From assembly GCA_000697475.1 (NCBI GenBank), contig JNEU01000980.1, positions 1-64,000 of the forward strand: a stretch of DNA of 64,000 nt. Direction: 5' to 3'. Positions 1 through 64,000 of this stretch are shown in pieces. Under the pieces are notes generated by a model, which saw only the letters and a program-made list of their open reading frames with translations, was not told the DNA's origin and ran no database searches. Each line of letters starts with the position of its first letter. Position 1 is the stretch's first letter. The DNA comes from Lichtheimia corymbifera B2541. Its lineage: Eukaryota; Mucoromycota; Mucoromycetes; Mucorales; Lichtheimiaceae. The translations under genes and the position numbers were made by a program.

Positions 1-1110
1 GACATTGCGAAATCTAGGATTGGCGAGCTAGATCGTGAAACTTGCACCCAAGGTGCGCTTCACCCAGCCGAGCAATATTGTTCGATTGAAGACCCCACGT
101 TTCGTTGTAAAGTTTAGAGATAGAGGCACCTTTATGTTTTACATATGATATAAGCATGATGCTATATGACAAGTGGTGTTTGTTCATTGTAAAGTCGCTT
201 GACCCTGATAGAGCGGAAGGTGCGCAGGGGCATGCTCGTTTAACACCGCTCATTTGCATTATACTTCGCAATGAACAACACCACTTGTCATATAGTATCA
301 CGCTTACAGCATATGTAAAAACGTAAAAGTGCCTGTGTCTAGGATTGGCAAGCGTGATCGTGAAACATGATTGATAAGGTGCGCTCCACCACGACGAGCA
401 ATATTGTTCTATAAAAGAGCCCATGTTTCATTGTAAAATTTAGAAATAAATGTACTTTCTCGTTTTTACATATGCTGTAAGCGTGATGCTGTATGGCAAG
501 TGGTGTTTGTTCATTGTAAAGCAGCTTGGCCCTAATAGAGCGGAAGATGCACAGGGGCGTGCATGTGTGACACAGCTCATTTGCATAATACTTCACAATG
601 AACAAACACCACCTAACATGTAGGATCACGCTTTCACCATATGTAAAAACGAAAAAGTACATTTATTTCTAAATTTACAATGAAATATGGGCTCTTTTAT
701 AGAACAATATTGCTCGTCGTGATAGAGCGCACCTTATCAATCATGTTTCACGATCACGCTTGCCAATCCTAGACACAGGCACTTTTACGTTTTTACATAT
801 GCTGTAAGCGTGATACTATATGACAAGTGGTGTTGTTCATTGCGAAGTATAATGCAAATGAGCGGTGTTACACGAGCATGCCCCTGCGCACCTTCCGCTC
901 TATCAGGGTCAAGCGACTTTACAATGAACAAACACCACTTGTCATATAGCATCATGCTTATATCATATGTAAAACATAAAGGTGCCTCTATCTCTAAACT
1001 TTACAACGAAACGTGGGGTCTTCAATCGAACAATATTGCTCGGCTGGGTGAAGCGCACCTTGGGTGCAAGTTTCACGATCTAGCTCGCCAATCCTAGATT
1101 TCGCAATGTC
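1..1110. repeat. Foldback repeat I: 1.1-kb imperfect palindrome
   Basis: The left arm (1 to about 507) pairs with the right arm (about 604 to 1110); base p pairs with about 1111 minus p. Over the outer 330 bases of each arm I find only one mismatch, while the inner part of the arms diverges clearly (about ten changes over 60 bases near 440-500) and about 90 central bases do not pair. Each arm holds two tandem copies of a 270-330 bp unit that starts near a CTAGGATTGGC motif and contains a TGACAAGTGGTGTTTGTTCA-like block, which is itself inverted inside the unit. No coding capacity is seen; open frames here are by-products of the repeat. It resembles a foldback or MITE-type non-autonomous element. 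The true left edge may lie outside the window. Confidence 0.9.
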
Positions 1111-2330
1111 ACCACCAGCCAAAGTGGATCTTGGGTCGACCTCGAATTTTTTTTTCGACGAGGCTGGTGGTGACCTTGGGTGAATCTGAGATCGGCGAGC
1201 TAGATCGTGAAACTTGCACCCAAGGTGCGCTTCACCCAACCGAACAACTTTGTTCGATTGAGGACCCCATGCTTCATTGTAAAGTTTTGAGATACAGGCA
1301 CCTTTATGTTTTACATACGCTGTAAGCTTGATGCTATATGACAAGTGGTCTTTGTTGATTGTCAAGTAGCTAGAGCCTAATAGAGCCAAAGATGTAGAGA
1401 GGCGTGTTTATGTAGCACATCTGGTCGGGGTGAACAGATAGGGCGAATGCATGATAGTTAATGCACGATTCAGTAACGATCATAAAGTAGCTAACATGCA
1501 CTTTTTCCAGTTCACGGCTTTTGCCAAATGTACTTGATGGAAACGATGCGCATGCTCCAGACATCTATCTCCATCATTCAATTTCCTTGATCCGAACCGA
1601 TTTGACTGAGTTACGCCCAAACAAAGATTACATTAATCCGTATACAGTATGGGCTATCTATCTCAACCGATATGCTCGTTGTTTGACCGTAGCTCAGTGA
1701 AATCAGCCCGGATCAATAAAGTTGAATGATGGAGATGAATGTCTGGAGCATGCGCATCGTTCCCATCAAGTACATTTGGCAAAAGCCGTGAACTGGAAAA
1801 AGTGCATGTTAGCTGCCAATTTATGACTACTGCTGAATAGGTTATAAAGTATCATCGATTGATTCTTCCCGTCCTTCAAATTGGCTGTGTTACACAAAGA
1901 AGTGCTCCTGCATCTTCGGCTCTATCAGGGTCTACCTACTTGACTAAGACAAATGCCACTTTACATGTGGCTTCACCGTTTAAAGCATAGTAAAAACATA
2001 AAGACAGTCATATCTCAAGATTTTACAATGAAATGTGGGATCTTTAATGGAGCAAAGTTGCTCGTCGTGGTAGAGCGCACCTTGAGTGCTAGTTTCACGA
2101 TCCACCAGCCTCGTCGAAAAAAAATCAAGAGGTCGACGATCGATGCCGTTTGGATGGTGGCGACATTGCGAAAACTGCTATTGGCCACCACAATAGTGAA
2201 ACTTCTACACAAGCTCCTTTCGACCCCACCGAGCAATTTTGTTGTATTACGACACCCACGCTTAATTGTAAGATTTTGATATATGGGCGTGTTTATGTTT
2301 TTCACTATGCGTGAGATGTAAGCTTGATGG
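990..2330. repeat. Foldback repeat II, overlapping the right arm of I
   Basis: A second, more diverged inverted repeat is centred near 1655. Sequence at 1103-1170 (with a T-run and a GGCTGGTGG motif) matches the complement of 2100-2168; the copy at 1185-1440 matches the complement of about 1885-2105; 1483-1590 matches the complement of about 1720-1815; and 1593-1617 still pairs with 1692-1716, leaving a small loop. The outer unit at 2160-2330 is again a forward copy of the unit seen at position 1. The right arm of palindrome I (about 990-1110) is therefore also the outer left arm of this structure. No protein-coding gene is apparent. Confidence 0.8.
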
Positions 2331-3030
2331 AACTGAGGCTTCCTAACGGATGGTGTCGAAGGCACTATAAGCAAGTTGAAGAGCTGAGTGAAATGTAAAG
2401 TGCTGGTTACACACAGACGTCCTTGACAGGTTGTTGCTGCACAATTGGATAGTGATTGGTCGTTGCTGCTTATAGTACTCGCGGATAGGTAGACATACAC
2501 GCATGCCAATATAAGAATAGCTGACAATGGCAAATTCCTTTTCATAACGGGGAAGTGCTTAGGATAACAGGGGATTGATTTCATTATTGATGGATAATTA
2601 AGATTAATACCTGCCATGATTTGGTGGACTATGTATGCATGGGCAATATTACACCTATACATACTATCATACTATCCGAGATCTTTGAATAGAGGTAAAT
2701 TGAAAAGCAAATGTATTATTATCTTATATGACTACTACCATTATTGGCTACAACTACAACATCATGTCTTATATACATTTCCAGGGTGATTGTGTGAAGA
2801 CGATATATGAGGATGTAGGGGATTCATGAAGTGACGGATAGAATTGATGTATAATTGCATGATACAGGTACCACCACAAGGAGTCCTAGTAGGCAATTCG
2901 AACAGGAGGCTGATTGGTGAGCTGACAATGGGTGGCTTCAAATCCGTTTTTGGCTTCGAGTTACCGCTGACTTTTTTAGCCCACCTTTCTACTCTTCACT
3001 GCCAACGTCCGCATTTGTACATAATACCTC
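2331..3030. other. Spacer and NSA2 upstream region
   Basis: About 700 bases between the foldback repeats and the NSA2 start codon. The part up to about 2340 still resembles repeat tail. The rest is AT-rich, with no convincing coding frame; it should hold the NSA2 promoter and 5' leader. Confidence 0.6.
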
Positions 3031-3997
3031 ATGGTAATAACGGATCAAGATCTTATCAGTGGTCGACCAATTTACTTACTGTATACCTTTGATCGGATTG
3101 TATAGCCCCAAAACGAGCATATTGAAGAGCACATTAAGCGCCATGGTCGGCGTCTCGACTACGAGGAGCGAAAGTAAGACCAAGATCCTCAAAGTAAAAG
3201 TGGATTGGATTGTTGACTTTTATGATTTAGGCGAAAGCGAGAGGCTCGTAAGGCACATAAGGATTCGCAGTATGCTCAAAAGATCCATGGTTTGAAGGCC
3301 AAGTTGCACAACAAGAAACGACACGCTGAAAAGATCCAGATGAAGAAGACTATCAAACAGCACGAGGAGAAGAATGCCAAACAAAAGAGTGCAGATGCTG
3401 TACCCGAAGGTGCTGTACCAGCTTATCTTTTGGATCGTGAAGGACAAGATCGTGCCAAGGTGTTGAGTAATATGGTCAAGCAAAAGCGTAAAGAAAAGGC
3501 CGGCAAATGGTCTGTGCCGCTACCGACTGTGCGTGGTATGGCTGAGGATGAGATGTTCAAGGTGATCAAGACCGGTAAATCCAAGAGCAAGTCATGGAAG
3601 CGTATGATTACCAAGGCCACCTTCGTCGGCGATGGATTCACTCGTAAACCACCAAAATACGAACGTTTCATTCGACCTATGGCAATGCGTTACAAGAAAG
3701 CACATGTCACTCATCCAGAGCTTAAGGCTACTTTCCATCTTCCTATCATTGGCGTCAAGAAGAATCCACAATCCCCCTTGTATACCCAACTCGGTGTTAT
3801 CACAAAGGGTAGTGTTCTCGAGGTGAACGTCTCTGAACTGGGTCTCGTCACCACTGGTGGTAAGGTCGTCTGGGGTAAATATGCACAGGTCACCAACAAC
3901 CCAGGTAAGAACAACACAACAAAGGGATTTTCTATTGAAGCTAATCACAATTTGTATAGAAAACGATGGTTGTATCAATGCTGTGCTTCTTGTTTAG
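3031..3997 (+). CDS. NSA2: 60S ribosome biogenesis factor NSA2 (TINP1)
   Basis: Exons: 3031-3033, 3106-3173, 3231-3904, 3960-3997, giving 260 residues, the usual length for Nsa2. The protein assembles with pre-60S particles in the nucleolus and nucleoplasm. Recognised from the basic N-terminus (reading [20 protein letters not shown]), [14 protein letters not shown], the block [20 protein letters not shown], and the C-terminal [20 protein letters not shown], which are near-invariant in the family. The last exon supplies the conserved ending [12 protein letters not shown]. The first coding exon is only the ATG: the next bases form a GT donor, and splicing to 3106 gives the expected MPQNE start. 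All introns are GT-AG (55-72 bp). Confidence 0.95.
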
Positions 3998-5543
3998 ATT
4001 TCATCACTTTCATCTTAATCTCTCTCCTGTATACGCTCTCTTTTCATCCTCGTATTCCATCATTTCGTATCTCATTATTCATTTGCAAATGTTCATTAAA
4101 TATTCAGTGTTGATTCAGCTGCGATTTGTCATGTCATTCACTACAAAATGTAATGTAGGAGCTGCAACTATCATATGAACGAAGCACATGGAAAATATGA
4201 ATGAGTGTGGCATATGTTACATAGACCTCAGGACCGCTTATATAACAGGTGTTATATACAAATCGAGTGAAAAGGGATGTGTTATTAATGTGCGGGTCGC
4301 TTTATGGGTTGTAGTGCATAAGTTTGCTGTATACAATATTGAACAATAATAAGAGCAAAACGATTAACCAACATGATGCTGTACCTCACCTTAGAATGTT
4401 TCCCACAAAGTCCGGATCCATTCATCATTATAGACCAAGTAACATTTCTGTTGAGCATCCATTAGCTTGAACTCTTATAGCAAAGTGTGATAAACGTGGG
4501 GGCTTCCATTCTTATGTATCATCGAGTTGCTTGTAGGCATCGTGCATGTTTCATGCACCAAGGTTTTGTTTAAACTCAGATGGCGCTAGCACAATCGCAG
4601 CTTCACGGTAGACCATGCACCAGATTCACTTTGGCAGATGCATTGCGGGGGAGGCAGCTAATCAAAAGGGCGCTTCATAAAGTAATGTGTTTACGTTTTT
4701 CCCTATAAAGAGAACCAATTATCACAATGAAAGTAGGATGATGATGTTAACATATCATCACAGCTACTCGCAAAGAGTGCTGTCTTCCCTGGCAACTTTG
4801 GATGTGTCAGTAATCGAAAAATGAAATGATGGAAATACATAAGGTGGTGTGTAGCGACACTTATTTGTGGAAAACGTTGCTGTTATGTCTATACAAAGAG
4901 TAAAGTGTGATGGGGGATGCTGCATGACTTATACAGTAAAATGGGAAGCAAGCCATATCACCAATAATATGTGTGAGGAGCTTAGGTGCCATGTTTATCC
5001 ATGCACGAGTCAGCAATGACAGAGGCAAAATAGGGCAGCCGGGGATATCACCATCGACTTTTTCTGCTTAAATAATAAGGAATAGAAAGCTGGATACAAC
5101 GCTCTTAGGCGAAAGCAACACGTATAGAGAACTTGTTTTTTTATATACATGCCGAATATATAGCCGCTTGCACAAGGCTCTCAGCATGGAATGGCGATGA
5201 AGCTCAAGATACTATTCGTGATAAACAAGTAGTCATTGCTGTGTGATTGCTAAACAAAGACACGTGATGTAGCCTTAGTAGAGTATGTTGAGCATGTATT
5301 AAATGGCATATAGATTTAAGAGTTAATAGGTGATTAATGATCAAGTACAGTTATGTCTTTATTCAGATTCATAGATGATAAGGGTAATACTATTGTCTGA
5401 AACGAAGTGCTCTGGCCATGGCATTTAATATGTCGGAGGGCACATTAGCGAGACACCCATCTCAGCCGGTGCCGCTGTCGGTTTTCGGTTGTCGCCGCCG
5501 TTAACCTTTTCGCCTTTACTTGTATCCTCAGCACACTTTCTTT
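3998..5543. other. Intergenic, no gene seen
   Basis: About 1.5 kb between NSA2 and the PPP1R21-like gene. No open frame longer than about 70 codons outside the NSA2 tail and no tRNA-like B box were found. AT-rich, without obvious repeats. Confidence 0.5.
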
Positions 5544-8537
5544 ATGCACTCGAACATGAATGACGGTTTACTTGCTAAACATGCACATATGAATACAGGT
5601 AACTGGCTATTTTGCTCCATCGGAATGTCCAAGGAGCTGATCGCTGACCGATCCGTTTGAAGCCGCCATTCCGCCATCTGCCGAGGACTTGGCACAAAAG
5701 CATCAGTCGTTGCTGCAGGAATACTCTCGGTAAGGGCTTTTAAACACGTTACTCTCTCATTAATACACGTATATTGACTATCGGCTATGATGAAAGGTTG
5801 AAAGCTAAGCACACGGTTTTGAAAAAGGCGGCACTCAAGGTAAGCTCACGAGAGAGCCACAGTATGCAAGGTTTCTTACAACGACGTGTGCTTGATTAGG
5901 AACAAGCCAACAAGGCGCTATTGCAGAATAATGTCAAAGAGAAGGAAAAGGAGCTTAGGAAGGTAAGCTTGGGGATACGTAGCTGCAATGTGGTTATGTA
6001 ATATTCATTCCACCGTGTATAGTTACAAGAGCAGCTTGATCTTTTGAGTTTCCACAATGAACGTTTGACAAAACGAATTGATGCAGTTCAGGGGACCGAA
6101 CAAGTAAGTGACAAGGAAACGCGTGGGATATCATCATCTTATAAGTAATCTAGAAAGGATCCCATTTCTCACTTTTGGGCGGTGCAGTAAAAAAAGAACT
6201 TGAGCGCAGTACACAAGCTTTGGATGCGATGAATGTGGATTTGGCCAAGAAGATTGAGGAAAATGGTAATAGCTTGAGCATCATTCTACAACAAGTCATT
6301 GATAAGGACTCTTTATTACGTAGAACGACTGCATGATGAATTATCCGAGAACCATCACATTTATACGGATCACGTCAATGGATTGCATCTCACCATCGCC
6401 AAACTGGAGAAGCGAGTTGAGGAATTGCAAGTGGAGATATCTACCATTCAAAAGGATTCCCGTGAGAAAGCAACGGCTTTGAAGAAGGAAAAGGAGACCT
6501 TGCAATCTCAAGTCGACTCTTTGAAGAAGGATATAAAAGAGTAAGTTATGGAATTGGATATGCCAAAGATAAGGTGCTGATACACAAGGTCGACGCAGCA
6601 AGACTATCACTTTGAAGGAGAATGAACAGACAATGGTCCAAGGAGACAAGGAGCTACGATCGGAAATCGAGAGTTTGCGAGCTATCTTATTGGCAAAAGC
6701 GGGAGACATTGAAGGGCGTGAAGATGAAGACGAAGGATTGGTAAGGGTGTTTGGTTGTGATGAGCCTGTTAAGTGTGCTAATGCATATATCGTCTTTAGC
6801 CCAAGCTCGCTGACGTGATTCCAGCCTGTGATGCATTGAAGATACTGGAGGAACAAGCCAAAAATTATATCTATGCTCTACGTGAACAAGTAAGTTATTG
6901 TAGGTATAAGAGCAATGTGTCATACTAATAGACGGTCTTTCTGTGTCAGACGGCATTGAAAGGTTTACCACATGAGATTGCTGCCAAGCTCAAAACATCG
7001 AGTGAGACATGGTCTGAGCAAGTCCAGAACTTGGCAAAGCGATTGGAGGAAAGTGAAGGTGGGTTACTCGATCATATCATTTATCGTATACTTATTGATT
7101 CCATTAGCCCGAGTGAAAGAGTTATTGGATGCAAGCCAAGGAGAAAAGGCGGAGTCATCGGATCAGATTGCTTCATTGCAAAAGAATATTGAGGATCTTA
7201 AGGAAGAGTTGAATCAACGACACACTTTGGAACAAACCGAGCAACTGGAAAAGGCAAATCGAGAACTAGAACAGCGAAACAAGGAATTGGATGAACGTAA
7301 TGCTGAGCTAGAGGGAATTATCAAGAAACAGGTACATGCATGAATGAATTATTTCCATCAAAGGTGCTAATGCATGGGATAGGAAACTGATCTCACAGAT
7401 GTAAGGCGGCAACTCGAAGAATCGTTGGAGATGAATAAGACATTGCAAAAAGATCTTGTCGACAAGGAGACCCAAGCCAATATTGTTACCCCAGCAGCAG
7501 CAGATGCAGCACCAAAAGATACCAGTGAGGACGAAGATGATGGCGTTTTCGTATACCGCAGCAATGAGACAACCAATACACAGCAACCACAAGAAGAGGA
7601 AGAAGAAGAGGATGATGAAGTATTTGTTTATCGAGGACAAGACGCACCAGAAGAACCAACAGCATCTGAAGAGCAACAACAACAACAACAACAACCTAAT
7701 ACGCCTTCAGCAACACAAGCAACATTTGAAGAGAAGTGTACACAAACTGACCAACATCCACAAGATGAGAAGCAAACACAAACCGATACGACTGGTCAGC
7801 AGCAGCATCAAGATGAGAAGCAAACGCAAACAGATGAGCAACCTATTCACCATGATGTAAAAGAGACCCAGACCGACAAAGAGCAATTACCTGATTATCT
7901 TGACGAGCAAACACAAACCGATCAGATGGCATCTTTGGATGAGAAACAAACGCAAACCGAGAAACGCAATACAACAGATACAGCAACGGATGCGTTACCA
8001 CCTCCACCATCAGCACCTGCAGCAGCAACCGAATCCGTTGATGTCGATGTGAGTGGGTTTAACATATCAACGATACGCTGATGAGCTAATCTTTTGAATA
8101 CTAGGCACAGCAAGCAGCCATGGAAGCGTATTATGAGAGTCAGCTCAAGCAGCTCAATGAAAAGGTATGTAAATGACATGGTTGGATTGGCACGTTTATT
8201 TATCGCTCCTATTTCTAGCTTGAGATGGCTGACAGCAAAGCCTTGCGATTTTCGCAAATGGTGCAAGCTCTTAAAGAAAGGCTCAGTTCAGAAGGTGAAC
8301 AACGGAGTCATCTGGAACAAGAAAACGAGCGTCTACAAAAAGAAGTCGATAGAGTCAAGGTTAGTTACTATTCCGTAGGAAACATTCGCATGAAGCTCAC
8401 GTCTTTATTTTATATTATAGGAACACCTTGAGACCACAGAAAAGAACTATCAGGATCAGATTGCGATGATGACCGAAAACTTTCTCACACAGCTCAATGA
8501 TCTACAACAGCAACAGCAACCACCAATCCCTCGATAG
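5544..8537 (+). CDS. PPP1R21-like (FERRY subunit Fy-2-like) coiled-coil protein
   Basis: Fifteen exons: 5544-5598, 5663-5729, 5797-5839, 5900-5962, 6023-6103, 6154-6265, 6324-6540, 6599-6740, 6800-6889, 6950-7058, 7108-7331, 7383-8048, 8105-8164, 8219-8359, 8421-8537; 728 residues from the first ATG. In-frame ATGs at 5556 and 5589 are alternative starts. The N-terminus (QKHQSLLQEYSRLKAKHTVL) matches the KLRAQ segment of animal PPP1R21, the DLAKKIEENERLHDEL block matches its central coiled coil, and the C-terminal QLKQLNEKLEMADSKALRF and TTEKNYQDQIAMM match its TTKRSYEDQ region. In animals this is the scaffold of the Rab5 effector complex FERRY on early endosomes, which also binds mRNA. Residues about 430-600 are disordered: acidic patches with a repeated VFVYR motif, a Gln run, and six TQT motifs (7730-7965). 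The splice pattern is my inference, but all phases close. Confidence 0.85.
7730..7965 (+). repeat. Array of six TQT (LC8-type) motifs within the PPP1R21-like CDS
   Basis: The exon at 7383-8048 encodes, in order, CTQTD, KQTQTD, KQTQTD, KETQTD, EQTQTD and KQTQTE, spaced roughly 12-17 residues apart (residues about 517-596). The KxTQT form is the established docking consensus for the dynein light chain LC8 (DYNLL). A weaker ETQANI site lies upstream near 7466. The spacers are polar and Gln/Asp-rich, as in other LC8-binding linear arrays. Confidence 0.85.
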
Positions 8538-8624
8538 TCACATGTACTTATATAACAATGCTATTATATATTATCATGATTCAGTCATAATGAATGGATG
8601 GTTTTTAATGCAATGATCTCTATT

Positions 8625-9810
8625 TTACACCTTTCTAAATTTGCCCTGAAGCCATACTCGATACATCTTGAGCTTTTTGCTTCGATTAACAATAAGACGC
8701 CGATCCACGGCATTTTGTTCCACAGTGAATCCTTGACCTGGAGCTTGAGTGGTGAACATTTCAGCAATCTCATCCGGGGTGAAAAAGTAAACACGCGTTC
8801 CATCGCCACGAATATAAAAGTTTTCTCGCAACATGCGTCTTTCCTTGAACCTCAGTTGTGCAAGATCATATCGACCATAATCCCTGAATACCACTAATCC
8901 ACCTGGTCTGAGCATCTATTATAAGCAAAAGTGAGATATATGCGGGACATGATGATAATGCATGATCCAACTTACAGTATGTATGTTCTTGATGGCTTGT
9001 TCCCATTGCTCTGGTGATAAAGCGGATAAAACAAAGATCAGGACGACGATATCCAATGAACCTGGTTCAATAGCTTCAGGAATAGTGGGGCTAGCAAGAT
9101 CCCATACGAACGCATTGGCTCTTGATGTATCGTACAATGGATTACTCTTGACGACTTGTACTGCTGTGCTCGAGAAATCAGCTGCATATACGAATAGATC
9201 GGGATTCTGACTTTGTTGCAGTAATGGGAATAAAGTGTTGCCAGCTCCACAACCAATCTCGAAAATATGTTGTCTTCCTGCCTATGTGGAATGCATTGTT
9301 TAGCTGGATGGATAGAGCATTTCATTGCAAACTTACATCGCTATGAGTGGTATTAAAGATCTCAGGAAACTCGATACGTAACCAGTTACGATCCTTGAAG
9401 AAACGATTCTCATTCTTCTCATAAAACTTGTTCCAATAGTCTGGTGCATGTTCATGATATTGGTCTATAAAATACAGCATCAATATGCATGATGATAGAT
9501 AACACCTCCCCTTCCCTTTGTCATTCTTACCTTGTTCTTCCTCGGGTACAGGTGCTCCCTTATGTCTGGCTATTTGTGCTTGAGCGTAGGCTTCTTGTTC
9601 AGCATCCCATTCAACGTGATCCCTGATAAAAGTTGTTATTGTTTAGATCGGTGGGTGTGTCTGCTTTGATCAGGCAAAGACTTACCATGCATTGTGATCG
9701 AAGACGGCTTCCTTATCGTTCAAGAGACGCGATCCAAACTTGGCAGCTTCCTTGTCAGCGCTGTTGTCGACATCGAGTACTGAAGAAGTTTGTTTTTTGG
9801 AGTCTGACAT
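8625..9810 (-). CDS. tRNA (cytidine-N3) methyltransferase, METTL2/Trm140 type
   Basis: Exons on the minus strand: 9810-9686, 9622-9531, 9464-9337, 9281-8976, 8915-8625; 313 residues. It transfers a methyl group from S-adenosylmethionine to C32 (m3C) in the anticodon loop of particular tRNAs. The SAM-binding motif I reads [15 protein letters not shown] and is followed by the family markers [54 protein letters not shown] and the ending [19 protein letters not shown], closest to METTL2 among the METTL2/6/8 group. The N-terminus ([12 protein letters not shown]) matches the typical METTL2 leader. No actin-binding extension as in budding yeast Abp140 is present. It ends tail to tail with the PPP1R21-like gene, 87 bp apart. 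Confidence 0.93.
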
Positions 9811-11176
9811 ATTTGGTGGATAAAGGGAAGACGAAAATGCAGCCACTGGAGCCATTCATCCTCCTCTCCTCCATTCCTCGTTCTTTTCACCTCCACTATG
9901 TACATACACCTCCTCTCTCTCTATTTTTTCTTCTTCTTTTCTCGTCGTAGACATAGGTTATACCATCACCCGATACCCTCATCTTTCAACCCCTATGCAG
10001 GATATGACATCATGTTGTACTCGATAGTCTTTTTTCCATGTCAGCCAGCTTCATTGCTCACGACAAAACCAAGAAGCGGATCATGGGTTACAAGCATCCC
10101 TGAAATCACTCTTCCGATCTCGTTCCGATAATATTTTACTATTAAGTCAATCACACACATTGAATAAAGGGTCGATAATCCACCATCAAATTCCATCATC
10201 GTATCAAATTCGTTATCCTATTTTCCATGTCGGGTTGCTATATGAAAGTAACCTGCAACTACTCTCTGCAGGACTCATTGTTATGTGATCGCACCATCCG
10301 AATCCCACGTGCCACGCAAAATGAAATCCACGAACGCGTCATTGAGAGTAGGATCGTTTCAAACAAGAACGGTGCGGGCTTTTGTACTACTTAATAATGA
10401 ATGAGAAAGAAAAGCACCGCGGTGTGTGGATCCCGGGACAGCATTTTTTCATCTTGATCACAGCACAGATCAACAACAACAACAACAATGGACCTTGAGT
10501 AACAGTGCGCTCATTGTTAACATGATAAAAAATAGGCTATGTAGAGATGAATGAGAGGATAACTTGGATCCTTTGTTTATGGTTCATTATTCGCTTAGTG
10601 CCGTCTTGTTTGCTGATCAAATAGTAGACTGTGTATCACTTTTTAGTGTTACGACAGGGGCTGTGGTAAGATCTTCAAATGGGGTGATGTTGATTGCTTT
10701 TGGAGGAAGGAAGGACAAAGGTTGGGTAAGCTTTGTATAAAAGGTCGATCCAGGGAAGATGAACGACGATCCATTGACCAATATTTCTTTTGCTCTCCCT
10801 GTTCTCATCTATTCACGAGGATATATAAGCTAGTAAATGATCATAGCGGGGTTCACCAAAAGGGGAATAAGCACCAAAGCAATTAAATTAAGAAGCCGTT
10901 GTCTGTGCTACCACTTGTAAATGAAAAAAGATGGTCAAAAAATATGCATTGCTCACTCCGCTCTCCGCAAACTCGTGAGTTTCCCGCACCTTTTCATTTT
11001 TTGGTTGGTGCCTTTTGCTCTTTCTTTCTCGCTTTCAACTCTTTCTTTCTTTGTTCTCAACGACAATCCATTCTTTTTAGCATTCCCGGATCAACCCGCA
11101 CGTTCTTTTTTCTTTTGTTCATTCATAACATTATCCATCTGAAAGCTGCCCTGCATTTTCCAGTCACAGCCTCTTC
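9811..11176. other. Divergent intergenic region
   Basis: About 1.37 kb between the minus-strand methyltransferase and the plus-strand Frizzled-like gene, so it should hold both promoters. It contains CT-rich stretches (9900-9950, 11020-11110) and a CAACAA run near 10473-10490. A 63-codon minus-strand ATG frame at 10617-10808 looks mildly protein-like but has no recognisable family. Confidence 0.5.
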
Positions 11177-13480
11177 ATGATGAACACCCTTTCATTCACT
11201 ACCACCTTCCTTCTTTTATGGACCTTGATGGTTCATGCTCAACAAGCACGTGAGTAGCCTGATATTCTTGTAACAACACCATCCATACCAGACAATGAAT
11301 ATTGCTCATGCTGACTTTTTTTATATCATAGCTGGTAACACTGGTTGTACAGAATACACAGGTTCAATTTGCTCGGTAAGCATGAATCTTCACATCGCTT
11401 CAAACATGGGCTCACCATCATCGCCTTCATTGAACATAGAAATATGTGGATTATTCGGTCTATACCGCTGGCATGGATATCAACATGATTGAACAACAAC
11501 TCAGCAACCTCCAAACGCTTAATGCAACTCTCGGTGAAATCGACCCCACCTGCGTTGACAACTACTTTCGCTACGCATGCTCGTTTTATTACCCAAAATG
11601 CGGAGAGTCGACTGCTGAACGCAAGTACAAGTGATAACTGTTGCCATGAAATATACGTGTTACTGACCTCTCGTCCATAGAGCAAGAAGTGTGGATGGGA
11701 TGCACAACGTCTTGTCTTGAAGTCAACGAAACCTGTAGCAACATTTTCTCCTTGACGGGTCAAATGTCACTTATTCCCGACTGCAATGCAAAATCGCCTA
11801 TTACTGATTCGACTCTTCAACCTGATCAAAGTTGTAATTATCTCAACTCTACAGGTAAGCAAGCAAACACTTTGGCAACAATGCAATTGGGCGGACAATA
11901 GAATCCCAATGTAAAATGATGTATGAACAACAACTCCTTTTCTGACTTGATTCTCTTCTATAGTCACCAAGGACCAAGCGGGTCTTCACCTTGCTGCTGT
12001 GCCACCAGGCTTTGTGCTCGCCGAATGTCCCTCTCCTTTCATCCGCGACCCAAAGGCTAAAAACGGCACGACCGACACGGAAAATGCGGCCTTTTGCCGA
12101 TTCGGATGCTGCATGCCATGTCCAGCTCAAGATCTGGTAAATCGTTTGTACTACATGAAAACGCGTCGTTCATTCATCTCATTTTATTTTTGATATCAGT
12201 TCTTTAATGAAGGTTGGACCAAGCATGGCTTCCTCGCAACCAATGTTGTTCGCTTCGTATCAGCAGTCGCGTCATTCGTTATTTTGATCAGCTATTTAGT
12301 ACTTCCCGACAAAAGGAGGTGGGTATAAAAAAAGGAGGGCTTTAACAGGAATGGCAAGTTGGTGCTGACAAGAGAGTGTTCCATGGCTAGACACCCTTCG
12401 CTGCTGATTTTGAACTTTGCATTGGCCATCTTTTTGTTCAGCATGGTGGTCTTCTTTTCCATTGGTGATACGAAACGATTGCAATGCTCAGGAGATATCA
12501 ATCCTGCCGATATGGACAATAATGCCTTGTGCGGTGCACAGGGTGCTATTTTGATCTTTTCCTCCTTGGCAACCGTATTATGGTGTGCAGCATTGATTAT
12601 CAACCTCCATATGCACACCGTATGGAATTCAAGCTTTTTCGCCAACAAGTATATTTTCTTGCACGTGTTTTGTTGGGGTGTGCCAGCCGCATTTATGGCA
12701 GCCGCTTTGGGTTTGCATGCAGTCAAATTCGAATTCGCCAACTTGTGCCTCGTCTCCATCGATTATATCTTTGATTTGTTCTTTTATCCAATGGCAGCCA
12801 TTATTGCACCAGCGTTTTTACTTCATATTTTGACGTTCTTTTACATCGCCAAGGTATGTGCAATGGATGGGGTTAAACCTATATATACATACATATATAA
12901 ATTGGCTGACATCCAACTTTATCATTAGGTGGCCATGAAGGAGAGCGCTCAATCCGAAGCATCACAATCACACTCTGCCAATTCTTTTGCCAGCAGAAAT
13001 CAGCTCGCTGCAAGGAAACACAAACACGTCATACAAGCTGTCAAGATCCAATGGCGTGCATTGCTATTGGCTATTGTAGCTCTGGTCACTGTACTCTTTT
13101 ATTGGGTATGTACACATTACATCATTGCAATATGGGAAAGGGAGCCTAATCATCTCATCATGTATGCATGGTAGATCTTTTACTTTACCCAAGTCAACAG
13201 GCTATCTACCTTGGAAACGGATGATGAAACAATCCTATCATGGCTCGAATGTATGCTGGATCCTGATAATACTCAGGACAATTGTACACACGTCGTGAGC
13301 AGTCATCTCCCACCCTTTGGATTGATGATTACTGCCGAGACACTCGTTGGCCTTGTTGGTTTATGGTTATTTTTGATCTTTGGCAAACGATCCATTTGGC
13401 GAGAATGGAATGATTGGATTTATGACATGCGTGTCCGTGGTCGCATGGATAAGAATGGCGAGCAATTTTTTGCATTGTGA
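11177..13480 (+). CDS. Frizzled/Smoothened-like seven-transmembrane receptor
   Basis: Nine exons: 11177-11249, 11332-11375, 11440-11620, 11681-11854, 11964-12136, 12200-12318, 12391-12853, 12929-13105, 13175-13480; 569 residues. A signal peptide (about residues 1-22, ending VHAQQA) precedes an extracellular Frizzled-type cysteine-rich domain (about 25-155) with exactly ten cysteines, including YACSFYYPKCGE and MGCTTSCLEVNETC. A second cluster (FCRFGCCMPC, about 201-211) lies just before TM1. Seven hydrophobic segments follow from about residue 228 to 540, with typical features such as FANLCLVSIDYIFDLFFYPM. After TM7 the sequence GKRSIWREW loosely resembles the KTxxxW motif that binds Dishevelled in animal Frizzleds, but it is not identical. 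The third intron uses a GC donor (see findings). Ligand and downstream partner are unknown. Confidence 0.88.
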
Positions 13481-13723
13481 TCATTATCTCCACTATTCCC
13501 CTTATTCATCTTTCTCTCTTTTTTCTATACATTACATTACTCATTAATCCACCTTGTTCATTTGTGTATTTATCCCCATCCAACAACCACTTTTTATGAC
13601 AAATAGATTTTGTTCATCCACTCTACTACTATTATATCTGATCCGTCAGGGGCCATAAGGCAATCCCCGCCCACCAAAAGCCACACCATTGTTCATCCCA
13701 ACTTGTGTGTTTCTATATTTGAC

Positions 13724-14832
13724 ATGGCCCAAGACGACGATGGCTTTACCATGATTGAATCCAAATTCAAGTACATGTCCCTCTCAGGCAACAAGAACAA
13801 ACGAAAAAAGAAGCGTGGACATGTCTTTCAGGATCCCGATCACTATACATTGGCAGATTTGAAGAGTGTGCTTTCGAAACGTCGGTATGGAGACTCCTGT
13901 TGCTTATCGCCCAAGCATAATCTAATACCCGAGATCATGGATTCATTTAGAGAAACATTGACCGAGAGTCGATTCTATAAGGAGTTGTTGGGTAAGGATA
14001 CCATGGCAACAAAGGGGGCCACGTGATATACCAACCTTGATTTTCTTATCTGGCTTAGATATCTTTCATGCAAGTCTGATACCGACTCGTCCGCACGACA
14101 TGGTGTGCTATGGTATTGGCTCCATCCAACATTCAAAGAATGCACAATTCCAATTTGAGCTGGCACTACTCATCCGCGATTTACTCAAAGTAAGTGAGTC
14201 ACCTTATCAACTACGTCGTTTTCTCATCACCATCATCCACGTCAAAAGATCCCTGGTCAAGTGAGCATCTTTGATCCTGTAATGACTGATCTCGACAAAG
14301 AATTATGCAAGGAACACGATATACACGTCGTAGACACAAATGAGGTAATAGCTGGATCATGCTCTATTATTGAAATGGCTGCTTATTGTTATGCAATGTA
14401 GGATGGAAAGCGTGGTGTACAAAAGCCAACTTTATTCTATATGCCGCATTGTGGACGTGGTCTCTATAGCAACACACTGAGTGCCAACTGGGACAAGGAT
14501 AAGCTAGGCAATGTCATCATCATTGGAAACCGGTTTGACATGTATGTTGGAAGGTAAGCAAATGAACATTGGAAGAGTAAAGGGAACACCCATGATTAAT
14601 CAACAAATGAAACAGCCAACTAGAAAGAGATCTTAAGCGTGAATGCCCATACCTGATACCTGCTGTGGATATTGTCGATTGCGTTACGTTTCCAAAGGAG
14701 TTTGACGACAACAAGGTGTTCAATGACCTCTCGATTCAGACATTTCCTCAGCAAAAGCTAGATGACACTTGTAGAGAGTTTTGGGATGATGTATCCATAG
14801 AAAGTGTACCACAAGATAAAGACGTATTATAG
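13724..14832 (+). CDS. SRR1-like domain protein
   Basis: Exons: 13724-13991, 14059-14189, 14249-14344, 14402-14553, 14616-14832; 287 residues. The markers are the SRR1-like core ICYGIG-type motif (here DMVCYGIGSIQHSKNAQFQ), the segment ISIFDPVMTDLDKE-like (VSIFDPVMTDLDKELC), and LFYMPHCGRGLYSNTLSANW. The N-terminus has a lysine-rich patch (NKNKRKKKRGH) that could act as a nuclear signal. An upstream in-frame ATG at 13610 exists but lies in what looks like leader; the MAQDDDGF start is preferred. SRR1 was described as a circadian regulator in plants and its yeast relative Ber1 affects microtubule and haem-related phenotypes; the biochemical activity here is not known. It starts 243 bp after the receptor gene on the same strand. 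Confidence 0.85.
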
Positions 14833-14973
14833 ATTCAGAAATTCATGTTGCTATGGATACTCGGGGTGTCCAGTGATGGTGGTTATCAGTGGACTATCTT
14901 TAATGTATGGTTACGGTCGGGATCATCCAATAAGAAGTTTATCTATCAGAAACAATTTTGCCAGTTTGCGGTC

Positions 14974-14992
14974 TTTTCTCTCTCTCTTTTTC
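14974..14992 (+). promoter_or_regulatory. Pyrimidine-rich leader of TSR3
   Basis: A CT-repeat run ending in TTTTTC lies 15-35 bp before the TSR3 ATG. Such tracts are common near transcription starts of fungal housekeeping genes; the role here is inferred. Confidence 0.35.
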
Positions 14993-15008
14993 ATATACAC
15001 CATACACA

Positions 15009-15842
15009 ATGGGAAGATCTCGTATGCAACGGTTTGCCGAAGAAGGCAATGAAGATTTAGAAACGACCAGCAGCATTCCAATGCCTGTAGCCATGTGGGA
15101 TTTTAAACATTGCGATCCGAAGCGCTGCTCTGGAGTCAAGTTGGCGAGGACGGGTATGCTCAAGACACTAAAGTTGAACCAACGTTTCCGAGGCATTGTT
15201 GCTAGTCCAGTGGGTGAAAAGGCCGTATCTCCTGCTGATCGACGTATTGTGGAGATGTATGGTGCATGCGTGGTGGATTGTTCTTGGGCACGTGTTGACG
15301 AGGTACCATTCAACAAGATCAAGGGTCCTACCGATCGTTTATTGCCATATCTGGTTGCTACGAATCCTGTCAACTACGGCAAACCATGGAAACTCAATTG
15401 TGCTGAAGCATTGGCGGCCATCTTTTATATTACTGGTTTTCCTGAACATGGTGCTGCATTGATGGGGAAATTCAAGTGGGGACATGCATTTGAAGAAGTC
15501 AATGGTCCTTTATTGGAAAAATACGCTGCTTGTGCGGATTCAACCGAAGTTGTACGAGTGCAAAATGAATATCTCAAAGAGCTGGAAGAAGAGGACGAAG
15601 AACGGAGGAAACAAGATGAGGACGATGATCCATTGTTATTTGAAAACACCAATCGACAATACGATATGCCGGAGAATGATTCAGAAGACGAGGACTCTGA
15701 AGAAGATGAAGACGACTCTGATGATGATAATGATGATCCACTTTTATTCCGCAACCCAAATCATCACCATGATGACAGCGAAGAAGACGATTCATCAGTC
15801 GAGGAAATACAAGATAAACTAGGCAACACTATCATCCGCTGA
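15009..15842 (+). CDS. TSR3: 18S rRNA aminocarboxypropyltransferase Tsr3
   Basis: Single exon of 277 residues; the ATG at 15009 directly precedes the family start region, whereas the in-frame ATG at 14958 lies inside the pyrimidine-rich leader. Tsr3 transfers the aminocarboxypropyl group of SAM to the hypermodified pseudouridine of 18S rRNA (m1acp3psi) in the cytoplasm, a late step of 40S maturation. Visible markers are the DPKRCSGVKLAR start, LSP-type block VASPVGEKAVSPADR, the VVDCSWARVDEVPF motif, LLPYLVATNPVNYGKPWKL, and LNCAEALAAIFYITGF. From about residue 190 a long acidic tail follows, with the sequence DDPLLF occurring twice. It lies 176 bp after the SRR1-like gene and ends tail to tail with eL21. 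Confidence 0.95.
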   Translation: MGRSRMQRFAEEGNEDLETTSSIPMPVAMWDFKHCDPKRCSGVKLARTGMLKTLKLNQRFRGIVASPVGEKAVSPADRRIVEMYGACVVDCSWARVDEVPFNKIKGPTDRLLPYLVATNPVNYGKPWKLNCAEALAAIFYITGFPEHGAALMGKFKWGHAFEEVNGPLLEKYAACADSTEVVRVQNEYLKELEEEDEERRKQDEDDDPLLFENTNRQYDMPENDSEDEDSEEDEDDSDDDNDDPLLFRNPNHHHDDSEEDDSSVEEIQDKLGNTIIR

Positions 15843-15993
15843 TCCACTTTTGCCCATGCATGATCCCTTATTGATAGACACACAATTTTCTGCATTAAAA
15901 CAATCGATACCTTGTATTTTTTCAATTACTGCTGTATATAATCACGTTGACACAAAAGCACCAGTTTTATTGTATACGACCTTAATAGGCTGC

Positions 15994-16721
15994 TTACAAA
16001 AGAGTCTCGTAAGGAACAGGGGCAATGGTCTGGGGCACGTTGTGCTTGGTAGAGACGTGACGAGCCTCGCGAGGTTGAGCTGGGAGACGCTTCAAGTTGA
16101 CCTTGACTATTACATAGATAGATAGATCACAATAAGTTTCCCCTGATCTATGCTCTAATCCGACATCGATTCAATACATACCACCGGTTTCCTTGGCAAC
16201 CTTCTTCTTTTGAGCGTTCTCCTTGACACGCTCCAAGAATTCTTGACGGCACTTGGAGTGCTTGACGTGTTCAATGCGGATGTTGACGCGCTTCTCCATG
16301 TAGCGGTTGCCGACACGCTTGTGAACAATGACACCGACAGCAGACTTGGTGACGTTGTAGACAACACCAGTGCGACTATAATAATAATGATACCCATTAG
16401 CCACCTATACAATGATAAGTATAACCGACTGATCATCATCAACTTACCCGTGGTAGAACTTGTGGGGCATACCCTTTTGAACAGCAGCGTTGGCCTTAAT
16501 GTCAACAATGTCGCCAACCTTGTAAGTCTTCAAGTAAGTAGACAAGGGAATGGCGCCATGCTCGCGGAACTTGCGAGAGAACATGTGGCGAGTACGAGCG
16601 CGGACTGTATAATAGAAACGTAACGAGAGTTGAGAGGTGTGATCGAGGCCATCAAGTGTTGTGTATAATAAAGTGTGTCGAGATGGGTGTACGAGTACTT
16701 ACGACCGAAAGAGTGCGGCAT
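15994..16721 (-). CDS. RPL21: 60S ribosomal protein eL21
   Basis: Minus-strand exons: 16721-16703, 16604-16448, 16375-16182, 16106-15994; 160 residues, the family length. Structural protein of the large ribosomal subunit. Recognised by [77 protein letters not shown] and the C-terminal [13 protein letters not shown] and VPYETLL. The first coding exon is only 19 bases (ATG to the first base of codon 7), a typical ribosomal protein layout with an early intron. It faces the F-box gene across an 820-bp divergent promoter region. Confidence 0.97.
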
Positions 16722-17543
16722 GCTGGAATCAACAAAGATACATTCGTAAGCAAATGTAGTTTAAACAAGTTGACAGAGCCAATGGCAGTGGTTGCCTACC
16801 TGTCAAACTAAACGCTGCTTGGAGGGAACAGGGAAAGAGGAAGAATCACACTGTGGGCTTGGTCTTTCGCCTTAAGGCGTGAAAAATTTTTGTCTCTTCG
16901 TGACAGCGCATTTCATTGGCTGCTGAAATCTTTATAATAAAGGGCGACAATTCACGTGACCGACCATCCTTTATGATATGCTGATCCTTTCATATTTGCC
17001 CATGCAAGCAAACGGACACTTTTATGTTAGGTCCAAGCATATTAGCACCTTTTCGATTGCATGCAGTTAGATATATCTCATCTGTGTAGGTGCTATCTCC
17101 CGCCGTATATAAGTAAAGCTAGTATCCTCTCCTCCTCCACCAGCCAACAAGATCTAAATAACAGAAAAATGAAAGTCTGTAAAGCATATTGATAAGGCCC
17201 AGAAAAAGGTAGCTGATATTATGCGTGCATATGCGTATATGAATACTATAAAGCTGCAATGATGATCCAATTGGATCACTGATATCATCAATCAATGGCA
17301 TTGTATCATTCATTGTTCACATATCGTCACGTATTTTATTCACAAGATGCCAATTCTACTACGTATCTCCTATTGACAAGATATCGATGATGACCAATGC
17401 TTAGATCTATGCTAGTATACACTTCTCGATCCACATTCCGTATACGCCTGCACCATTGTCCGTATCAGTGTTTCTTAATGCATATTATTTGAGATGAGAA
17501 GCCCGCCAAAAACCCGGGAGATTGATTCCGATATTGATGCCGC
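16722..17543. other. Divergent intergenic region, eL21 / F-box
   Basis: About 820 bases. The part next to eL21 (16800-17000) contains its promoter, with a CTTTATAATAAAGG-like element around 16930-16943. No gene seen. Confidence 0.5.
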
Positions 17544-19130
17544 ATGACAGTCTGTGAAACGATACAGTTTATTGGAAATCCTGATATGTTCCAAAGAGCC
17601 TCTTCATTCTTGGGCGGGAAGAAGTATACATGTGCGGGTGTTTTTAATACAAGCCGTGTCTCCTCGTGCCAATGTTACTTTCTCACCAAAGACGTCGCCA
17701 CCGAATCAACTTCATGTGCGTGTTTCCTTACCATGTCATTACCGATGTTGTTGCATTGCTTCCATTCAAGGATCGAATCAGGTGTACGCGTGTATGCAAA
17801 GCTTGGCGTTTGTTGTTGCTTGGATGGCCTGGGATGTGGCACGATATTCAAGTGGGGCCATTTGGACCTCACTATTCAATCATGGCGCGCTATTTCAAGT
17901 GGATGGATGGGCCACATATCCGCAAGATCACCCTCAGGAACCAAAGCAAGCATGATACTGAGCAATTATTCCTACTGTTGATTGAATGCAATTATCATCA
18001 TCCTATTCAAGAACTTTGTATGTATGAATACATATGGATTGACGGTCGAAGATGTATTGATTCATTATATGTATGTAGGTCTCTATGATTGCGATATTCC
18101 ACTCGATTGCTTTGTGCAGCTGTTACACAGGGTGGGTCGCTCTCTTGTGTCACTCGTCTTATCAGGAACCAACTTGACGTTGGCCATGGTGCTTTACTTG
18201 CTTCGAATGTGTCCAGCCCTCAAATTGTTCCAATATCAAGTGGGAAACCGATACGCAGCACCACCTATTCCTGTGGAGTTGGATGATCGTGCATTACCGG
18301 ATACGCTGCCCAAGTTAAGACGACTCGTGATCTCCAACGGTGGTGTACAACCTCCCCTGGAAATGTTGCTACGACATTGTCCAAGCTCACTGGAATTACT
18401 ATGGCTCGACCCAGATGACTATCAACATGATCGTAGTTGGCCAATCCATTTATTGGAAACGCTTGACGTTGGCACCTTCTACTATACGTCTACAGCTACA
18501 ACTGGAATCACATACGACTACAAGTGCCATCCATACGCCGGTGCCCAAGGGATATATCAGGACGATGATTATGATGCTGCAGCTATCAATGAAAGCTTGT
18601 CGACAATTGAACATCATATACATAATCTACGTTGTCGCATGATCCCCGGGATGGTTATCCAAAGCCGTGGTTGGTTGAACGATCGAATGCTAATGCCGTT
18701 ATTGAACAAGAAACGAGATCATCCAACTCAAATCCTAGCGCTTGGACAATGCCCACAAGTAACGAGTGAGAGCTTATGCAGGTTATTGGTTGCTCACATC
18801 CCGGCATCATTGACGTATCTGGAATTGGAAAAAGCTGACAACGTCAAAGCGATCCATCTCATCGCACTCATCAAGCAATCATCCGCATTATTACATACAG
18901 TGCGCTTACGAAGAATGAACAGTGTCACAAATGGTGTCGTAGATGCTCTCAGTAATGGTTCTCGGCTTGAACATGTGGATTTATCTTATTGCAACTCTAT
19001 CACGGATGATGCATTGAAGCGGTTCATCGATAAACAATGGAATAGGATCAAGACACTCGACACAGTGGGATGCAACGCCATTACATTTGATGCAATCAAT
19101 TATTGTTGGCTCAGAATGGGATTTGGATAG
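17544..19130 (+). CDS. F-box / leucine-rich repeat protein
   Basis: Tentative exons 17544-17623, 17692-18017, 18079-19130 (485 residues). The second intron (18018-18078) is clear; the first exon is a guess that keeps frame, and the start could instead lie at 17666 without an intron. An F-box-like segment is at about residues 38-85 (FPYHVITDVVALLPF, then RVCKAWRLLLLGWPGMWHDI). Degenerate LRRs follow: LVSLVLSGTNLTLAMVLYLL, LTYLELEKADNVKAI, LEHVDLSYCNSITDDALKRF and IKTLDTVGCNAITFDAI. F-box proteins carry substrates to SCF ubiquitin ligases; the target is unknown. Mucoralean genomes hold many such genes, so no specific name is given. Confidence 0.7.
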
Positions 19131-19210
19131 CAGCTTCGCGATTGTATCATGCGGCCTTTGTTCCACCTTCTTTTCTCCCCCTCCTCTTTTCTCCACTTCA
19201 CCCTGTCAAT

Positions 19211-20590
19211 ATGGAACAAGATCAATACCAACAAATCGCAAAGTAAGCCATTTATTTGTCTTCAGTAAAAGAGAATATCAACATGGTCGGGTGCTTCAAT
19301 CAATAGTGAAATGCTGGCATTCCAACATGCCAAGTTACATCTTTTTGATCTGGCAGACGAGTATCAGAGAAAGACAACGCTATCGTCAGGCAACGACAAC
19401 AACATAACAGCCTATCATCCAGATGCTGTAGCTCGAGAATTAAAGGATTACAAGGTGTGTTTGAATGAAGGTGGATATGGTAAAAGGGTGCTGTTGACAC
19501 GTGGTTTATGGCATTAGAACTATACGCCTCAGTTGGAAGAACGTTTTAAAGAAATCGAGAACCAGGATCGATTCATACGGATGATGACACAAGATCCGCC
19601 AGTTCAAGTTACAGAGGAAATGCTTCGATCATCAGGTATAAAGAAAATCAACATGCGATTTCATTATTACGAGTAGCATTGACGAAGGAGTTTTAGAGGA
19701 CAATGAGCAGAAATTGTTGGACAAAGTACAAAAGAATATTCAACTACTGGCACAAAAGCAAATGGTCTTCCAGCAAAAATGTGAACGGATACAAGAATGT
19801 AAAGTGCAAATGTTTCATGTGGGGAATTCAATGGCTTATTAGTAAAGATAGTGCATACACGTCTTCAGCATGAAACGGAGCGTATAACACAGCTAGTGGA
19901 TGACAACCGAGCTACTGCAAGTATCTTATCATATACAAAGAGAAGCAATTTAATTGATTCAGGAATCTATCTCTAGCAACGAGAATTATCAAGGATCGAG
20001 CAAGGCCTCAAACTCCACATGACATACGAAGAGCAGATTGCTGAAAGGGATCGACTCGTCGAAGAGCTTGTGCAAGATAATATGATCATTGATGAGAAGC
20101 GTGAAAATATCAGTCGCATCAAGAAGATTGTCCGAGAACGTGCAAAGGAGGTACAGGATCGTGAGTCACGGTTACAGTCCTTGCAGCAAACAGCATCACG
20201 AGAAGAAGAGCAACATATCGGACCTGATCCTGCTGTAGAGGAGGCCACTGAATGGTACAAGAAAGTTACCAAGGATACCAATGCGCTATTCGGCATCCAA
20301 GATATCAATGAGACACCTACAACAATCAAAGTATCTTTCGACAATGAAGCACAAGATGAATTACGTATACAATTTGATCCAGTGACTGAGGAGCTGATAG
20401 ATGTGGAGGTAAGATACAAATGACATATTATAGTGTATCCAAGTTAACTAAGTACTATCCCTTCCTTTTTCAGTCCTCTGGATGCGATGTACAAGATATC
20501 CTTCCCTTAGTTAGTAGTCTTCATGATCGATACGAGATATCCACAGTCCTTATACGATACACGTTAGAGAAGCTGTATTCAAGAGAATAA
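19211..20590 (+). CDS. Kinetochore protein Sos7-like (Zwint/Kre28 type), coiled coil
   Basis: Exons: 19211-19242, 19307-19454, 19518-19635, 19697-19798, 19843-19916, 19977-20408, 20474-20590; 340 residues. The N-terminal block, ELKDYKNYTPQLEERFKEIE followed by a DRFIRMMTQDPPVQVTEEM motif, fits the Sos7 family signature (a coiled coil followed by a DPP motif). A long coiled coil runs to about residue 240, then a globular C-terminus with FDNEAQDELRIQFDPVTEEL and a final ISTVLIRYTLEKL helix, RWD-like in pattern. Sos7 partners Spc7/KNL1 in the outer kinetochore. The fifth intron (19917-19976) needs a GC donor to keep frame. It starts 81 bp after the F-box gene and ends 81 bp from the eIF4A-III stop. 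Confidence 0.65.
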
Positions 20591-20671
20591 AATCATCATG
20601 GGAAAAAAGACAAGTTGCATTGTATTCTTTTGAAAGATCGTGAGGTACAAGGGATGATAGCTTAATATTAT

Positions 20672-22232
20672 TTAAACGAGATCGGTGACTATAAGCAGCA
20701 TAATTAGTATATCGCAATACCATCATCACCGGGTTTATCACTTACCATTCATGGGCATTTCATCGATCTGTGTGCTGTAATATTGTTCAATGTCACGCAA
20801 GATCTTGAGATCGTCGTTCTTGACAAAGTTGATGGCAACACCCTTACGACCGAAACGACCAGAACGACCAATACGATGGATATACAATTCACGGTTTGAA
20901 GGCAGATCATAGCTATTTTCATTAATCATGATTAGCACACTTTGTATCCCATTACACATATTCCAAATAGCTTACTTGATGACAAGCGAGACTTGTTGCA
21001 CATCAATACCACGTGCCCATACATCAGTAGTGATCAATACTCGGCTACAATGAATTCGTTAATCACATGATCGTTCCTAGTTGAAATTCATGCATCCTTA
21101 CCTAGCACCTTGTCTAAACTCTTGCATAATTGCATCACGTTCCTTTTGTGGCATTTCACCGTGCATAGCAGAAACTGTAAAGTTGGATTCACGCATCTTT
21201 TCTGTGAGCCAGTCGACCTACACCAAAAAAAAAGTTATACATCAGTTTGGCTCCATTCACTATATGATTCCTTTTCCAAAGTACCTTGCGACGTGTGTTG
21301 CAGAAAATGACAGCTTGTGTAATAGTGAGAGTATCGTATAAATCACAGAGAGTATCAAACTTCCACTCTTCACGCTCAACAGCGACAAAGAACTGCTTGA
21401 TGCCTTCCAAAGTCAATTCATCACGCTTGACAAGGATGCGGATAGGGTCCGTCATGAAATTGCGAGTCATTTCAAGAACATCGTGTGGCAAAGTAGCTGA
21501 CAGCAAGACAACTTGAGTGGCAGGTGGTAAATAACGGTAGACATCATAGATTTGGTCCTTGAAACCACGGTTGAGCAATTCATCAGCTTCGTCGAGAATC
21601 AAGAGCTTAATGTTGCGTGTGCGCAAGTTGCGTCGTCGAATCATATCAAATACACGGCCAGGAGTACCAGACACGACATGCACACCATGATCCAATCGTC
21701 GAATATCCTCGCCCACGCTAGTACCACCAATACAAGCATGGCACTGTACGTTCATGTAATCACCCAACGCCAAAATCACACTTTGAATCTGCGTCGCCAA
21801 TTCACGTGTTGGTGAAAGCACAAGTACTTGAGTCTCTCGAACAGAGGTATCGATAATTTGCAGTGACGAGATACCAAGCGTAGCTGTCTTGCCGGTACCG
21901 GATTGGGCTTGAGCAATCACATCGCGACCACGGATAATGGGAACAATAGCTACCAAGGTTTACTGCACTTAATGCTACCAGCAATCTCATTGAGTCCCTC
22001 CCTTTTCCTACCTCGCTGCTGGATGGCTGATGGCTTTTCAAAGTTGTAAGCGTAAATACCGCGGAGCAGATCTTCCTTGAGACCAATGGAATCGAAGGTA
22101 GGGACCACCTTGACCTGTTCATGGACACGTTAAGCTTATTAGACCGTGATCATACAATATACGCCATTGCAATATTACATTCTCGGATGTCTCAAAGTTG
22201 AGCTTTTCGTCTGCTTGTGGATCGTAGGCCAT
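20672..22232 (-). CDS. ATP-dependent RNA helicase eIF4A-III (Fal1-like)
   Basis: Minus-strand exons: 22232-22179, 22114-22012, 21949-21285, 21217-21102, 21044-20976, 20912-20746, 20688-20672; 396 residues. DEAD-box motifs in order: Q motif region [43 protein letters not shown], and C-terminal [12 protein letters not shown] and [13 protein letters not shown]. The ending [15 protein letters not shown] matches EIF4A3 rather than eIF4A1. This is the core of the exon junction complex and works in 18S rRNA processing in yeast (Fal1). The last exon carries only 17 coding bases. It ends tail to tail with the Sos7-like gene. Confidence 0.95.
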
Positions 22233-22551
22233 GATTGTGAAAGAGGGGATAAGAGACAAGAAGGAAAGACACAATCAAGACCGACACCGCTTCCACCAAA
22301 GTCGTCACGAGTTAAATTTCAAGCTGGATGTGAGACAACCATTGCCTTATGCCAAGTTTCGAGATTATAGCCCTTAGATATGGAACCAATTTCTTTACAT
22401 TGAATTTACTATAGTTACCCTTGATTCATTGATAAACATAACATGCTTGAAAGTGCATATGATTTGACTTTTTAAACAATCAACATAGTAGATTATACAT
22501 AGAGAGGATATAGAAAGAAAGAATAAGGGATATATCTAAATGATCAAATGT

Positions 22552-24682
22552 CTAGAGCTTGGCCTTGACCTTGGCAGCTGCTTCTTGCTTGACTTCTTCA
22601 CGTAAGATTTTTCGCAAAATCTTGCCTGTAGGACTCTTTGGGATTTCAGGACGGAACACAAGAGATTTGATTTGCTTGTACGAAATCACCTGTTCAGCGA
22701 TAAAGGTCTTGATGGCATAGGCAGTCTTATCATCTTGCTCCACACCAGGCTTAACAACCACATACGCACGAGGAATTTCAGTCGCCTGCTCTTCGTCATA
22801 GACACCAATCACAGCAGCATCGGCCACAAGTGGACTCTTAAGCTAATCGATGTTGTGGGTTAGTTTATTTTACACAATAGGTGTTATTCGACTTACCAGC
22901 AATGCTTCCAATTCAGCGGGTGCTACTTGGAAGCCCTTGTATTTGATAAGCTCCTTAATGCGGTCTACAATGAAAATATTGCCATCCTTGTCAATAACAG
23001 CCACATCACCAGTGTGGAAGTAGCCATCGGCATCAATGGATCGTGCGGTTTCTTCAGGACGGTTGATATAGCCCTACTCCTTTCTTGTTAGCAACCAAGG
23101 ATCATGCATGTGATCAATGTATCCATTCCATTACCTTCATAATCTGACGGCCTTTGACCCAAAGTTCGCCTCGTTCGCCAATGCCCCTTTCTACCAAATC
23201 ACTTGTCAGCATGATCCTCGTCTTAAAGAGCGAAACCTACTCACCATTGCCATCCTCATCAACAACCTTGACAAGAGTATCGGGAGCCAAGATACCCGTG
23301 GCACCTGAAAAAGATGATCAATATGACATTTATGTTAATCCAAAATACATTTCTACTTACCATCCACAATTTGGTAATCAGGTTGCATCGACGTAACTGG
23401 AGACGTCTCAGTAAGTCCATATCCTTGTTTGATACGTACTTGTGGCAAACGACGAATGACGGCACGCGTGAGATCGGCATCCAATGGTGCCGCACCAACA
23501 ACAATACTGAGAAGCGAGCTTAAATCGTATTTGGGCACTTCGGGTGACTTGGCAAGTAGCAGTAACATGGGTGGTACACAGCACGAGAATGTGATTTTCT
23601 GCTTTTGAATGGTGTTGCAAAATCCGACGAGATCAAAGCGTGGCAACAAGTACACAGGAGTACGAGTATAGAAAGGTACGTGGAGAATCAAATTAAGAGC
23701 GAACATATGGAAGCATGGCAATACACCAAGATGGCGATTCTCAGGTGTAAAGTACTTGCTTTCCATTTGGAGGAATTGATTGATATTGGCAAGGATGTTG
23801 TCATGGCTACAAAATCCGATATCCTGTCAACACATGTATATCCATACCCCGCATTAACTTACGAAGTCATAACACCTTTGCTCTTGCCTATACATGGTTA
23901 ACTGTGAGTCGGGTATAGAAAGATGGATGTATTGTTGCTTATATAATTCTTACCTGTGGTTCCCGAAGAAAAGCACAAGTAAGCCAAATCATCTGCATTT
24001 CGAGGGATTGGCTCCGCTTTGCGTTTCCCGAGAAGTACCCGATTGTATGGATGCACGTCGCCGACTGATTGATCCCCAAATACCATAAAGTGCCGCACTG
24101 ATGGTACCTGTTTTGCAGCTGCAATGGCAGTTTTGATATTCGATGGGTGCGCAATAACCACCTTGGCTTGAGTTTCCGAAAGCTGATGTACCAATTCATC
24201 CACAGTGTAATTGGGATTGGCAGGGCTTACCACACCCCCTACAAACATGATGACAAAAATATATGCATTAGCTCATCCACTCTTTATTTTCACACAAGCA
24301 CGCACGCACCCTCTTTTCAACCCCCTTACCTGCAACAAGCGTGCCAAACAATACCACAGCATAGTCAATCTACAATGGTAGTGGGACAATCAAAATCAGA
24401 TCATGCCCTGTGACACAGCTATTGTGTTATCAACCCTACCGTGTTGGGAGCATAAACAGCGAGTACATCATCTTTTTGGAAACCAAACACATCTTGGAGA
24501 CCGGCACCAAATTCAAGAGACATATCTCGAACCTCCTTGAAAGTGAGCGACTTGTTGGTCACAGCATCAATGTAACAGGGAAGATCAAGGTTGTCATTGT
24601 TGTCCTTTTGGCGAAAGAGGGTTTGAACAATACCCTCCTTGTATGGGGGGATGGAAGGAAGCTTTGAGGAAAAGACGGGCAT
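22552..24682 (-). CDS. Peroxisomal acyl-CoA / 4-coumarate-CoA ligase-like protein, copy 1
   Basis: Nine minus-strand exons: 24682-24440, 24369-24330, 24238-23954, 23887-23863, 23806-23361, 23304-23245, 23190-23135, 23073-22897, 22842-22552; 540 residues. ANL-superfamily adenylate-forming enzyme: it activates a carboxylic acid to an acyl-AMP and then to the CoA thioester. Motifs: [13 protein letters not shown] (split by an intron), [68 protein letters not shown] and [11 protein letters not shown] with the catalytic lysine. The C-terminal tripeptide AKL fits a type 1 peroxisomal targeting signal. Substrate cannot be read from sequence: aromatic, fatty or oxidised acids are all possible. It is the first of three tandem copies. 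Confidence 0.9.
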
Positions 24683-25334
24683 GAATAAAGTGCAAAGGAG
24701 TGGTGAAAAGAGAGAAAAAAGAATCTACGAATGCACTTTTTGTCATGTATCTGTATACCTTGCGTCACGTTGCACAGGGTGATTGACCTTTCACATTGCC
24801 CGTGACGCGCTCTAATACATTGATGCGGATGAGCCATGCTAAACATTGGACAACAATGGCGAGTACACACACGCTGGATCACCACAACGTAAATGATCAT
24901 TGCTATGATTTTGATGTTCTGGGTAATGATGTTAGAGAACATACTTCTCAACGTGTGTATCAGTAATCCTGTTGTCAAACCCGCCCGTCCTACACGAATT
25001 CTTGTATAAACCAGAAGACCGCGTAGCTGCTGCTCATCATTGGCTGGCTTTACTCACACAATCCCAACCTTCTTTTCGGCTGTGCGCTTTCTAATGCAGA
25101 TATGCAAACCCCACATTGTTAACTGATTTATGCATGCTAGTAATAATTTCAATCATAATATCAACATGTACACAATAATAGGTAAGCTACGCCATGCGAT
25201 AGTGTTACAAGACGTGGCTGATAGTTTTATATTATAGGTCTATCACTTTTTTAGTTGTACAGCCGCACCAGCGCGCTTGGCAGACTGGTGGAGGAGAAAG
25301 GTAGGAAACATTGCACATGGTGGTTGGTGAAGAA
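24683..25334. other. Spacer between ligase copies 1 and 2
   Basis: About 650 bases holding the copy 1 promoter and the copy 2 3' end. AT-rich in the left half; no gene seen. Confidence 0.5.
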
Positions 25335-27511
25335 TTACAGCTTGGCACGGGTAGTTTTGGCAGCCATTTCCTGTTTGACTTCCTCCTTTAGAATCTTGCG
25401 TAGAATCTTTCCTGTAGCGCTCTTTGGGATTTCATCACGGAATACCACAGACTTGATTTGCTTGAAATGAGCCACTTGCTTTGCAACAAAAGCCTGCAAT
25501 GATTCAGCAGTCTCGTTACTGGGCTCGACACCGGGTCTCAGCACAATGTATGCACGAGGGATCTCGGTGACTTCCTCTTCGTTGTACACACCAATGACAG
25601 CACAATCGGCTACTTGTGGATGTTTCAGCTATCACAACGAAATAAGCTGCATTAGCGGGATAGCAAACTTAAATAGTCAGCATCATGATTACTCACAAGC
25701 AATCCTTCCAATTCAGCGGGAGCAACCTGGAAACCTTTATACTTGATCAACTCCTTCAAACGATCCACAATGAACACGTTGCCATCCTTATCGATAATCG
25801 CCACATCACCGGTATGGAAATACCCATCACTATCGACACATTTGGCAGTCTCCTCAGGGCGATTGAGATATCCCTTTATAAAGCATATCGTTATTACTGG
25901 ATGGCATTAACACATTCATGGCTGAAACGTACCTTCATGATGTGTCGTCCTTTTGACCAGAGCTCACCACGCTCACCAACACCTAATTCTGAAATACTCA
26001 TCAATTTAGAGCGTTGATCACCCAATTCACTTGTAGGAAAGAACCTTACCTTTTCCATCCTCATCCACAATCTTGTTATAGCTGTCAGGAACCAAGATAC
26101 CAGAAGAACCTATAAAGAAGGAATCTATACGTTTAATATTCGTACCTTTCATCATCCCTTATCCCATCTTACCTGGCACAATTTGATAATCGGGTTGCAT
26201 GCAAATGACAGGAGAACTTTCAGTAAGTCCATAACCTTGCTTGATAAATAATTTTGGGAAGCGTTGCAGTACAGCATTCATGAGCTCTACTGATAAGGGA
26301 GCTGCACCTGACATGACGGCACGTAAGCTACTGAGATCGTATTTCTGTACATCAGGGTTCTTGGCCAACAACACGAGCACTGGTGGCACCACGCATCCAA
26401 ATGTGATCTTGTATTTTTGAATTGTGGTCAAAAAGTTGACCAAATCAAAGCGAGGCAAGATATGCACTGGCGTTCTCGTATAAAATGGTGAATGTATAAT
26501 GACCGTCAATGCATAGATATGGAAAAATGGCAGAATGGCGATTTGTCGATGTTCAGGCGTGAAATAAGTCTTCTCGACACTCAGGAACATGCGTACATTG
26601 GCGATAATGTTGTCATGGCTGTGGGACCGGGGAAGTTGGATGAGTAATCGAAATTGTGAAAGCGTGGGCATGCATGCTTAATAACCTACGTTGTCATAAC
26701 GCCCTTGCTCTTGCCTAATATTGTTTTCCCGAGTTTTTAGTACACAGTAACTGCATGTGCACTGCTATGTCGCCGATCCAATCCCTTTACCTGTAGTTCC
26801 TGAAGAGAAGCACAAATAGGCCAAGTCATCCGCTTTCCTTGGAACAGGCTCCGCAAGGCGAGTTCCCAATAAAGCTTGAGTATAAGGCTGGACACCATCA
26901 ATGGGGTGATCACCAAACACAAAGATGTGCTGTACTGTGCCAACTTCCTTGGCGGCTGCAACAGCGTTTTTAAAGGCCGATGAATGAACCACCATCACCT
27001 TTGCTTGCGTCTCTCGTAGTTGATGTGCAATTTCACCCGACGTGTAATTGGGATTAGCAGGGCTCACTGCTCCTCCTATCATGATTGTTGCACAGGATCA
27101 TCAGCATATGATTATCCAGAAATTTCCCTTTCCACTCACCAGCAACCAACGTGCCAAACAAGACCACCGCATAATCAATCTAGGCGAGAGAGAACAAAGT
27201 CAGCATTACGATCGTCCAATGAAAAACAAAGCACGCAACAAAGAGAATGGATGATTGAATTTACGTACCACATTGGGTGCAATGACAGCAAGCACATCAC
27301 CCTCTTGGAAACCTAGCACATCTTGTAAACCGGCACCAAATCGAAGCGACATATCCCGTACTTGAGCAAATGTAAGTGTCTTGCCGGTCAAGGCATCGAT
27401 ATAGCATGGTCGATCAAAGTCATCGTTGGCATCACGTTGTCTGAAAAGTGTTTGGACAATGCCCTCCTTGAAAGGAGGAATAGATGGAAGTGTGGATGTG
27501 AATATAGTCAT
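25335..27511 (-). CDS. Peroxisomal acyl-CoA / 4-coumarate-CoA ligase-like protein, copy 2
   Basis: Nine minus-strand exons: 27511-27269, 27179-27140, 27075-26791, 26714-26690, 26618-26173, 26109-26050, 25988-25933, 25873-25697, 25628-25335; 541 residues. Eight of the nine exons have exactly the same length as in copy 1 (243, 40, 285, 25, 446, 60, 56, 177), and the last differs by three bases, so this is a recent tandem duplicate. Motifs: [38 protein letters not shown], and [11 protein letters not shown]. It also ends in AKL, a peroxisomal signal. The residues around the substrate pocket ([29 protein letters not shown]) differ from copy 1 ([11 protein letters not shown]), hinting at altered acid preference. 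Confidence 0.9.
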
Positions 27512-28096
27512 GGTAACAAAAGGTGGTGAGAAATGATCCAGATAGATTACCTTCTTATACCAAACGCTGATCATTCCTCCTCTCCCCCGCAAACGGACAT
27601 TTCGTGGGAACTGCCTTATCAATGCGATAAGATGGGAAAGCCTCTCATCTAAGCCGATATAGCTCATTCAAATCGTGGTTGCTGCACATTCCATCCACAT
27701 GCCTTGGTCCCTATCTGAAGCTCTTTTGTACGTGAATTTCGTATACATACTACACACCAACCACTTTCCTTGGTACCTGTTTATTTATTTCACATGCCTT
27801 TTTCTGTGCCTCGGAAGTTCAGCTGATGTATCCTGAATCAAGCAGATCTTGTGCAAAAAGAGCTCGTGACCTTTTCTCCTTATTCTTTGCAGTCTAAAAA
27901 GGAAGGAAATGTCAAACCCAAAGATGCACTTTAAGTCCCAAGAGATAGTGCGTACCATTATAAGAATCAGCCAAGTAGTGGATTTCCACCATACAGTACC
28001 ACCATAGGGTAATGAACCTCCACCACTTAACACAAGGATTACCAAAGTAGAACGTGTGGTCTATGCTGTTGTTTATTATTCAATCTACTACTACTC
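27512..28096. other. Spacer between ligase copies 2 and 3
   Basis: About 585 bases with the copy 2 promoter and the copy 3 3' end. No gene seen. Confidence 0.5.
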
Positions 28097-30101
28097 TTAC
28101 AATTTGGCGCGTGCACCTTCTTGCTCTTGTTCCTCCTTGACCCATTTCTTAACTTCCCGTCGTAAGATCTTTCCACTTGGGCTCTTGGGAATAGCATCCA
28201 CAAAGCGAACACCACCACGCAAACGCTTGTATTGGGTAACATTGCTTGCTACATATTCCATCAGCTCCTTAGCCTTGGCAGGACTTGGCTTCGCATGGGG
28301 TTGCAGGACAATATAAGCTCTTGGAAGTTCTGTAGCCTGTGCCGCTTCATATACGCCCACCACACAACTGTCGGCTACATCGTTGTGCTTGATTAACAGG
28401 GCTTCAAGTTCTATGTACATCCACATAAGCATATATACTTTCCCAACACAAAATTCCTCCCTTACCTGCTGGTGCCACCTGGAAACCTTTGTATTTTACC
28501 AATTCCTTGATACGATCCACAATGTAAAACTCGCCTGTTTTCGTGTCAAACTTGCCGACATCGCCTGTGCGCATCCATCCATCCGCTGTAAATGTCTTCG
28601 CATTGGCTTCTGGATTGTTAAGGTATCCCTTCATGATAACTGGACCACGCAAAAGCACCTCGCCTTCTTGGTCATCGCCCAATTCTACGTCCAAGCAATA
28701 CCATGTAAGACCAATGAACAATCCTTATCCATCAAAACATACCATTGCCATGTTCATCGACCAACATCAACTCAGTGTTTGCAGTGAGATAACCAATCGA
28801 TCCAGCAGGGCTGACTCCCACACGTTGATAAACACATCCAGCACAAGTTTCACTTGATCCGTACCTGAGACAAAATGAGTTATTCAAATGCTTGCATGAA
28901 TCCAATGCATGTATTTTACCCTTGCTTGATAGCAGCTGGGATACGGGCTTGTACTGCTTCTACATGTTCCTTTCCCAAGGGAGCTGCACCACATCCCAAG
29001 ATACGTAATGAAGACAAATCGTACTTTGACAAGACGGGACTTTTGGCCAACTGCACAGCTGCATAAAAGAAAAGGCACATGTCAGTCATCGGGTCATTTT
29101 TCATCCACCATCCGTGTGTCTCTTACCAATGGGCGGCACGATATTAACGTTGGTCACCTTGTACTTTTCAACCAGCTGACAAAACTGCTCGATATTCCAT
29201 CTTTGCAGGATGACGATAGGGTTGGCACGATAAAAGGCTCCAAAGATAAGCGACGTGATACCAAAGATATGATAGAATGGCAAGAAACCGAGAATGACAT
29301 CGGAAGCAATGTTGGCGTTCTGGTCAAAGCTGGTGACTTGAATCATTTGGGCAATGAAGTTGTGGTGTGTGAGCATGACGCCTTTGGGAAGACCTGTTGT
29401 TCCACTTGAGAAGCAAATGAAAGCAAGGTCGTCTTTGCCATTGAGACCGTGGATAGGATGACCGACGTGGGGTTGGTTGCTGCCAAGGTCGTAAAACGAT
29501 TTGTAACCGGAAGAGGAGTCGCCAAATACAAAAATGCGTTCCTTGGGAATGTTATTCTTTGCACAAACACGTTCAAGTACAGGAAGAAGAGCAGGAATAG
29601 TAACCAATGCCTTGGCACCCGAAGTCGAAATTTGATGCTGGAATTCATCTACATATACAACGTTTAGTTTGTCAATCAAATAAATATGAGGTTTATACTT
29701 TACCTTCTGTGTAATCAGGGTTACTGCAGATGCACGTATACACAGGCATTATTATCAATATTCACTTGATCGTTTCATCATTATCATCCTTACCCTGGTG
29801 AAATGGTGCACTTGGCTGCCAGCAGCGAATAGTACAGCACACAATGGTCATATTGATTGGGTGCAAACACAGCAACGACATCGCCCTTGTTTAATCCCAC
29901 AGTATTGTTCCATCCAGAAGCTATCCGACCCGAGAGATCAAAGATTTGATTGAAAGACAACGTCTTGCCGGTCTTGCCATCAATGACAAAGGGCAAGTTA
30001 CGATCACGTTGCGTGTTGAAAGGACTATCTTGAAAGAGAAAAGTATAAAGATCGAGGTTGGGAATAGGAATAGGGTCGCATTGTGATTTGTAGATAACCA
30101 T
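28097..30101 (-). CDS. Peroxisomal acyl-CoA / 4-coumarate-CoA ligase-like protein, copy 3 (diverged)
   Basis: Seven minus-strand exons: 30101-29794, 29723-29704, 29648-29127, 29058-28920, 28864-28743, 28684-28466, 28410-28097; 547 residues. Same ANL superfamily: [44 protein letters not shown] in the A5 position, [39 protein letters not shown] and [11 protein letters not shown]. It ends in AKL. Unlike copies 1 and 2 its intron pattern is different, it has a 20-base micro-exon (29704-29723, needed to read NPDYTED), and the A5 motif is GYGSSET rather than GYGLTE, so it split from the other two long ago. Confidence 0.9.
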
Positions 30102-30830
30102 GGTTGATTGTGTAAAGAAGAGGAACAAAGAGAAAGGTTAAAAGAGGACCCCGATGTCAGCTTTTCATATCAGGTACGGAAAGATGAGCGGCGAATAACT
30201 GGTTAGTCATGCATTGGTTAAGGGAACATCTTTTTCCCCCACTTATGTCAAGGCACATAATAATGGGAAAGCGCTTTTCTTTGTTCTCTATATGTGACAC
30301 ACGCATACCGCATTCTGTTGTTGCTGGTTGTTGTGGGGAAACGAATATCATAACTTTGTCCATAACGTGAGCAGCTTTCCTCTTATCCAATAATTTTTCA
30401 TCCCGTATCATCTCCGCATCTAGATCGACCCCACAGTACTCTCACGGTTGTCTTACATTTCCCGAGCATTCGCTAGTCACTTGTAGCACCCATGGTTTCC
30501 CAATCATATCACTACCAAGATGGATGTTTAAAAAAGGGTTTTAATTTCAATTGAATGATTAGACAAAAACTTTATTCTCAAAGGAGAGAGAGAGAGAGCG
30601 AGGCTGTGTTGTGTATGTGAAAGGGCCGAGACTCTTCAGCAATTGAAGATCGAACCTGCCAAGAGAACAGTAGGGAGAGAGCAAAAGGTATAGCATTCTA
30701 CTACATCAAGCAGCATATGATAATGTGTATGTGGATGAATCGCGATTATCTGGTATAGTTATGCTATCTATATGGATACACAAAAAAAGAAATGATGATG
30801 ATATGAATGACGAAAAGGCGTTCTGGTTGA
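30102..30830. other. Intergenic, no gene seen
   Basis: About 730 bases between ligase copy 3 (promoter side) and the C2H2 gene (3' side). It contains a GA-rich run near 30583-30602. No convincing gene. Confidence 0.5.
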
Positions 30831-31499
30831 TTATACGGGGGAAGCAGTAGGGGTTGCATGGGCGACAGCAGGGGTGGATACTATCATTGGCATCATGACC
30901 ATGGATCGCTGCTGCTGCTGCTGCTGCTGGTGTTGTAGTTGGGGTTTCTTTTGAATAGGTCTTAACATGGATGGAGATGACGATGATGCCGGTGTTGTGG
31001 TAGCTGTTGTTGATGGCAAATGTTGATGAATTTTAAGATGGCGACGCATATTGCTTTGTACACTGAATCTACGACCACATCCAGGCTCCGGGCAATCAAA
31101 AGGCTTTTCTCCTGTATGCGAATAAATATGAATACGAAGCGAGGATGGTCTTGAGAATCCTTTATGACAATGTGGGCATTTGTATCTCTCAGCAGCAGAT
31201 GGATGACTTGTCGATGTGGGTGACGATGGGCTGCTACTCCTGAGTCGTTGTTGCTGCTGCTCTTCTTCGATTTGCTTGGGATGCATCATATCTTTGGCAG
31301 CAGTTGGTGTTGAAATAGCACGACGATGTTGTTGTTGCTGTTGCTGTTGCTGTGTTGTTGAAGAAGGACGATGGATTGTCAATGGTGGTAAATAAGGAAA
31401 AGAACAAGACCGCGCATGTCGACTAATGGGTCGTCGTGGATGCTGATAAGGAATTTCGCCGAGAACACACTTGAGTGAAGGAAGTTGTGGTTTTTCCAT
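30831..31499 (-). CDS. C2H2 zinc-finger transcription factor (two fingers)
   Basis: Single exon, 222 residues. Two adjacent classical fingers at about residues 106-160: YKCPHCHKGFSRPSSLRIH then HTGEKPFDCPEPGCGRRF with SVQSNMRRHLKIH, joined by a TGEKPF linker, which argues for sequence-specific DNA binding. The rest is low-complexity: Gln runs (about 52-60, 75-80 and near the C-terminus), Ser/Thr/Pro-rich linkers. Two-finger proteins of this form (finger 2 with SVQSNMRRH) are abundant in mucoralean fungi; no target is known. Confidence 0.88.
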   Translation of the reverse strand: MEKPQLPSLKCVLGEIPYQHPRRPISRHARSCSFPYLPPLTIHRPSSTTQQQQQQQQHRRAISTPTAAKDMMHPKQIEEEQQQQRLRSSSPSSPTSTSHPSAAERYKCPHCHKGFSRPSSLRIHIYSHTGEKPFDCPEPGCGRRFSVQSNMRRHLKIHQHLPSTTATTTPASSSSPSMLRPIQKKPQLQHQQQQQQQRSMVMMPMIVSTPAVAHATPTASPV

Positions 31500-31944
31500 T
31501 GTATTGTATTGTTGAATGACAATAAAAAGAGAGATAGTAAATTGGCTACCGATCCGATTTTCCTGGTGGGTTTATATATAAATGTTGATGATGGAAAATA
31601 GGAGAGACAGTTTTACCTTGCATGTAGGAAAAAGCTGGTTTTGGGTCAGCTGAGTAACCTACGACTGCGCCGATCACGAAGATATGCCGATCGGTTCCAT
31701 TTAGTCGAAAGCAAACGCCCCTGACTGCCAATTAATTAGGGATGGTCTGGCTGATGTGCACACGCCGATCATTGCCGATCCAACCATTTTACAATGCTCT
31801 TCATGCATGTGATTTGTATCCAGACACTTCACACCGACCCTTTATTTCTTTCTAAAACCTTCTTGCAACCAAAAGGGGAAGTAATGGGCATGATGGATTT
31901 TGAGTATATGAAGGCGATATGTGTCAAAGGTGGTCGTACCGATT
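31500..31944. other. Intergenic, no gene seen
   Basis: About 445 bases between the C2H2 gene promoter side and the PITH gene 3' end. Several GCCGATC-like words recur (31677, 31687, 31768, 31778); their meaning is unknown. Confidence 0.4.
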
Positions 31945-33171
31945 TTATTGAATAGAAAAGTTCATCTTGTTTTCTCCAGAAGGTGTCTTGTGATCTGCAG
32001 GGTTTGCACTGGCCTCGTATACTACATTCATAATTAAAGCGATGCCGATCCTTTTTCCACTCCCGTCCTTACTAACCTGTTATGATTGGATCGCGTTTGA
32101 TCTATCATCCCGCATATTTTTACTCCATAAGTACCAAGATAGAACGACACATGTCCTAATCCACCTTTTCTTACCTCTGACCATTCGCCTTTAAAACCAA
32201 TGAATCGTATGATGCTTGTATCATTTCCAAAATTATCGGGAAAGAAGAGCGTGATGTTGCGTACGTTGGTAAACTTGGTGATTCTGTGTATTACGTCAAA
32301 AGAAAAAAGTGTCAAAGACCTATGGCTTTCAATGCATTCCCTTCCTTCATAACCCTTTTCTCCCTTGACCTCCCCCTTTCCCCTTGTTGTATCGAAGTTG
32401 TTGCGATGCGCCTTGTTCTTTTTCCATCCTCCCATGCTCTCAATGTACTCCCACTCTAACCTTGTTGCGTATTCAACCACGTCATCGGATCCTTCCACGA
32501 GTTCCCACGTTTGTACAGGAGTATAGCTTTCCACAACGTCAAAGTCAACGTCGTCTCGATTGATGAATCTATCAAATAGTTTCATGTCAGCTTTCCAATG
32601 ATCGACCCTTTTCGACAATCCTTCTCCTTTTCCTCGTATGTAAGGGATAACCCACATCTCCTGGTTGTAACTTTCCCCCGCCATATCAAGTCCCATGTCC
32701 TCTTTTCCTCTCCTTTCTTCTTACACTTTGACTGATGAAGGTGCAGCATCTGTTCGATCGGTTCGAAGACAAATGGATCGTAACTTGACAGTACCCGTGA
32801 ACCTTGATGATGGATGTATCAATCACAAGAAAGAATGAGTGGCGGTATGAATGCATGATCACCAATACAAAACACTCACGGCACAAAAACAATCAACTGC
32901 TCGTCAGCATCGCTTTCGAGAAACTATTGTATATTTCATTGATAAGCTTAAGGCTAATATCAGATATCATCCCATAGTACCCACGTGCCTTGGTATTATC
33001 CAGTCGTTCATTCCAAGGTTTAATAACAGCCTTGCCCATTCCAGGTTCGGCTTCGTTCATGCAACGCACATTGTCACGGTCGATCCGAGAGTATAATAGA
33101 AACTGGTCACCAGCACCTGGAAGGTCGTCGTGATCGTGATCGCAGTGTTCGTCGTGGCAGTGATGACTCAT
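31945..33171 (-). CDS. PITH domain protein, PITHD1 type
   Basis: Seven minus-strand exons: 33171-32989, 32923-32880, 32802-32725, 32568-32461, 32283-32175, 32101-32077, 32021-31945; 207 residues. The protein is a stand-alone PITH domain, the module that in TXNL1 binds the 26S proteasome lid. Markers: a His/Asp/Cys-rich start (MSHHCHDEHCDHDHDD) as in PITHD1, then IDRDNVRCMNEAEPGMGKAV, KPWNERLDNTKFLESDADEQ, FTGTVKLRSICLR, ITKFTNVRNITLFF, IGFKGEWSE and the ending YEASANPADHK. The first intron (32924-32988) needs a GC donor (AAG before GCACGT) to give the conserved TKFLES junction. The 25-base exon 32077-32101 is supported by frame and by the conserved IKRDPIIT reading. Confidence 0.9.
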
Positions 33172-34555
33172 TTGTATAAGGCTTTTGGTTTGAAAATACG
33201 AAGCTAGAGGAGCAACATGATGCAATTTTCAATGTCCGGAATCCACGATTCAAGCAGCTCTTGGGCTCGTGATGCAGATGTTGGTCTAGCCGTACAGCAT
33301 TGGATCTATCAATACATACTATGTAGTAAACCAAACACAGAAAGAAGTAGCATTTCATTAAATGAATACGGTGATTATATCAATGTCCTTGGCATCACTA
33401 GAAAGCGTCCTAGAAGAGAATACCTCTTTATTTGTTCGTGCTTTGTACTTACATTGTTTCATTGTTCTCCAACTTTTCCATGGGCTTCCTTGTTTCTCGT
33501 GTTCACTTGTATCCCTCTTGACGTGTACCTCGCTAGATGTGCAATCCTTATAGCATGAAAGCAAAAGGTGGTGTTATGGTTTATCATTGAGTCATACCCA
33601 AAAGAGCCCAGTGGATGTGATGGTGTTGTTCATGTCTAATTGGCAGCTGTCAGAGAGAAATGGGGTCAGTTGTCAATGTTCTCACTTCTATCATTTGTAG
33701 TCATATGCATCATAAAACAGATATATGGCTTTATATGCATAGACAATAACATTGCACATAGGCTCCTGACATATGCGTCCCAACACTTTTCTTAGCTCAT
33801 GAATCGAGTTATCAATGCATCATCCTCATTAGACAGGAATAACCGCATACACCGTGCACAATAAAAGGCTGTTCTTGTTACCCCCATATATATTAACACA
33901 AACACGCCTCTCTGCACCTTTGGCTCTATCAGGATCTAGTTACTTGACAATGAACAAGGGCCACTTTTCATATAGCATCATCCTTGCAACATACGGAAAA
34001 GAGCAACTCAAAACCTGTACTATCAAACGTGGGCCCTTTACTAGAACAAAGTTGCTCGGCACAACTGAAAGCGTCCTGTAATTGTATTTGGCATATTATC
34101 AATAAAAGGCTTGCATATTATCGGTCAAGACGAGGAGCGACCACTTTCCTCTTTGGTGTATCCTCCTCTGCCGCTTTCGACTGCATAAAGAGCTACTGTG
34201 GGATACATAGAATTTCATTTTAGAGTATTCATGGTGCTCATAACCTATTTCCGAAAGCTGCTTGGAGAAAGAGGTTACAGCTAGCCAACAACACACATCA
34301 TAAAGATGATAAGCTTTTCGTTTAACGAGCATATAGCGGTACAATGCGATTACAAGCAATAGGTGATAACCCAATCTGCATATTATTTCCTTCCTGTAGG
34401 CAAACAAGGGAAACTAAAGTACAAAGGGTCATTGTTCTATCCAATATAAAGACTATTCTAGCAGGTGCATTGTTCATGCGGATGTAGGGGATTTAAATCT
34501 GCTGTCGAGGAGAGGAGTAGAAAACTTGTTTCTCTTGATCACACGCACATCCATC
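33172..34555. other. Intergenic region with a relict repeat
   Basis: About 1.38 kb between divergent PITH and FIS1 genes. It contains a decayed copy of the left-end foldback unit (33898-34079, listed separately). No gene seen. Confidence 0.5.
33898..34079 (-). repeat. Relict copy of the left-end foldback unit
   Basis: The order of words matches the minus-oriented unit at 870-1070 and 1905-2090: CTCTATCAGGATCTAGTTAC, ACAATGAACAAGGGCCACTT, CATATAGCATCAT, then ACTATCAAACGTGGGCCCTT, ACAAAGTTGCTCGG. It is clearly diverged and lacks the partner arm, so it looks like an old solo insertion. Confidence 0.7.
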
Positions 34556-35190
34556 ATGGCCGAGTCTGTACCTATGGTAAAGGAGGCTGAGACGCCGTTG
34601 ACAGACGCCGAGATTACCGTAAGCATCTATTTATATCATATCGAAACGGTTGATAGGGTTAACCTATGATCCATATAGGTCTTGCGTCGACAATATGAAA
34701 AAGAAGGCGAGTTCGTAACGATCCAGACGAAATTCAACTATGCATGGGGACTGATCAAGTCCAAGAATCGCGATGACATGGTGCTAGGCATCACTCTGTT
34801 GACTGGTGAGGTGAATACGAGGCATAAAGGAACAAGCAATATTGATAGAGGATATGATAATAGAGATCTACAGGGATTCACCCGAGAGGCGACGAGAGTG
34901 TTTGTACTATCTTGCAGTAGGCCATTATAAGCTCGGTAACTATGGTGAAGCACGACAATTCAACCAGCAACTGCTCAAGTTTGAACCCAACAACACACAA
35001 GCACATGCCCTGAACAAGTTGATCACTGAGAAGGTGTCTCGAGGTAAGATGTCGAGGATGATAGAGGAGATATGTTTATTTATCATTGTATGTAGAGGGA
35101 GTGATTGGACTTGCTATTGTTAGTGGCGTATTGGCTGTGGGTGCTGCACTGGTAGCAGCTATTATCAAGCGACGATCCTCCAAGCAATAA
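34556..35190 (+). CDS. FIS1: Mitochondrial fission protein Fis1
   Basis: Exons: 34556-34618, 34679-34805, 34849-35043, 35096-35190; 159 residues. Outer mitochondrial (and peroxisomal) membrane adaptor for the dynamin-type fission machinery. TPR-like fold markers: [26 protein letters not shown], the [20 protein letters not shown] repeat and [20 protein letters not shown]-terminal membrane anchor ([20 protein letters not shown]) followed by the basic tail IIKRRSSKQ gives the typical tail-anchored layout. Confidence 0.95.
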
Positions 35191-35299
35191 CGCGAAAGTC
35201 GCGTACAAACACATCTTCTATGGCGGCCTTTTTTTCTCCACTCCATTTCCTTGACCGCGTTTCTTTCTCCCTTCCAGCTTAAATATATATCCCCACTTC

Positions 35300-36916
35300 A
35301 TGCCTTCTCTCTCCACTATGCTTGAACCTGTACAAAGCAACGGCCACACGCCCTCTTTATCTGAAACACAACCCAACGATAATAAACTTCAGCAATCGCA
35401 ACAACTTCCTCCCATGCAGCGTGCTCCCTCTGCAATGTCCGTTGACAGCCTTGACACTGATCCCACGGCAGGCATGAAGCGTTCAAGTGATGTTGCTATG
35501 GATCAGGATACCGAATCAGAGGAGAAGCGTAAACGACGCAATGGATCACCGGCAGGCACGTTGCCCACTATCAATGAAGCGCATCGTCGAAAGAGAAGTA
35601 GTCGATCTTCAGCACAACCCAGGTGGCACAACCAAGCATACATGTTGTTCCTCGCCCTTCGAGAAAGTCCCAACCGATCATTGCCAAGGAAACAACTTAT
35701 TGATGGAGCACTGGAGATGGATAAGCGTATAAGCAAGGATCGTGGTTTGCCCAAGGTTTTCAAAGGCAAGGTATGGATCATCATCATCACCATCATCATG
35801 ATGCTTTATGAATGAGCAGGAAAATACTTATATATGGTGTGACAATAGACGCCTGCGAATTCTGCATCTGCTAGTCTGACAACCAACACCGATCGGCTCT
35901 TTATCCCATTCAAGCCAGAAGGAAGTCGCTCCACGCATTTCAAGCTTGCCTATGAGCCAGGGAATTTTCAAGGTGCTGTTGAAGAATACCGAAAGTGGGA
36001 GAGGAAACTTGTCGATCATGATTGGCCATTTTGTTTTGGCGTTTTGAAAAAGAAACCTGAGGATGAGGCACCAAAAGAGAATCAGCAGGATGGGATGGTG
36101 GCATGCACAGCAGCAAAAGCACCCGTGGATGGATTATCACAACCAATTGACAATGCCAAGGATTCGATGGATATGGATACTCTCACAACAACAGCAACAT
36201 CAAACGATCCCGTACCAACAGCAGCAGCAGCAACAGCACCTGGATCATCATATACATCGACCAACCAAGAGACTACCAATAGCCAAGACAAGCCAACTGA
36301 GCCAGTAGTCCCCGAAGTGAAACTGGAAGATTTGGATCTGTCAAATGTACCAAAAACATGGCGGGATATTTTGCGAGTTGGTGATTCAACAATCCCAAAT
36401 GCAGGCAAGGGACTGTTCGCCACACGAAAGCTACCACACAACACACCCATTGGCTTTTATTTTGGTGTTCCCATGACTGAAGACGAATATGATTCACTCA
36501 AAGATCGTGTGGGCCGTGCTTCTGAATATTCTATCATGTATCGACGTACCGTATTGGATGCCACAGATAGCGAAGGTCAACCATTCACCGATCCAGATGG
36601 CGAAATGTACTGTCCTTTCCACTTTATGAATGAGAGCACGGAGAAACAATCCAACATCTTGTTTATTGAAGGAGCCGTGGTGAATCAAGTTATCTGTTGG
36701 ACCAAACGTGATATCGAGCCCGGTGAAGAGCTGTTTGTGTGGTATGGAAGTGATGTTGAACGTCATTGGAATGCCCCTACGACCTCTTCCTCCTCTTCTC
36801 CACGTAAAAAGGTTAACCATTCTTCTTCTCTACCTTCCTCTCCTACTACTATTTCTACTAATAACACCACCACCACCACACCACCACCTTCATCATCTCC
36901 ATCCCCCACTGCATGA
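35300..36916 (+). CDS. SET-domain protein with PRDM-like PR/SET domain
   Basis: Exons 35300-35770 and 35849-36916; 512 residues. Residues 1-105 are disordered with basic KRKRR and HRRKRSSR patches. About 108-225 is a conserved-looking region (WHNQAYMLFLALRESPNRSL, FKGKTPANSASA, EYRKWERKLVDHDWPFCFG) of unknown fold. After an acidic, Gln/Thr-rich linker, the SET domain covers about 325-465: VGDSTIPNAGKGLFATRKLP, GFYFGVPMTEDEYDSLKDR, then MYCPFHFMNESTEKQSNILF and RDIEPGEELFVWYG. The N-E/D-x-x-x-x-Q-N-I and VWYG pattern is that of PRDM PR/SET domains, not the NHSCxPN type of most histone lysine methyltransferases. No zinc finger is seen. Likely a lysine methyltransferase; substrate unknown. Confidence 0.8.
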
Positions 36917-36932
36917 TCGTAGCTAATATTAC

Positions 36933-36938
36933 AATAAA
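36933..36938 (+). terminator. AATAAA polyadenylation signal after the SET gene
   Basis: Canonical AATAAA 17 bases after the stop codon of the SET-domain gene. Confidence 0.5.
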
Positions 36939-37163
36939 AACAACCGTGATTTCTTTTGATGTATGTTCAGGAACTATATAAATTGGGTACTAGCAGTAAT
37001 ATCGTAAAGAGGTTTTAAATGGGCATATATACGATAAGAAGAGGGGTTGATGCAAGGATTTCTTTTTACGATTGATAATAGTAATGCAAAAGTCAAATAA
37101 TAGGATTGAGTGAGCGGATGGTGATGGTGTATACAAAAAGCATATAAAAGGTGGATATTAGGA

Positions 37164-38492
37164 TCAGCAAATGTATGATGATGATGTGTGGAAACTGTTG
37201 TTGTTGTTGCTGCTGCTGTGAGTACCACCAGGGGAAGAAGGTAATGGATGATGATGTGATGAAGAATCGTTGTGTGATGAATAATGAGAGGCCGGGGTAT
37301 CAAGATGATGATGATGATGATGATGATGGCGAGACGATGGTGGTGGAGGAGATGATAATGTTGTATTAGGCATGCTTTGATTACTACTACTACCACGGCT
37401 ACTGGATGTAGTGGATGTAGTGGATGTGATACTGCTGTTACTGAGACCTCGTTCCATAGCAGGCGGAGTATGCATAAAAGCTTGTGGATCGGGAATGATT
37501 TGTTTCCAGCTGGATTGACGAGGAGGAGATTGAGATCGAGCACGTAATCTGAGTGAGGTTGTAATCTTTTTTAATATACTTGAGGTGTGGTGACTTGAAT
37601 TGCTTGTTGTGCTTGTCACCGAGATATCATCATAATCGGCAGACCACGTGGTGGGAGGAGAAAGAGTGGATGATGACCAATGATGACCGTTGTCTGCATG
37701 ATGTGCCCTTGCTGCCAATGGGATGACCGGAACAGGAGGAACAGGAGAAGAATGTGCAGGGGCCATTTCGTGTCCTGATAATGAGGAACAGCTACGTAAT
37801 CGACGTGGTGGAGAAGATGGAGAAGATGGAGATAATAAAGATTTTGATGACTTGCTGGGTTTTGGTGTAACTGTAGGAGTAGCAGCAGCAGTAGCGGCGA
37901 TAGCCATCCGATCTGGATCCGTTGCAAAAGGAATAAAAGCGCTAATCCTCATCAATTCCACAACAGCAACACAAGGAGGCTTAAGCAATGCTGGATGGAA
38001 ACAATGCTGATCACGATGCGTTTGTAATAATTGATGTCGTAGTTCATATGGGATATTCACTTCTTGAGGTGCATTGGTGAAAATGAAACGCTCCAAAATA
38101 TCCTGAAACTTGGCCCTGAGTGTCTTGAATCGAATTTGCAACTCATGATTCAGAAGAGGTTCCTCATCCAAACGAAACCAAAATGCCATGGTCTGGCCAT
38201 CCAGCGTAGGCACCGTTGCATGCGATTTCAACGTATCCGGACTACTTCCAAAGTACAAACGGGCGGATTCTCGATAATCTGTCACTGCCATGTAAAAGGA
38301 CAAGTTTTCAGAACAATAGGTTTGTTCCAAGTAATCGGCAAATTCACGTAGGCTATAGGGACGGGAGGCTTGGTTCTCAAGCACCTTCTCCAGTGTCAAC
38401 CCGTCAGTTGCTGATATGCTGCTACTGTTGCTGTCACCATGGTGGCAAATGGGCGGTCGCGATGCTTGGGTGACTTTGTCAGATATTGTCAT
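37164..38492 (-). CDS. RGS-domain protein (regulator of G-protein signalling)
   Basis: Single exon of 442 residues. The RGS domain lies in about residues 30-190: LEKVLENQASRPYSLREFAD, LEQTYCSENLSFYMAVTDYR, LNHELQIRFKTLRAKFQDIL, ERFIFTNAPQEVNIPYELR and FHPALLKPPCVAVVELMR. It should speed up GTP hydrolysis by a G-alpha subunit. The C-terminal half is low-complexity and Ser/Thr/Pro-rich, with a run of eight His encoded by a GAT/ATG repeat at 37304-37329. No DEP, PX or membrane segment was found. It is convergent with the SET gene, 247 bp apart. A CCA-repeat (38653-38692) lies in its leader. Confidence 0.88.
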   Translation of the reverse strand: MTISDKVTQASRPPICHHGDSNSSSISATDGLTLEKVLENQASRPYSLREFADYLEQTYCSENLSFYMAVTDYRESARLYFGSSPDTLKSHATVPTLDGQTMAFWFRLDEEPLLNHELQIRFKTLRAKFQDILERFIFTNAPQEVNIPYELRHQLLQTHRDQHCFHPALLKPPCVAVVELMRISAFIPFATDPDRMAIAATAAATPTVTPKPSKSSKSLLSPSSPSSPPRRLRSCSSLSGHEMAPAHSSPVPPVPVIPLAARAHHADNGHHWSSSTLSPPTTWSADYDDISVTSTTSNSSHHTSSILKKITTSLRLRARSQSPPRQSSWKQIIPDPQAFMHTPPAMERGLSNSSITSTTSTTSSSRGSSSNQSMPNTTLSSPPPPSSRHHHHHHHHLDTPASHYSSHNDSSSHHHPLPSSPGGTHSSSNNNNSFHTSSSYIC

Positions 38493-41394
38493 TGAAAAGA
38501 TGCTTCAAGTGGCATGTACAATCGAGTAAAGAGAGAAGAAAAGAAGAAAGGGGATATGAAACAAAGTGAGTGAGTGAGAGAGAAAAAGAGGAAAAAGAAA
38601 ACAACACCACTCAACAAAAGGGACTCAAGTATTACACTGACACAATTGCACACCACCACCACCACTACCAACCACTACCACCACCCACTCAATTCTGATT
38701 GTCGTGCCGATTCCGCTCTTTGATGTATCACAGGGCATTTCTCACTCATCCCCCACCAAAAATAGATCGATCATGTCACTTTGTATTGATTACCCCCCCC
38801 ACATGTCATTTTTAATAACACCACAGTTGTGTGTCAGCGTGCGCGTGTATGTGCGCGTGTCAATGTCTCTTTTGTGTATCATTAATATATATACTCTGTC
38901 GCTGTATTATCATTTTGACAGTTTTCTTTGGATGATCTTGCACGTCCAATATCGTGCTTATCAGCAAATGAATTTGTCAACACAAACTACGTTGCACATA
39001 AAGTTGGGATACCGAACCAATCTCTCTCTCAATTAAAAGGATATTCTCCATCAGTCACCACGGATCTCACGCAAGTTTCTTCTTTAATGGGCAATCACAT
39101 CGCCTCCTCCACCGATTCGGAATCCCATATCAACCCAATGATCCACAATATAAGCTCAGCTTTCTGTCTGATCCTCGAATTGCGCTATGCATAATCAACG
39201 ACAATTTTAAAAGGGGAAACGACAAGGAGAACAACCATTTCTTTTTCCTTTGTTGGTACGTGCAGGGAACTCTTCAACAAAGGCTTAAAAAAATAATGCA
39301 TCACCCAAAGGAGCTTGTTGCATGCAGGATATGGGGAAATCATTTTTAGAGTCACAATGAATGGGGTTGTTGACGTTTTCCAACATGGATTGTGTGATGC
39401 GTGTGTATACATGTGCGTGTGTGCCCATTTCTTTGTTCCTATTGCTTTCAGCCATTTGTGCGACACAAATCAATAAGTTTTTAAGTTCTTGGATTACCAA
39501 GCACACGTGAGACAGCGATCGAGCCCTTACTATCCTGCCTATTTATGCATGTGCACGACAGCCCTGCAGGGACAAGGTTCGTTCCCTGGGAAAATCCAAT
39601 TTGGACATTTGACTGACTCATGCCATCATCATCCTTCCACCTTCATATTTCTTAACATGTGTGCGCGTGTATGAGAGTGTGTATTTCCACATGGATCACG
39701 CTGTCCAAATGGTACGTGTACTACTTTGCATCATGAATGTCATTCTTTATTTCTTCTTGTATGCATCCATAATAACGTTCATCTATATATCCAAAAATGG
39801 GAATGGGAGGCTCACGTCGATCAGTCACAACGTAAAGTTGCCATGCAACATAACATATAGTCGATTTTCCCATAACGCTACTAACAGATATTAGATATGC
39901 CATCAAGCACAGGCTCTGATTTGTCTCCAAACCTCACTTTGTGTGTGGAATGGGTATGCTTTAGAAATGTCAGAGTGGCTGTGCACTAGCGGCTTTGTGC
40001 GACATTTAGGACACAGGCAGTAAGCGTGGTGATCAAAGAAGCTTGATTTCGAGGAGGTGATAAGGTCTATGCTTGCATCTTGTATTTCATTTCTGTATCC
40101 TGGAGCCGTTTATGTTATCCCTTTATTCTCTATCCCTCCTTGCCAACATCATCATGGGCATTGCCTGTCACTCTGCTATAGCCCTAAAAAGAGAAAGAGG
40201 GTTATCATCATCATCCCGTCACAGGAGGCCACATGTTTAAAGCTTGTCCATGATGTATACCAACAACTCTTGCTAAGTTGACGAGAACTATTTTCTCCCA
40301 ACAGCCACCACCTTGCATACACAGCTTCTTTCCTCTAACACCTTCCCCCCTTTAAAGATCATTATGTACGGAACACCCCCCCCTCCCCGATAAGGCGTCA
40401 TGTATATTTGTGCACAACGGCACATGCGCATGGTAATAGAGAAAAGCATTTTGAAAATGTTGCAAGTCTCCAAAAATAAAAGGAAAGGGAGGAGACAATA
40501 CACTCTCGTCATTGCATATCTTCGTTTGTCTAAACTCGTCTCTTTTATATGGATGTTATCCCCTTCACTTTAGCTGAAATCCAAGCTTCCCCATAATCCC
40601 ACAAGACAATAACATTTGATCTTTGCCAATACGAGATCTAAAATGATATTCAGACGCCCTTATAGGTAGTAACCATCTGAACAATGCATCCTTTAAGACC
40701 AATACAATTCTTATTCAAAGTGACGGCTGATCTAGCTCCTGCTACCTGCTTTGATCCATGCGTGAATTGGGTATTTGTTGTATGCTTTCCAAAACTGTTC
40801 TCTCCACACGAATCCATACGTGATGATAGTATATAAGGTTGGTTGTGCTAATAGTAGCACTTTCCAGCGCTAAAGGGGGGCATCCACATTGGTGATTAGG
40901 TGGAAAGCGCATGAATTGATCGAGTGTACGTGTCATACCGTACAAAAGAGAACGTCTACAAAAGCGCCATTCTGCATTATCATAGTGAATAATATATTTT
41001 GCTACGCATCGCGTATATATGCATGTGGTGAAGCAATGCCCACTTTACCGCATGTGGTACTAATGACTATTGTAATGTCAATGTTTGTTTTTATTCTGCA
41101 GCCTATAATGCAATACCAATGTGTGTCTCTAGTCAACGAGCACTCATGGATGGCCAAGATGATATAGCGAACTCGTGTTTTTATTGTTACAATAGGATGG
41201 ATCCTACTACTATGGATGTCTATGTTGCGTGATGAAGAGTCTATCTTTGTGTCGGGTTCCTCCAATGAAGGTTGAAAGTAGATCCACCATGTGCTACAAG
41301 GTGCAACCCAACCCAACAAGCTTTTCCCGATTTTTGTTGTTTTCCTTTTCTCTTCTTCTTTTACCTTTTTTCCTTTTCGACGACAGGGTGCCTC
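38493..41394. other. Long gene-poor intergenic region
   Basis: About 2.9 kb between the RGS gene (minus) and the CBS-PB1 gene (plus), so a divergent control region. It contains a CCA-rich tract (38653-38692), a GTGTGCGCGTG-type purine-pyrimidine alternation at 38830-38860, and a C-run with CCTCCCC near 40374-40385. No open frame with recognisable protein character and no tRNA. A 5'-leader intron of the CBS gene could end near 41387 (CGACAG). Confidence 0.5.
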
Positions 41395-44013
41395 ATGTCG
41401 GTTGTATCTGCACAAAGCAAACGATCCAGACCCGGCAGCTCGTTGGAGATTCCTTCTCCTTCCGACATTTCTTCCTCCTCAAGCCGACAACGCCAGTCCA
41501 AAAAGGATGAGGTATAGGCAACTGAAATCACAACAATGCGGAACACCCGTCATTGAACTATGAAGCATAGGCCATTCGTAAAAAGATTGAGCAAGAATTG
41601 TCAAAGAAGCGCGGCAGCACCAGTCGCATTCGACACACGAGAAAAGTCGCAGGCACTGTTTCTGCGTTGAGACCAGCTCAGGCACTTACTGTTCGAGATC
41701 ATATATCAGTGATGGAAGCCGCTCAGTTGATGGCTGCTAAACGCAGTGATTGTGTACTCGTGGTGGATGATGAAGGACATCTTAGTGGCATCTTTACGGT
41801 ATGAAAGGGGAATGGGTGGTGGTGGTGGCGACATTGGGTCATATGCTCCTTGTTCTCTTTTACTCATTGTGTTCCAATTTCTACTAGGCCAAAGATCTCG
41901 CTTATCGTGTTGTTGCTTCACATATGGATGCAAGGTAAAAAACAGCACATCATCTCTCTTCCTCAGCTTATCTTTTCATTCCAGGGCAACAACAGTAAAC
42001 GATATCATGACACGTAATCCAATGTGCGTCACCGCTGATACCTCTGCTCAAGATGCGTTGAACCTGATGGTGTCTCGTGGTTTCCGTCATTTGGTAAGTC
42101 AAGTGACCTTGAGGAGGGGGCGGGCACGGTCATTTTATTCCCGATCATCCATTGTGTCTCACACATTCAATTATAGCCCGTTTGTAATGAGGAAGGCGAC
42201 ATTTTCGGCTTGTTGGATATCACCAAATGTTTGTACGAAGCATTGAACAAGATGGAACGCGCATACGGATCATCTCGCAAGTTGTATGATGCATTGGAAG
42301 GTGTCGAACGTGAATGGAACACAAACAGCCCCGCTCAACTTGTTCAATACATGGAAGCATTGCGCGAGAAAATGTCATGCCCTGATTTGACAACGGTGTT
42401 GGATAATTCCGCTCCAGTGCAAGTTCCTGTCAAGGCCAACGTTCGTGATGTCGCCAGGCTTATGAAAGAGCATCATACCACGGCTGTATTGGTGATGGAT
42501 CATGGAGGATTGGCTGGTATCTTTACGGTAATGATAACGTTCTCGGGCTTAAGAGATGGGATCGCTGATGATGGTTTTCAATAGTCCAAGGATATCGTGC
42601 TCCGTGTCATTGCTGCAGGCCTTGCACCCGAGACATGTTCTGTTGTTCGTGTCATGACACCTCATCCTGATACAGCATTGCCCACTACTAGCATTTTGGA
42701 TGGCTTGAAGAAAATGCATGGTATGTATAGTAAAACAATGGGAAGGAAATGGGCTGGTATTGATAAAATGTCAATGTTAGACGGGCACTATCTTAACTTA
42801 CCGGTGATTGATGACGATAAGCAGATTGTGGGATTAGTCGATGTTCTTCGATTGACCTATGCTACGCTTGATCAGGTAAATGACAAGTTAATCATGCATA
42901 TACATATGACCCAACAACTCACATATATATAAATAGATCAACAGCATCGAAGGCAATGGAAATGATGGCGGCAAGTTTTGGAGCAGCATGTTGGCTGGTG
43001 ACCATACGGAAACCGATTCGGCCATTTCAGACTCTTTATCTCAAGCAGCCAATTCGCACATGTTCCAGCCACCTGTGAGCCCACATCCTGATCGTACCAT
43101 GTCGCCACATAGTCATGCTGGTATCGGTGGTAGTCAACACCCTGCTTATTCAGAAGTGATGCCCGGTGATAGCACTTCAGTAGCTAATGCCGATGACAAC
43201 CGATCCACTGTATCATCCCATGCTGCTGCTGGCACCTTTGCATTCAAGTTTAACTATGGTTCCAAGGCACACCGTTTCCGATGCGAATACTCCAGTTATG
43301 CTGTAGTACGTGATCATGTACGACAAAAGATCATGGCAGACCATTTGTCCTTGTCGCAATCGTATGTAAAGGTTGAAGCTGAAGAACAAGAACATGATGA
43401 CGACAACTGGCTCAATATTGCCTATCTTGACGATGAAGATGATGAGGTGCTGATGACTTGTGATTCTGATCTACAAGATGCAGTGGAGCTTGCACGTAAA
43501 CAAGGACATGATCGTGTTCGTTTATTTGTTCATGATGCCGTTGCTGAACAACAACAAAAGGCTGCTGAAGAAGCTGCTGCTGCTGCTGCTGCTGCTGCTA
43601 CACAAGCGTCTGTTGAAGAAAGCATGACAACCACGCAATCAGGCACAATGGATGCTCCTCCTAGTCAACCTACAATTTCAGCTATGCAACAACAAGTGGA
43701 AAACGAGGATGACAATGATAAGCAACATCAACGATCAATTCGACGCCGTCATCGCCATCGTCATGATAATGAAGATTCGACTGATACTGAAAGCGCAACA
43801 TCTGAGGATGATGAAGAAGAAGAGGGTCAAATGGAAAGACAACGTCGTCGTCATCGCCGTCGTGGTGGAAAACGAGATGCAGCTGCCGATCTCAATTTGC
43901 CGATACCACAAGAAATGCTATTGCCTGCAGCGATCACTTTTCTCGGTGTGGTGATCCTTGGTGTATTTACAATTACCAAGCTCACAGGATCGTCATCCGA
44001 TCGACGCTTTTAA
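41395..44013 (+). CDS. CBS-PB1 domain protein with C-terminal membrane anchor
   Basis: Eight exons: 41395-41511, 41571-41798, 41888-41934, 41985-42093, 42177-42527, 42585-42720, 42781-42875, 42937-44013; 719 residues. Four CBS motifs form two Bateman modules: LTVRDHISVMEAAQLMAAKR with DDEGHLSGIFTAKDLAYRVV, VNDIMTRNPMCVTADTSAQD with DIFGLLDITKCLYEAL, then VQVPVKANVRDVARLMKEH and MTPHPDTALPTTSILDGLKK with IVGLVDVLRLTY. A PB1 domain follows at about 450-530 (FAFKFNYGSKAHRFRCEYSS, VEAEEQEHDDDNWLNIAYLD, DEDDEVLMTCDSDLQDAVEL). Then comes an Ala/Gln/acidic linker, a basic HRRRGG patch and one hydrophobic segment (LPAAITFLGVVILGVFTITK) near the end. CBS pairs usually sense adenine nucleotides and PB1 mediates hetero-oligomers; the role of this fungal family is not settled. 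Confidence 0.92.
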
Positions 44014-44538
44014 GCATGCACAAGCAGTACTATTATCACCATCCTTTAGAGCCAAATGATTTCCTCCTACCGCATTCCAATCAACATCACCATGCTTTAC
44101 ACCAGACATATACACCATCCGCAACAACACAATTAATTCCTTATATCCCAGTCCTAATGAACATGAAAACCTTGTTGTTTGTTTCAAGCGTGTGTACATA
44201 TGCATGTTTAGTGAGAAGGGAAAAGGATAAATAGAAACAACAATGGAGATCCCTTTTTGCACCTTGTCACATGGTTTGCAGAACATGGGGCTGGATTCAT
44301 GAAACGTTGGAGGCGGGTTATCTGCATATGGTCTTGCAGTTTTGGGGGGTCACGGTAGCAACTGCACTACTACAAAGAATGATTCGTTGGTAGCCTATGT
44401 ATGTAATGACAATCTTTCTTCTGTGCATGTTGGGATAAATAGACCGGTGGAACTTTTGGGGTGAAGGAAATAAGGGGGGGATTTGAAGGAAGGCACTGGC
44501 AGCACCCAAATGTCGGTGCGCACAGACCGGGAACAAAG

Positions 44539-44576
44539 GCACACACACACACACACACACACATACATACACACAT
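44539..44576. repeat. CA microsatellite
   Basis: About twelve CA units followed by imperfect CATA/CACA units. Confidence 0.9.
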
Positions 44577-46555
44577 CCTTTGTTCCCCCAATTATTAAAC
44601 ATCACATACGCCTCTATGCATATCCACACACAGTTAGCTCTGACGCTTTTCACATGATATTTGTACGTTTAGCTATAACATGCAACCCAACAAATGCCCT
44701 CCTTGTCTCTCACTTGTCCAAACAATAATACACGTTCAAAATACCCAGACCCAACCCGATCCGACTAATACTCAATTACTTGTCAGCTTAATTCCGGTTC
44801 CTTGGTCTTTGTTGCATATCCAACTTTCTCCGCAGCATTATCCAAAGTGGTCATCATGCAAAATGATGATGATATGTGTATAAGTCTGACACCCACAAGA
44901 TCCATGTTGCCATACACAAGCCCGATGCATGTGTCTGGTTTCTTTCTTTTTCTACAATAGATCAATGACTCATTGCAAAGTAGGTAACGCTCGGACCACT
45001 GACTCCGTAGACCCGCGTTCATACATTATCCATAAACAAGGTTTCTTGAAACAAATGACAAGCGGTTTCCCCCGCCTTAACCCCACTCATATCAAACTCA
45101 TGTCTCCCCCCAACCACCCTTGACGCACCTAAAATGGATGTACCGAGAGCGGCTGGTGGCTCAAATTTAGACAAAAGACGACGTAGTCATAACGAGAGAA
45201 GAAGAAAGAATGATGATAATGACTCGCTTTTACTTCCCATTCCGTAATTTCTTGACATATCGCGATCGTCCTGTGATTTTTACCCGCCCACCTCAATGAG
45301 AAAACAGGGTTTTATTTGGACAAGAAAACGAGTGATCCTTTTTTTTTGTAACTTTAACATGTACACTGTGGTTTCCTTTACCGTAGTGTTAACAGTGACC
45401 TGTTATTCTTTATCTCAATCCAATAACAAAGAACATTTTATACAATCAACAGCGACCCATGTGTCTTCGTGGCCATAGCATCAACAAATATTTAAAGCGT
45501 AAGCAGGCCATTCGACCCCCCAAGTAGAGCCAAAAGATAAACTTTCTAACTTTTTCTCCGGTTGGGGATAAACAAACGAATCGATACGAGTGCAACAAAG
45601 ACGAGAGAGAGAAAAAAAAACACAGAGGCAACACAACAGCAATCATTATGCATGGCCCGTACTCCTGCTTATGTGCTTATAATCCAGTGGCATATTTGCA
45701 CGTTCACGCATGTGTACAACATCTTGGACTTGTCCCGATTGTCTGACAAGGTCTTTTACAAAAAAAGACAAGCCCAAGCTTGTTTTTGACAAGTGTGGTT
45801 CCCGGATACGTTCCGAAAAATCAACAGCTGGAAACAAGGGCCGCGTTTGTGTGCCTAGTAAGAAATCATCACTGACCCACCCTGTGTTGTGTGCGAGTAC
45901 CAAAGAACGACGGGTGTTGTTGTATTTCATGTATGAATATATGCGAGGATGTATTAGGTTTGCCTATTTGCTGATCCCGATGTCTTGATATATACACATA
46001 CTTGGACGCGTTACAGCTTTGTTTTGACGAATTTCAGGGACACGCTTTGCAGCTATCCACAGCAATAGCCAAAGAAAAAGACCATTGCTGGTGTGTGTGA
46101 GAGAGACCTGGTACGTGTGAAATCTGTCACAAGCGGATAATGGTCCCCGAGGACGCCGCTCATCAAAAGTCATGGGAACATCTGGCAACTGATGTTTAAA
46201 GGAATACCGTATATGGAGTTCCGCTTGGCCTATCATCACAGCTGTTGTTCATATATCAAACGAGAGAGGGGACGACAAAAATCAAAAAAGAAAACGAGGG
46301 TAGAACAAACAGGGCAATCCCGATTTGCCTTTGAAACGAGCGGATCCGATTCCATTGTGTCTATGCACAAACCTACACACAGAAGAAAACTTTTTGCGCG
46401 CGCATAGCACAATGCTGACATGCACCGGTGACATTTATATAATATGCTTGCTCACATCTGTGTACTCGAGATTTTCTTTTTCCCCCTTCTCTTCCTGGAA
46501 TCTTTTCCTTGCAGCAACAACTACAACAAGCATCACTCTCAGCTCCATTTTTTAC

Positions 46556-46690
46556 ATTTCATATCTCCTCTCTCTCTCTTTTTCCTTCCTTTTATTATTC
46601 ATATACATTACCAGACTTGCCATTCTTTCAAGTATCTCTCTTTCTTATTTTATATATCTCTCTTTCTCTCTCTCACTTTCACGAACATCA
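46556..46690 (+). promoter_or_regulatory. CT-rich leader of the DP gene
   Basis: Repeated CTCTCTCTTTTTC-type runs in the 170 bases before the ATG at 46729, strongly pyrimidine-biased on the coding strand. Probably the core promoter and 5' leader; inferred from position and composition. Confidence 0.4.
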
Positions 46691-46728
46691 TCTGCTGATC
46701 AACCACATCGAGTCAACCTTATATTAAC

Positions 46729-48506
46729 ATGACGTCTGCGTTTGTACCTTTCCACCAACACTATCATCAGCATCCTTCCAACGACAGTGTTTCTCCACCC
46801 ACACCACCATTGCCGTCACCACCATTGTACAGCAGCCACTCGCCTACAGCTGCTGCGACCAAGCTACCCTCACTGTTTGAGCCTCGTACAACCACGCGTG
46901 ATCGACGTGATGACAATGCAATCTTTGATACTACACCACCACCGCCATCACTTGCTCTTAGACCCATGGTGATGCCAACAAAGACAACGACCATGTTGCA
47001 TCATCCAACAGCATCTCCACCTTTTGGATTTAGTTTGCCACCTTTGCAAAATGTTATCTCCTCGGCAACAATGGGTGCACCCGAACATGCACTTTGTTCA
47101 CCGCCTGAAGAGACTGAAGAGCTTGTGAGTGCTTCATCGCCATCTGTCAGCAGCACCAGTGATGGCAGTGGTTCGCGTAAAGGGTCTATTGCTTCATTGC
47201 TCAACTCCGATCCGGAACTGCGGCTTGGTAATGATCAACAACATCATCAGTGCCACCAACCATCAGCATTCCCGCCCTTATCATTGAAACGTGGCAGCTG
47301 CCAAGATGAATCAGTAGCAGCAGCACGTCCTAAGAAAAGAAAATGCAATGATACACCAACACGACGCACAACATCAAATATGCGTGGCGGTAGCGATGAC
47401 GACTCATCCCGAGCAAACAAAGGTTTGCGGCACTTTAGCAAGCAAGTGTGTGACAAGGTGGCGGAAAAAGGCGTTACCACATACAACGAGGTAAAGAAAA
47501 GAAAATTCATTTGATACACACACGCACACATACACACGCGCGTTTGTGTATGTGGTCACCATTCGGAATATGCCAACAATTCACACAAACACCTGATGAT
47601 AAATATAGGTTGCTGACGAATTGGCCCTGGATATCCGTGCAAACATGGATAATGAAGTACGTAAATTTCATTGTGTGTATATGCATGCATGTTTCATTGA
47701 CATGATTTCATTGTTAGAAACGATCATTCGATCAAAAGAATATTCGACGCCGTGTGTACGACGCGTTGAATGTCTTCATGGCCATGGATATCATTGCCAA
47801 AGATAAGAAACAAATCAAATGGCTCGGTATTCCCTCTTACTTTGGAGGAAATCACAACCATCAGCAGAATCAAACAAGCCCATCCGATGTTGAAATGGAG
47901 AGATACTTGGAGTTGCAAAAGCTTGTAGATCAAGAAGAGGTAAATTTTCCTTCATGAGTCTAATATATGAATATGACATTTACATGGATGCATGATATTA
48001 GCGTCGACAAGCTCATTTGCTCTCATCCATGGATCACACTCGTGGATTGATTCAAGACAAGCTTGCGCAACATTTGCAGCTTTGCAACCTCGTCTGGAGA
48101 AACCAACATAGCCAACATCATCAATTCTTGTCATCCCAAGACAAGATCTCACTTCCCTTTTTCATCATTGCTTCACAAGACGATGCACACATTCAAGTAG
48201 CCAACGATGGGTATGTTTTCATTGTTTACTTGCCGACCGACAAGTGATGCTGACATGACATGCATATTTTGTAGATTGAGTGCAGAAATTTCTCAAGCTT
48301 CATCCGATGCCATGGATGAACAAATGGTGTTTGAAGATGCCGATGTGCTTCGGTGTCTTGGCCTCAATCGCCTTTCTCGTGAACAATTGGCAGCATGGCT
48401 GCCTGATCCATCATGGCAATCACTTTTATCATCTCGACCTTCTATGTGCGATGACTCGATCTACATCCGATCCAGCGCTGACATGGTCTCAGCAACATCT
48501 TCATGA
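46729..48506 (+). CDS. E2F dimerisation partner (DP/TFDP-like) transcription factor
   Basis: Exons 46729-47490, 47609-47656, 47718-47939, 48002-48210, 48275-48506; 490 residues. Residues 1-235 are disordered (Pro/Ser/His-rich, with a [12 protein letters not shown] nuclear-signal-like patch). The winged-helix DNA-binding domain starts at about 238: [33 protein letters not shown], then [20 protein letters not shown] with the RRxYD DNA contact motif and [15 protein letters not shown]. The dimerisation coiled coil and marked-box region follow ([50 protein letters not shown]). DP pairs with E2F to control cell-cycle genes. Dikarya yeasts use SBF/MBF instead, while E2F-DP persists in early-diverging fungi. 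Confidence 0.93.
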
Positions 48507-49992
48507 ATTTGACAACCATCATTTCCAATCTCAACTCTCAATATTTCATTTTGCCATCTACATGTACTCTCTTTTCTTATACACTTTCATTCCACTATGT
48601 CTCCCTTTTTATATCCACACAAGTTTCACACACAAAAGCAGCATTTTCTTCTCTTTTTTGATTCATTGAACTATCCTCTTTTTTTTTTTTTTTTCTTTCA
48701 TCTTGCACATATTTCCATTCCCTTACATATGCAATCACCAACCTACCCTTCATTTTTCTTATACATGTTTTATCAGCTTTATTTCTCTCCTCCCTCCCCC
48801 TCAAACATCACTTCCCTCGATCCACGCCTATTTTTCCACCCTCCATCACACACACCTTAACTCTGTTTCTATACTGTATGTGTCCTATCTAAGTACCTTA
48901 TTATCCAAGCAAACAAAGCGTGTTCTATATATTTTTCTATCTTGATTTTCAACGAGCTGGTTCTTGCTGTTTTCAGTAATGCCGATAGCTGATGACCCGA
49001 TAGGTCGGGAAAATAAGGGTTGTTCGTTTCATAACCACATGTTTGGGATCATGGTTTGTGCGTGCATATACATTGCCGATTTGAAAAGGGGAGGTCCATA
49101 TTGACGACAAAAAAATCCACAAGTTTGGGTTTAAAAAATGTCTTTTACTTTTTGCTCCTGATGGCCAAAAGTGGCTCTGGGAAAAACAAAGATCCATGCG
49201 ACATTAGTCCGACAAAGGCTTTGCTGCGCCATTGTTCGGATAAGAATAGGCCAAATGTGCGAACGCTTGGGCCATGAGCCTATGCATAAACACAAGTCGG
49301 ACATTCCACCGTTTCCATCCCCTCTTTTTCATTGTATGTGTGTTGCATGTGGGGTTCTGTATATGCGTTTTCTCTCTTTCCCATATGCCCATATATGATC
49401 TATGGTCAAGGGCACTCTAAAACACTCTTTTTAGATGTGGCAAGTGGATCTCGCTGGTAGTAGCTAATATAATACCATATTTGCGGATCGGGTATAGTAA
49501 AATCAGCATACTTTTCCGATGACCCTTTACTTTTTGTTGGGTGGGATGATGTTTTCCTTTTACCACTTGACACATTGGATAATGAAACACGTTTGATATA
49601 GCGTTGTAAAAGGCTGTATTGCTTTATTGTTATGTTTAGGTGACAAGAAAAAATTGGGTTACTGCGTGTATTTGCAGATGTGCATGATGATGGTGGTGGT
49701 TGGGGTAATCGTTGCTACGTTGTTGGTCGAGATGGAAAGACTTACTTATTGTAAAGATGACCGGCCATGGTCTTTCTCCTCCCACACCCAGTAAAAGCTT
49801 ATTCATCATCATGGCTGTCCCGTGGTAACACCCCTTTTCGATCTGCATTGTCGAATTCAATTCCAGATCCACTCGCTTTGTCTATATGCAGGTGACTCAT
49901 CCGTTATCTAGCGTATGAAGACTTCGAGTTAATCTGACACATCTAGTACCTTTCTCCCTCTTTTTCTTTTCACTTTTTCTCCTCCTTCTCCT
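48507..49992. other. Intergenic, no gene seen
   Basis: About 1.5 kb. A 16-T run at 48679-48694 lies in the probable DP 3' region. The CT-rich stretch 49945-49990 is the likely leader of the next gene. No gene recognised. Confidence 0.5.
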
Positions 49993-51384
49993 ATGTCGTC
50001 ACTTACAACAACAACAACCAAAAAGCGTCTATTCGCCACTGTCACCACCTGTCGCCGTCGTCATTACTCCTTTGTGCATCACGCTCCGCTCATCGACCAG
50101 CAACAACAGCAACCCTACTGCGCCAATGTGGACGTGGATGACCATTTCTATCGCAACAAGATCCTTGATGAGTATGTCCAACAAAGAACGACACCGATAA
50201 CGTTACGGCAACTACTATTCTATGAGCGACATATGAATACAGAACGACTCCTGATATCAGCCAACTATGTACGCAAAGAGCTACCGATTCGCATATCCCA
50301 TCGTATCCGCGAGTTTCAAAAGCTACCCTTCATTGTTGGGACGAATCCACATATTCAGCAGGTATATGATCTCTATTGGCGAGCATTTGAACGATTGCGA
50401 AAGGTGCCACCTATCAAGACCTTGGCTGATAATGATGCCTATTGCAAGACACTGGTTGAATCGCTTGAGCAGCATTTGGTGGTGATTCCTCGGTTAGCAT
50501 TGGGAATATCAGAATGCGGGGAGCATATGGGATCGGATCGAATTGATCGATTCATGCAAGCGACATTAAGATCACGGATATCAAGACGAGTGCTTGCAGA
50601 ACAACATCTTGCCTTGTCTCAACAATATCATCATCGTCAACATGATCATCACGCTGCAAGGACCATCTCATCGATAAGATCGCATCAGGTGATGGATGAT
50701 AATAATAACGTCGTGGGTGGGAGTGCAGCTGCTGCTGTGTTTAGTAGCTGCTCGGCCAGGGATACGGTGGCACAATGCGCTTCTCTCCTTGCACAAAAGT
50801 ATTCATTTTCGCCGACCCTTGAATTGGATGGTGATGAACATGTGGTATTCACCTATCATTCGGATCATATCAAGTATATCATTTACCAGCTCTTATCCAA
50901 CGCTTTTCGACATACCATCCAAGCTCATCAACATACATCATCATCATCATCATCATCACTATTACCACCTATTCGAGTCACTATTTGTTCAAATGAGAAT
51001 GATGTCTTATTCCGCATCTCGGATCAAGGTGGAGGTATTCCCAGCGACGTATATCGACACATTTGGTCATATGGCCATCTACCACGATTCAACACCTTGC
51101 GTACCTTGCCACAATTAGCAGCACGTATTGCTGAGCTCAAGAATGATCAGTTTATTGGTGCACCTCCTCTCGGTATTGGATTACCCATGAGCCGTGTTTA
51201 TGCAGAGTACTGGGGCGGTGATATGAATGTCGTATCCATGCCAGGCTGGGGTACTGATGCTTACGTGCGTATTCCTCGATTCGGTACACAAAACGAGAAC
51301 CTCGATATATGCAGCCCTTATGATAATGAAGATCAACGTCCCATTCACCTTCCTCATTCACCCCCACGTCGTCTTGTCGTATGA
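49993..51384 (+). CDS. Mitochondrial BCKD/PDH kinase-like protein with altered N box
   Basis: Single exon, 463 residues. The start (basic, Ser/Thr-rich, no acidic residue in the first 34) fits a mitochondrial presequence. The four-helix domain of the mitochondrial protein kinase family is seen (TPITLRQLLFYERHMNTERL, ANYVRKELPIRISHRIREFQ, PFIVGTNPHIQQVYDLYWRA, FMQATLRSRISRRVLAEQHL), followed by a GHKL ATPase domain. The EQHLALSQQ stretch is closer to BCKD kinase (HHLALHED) than to PDK. G1 box: ISDQGGGIP (about 344-352); G2 box: GLPMSR (about 395-400) with YAEYWGGDM. The N box reads YQLLSNAFRHT: Gln299 replaces the catalytic Glu and Ser replaces Lys of the usual E-x-x-K-N. It may still bind ATP while kinase activity is doubtful. 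Confidence 0.85.
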   Translation: MSSLTTTTTKKRLFATVTTCRRRHYSFVHHAPLIDQQQQQPYCANVDVDDHFYRNKILDEYVQQRTTPITLRQLLFYERHMNTERLLISANYVRKELPIRISHRIREFQKLPFIVGTNPHIQQVYDLYWRAFERLRKVPPIKTLADNDAYCKTLVESLEQHLVVIPRLALGISECGEHMGSDRIDRFMQATLRSRISRRVLAEQHLALSQQYHHRQHDHHAARTISSIRSHQVMDDNNNVVGGSAAAAVFSSCSARDTVAQCASLLAQKYSFSPTLELDGDEHVVFTYHSDHIKYIIYQLLSNAFRHTIQAHQHTSSSSSSSLLPPIRVTICSNENDVLFRISDQGGGIPSDVYRHIWSYGHLPRFNTLRTLPQLAARIAELKNDQFIGAPPLGIGLPMSRVYAEYWGGDMNVVSMPGWGTDAYVRIPRFGTQNENLDICSPYDNEDQRPIHLPHSPPRRLVV

Positions 51385-51490
51385 TTTCTCACTCACATCC
51401 ATCATACATCTATCCATACCCCCATGCCTTCCTTGATTATATGCTTCTCTCTCTTGGTGCAGGCCATCCATTCACTATTGTACACACTCA

Positions 51491-51528
51491 AATATATATA
51501 TATATCTTAATATTACACACACACACAA
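51491..51528. repeat. AT and AC microsatellites
   Basis: An AT run (51491-51505) and an AC run (51514-51527) lie in the 162 bp between the convergent kinase-like and 7-TM genes. Confidence 0.85.
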
Positions 51529-51546
51529 TGTATGCATCCTCTCTTT

Positions 51547-52407
51547 TTATACATTCGAGAAACGATAGGGTTGAGTACGACGTGAAATAAATCCGAGAAT
51601 TCGGGGTGAATATAGGTTATTGTTGCGGTTGTTGTAATACACGTTGCTGAGATGGATGATGGGATGAACAACCCAAGGTGTTGAACCAAGCAAGAGAATG
51701 AGTGGTAAAAACACGGTCAATGCTTCCATAAGAATCCAATCTCTTGTTGTCATAGAAACGAGATGGGGTGGTTGATCAATCATATCTTGTAAGAGCCATG
51801 CCGCGAGTGCAAGCCCTACAGTAAACACCAAAAAGAGTGCATGCAGCAATAGCACCCGGATTCCGTCTCTTTTGATGCGTGTAGCAAACCAGATTGTGGT
51901 CAAGAGAGCAATGCCAACCAATCCAGACACAGTGATAGCGAGCCATTCTCTTGTAAGGGGTAAATTGTCGTCCAACAAAAGCATGATCAACACATGTGCC
52001 ACTGTCAGTCCACAATAGACCAATAATAAACCAAGCACTGCCCATTGTCTCCAGCTGTTTATACGTCGTTTTTCTTCTTGTTGCTCATCATTAGGATCGA
52101 TGGATGATTGTTGTTGTTGTTGTTGTTTAGCCAGTTGTATCAGTTGACACTCGACCATCCCAGCATACAACAAGAGTGAAAAAATCGGGAGATGGTTTAC
52201 CACAGGGCTTCGGTCAGCAATCAGCAATACTGCGTCGCCTTGATATCGTCGTGCTAAACTAATCACTAGCGCTAGTAGTGTCATGAGAGTAAATAAAATG
52301 AAGGGCAGGAGTAACATGTTGTGTCTGCAGCGTGCAACCAGTAACACAAGTATGAGGAGTAATATTGTGCTATACACTGTCCACGCAATGTCCTGCTGAA
52401 AGGCCAT
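51547..52407 (-). CDS. Orphan seven-transmembrane protein
   Basis: Single exon, 286 residues, starting MAFQQDIAWTVYS. Seven hydrophobic segments can be read: TVYSTILLLILVLLVA; LLLPFILFTLMTLLALVISL; PIFSLLLYAGMVECQLIQLA; AVLGLLLVYCGLTVAHVLIM; LAITVSGLVGIALLTTIWFA; VLLLHALFLVFTVGLALAAW; LMEALTVFLPLILLLGSTPW. A hydrophilic loop with a Gln run and acidic residues (about 95-118) separates TM3 and TM4, and a tail rich in Asn and Arg follows TM7. I do not recognise a family; the layout recalls fungal 7-TM receptor-like or lipid-sensing proteins such as RTA1-like ones, but no diagnostic motif is present. It is convergent with the kinase-like gene. Confidence 0.75.
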   Translation of the reverse strand: MAFQQDIAWTVYSTILLLILVLLVARCRHNMLLLPFILFTLMTLLALVISLARRYQGDAVLLIADRSPVVNHLPIFSLLLYAGMVECQLIQLAKQQQQQQSSIDPNDEQQEEKRRINSWRQWAVLGLLLVYCGLTVAHVLIMLLLDDNLPLTREWLAITVSGLVGIALLTTIWFATRIKRDGIRVLLLHALFLVFTVGLALAAWLLQDMIDQPPHLVSMTTRDWILMEALTVFLPLILLLGSTPWVVHPIIHLSNVYYNNRNNNLYSPRILGFISRRTQPYRFSNV

Positions 52408-52969
52408 ATTGGTGTTGGCGGATTAATGTATCACTCTTTTACAAGGCTATAAAGAAAAGAAAGGTAAAAGAAAAGGAAGGAAAAGGTAAAACAACAATGG
52501 TGCGGCAAGATAAAAGAAAAAAGGGCCCATGCATGATTCGGTTGCATACTCCTGCTTCATCCACTCACTATTGCCAAGCATTTGTAACTTTTTCAATCAG
52601 CCTCCCCCTCTTCCCTCTTTTCCCCAGTCGTCATTAATATATGCATCATCTTTCATCACTACGTTATTCCTATTATACATATCTCCAACCACCAACTTAT
52701 ACAATACTCGTACATAAGATAGACACACACACACACGCACGCACACAAACAAAGCGAGGGTGCTCTACTACATTTCAGGTCAAGTGTCGGGAATGCATGG
52801 CAACACACACACTGTGGAATGACATCGACACACATACCACAAAGACAACCTGTCATTTGTCATCCCTAATATTGTTCTCACGAAACAAACATGTTCACTA
52901 TCCTATCCATCTCGCTTAACTAGAAATGTGTATTATGCTTTGTAAATGAAATAATATGTCTCTTGCTAT
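52408..52969. other. Intergenic with AC microsatellite
   Basis: About 560 bases between the 7-TM gene (promoter side) and the thiolase 3' end. An AC run lies at 52722-52748. No gene seen. Confidence 0.5.
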
Positions 52970-54456
<1,487 letters not shown>

Positions 54457-55312
54457 TGTATGTGTATTAGGAATAGATAGAGGGTGTTGGGAAAAAGAAA
54501 GAAAGCAAGCTCGGAGTCAGGTACAGACAGCAAGCTTTGAAGGCTTTCAAAACTCTAAACCGAGACGTGCAGCGGAAATTGACTTGGCGAATCAGCGTTT
54601 TCCAATGGGAAACTTGTCATTGCTCATGTTGCGTGATCCCACCCCAACCCCAACATTGATTGTTCTCAAGATGTCTCCTCCTCCTAACCATAGTTGTCCC
54701 CCTTTGTACTATGAACAATAAATCACAATGCACTGTGTCGATCCATCCATGGTATATAGCTGCTGCTCCTCTTGATGCATGCAAAAGTTGAGACAACAAG
54801 TTTGACCTGTTTAGTACGCTTGTCAACAAAACCGTACAGTCTCCTATGTAAATGCAGATGTCATTCTAAGAAGTCCCATTGACTCACTTTGCCACACAAA
54901 CGATCACTTTTGTCTTATTGCTTACACCCACTCTGCGCATTTTAGTAAAGGGGATCAATGAATGAGAGCCAACTGCTTCTTTACTACGTCGTATGATGAC
55001 CCTGATCATGCATCACAATCCTATCTTTATATCCAACCACGCCAATCATGTATTCTATACGCTTGTCAATAGAATCAGACTCACTATGGGACACTCCCGG
55101 AAGCAATGTCGTATCACTTTTCCCCAGATTTACATCTTCCTCATATCCCGAATCCACTTGACACCTTGGTTCCATTCAAATTACTATCAAATTGTTAAGC
55201 TCCTAAAGGGTTATGAAAAGCATATATGTACAAGAGTGTAATAACGTGAACAACTATCTAAATGACTACGTGTGTGTAAAAGAGAGCGTAATGTGCATTG
55301 ACCTCCAAGCAA
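54457..55312. other. Intergenic, no gene seen
   Basis: About 855 bases from the thiolase promoter to the 3' end of the TRF-like locus. A TTCTTC run (54394-54410) lies inside the thiolase first intron just before this stretch. No gene recognised. Confidence 0.5.
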
Positions 55313-56779
55313 TTATTCCTGTGTAGTATATCCTTGCTTCTGTGCCATTCTCTTGGCCTTTCGCCGTAATTGAACATCCGTTTGGTTGGCAATAATGGGA
55401 TATTCAGATTTGATTTTAACCCAATCGTCGCCATACCGCTTGGAGCCTTCGTCAAGAGCTGTAACCTCTTCCTCTGTCCAACGGTGATAAGATCGCTGAC
55501 CAAGTAGAACACTTGCTGGAACAGTTTGAATGTTACGACGTGGGCGACTTGATGGGACAATAGCAGGTGTGATAGTATGACGACGGCGACGGCGTTGAGT
55601 TGTAGGAACTGCAGTAATCATGCTGGTGCTCACTTGTTGGTTGTTGACTTGATCATCTCTTTGTCGCTGAATGATGCTGCTGGTATCGGATACTGGTAGC
55701 AGGGGTACACGATCTCCAATTGTATTTGTAGTCTCTTCAACACTGCTTGCTACGCACTCATCATCATCGTCAGATATCCAAATAGGTGATATAGGCTGCA
55801 GATTGCTTGGGCTGTGTTGAATATGTTAGCCGCGTCATATAAAAGGATATTCAGCGTGTAAAAAAAACCTACTTTGGTAATCTTTGTTTTTCGCTAAAAT
55901 ATATCATGCATAAGATTTCTCAAAGTCAAGCATTGTATGTAATCAATCAAAACTTTACCTGGATGAATTGCCTGCCTCAATCATAACGTTACTGTGCTGG
56001 CTTGGCTCACTGGGATTGCCTGCCGATAGTACATGTTGCGGATTTGAGATTGTTGTAAATTGATCGTAGGGTGTTGAATCATGCCTCTGGTTCTCATCTT
56101 CCATTGTCGTGTTTGAGGAAGACCCACTCAGAATAGGTCGAAGAGAAGATACTTGTTGTGTGTGTGGATGTGTTCGTGGAGGAGGAGGAGGAGGATGAAA
56201 AACCCCATTTTCGCCCTCGATCCATGCATCGAAAGCACCTTGATACTCGTCTACATAGTAGCTGACATCTTGTGGAAATCCTTCGGTCGCCTCCTCATCC
56301 TCTGGTAGTATTGCTGGTATAACCTTGGGTTCACGTCGATACCGTTTTTGAACATGAGAATCATCACCTTCAGATGGATAGTCTCGCCGTTTCACTCCTG
56401 TATGTGGTTCATTTGGTGTCTCGCATATATCTTCTCGCATAGTGATATCGTGATTGGGGTTCTGTATTTGGCTGTTTAAATCGAGAGCATCCATTGTTGG
56501 ACAAAGGCTGATGGGAGATGAGGATGAGGGTGCTGCTGCTTCTGCTGCTGCTGCTGTATTGATGTTGGGCATGTCTACTGCTGTGTCACTGCTGATGTAA
56601 AGCATACGCTGTCGATGACGGTAAAATAACCTTGTTATAGGGTGGTCATCATCATGCACAGGCGATAAGTACTGGTATTCGCGAATTGAATTCTGGCTGT
56701 CCCATCCTACGGTATCATCATCATCATCGTAGTTGTTGTTGCTGCTGTCATTGGATGGATTGTCATTGTGAAGAGACAT
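55313..56779 (-). CDS. Myb/telobox-like C-terminal half of a TRF-like protein (or separate gene)
   Basis: Minus-strand exons: 56779-55959, 55893-55873, 55811-55313; 446 residues from the ATG at 56779. Mostly disordered and acidic, with a basic stretch (KRYRREPK) and a Pro run; the C-terminus has a single Myb/SANT domain: RWTEEEVTALDEGSKRYGDD, then WVKIKSEYPI and QTDVQLRRKAKRMAQKQ. The last helix resembles the telobox (V-D-L-K-D-K-x-R-N) of TRF and Tbf1 proteins in spacing, though not exactly. It lies in the same frame as the upstream TRFH-like CDS (56795-57810), separated only by a TGA and five codons, so the two are probably one gene, as in TRF1/2, Tbf1 and Taz1 (dimerisation domain first, Myb last). 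A separate gene starting at 56779 would leave 15 bp between genes, which is improbable. Confidence 0.7.
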
Positions 56780-56794
56780 GATATGCAGGTATAG

Positions 56795-57810
56795 TCAAGA
56801 AGAAGAGGAAAAGAAGGAATGAATACTGGTCTCGTGAACACCACCATCAATATCCATGAAATGCTGTCCCGCTAGCTCGGGTTTCTTCAGAGTTGAATCA
56901 TGTGATCCTTCATCTTCGTCAATTACAACAGGGTTGTGAATTCCGCTGCCCTCAGCATGTCGAAGGTCCATCTAAACCACAAAAAAGAGATACATTAATG
57001 AAAGTGGCCACATATATTTATGTCCACATCATACACATACCTTGGTATCAATAGCTTCCAACACAATAGGTAATGCTTTGTGCCACGACTTTTGCACTCG
57101 TGTACAATCAAAGATGTCTCGCAAATCACGTAACGGTGTCGAATCCAGCTAAAAAGAAGGCAGTATTATCAGGAAAAAATTGCTCTCTGCATGCCATCAT
57201 AATAAAATACATACATGTCCATATTTCTTCATAAAGGCATCATAGACTCTTCGACGCAGCAGCCGACCTTCATCTCTCAAATCACTGTTGATTCTCGCTT
57301 TCATTTTGTTGATCACATCTCGAGTCGTATGCTTGTCAATCGTATGGCGTATATCGACCACTGCCCATCTCGCCACCACATCCATATAAACATCGATAAT
57401 ATCATCTCGTGCATGAAGCTGCTTTGGTATCAGAACCTGGAAAAAGGTGGTTGTTGCTGCTGCATAATCAGTGTTGGACCATAGGGCAGTCGTAAAGATA
57501 GCCAAATTCATGCGATGAGCGGTGCACTGTACCCAATCAAGGTCGCTGATACCATTGGCGCGTGCGAGATCACGTGCAGACATGTCGTATGTATACAGCT
57601 TGGTGGCCAATGCTTCAGAGAGAGAAAAGAGAACGTGTTAAGGACCACAAGGAAAAAGGCACATTACACATTGCCATTACCTTGCAATTCGTCGTCCATA
57701 ACCCGGACCTGGTCATACACAATGTCGTCAATGGAGGTTGCATTGGTGAACATTGAGAATATTTCTCGTGCTGCTTTATTTCCCTCGACGAGGAGAGTGG
57801 CGTATTTCAT
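56795..57810 (-). CDS. TRFH-like N-terminal half of a TRF-like telomere-binding protein
   Basis: Minus-strand exons: 57810-57681, 57612-57215, 57148-57041, 56971-56795; 270 residues to the TGA. All-helical, without low complexity: VQCTAHRMNLAIFTTALWSN, TTTFFQVLIPKQLHARDDII, MDVVARWAVVDIRHTIDKH and YDAFMKKYGHLDSTPLRDLR. The pattern (helix with RxNLAxF, then FFxxxIP) resembles the TRF homology/dimerisation domain of fungal Tbf1-like proteins; this is a judgement from pattern, not a search. The reading frame continues after the stop TGA, followed by CTA, directly into the Myb-containing CDS. Confidence 0.55.
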
Positions 57811-59570
57811 GGTGTGAGTGAGTGAGGGGGAGCAAAGAAAACTTCAAAGGGGAGGTCAAAATTGGCATGTCGAGGTGCCTTTGCATGAATCACGTGCTGC
57901 ATGGTTAGATGGATCTTCTGTGTCATTGGGCTGCGAATAATTATGCTACTCTTCTTCCATATATTACGGGATCATCTAATCCCAGGTGTTTTATCTACTG
58001 TGAAGCATGGCTCTCGTATTCAGGTTCCTGTGTCTGATTTAATGATTCACAGTATCCAGTGGGTCATACTAGCCACATTAAAGGGATGCAAGCTTTCAAT
58101 TGGGCTGAATCCTCGAATCTATCCATTGGATCAGCTATTTTGCATGAGAACTGTAAAGCGAAAGGTCACGTGCTACTAGTGGGCCCTAGACAAATTGAAG
58201 GTACTTTACATCCATGAGCGTTCTTCATTAGCATTGCAATGAATGTTCCATGAATAGCAAATACGCCAAGGAATATGCATGGATTTTCGAGATATGTCGA
58301 CATGATGATATGCATTTCTTGTTGTACCACTCGACACCACCAAAATGTAACGTTGTCTTTTGCACTAAAGTCCTTGGCATTCAGTGCATATATCATTAAT
58401 TGCATCCATCGGCTAATTTTATCCATCGAGACCGATGCCAGTAGTAAAATGAATAATGAGATTGAATTAACCCCACAGCACGCTACATTGGAGATATTGA
58501 GGGGGGGGGAGTAAAGTTGCACCAATCGGGCCGACGTGAGCCGCCCAAGCCTAATATGGGCAACAAATCTGTTGCAAGAACAGATCACAAGACCCCCAAG
58601 AACGGGAGAGTGATATTCCTTTTGCCCATAGCATCCTGATCCCTCACGTTCACTTTGCGAGTATATTAAATAAGGCGATATTTTCCTAGAATGCTCCGCT
58701 AACAAGGTATGATATCGGTACAGCGATAAGGGCCACTAGTAGTAGTCAGCGTACGAAAGCACTATACGATCTTGATTACCTAAAACATTAAAGAAGGCTT
58801 ATCAACCTTGTCATCACAACACCTCTTTTTGTTTTCATCTGAACACAATCCTCATTCTCGGACTATCTCAACCACAACGTCATACGTGACCATATCAATC
58901 ATGGAAGATTTGTTTTCCCTGGTCCGTTGTCCCTTTTATACAATGAAGCTTTGAAAGAACATGTGTCATTGTTTAGCGTCACCTACAATGTATGTTGAGT
59001 GGCTCTCGTTGGTGATCATAAGTGAGTGGTGACTTGAATCCGAGGATGTTGCGTTTGATCTGGATCAGATATTGTGCAACCAAACAATTCTTATCCGACA
59101 GAATAACCTTGTAATGTGTTACCCGGATCATTGCATTTGCCGGCATGTTTGCGTGTGTGTGAAAATATGGATCTTGATACGTTTACTTTCTTATGAGATC
59201 GACATCAAAGATCTTGTTTCGTGTAGACCTTATTTCTCCTCAGGTTATTTAGAACGTCATTATATCGGCTTATTAGCTGCATGGGAGACTTGCGACCATG
59301 GAAAATGGCCAACATGGCATACAAGTTATAGTGCAAAACGAATACGGATCGATAACGCCAAAGCAACCAAGACACAACAGATCTTTCCAGAGCTCCAAGG
59401 CGGGGTAAATTTGACCCATTCATCAGTTGCACACAGCTTGCAAATGGTTGATCACAGGCTCACTCTTCGATCCTTCTATAAAAGCTGTTGTGCTTCATAT
59501 TACAAATCCAGTGCAAGGTGTAGCTGCTTATTACCGACTTTTTTCTTTCTTCACCTCATCTCCGCGCATC
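57811..59570. other. Divergent intergenic region
   Basis: About 1.76 kb between the TRF-like locus and the MFS transporter. Long frames are present on both strands (57901-58179 plus; 58166-58705 minus; 59072-59626 plus), but the second and third lack an ATG start and none resembles a family. A run of nine or ten G lies at 58502-58511. Confidence 0.45.
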
Positions 59571-62250
59571 ATGGATACCAAAGACGGCGACGATACCAAC
59601 ACCATTGCCTCTGTGCAGCTTACTGAAACCAGAGATGTATTACAGCAGCGATCAATATCAAAAAGTAACCAAGGCGAGACGATAGAAAAGGTTCAATCAA
59701 TATCCCAAGCCAACAATGAGGATGATAAAAAAGATATCAACCTCGAAACACCACCGCCACCTTCAGACGAAGCAAAACCGAAAACTCGATCACGACGGAT
59801 ATTTGAGCGCGTTCGATTTGTGCTACTCGTTATTGGTATCATTTTATCCATGTTTATGATATCGCTCAATTCTACGGTTGTGGCACCTGCAATGAATATT
59901 ATTGCAACCGAGCTTGATGCAGTCGCTCAACAGGTAGTCTTTATTTTTTCATTGCATAACAACCGTTCTCTTCAACTCAATCTCAATCTATTCTCCAGAC
60001 TTGGATCGCCACATCATACCTTGTGGCAATGAATTCGTTTCAAGGTCTAGCGGGAAAGGTATGTAATATATGTGCATCTCAGAAATCAAGGAAATCATGC
60101 TGACATTTTTGTGTTTCATTTTCCTACATAGTTTTCGGACATCTTTGGCAGGTGAGCGAAGCCATTTATCACAACAATGGGTTATGCAACATCCGCTGAC
60201 ACACATAAAGAAAGCCGGTTGTGCTATTTGGAACGATTTTGTTTGTAGTGGGATCCATCGTTAATTCAACCACGCCTTCGATCAACGGCTTAATTGCAGG
60301 AAGAACAGTGCAAGGATCAGGGGCAGGTTGTGTGATATCAATGCTCTTTGTTATTGTCACGGACATTGTACCATTACATTTGCGACCTCGGTTTCAATCC
60401 ATGCTCACGGTATGCTTGCGTTGAGATATGCTTTGATAACATCTCTGACATTTTTAATGTATTAGGTAATCTATGGGCTAAGCAGCGTCATCGGTCCTCT
60501 CATGGGTAAGTCAATAGGGCAACCTTATCGAACAGGGCAATGTTCTGAATAAGGATACTAGGTGGTGCCTTTGTTGATCATGTGACATGGCGATGGGTAA
60601 GTCATTGATGATCATGGACGTCGTATCAAGGGCATCTCTCTCATTCTCACACACGTGCGTCTCAACAGGATTTCTGGATCAATGTCATTATCGGTGGATG
60701 CACCACTGTTATTCTCACTTTCTTGTTCAAGGAACCTGCAAAGGTCACCAAAAGCTCGCTTTGGGTCAAGTTCAAGCGAATCGACTTTCTGGGCACTCTC
60801 TTCTCCATTGGATTGATCTGTTGTTTATTGCTCGCTCTCAATTTCGGCGATCAGTTTGGATGGAATACACCCCATGCGTATGGTCCCTTCATTGGTGCTG
60901 CCATCTCTCTCATTATGCTCATCACTTCCCAAGGATGGATCTCTCATGAACCAGTGAGTCGAGTGCACTTCTCGTTTGACGAGGTTGTATTTACAGTATT
61001 ATTATCTTTGAATAGCTCATGCCACGACAAGTCGTTCTCAATCCTGCTATTTTTGTGGTGTATCTTTACATGATGTGCCTTGGATTAAGGTAACACAGCA
61101 TAACATGATGCAGAAAGCAGCTTTCCACTCATACGCTTCTTTAGTTTTATTGGTACTTTGTATTTCGGGCCAATCCTTTTCCAGGCTGTCTTCGGGGCGT
61201 CTTCGACTTCTTCAGGCATAAGACTTATCCCTTACATGGCTCTTCTTATTGTGGGATCAGTGGGCAGCGGCTTCCTTCTCCCTCGATTCCGACGCTTGAA
61301 ATATTACCTAATGTTCGGTGCCGCATCCAATCTCCTTGGTTATGGCCTCTTTTTCACCGTGAACGAGAACAGCAATTGGGGTCAGCAAGCTTGCTATCTA
61401 ACATTCTGTGGTGAGTATAACTTTGACTTGAAGAATGGCACACTACACAATTTGATCGTTCCTCTAACGTGCATCACATATACCGTTATTAGGTCTTGCA
61501 TTCGGTTTATCACAACAAAATGCCATTCTCGCTGTACAACAAGTCGCTCCAAAAGAGTACATTGCCATTGCAACTACATTGGTAACGCGTTGATTTGTAA
61601 TCTCTATCACATGAGCTTCGCATTGACATTTCTTAATTAGGTCAACTTTTTCATGATGCTTGCCTCCTCTGTGGTAAGTAGAGATGTTGTCCGCCGTTTA
61701 TTGTTTTCCTTATTCATTCGTACTATGTATGACCATAGGGCATTGCTATTTTCCAAACACTATATGTGACATTCTTGCAAGGACAAGCTTCTGGTCTTGA
61801 TCCAGATGTCATGGTAAGTAATGCTCTTTTCTCCCATCTATGTATTTCACCTGCATATTAATGTGGCGAGGGAAATAGGCTCTAGCACAGAAATATGGCG
61901 CACTTGAGAATTACCTATATATCCGTGATATGCCAACGGAGGCACAACTACCTGTCATTCAATGCTACATGCGTGCGCTGCATACTGTCTTCATTCTCCC
62001 ACTCGCTGTCGCTGGTCTCGGTCTCATATGCACGTTTTTCATTAAAGATGTGCGGTTCATGGGTCAAGGTGTGGCTAAACCAAAGGATGAAGAACAAGGC
62101 AACACGGTGGCTGAAAAGGATCATGAGGACGACGCAAAGGATATGGATAATGCATCTGTTGTCGTGCAACCTGAAGACAAGCAACAGCAATCATTTTCAA
62201 CACCTAAAGACGAGGAAGAGCATGGAGAATGCCAAACCACTATCCGATAG
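59571..62250 (+). CDS. MFS multidrug-type transporter (14-TM DHA2-like)
   Basis: Thirteen exons: 59571-59933, 59999-60058, 60132-60151, 60211-60409, 60466-60505, 60562-60596, 60669-60953, 61016-61089, 61145-61410, 61493-61581, 61641-61673, 61739-61813, 61879-62250; 636 residues. Plasma-membrane or vacuolar proton antiporter type. After a hydrophilic N-terminus (about 90 residues) come TM1 (LVIGIILSMFMISLNSTVVA), TWIATSYLVAMNSFQGLAGK, the MFS signature FSDIFGRKPV, and the TM4-TM5 region GLIAGRTVQGSGAGCVISML with [28 protein letters not shown] (antiporter motif C). The tail is acidic. A 20-base exon and several exons of 33-40 bases make it easy to misannotate. Substrate unknown; drugs, toxins or metal chelates are possible. 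Confidence 0.92.
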
Positions 62251-63788
62251 TTATCACCACCTTACAACAGCATACAACAAACCCTCTACATCTATTTTGT
62301 CTCTTTTTTCATTCTCTCAAAAACATGTACTTTATACAATACAAATCATCCAAATAGAGAATATAATGATGCAAACTTGCATTAGCATTTAGTTTTGATT
62401 TCTGGAGATGAAGCCACATGGTTGAAAGCCTAAGCGTTGTTGTAACATGAAAGGATTGTGGATCTTATGATTACATAACAACCTTGATTGCAGCTGATGG
62501 CCATCTTATTTGGGGTGGATGATGTATTGCGTGTCATGGGTATGTAACGCGATGAGCACGATGCATAATATAGAATCCAGGAATGCTGTAGGTGTATGCG
62601 AATTGATGATTTCAAGATCAGGAGCACAGCGGCGGCGCTGTTGAGTTCCGCGGAAGCAATTTGGGCACAGTAGTAAGCAGGTTAGCTGCGATTTTCAGGG
62701 CAACCGGTGTCGTCCCTTGTTGCATCAAATTAGTTTCATGTGATGTTGCAGTTAAATCATGAACAAGAGGTTTAGGAGATAAATAGTTTGACATTGATAA
62801 AGAGCCCTTTTTCATCATTATGCGATATGACGTGCATGTGCTAACGTTGATGGGCAGACTGATATGAGAACATCGGTATGATCATATGGAAGAGTCTCCA
62901 GTTGTCTATGTGTTCCCATGAATCATCATCATCATCAGCTTGTCAACCTTAAAAAACGAATGATCAAAGTTAGACAATGGACCGTGCTGGACCCATTGGA
63001 AGAGAAAGAGTGCGAATAAGAGAGGAGAGCCAATTTGAAAATAGATCAACAAAGCGCTTTGAATACAAAAGCACCGACATGCTCGACCCTTCCATTTCGA
63101 GCACAAGAGAAGCATTTCGCTTTCCCCTGCACCCCCCAGTCGCGGGTGGGAATTATAGTTACCTAAAAGCCGAGGCCGTCAGGTGCTTTTATTTGCATGT
63201 GGGGAATGCTTGTAGTATGGTTGGGTAAGACTGACTCATAGTGGAGGATGATGTTGTTATATGCATGTTGTTGATTCATATCAGTGAAATCGATACTAAA
63301 AGACCGCATTAGAAGCACTTGCAACGTCAAGGACATGACTTTTGCTTCTTTTGGATTCAGGAGTATGAAAAAAAGTGATCAGCATAAACAAGGCGAGTGC
63401 GAGATAAATGAAGGTTATCACTTTCCCTTAAAATAGGCAAATCATTCTGCAGCTCTCATGCACAACAACAAGATAGAGAATTATCATTACAAGTCTTATC
63501 GTGGAGTATGGTTGGTGCTAAAGGTGGGACATTTTATTTCTGGGAAGGAATGGATGATAAAGGAAAAAAAGGTACCACTCAGAAAGCGTCTGAAGGCACG
63601 CCCATGGATCCGAGGAATGGAACTGGCCCTGTAGAACCCCCCAACATCGTCCGACCATTTCCGGTCGGAGCTTGATGCAATACATGACTCACGTGTGTTG
63701 CCCGAAAGCAAACGACATATATAAATGGGGCATCATTACTAGGGTTCTTCTCCTTTGCACAGACCTACTACAACTTTCTTTATTCAAC
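62251..63788. other. Intergenic, no gene recognised
   Basis: About 1.54 kb. A 66-codon minus-strand ATG frame (62618-62818) is the only slightly protein-like frame. The right end holds the promoter of the last gene. Confidence 0.5.
63718..63725 (+). promoter_or_regulatory. TATA box of the last gene
   Basis: TATATAAA 64 bases before the ATG at 63789, in the usual fungal range. Confidence 0.5.
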
Positions 63789-64000
63789 ATGACTTTTCTT
63801 CAAACTGATATCGACCCTCTCTTCCTTCGAGAACGACACCTCCGATTAAGCAAGAGCAATAGCAGCCTTAACTCAAGTGACGGCACATCCGAAATCGATA
63901 GCAGTAGTAAACCGCCATTTTCTCTCGTCAAGGGGTTCTTTAATGCATCATCGACACCAATGGTTGCTTCAAGGTCAAATTCACAACAATCAAGAAAAGA
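63789..64000 (+). CDS. Unknown protein, 5' part only (cut by window end)
   Basis: An open frame from ATG at 63789 runs to the end of the window (70 codons): MTFLQTDIDPLFLRERHLRL, followed by Ser-rich low-complexity sequence (KSNSSLNSSDG, then SSSKPPFSLVKGFF). A TATA box lies upstream and the leader is pyrimidine-rich, which supports a real start. No family recognised. Confidence 0.6.
   Translation, partial: MTFLQTDIDPLFLRERHLRLSKSNSSLNSSDGTSEIDSSSKPPFSLVKGFFNASSTPMVASRSNSQQSRK

Follow-up and report, generated by a model that had tools for sequence, protein, structure and literature searches.

The window analyzed here is a 64,000-nucleotide stretch of Lichtheimia corymbifera DNA, taken from a contig of 76,335 bases, and carries on its minus strand a gene that runs from ATG 57810 to TAA 55315–55313. 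In our hand-made gene model, predicted without transcripts, five introns are removed, three of them upstream of an in-frame TGA (68, 66, and 69 nt) and two downstream (65 and 61 nt), to give a spliced frame of 722 codons in which codon 271 is the sole internal stop (Table 1). Past the TGA, the frame stays open for 279 codons, up to a splice donor at 55958. The earlier note on this DNA had reported the TGA at 56797–56795, the CTA that follows it at 56794–56792, five further codons (LYLHI), and then an ATG at 56779–56777, and all of these coordinates are correct. Judged by its sequence, the gene is of the Tbf1/TRF type, with an N-terminal TRFH-like domain, a low-complexity linker, and a C-terminal Myb domain. 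The observation of an in-frame stop inside a TRFH-Myb gene is real and not trivial. When the six frames of the window were surveyed, 5 of 5725 stops had at least 50 open codons before them and at least 150 after; among the 25 TGA-CTA stops, the one with such long open flanks is that at codon 271. Its position between two long open frames is not due to chance. The other long-flanked stops are at 17979, 46696, and 28314 on the plus strand, where the upstream frames look non-coding by eye, and at 41481 on the minus strand.

Table 1. Features of the interrupted TRFH-Myb gene, with positions in the window.
Feature	Position	Strand	Basis
Exon 1, ATG 57810, start of TRFH-like domain	57681..57810	-	Gene model; intron phase common to three paralogs
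Exon 2, TRFH-like domain core	57215..57612	-	Gene model; 37-45% identity to paralogs
Exon 3, TRFH-like domain end	57041..57148	-	Gene model; paralog matches
Exon 4: 58 codons, TGA, 279 open codons of low-complexity linker to intron 4 donor	55959..56971	-	
In-frame TGA, codon 271	56795..56797	-	Sequence and gene model
CTA immediately 3' of TGA; UC at -6/-5, U at -3	56792..56794	-	Context per the available parts of PMC4207609 and PMC12233894
In-frame insertion of 42 nt when aligned to C328A; CT-rich tract and TGA inside	56789..56830	-	DNA alignment
ATG, A at -3, 15 nt past TGA; first codon of 274-aa ORF P0003 and, by alignment, of sister P0004	56777..56779	-	
Exon 5	55873..55893	-	Gene model
Exon 6: Myb domain and final TAA	55313..55811	-	Gene model, paralog matches
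Myb-like domain, degenerate telobox QLRRKAKRMA	55337..55486	-	PF00249 E = 2.2e-4, below cut-off

The assignment of the two halves as TRFH-like and Myb, proposed earlier from the letters of the DNA, is supported. The Myb half matches PF00249 with a score that in the window copy lies below the curated cut-off (E = 2.2e-4, 21.7 bits against 24.4) and in C136 and C328B, the only two paralogs scanned, lies above it. Against the PDB, the window Myb domain gave matches of similar strength to c-Myb, MYB21, TRF2, and TBF1 (E 0.003-0.012); a family profile gave yeast TBF1 as its best Myb match. A structure model of a family member had the S. pombe Tbf1 helical domain as its best VIA-align row; with Foldseek alone, nothing matched at E ≤ 0.001. 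The gene resembles the Tbf1/TRF family (S. pombe and S. cerevisiae Tbf1, Ustilago Trf2, human TRF1/TRF2) in its putative TRFH-like helical N-terminal domain and single C-terminal Myb domain, and differs from it in the in-frame stop that parts the two domains and in the loss of a Lys-Asp pair from the telobox.

Paralogs, ancestral state, and candidate introns

Searched at the protein level, the genome that contains the window (35 Mb, 432 contigs) yielded three paralogs. Contig C136 carries one of them and C328 the other two, which we call C328A and C328B; because this search scored the best candidates only, the family has at least four members, the window copy included. In each paralog, as in the window copy, the TRFH half precedes the Myb half on a single strand. 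Spliced by hand, they give proteins of 444, 824, and 403 residues, the longest being C328A, without an internal stop, and their three N-terminal introns lie in the same phases as in the window copy. Under the standard code, both domains are encoded in one polypeptide in three of the three paralogs found, whereas in the window copy the stop at codon 271 intervenes, so the stop is derived. An ancestral gene encoding one continuous TRFH-Myb protein is supported by this comparison. The two paralogs on C328 (L017 and L018, at about 46.7-49.5 kb and 31.3-32.7 kb) lie on the same strand approximately 14 kb apart, and the third intron of C328B (L018 1448-1395) is GC-AG, whereas the corresponding intron is GT-AG in the other three members.

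DNA alignment to C328A places the TGA within a 42-nt in-frame insertion (56830–56789) that is flanked on both sides by homologous coding sequence. Over the 50 nt that immediately precede the insertion, 32 positions match C328A, a value that was equaled in 0 of 100,000 shuffles at that single placement. We note that the insertion call rests on the DNA alignment, as a protein alignment put the residues next to the stop on another part of C328A. Beyond the same genome, a family protein search, limited to scoring the 7994 candidates with the most words in common, returned two proteins. One (P0001) is the unspliced frame of C328A itself; the other, P0002 from Lichtheimia hyalospora, is the only named protein relative found and is 58% identical over 64% of C328B. 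The annotated P0002 (334 aa) shows no Myb match, owing either to a short gene model or to a real loss. An annotated fused ortholog of the window copy was absent at E ≤ 1 when residues 1-230 were scored against 1917 candidates of about 397-1263 aa, and no DNA of relatives was found in viral contigs with the N-terminal part of C328A as query or in prokaryote genomes with P0004 as query.

An intron over the TGA would restore the fused protein, and the earlier note had stated that no phase-compatible GT-AG intron lies close by. This statement is wrong: eight frame-keeping candidates of at most 150 nt would remove the TGA (four GT-AG, four GC-AG), and between 40 and 500 nt there are 116. The best short candidate (56826–56707, 120 nt, GTATTC..TACCGTAG) scores 6.7 bits, whereas the family's 15 GT-AG introns, 55-75 nt in length, all have summed scores of at least 8.7 bits. 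The profile was built from these 15 of the 16 family introns (the GC-AG one was excluded) and is a small set scored on itself. The best long candidate (56926–56609, 318 nt) reaches 9.0 bits and so exceeds the weakest real intron; its length alone is not decisive, since the mean intron of L. corymbifera is given as 258 nt in the available text of PMC4133162. Conservation of the protein is a stronger argument against an intron than are the splice scores. Between the TGA and ATG 56779 there is no AG, so that a short intron excising just the insertion was rejected and every intron that removes the TGA would also delete the beginning of the downstream ORF, a segment in which the sister protein described below is identical at 25 of the first 28 alignment columns. 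TGA-spanning introns are therefore unlikely. The same evidence weighs on an alternative intron, or exitron, of which 56826–56707 would be an example, whose spliced form would be full length and whose retained form would be TRFH-only. The number of phase-compatible short introns and the score of the long candidate speak for it, but we regard it as quite improbable, also because alternative splicing is described as not frequent in L. corymbifera in the same portion of PMC4133162.

The downstream frame in a sister lineage

A search with a 338-aa exon 4 query among 1740 candidates returned two proteins, P0003 and P0004. P0003, which starts at ATG 56779, is the 274-aa ORF of the window itself. The three sequences of its cluster share this ORF start and come from two contigs, each no longer than 30,625 bases and hence different from the 76,335-base contig of the window. 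P0004 is a 265-aa protein from a different assembly, that of a sister lineage. In a global alignment, 228 of 264 aligned residues are identical between the two (86%), and by BLASTP 206 of 256 columns are identical with gaps counted. The two proteins share the first Met and have the same C-terminal end, which in the window lies directly at the intron 4 donor. The coding extension past the stop is thus conserved in the sister protein as well as homologous to C328A. A stop is likely present in the sister lineage as well, because the ORF caller would probably have begun further upstream otherwise, which suggests that the stop may be conserved; that the sister ORF opens at this very ATG agrees with an old stop rather than an error. 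Under neutral substitution to the same identity, the frame stayed open in 323 of 2000 runs (substitutions only, indels not counted), so that the simulation favors constraint on the downstream frame only mildly.

These observations bear on the possibility that the stop is without function, the gene being an allele or a duplicate in decay, or the sequence having been misassembled. The gene is one of four paralogs and its C-terminal tail is shorter than theirs. Its telobox is degenerate, reading QLRRKAKRMA where C328B has QLKDKSRNIA and yeast TBF1 has QLKDKARN, and, of the three Myb domains compared with that of C328B, its own is the least similar (20/55 identical residues versus 23/57 and 26/58). 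However, the start of P0003 recurs in three sequences on two contigs other than that of the window, the sister ORF shares it, and the open frame in the substitution runs, while weak evidence, points in the same direction. Decay of the window Myb domain relative to the paralogs is also not clear, given that it shares 27/55 residues with C328A versus 29/57 for C136 and C328A. We consider loss of function or error distinctly improbable.

The sister ORF has a further reading, which we regard as the chief rival to readthrough, namely gene fission, in which a TRFH-only gene would finish at the TGA and a separate Myb gene would open at ATG 56779, with the CT-rich insertion as a leader that contains a new transcription start. 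Speaking for it are a common first Met in the sister lineage, an A at -3 of ATG 56779, the continued openness of both halves, and a likeness, judged by eye, of the CT-rich tract to the stretch before the ATG in C328B. This tract is the one promoter feature considered. Moreover, ATG 56779 aligns to an in-frame Met within the C328A coding sequence and so need not be a new start. Fission would also make the leaky context of the stop a coincidence: CTA directly follows 25 of the 2868 TGA triplets on both strands of the window, and the match to UGA-CUA would then be an approximately 1% coincidence, as for any arbitrary stop. Taken together, fission appears unlikely to us.

Termination context and readthrough

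The earlier note had named UGA-CUA as the best established readthrough context, and the motif is indeed present at this stop. According to the available part of PMC4207609, CUA after UGA sufficed for efficient readthrough in Ustilago, and the genes treated there (Ustilago tpi1, mammalian LDHB and MDH1) have the identical stop and next three bases. The example of "Ustilago PGK" given earlier does not correspond to this source, whose Ustilago example is tpi1 and whose available text nowhere contains "pgk". In those genes, readthrough adds a C-terminal extension with a peroxisome signal, whereas here it would add 451 codons with a DNA-binding domain. In human cells, UC at -6/-5 is favorable and C at -3 unfavorable for readthrough, as stated in the accessible portion of PMC12233894; the window stop has the favorable UC, and U rather than C at -3. 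It lacks the +7 G of the extended motif (U instead) and the favorable AA at -9/-8 (UC instead). The 120 nt downstream of the TGA gave no sign of a stimulatory RNA structure (z = +0.99; 173 of 200 shuffles fold as well or better), and a search of the whole window against Rfam gave nothing at the gathering threshold. Selenocysteine decoding was rejected because no tRNA-Sec scored over threshold (1806 first-look candidates, 53 scored), two sub-threshold matches being tRNA-Arg and tRNA-Ser.

An in-genome positive control in the form of peroxisomal readthrough was not obtained from 10 enzyme gene ends (2 PGK, 2 GAPDH, 1 TPI, 5 Ldh_1_C); the stop was readable in nine of them, GAPDH L027 being the exception, and is TGA CTA in one of the nine. 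This one is the PGK gene L021 (G000:C34:23348-23923), with the extension LSHNL before the next stop, which we take not to be a canonical peroxisome signal. We found no published work on stop codon readthrough in Lichtheimia, and a search of the literature joining stop codon readthrough, telomere, and TRF1 gave nothing related.

We consider readthrough plausible, and the best single explanation, because of the UGA-CUA context, the favorable UC at -6/-5, and the lack of a Sec tRNA. A stop that is real and leaky, giving a TRFH-only protein and a minority of TRFH-Myb protein, perhaps with reinitiation, is our tentative preference, at somewhat less than an even chance; both the conservation of the stop and its leakage are things that we infer. 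Most ribosomes would stop at UGA-CUA to give a 270-residue TRFH-only protein as the main product, and a minority would decode the UGA as a sense codon to give a TRFH-Myb protein of 722 residues. Readthrough at stops of this kind is usually a few percent at most. For MDH1, a published abstract gives approximately 4%. Some terminating ribosomes may restart at the AUG 15 nt downstream, yielding the 446-residue Myb half; that this AUG may be used is suggested by an activated yeast strain in which, as far as the available text of PMC11952965 goes, inefficient stop recognition leads to both reinitiation at the next AUG and a fusion protein.

If reinitiation were the main event, one mRNA would be translated as a coupled bicistron into two proteins. 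The short TGA-AUG spacing would suit such an arrangement, as would the fungal operon of Glarea (IGG1/IGG6) with its short intergenic sequence, described in the part of PMC11677970 available to us; like that operon and the activated yeast, the window has a stop followed close by on the same strand by an AUG-led frame. Its two frames differ from the bicistronic systems in sharing one register and in being parts of one ancestral protein, and polycistronic transcripts are normally not translatable in yeast (PMC11952965, same portion). We regard purely bicistronic expression as highly doubtful.

Under readthrough, the short form would, we infer, temper the DNA-binding form by dimerizing with it. 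The earlier note had gone further and proposed a dominant-negative dimer at telomeres, which is speculation. The Lys-Asp of the telobox serves TTAGGG recognition. As the window copy has lost this pair, which C328B and yeast TBF1 keep, its binding to TTAGGG is doubtful and the telomeric part of the proposal is weak; C328B, the only member to keep the pair, is the likely telomere or Tbf1-like member. The strongest version of the idea, in which programmed UGA-CUA readthrough is kept across a fungal genus and sets the ratio of TRFH-only to TRFH-Myb protein, so that termination on a single mRNA would tune a factor of telomeres or subtelomeres, seems rather unlikely to us.

If readthrough is true, leaky termination would part two whole functional domains instead of adding a short targeting tail, and one gene would carry a built-in dimerizing competitor. 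If fission is true instead, the locus would offer a snapshot of a TRF-type protein shedding its DNA-binding domain. TIN2 and Poz1 are TRFH-only shelterin proteins, and they raise the same evolutionary question as the fission reading, that of how a DNA-binding domain comes to be lost.
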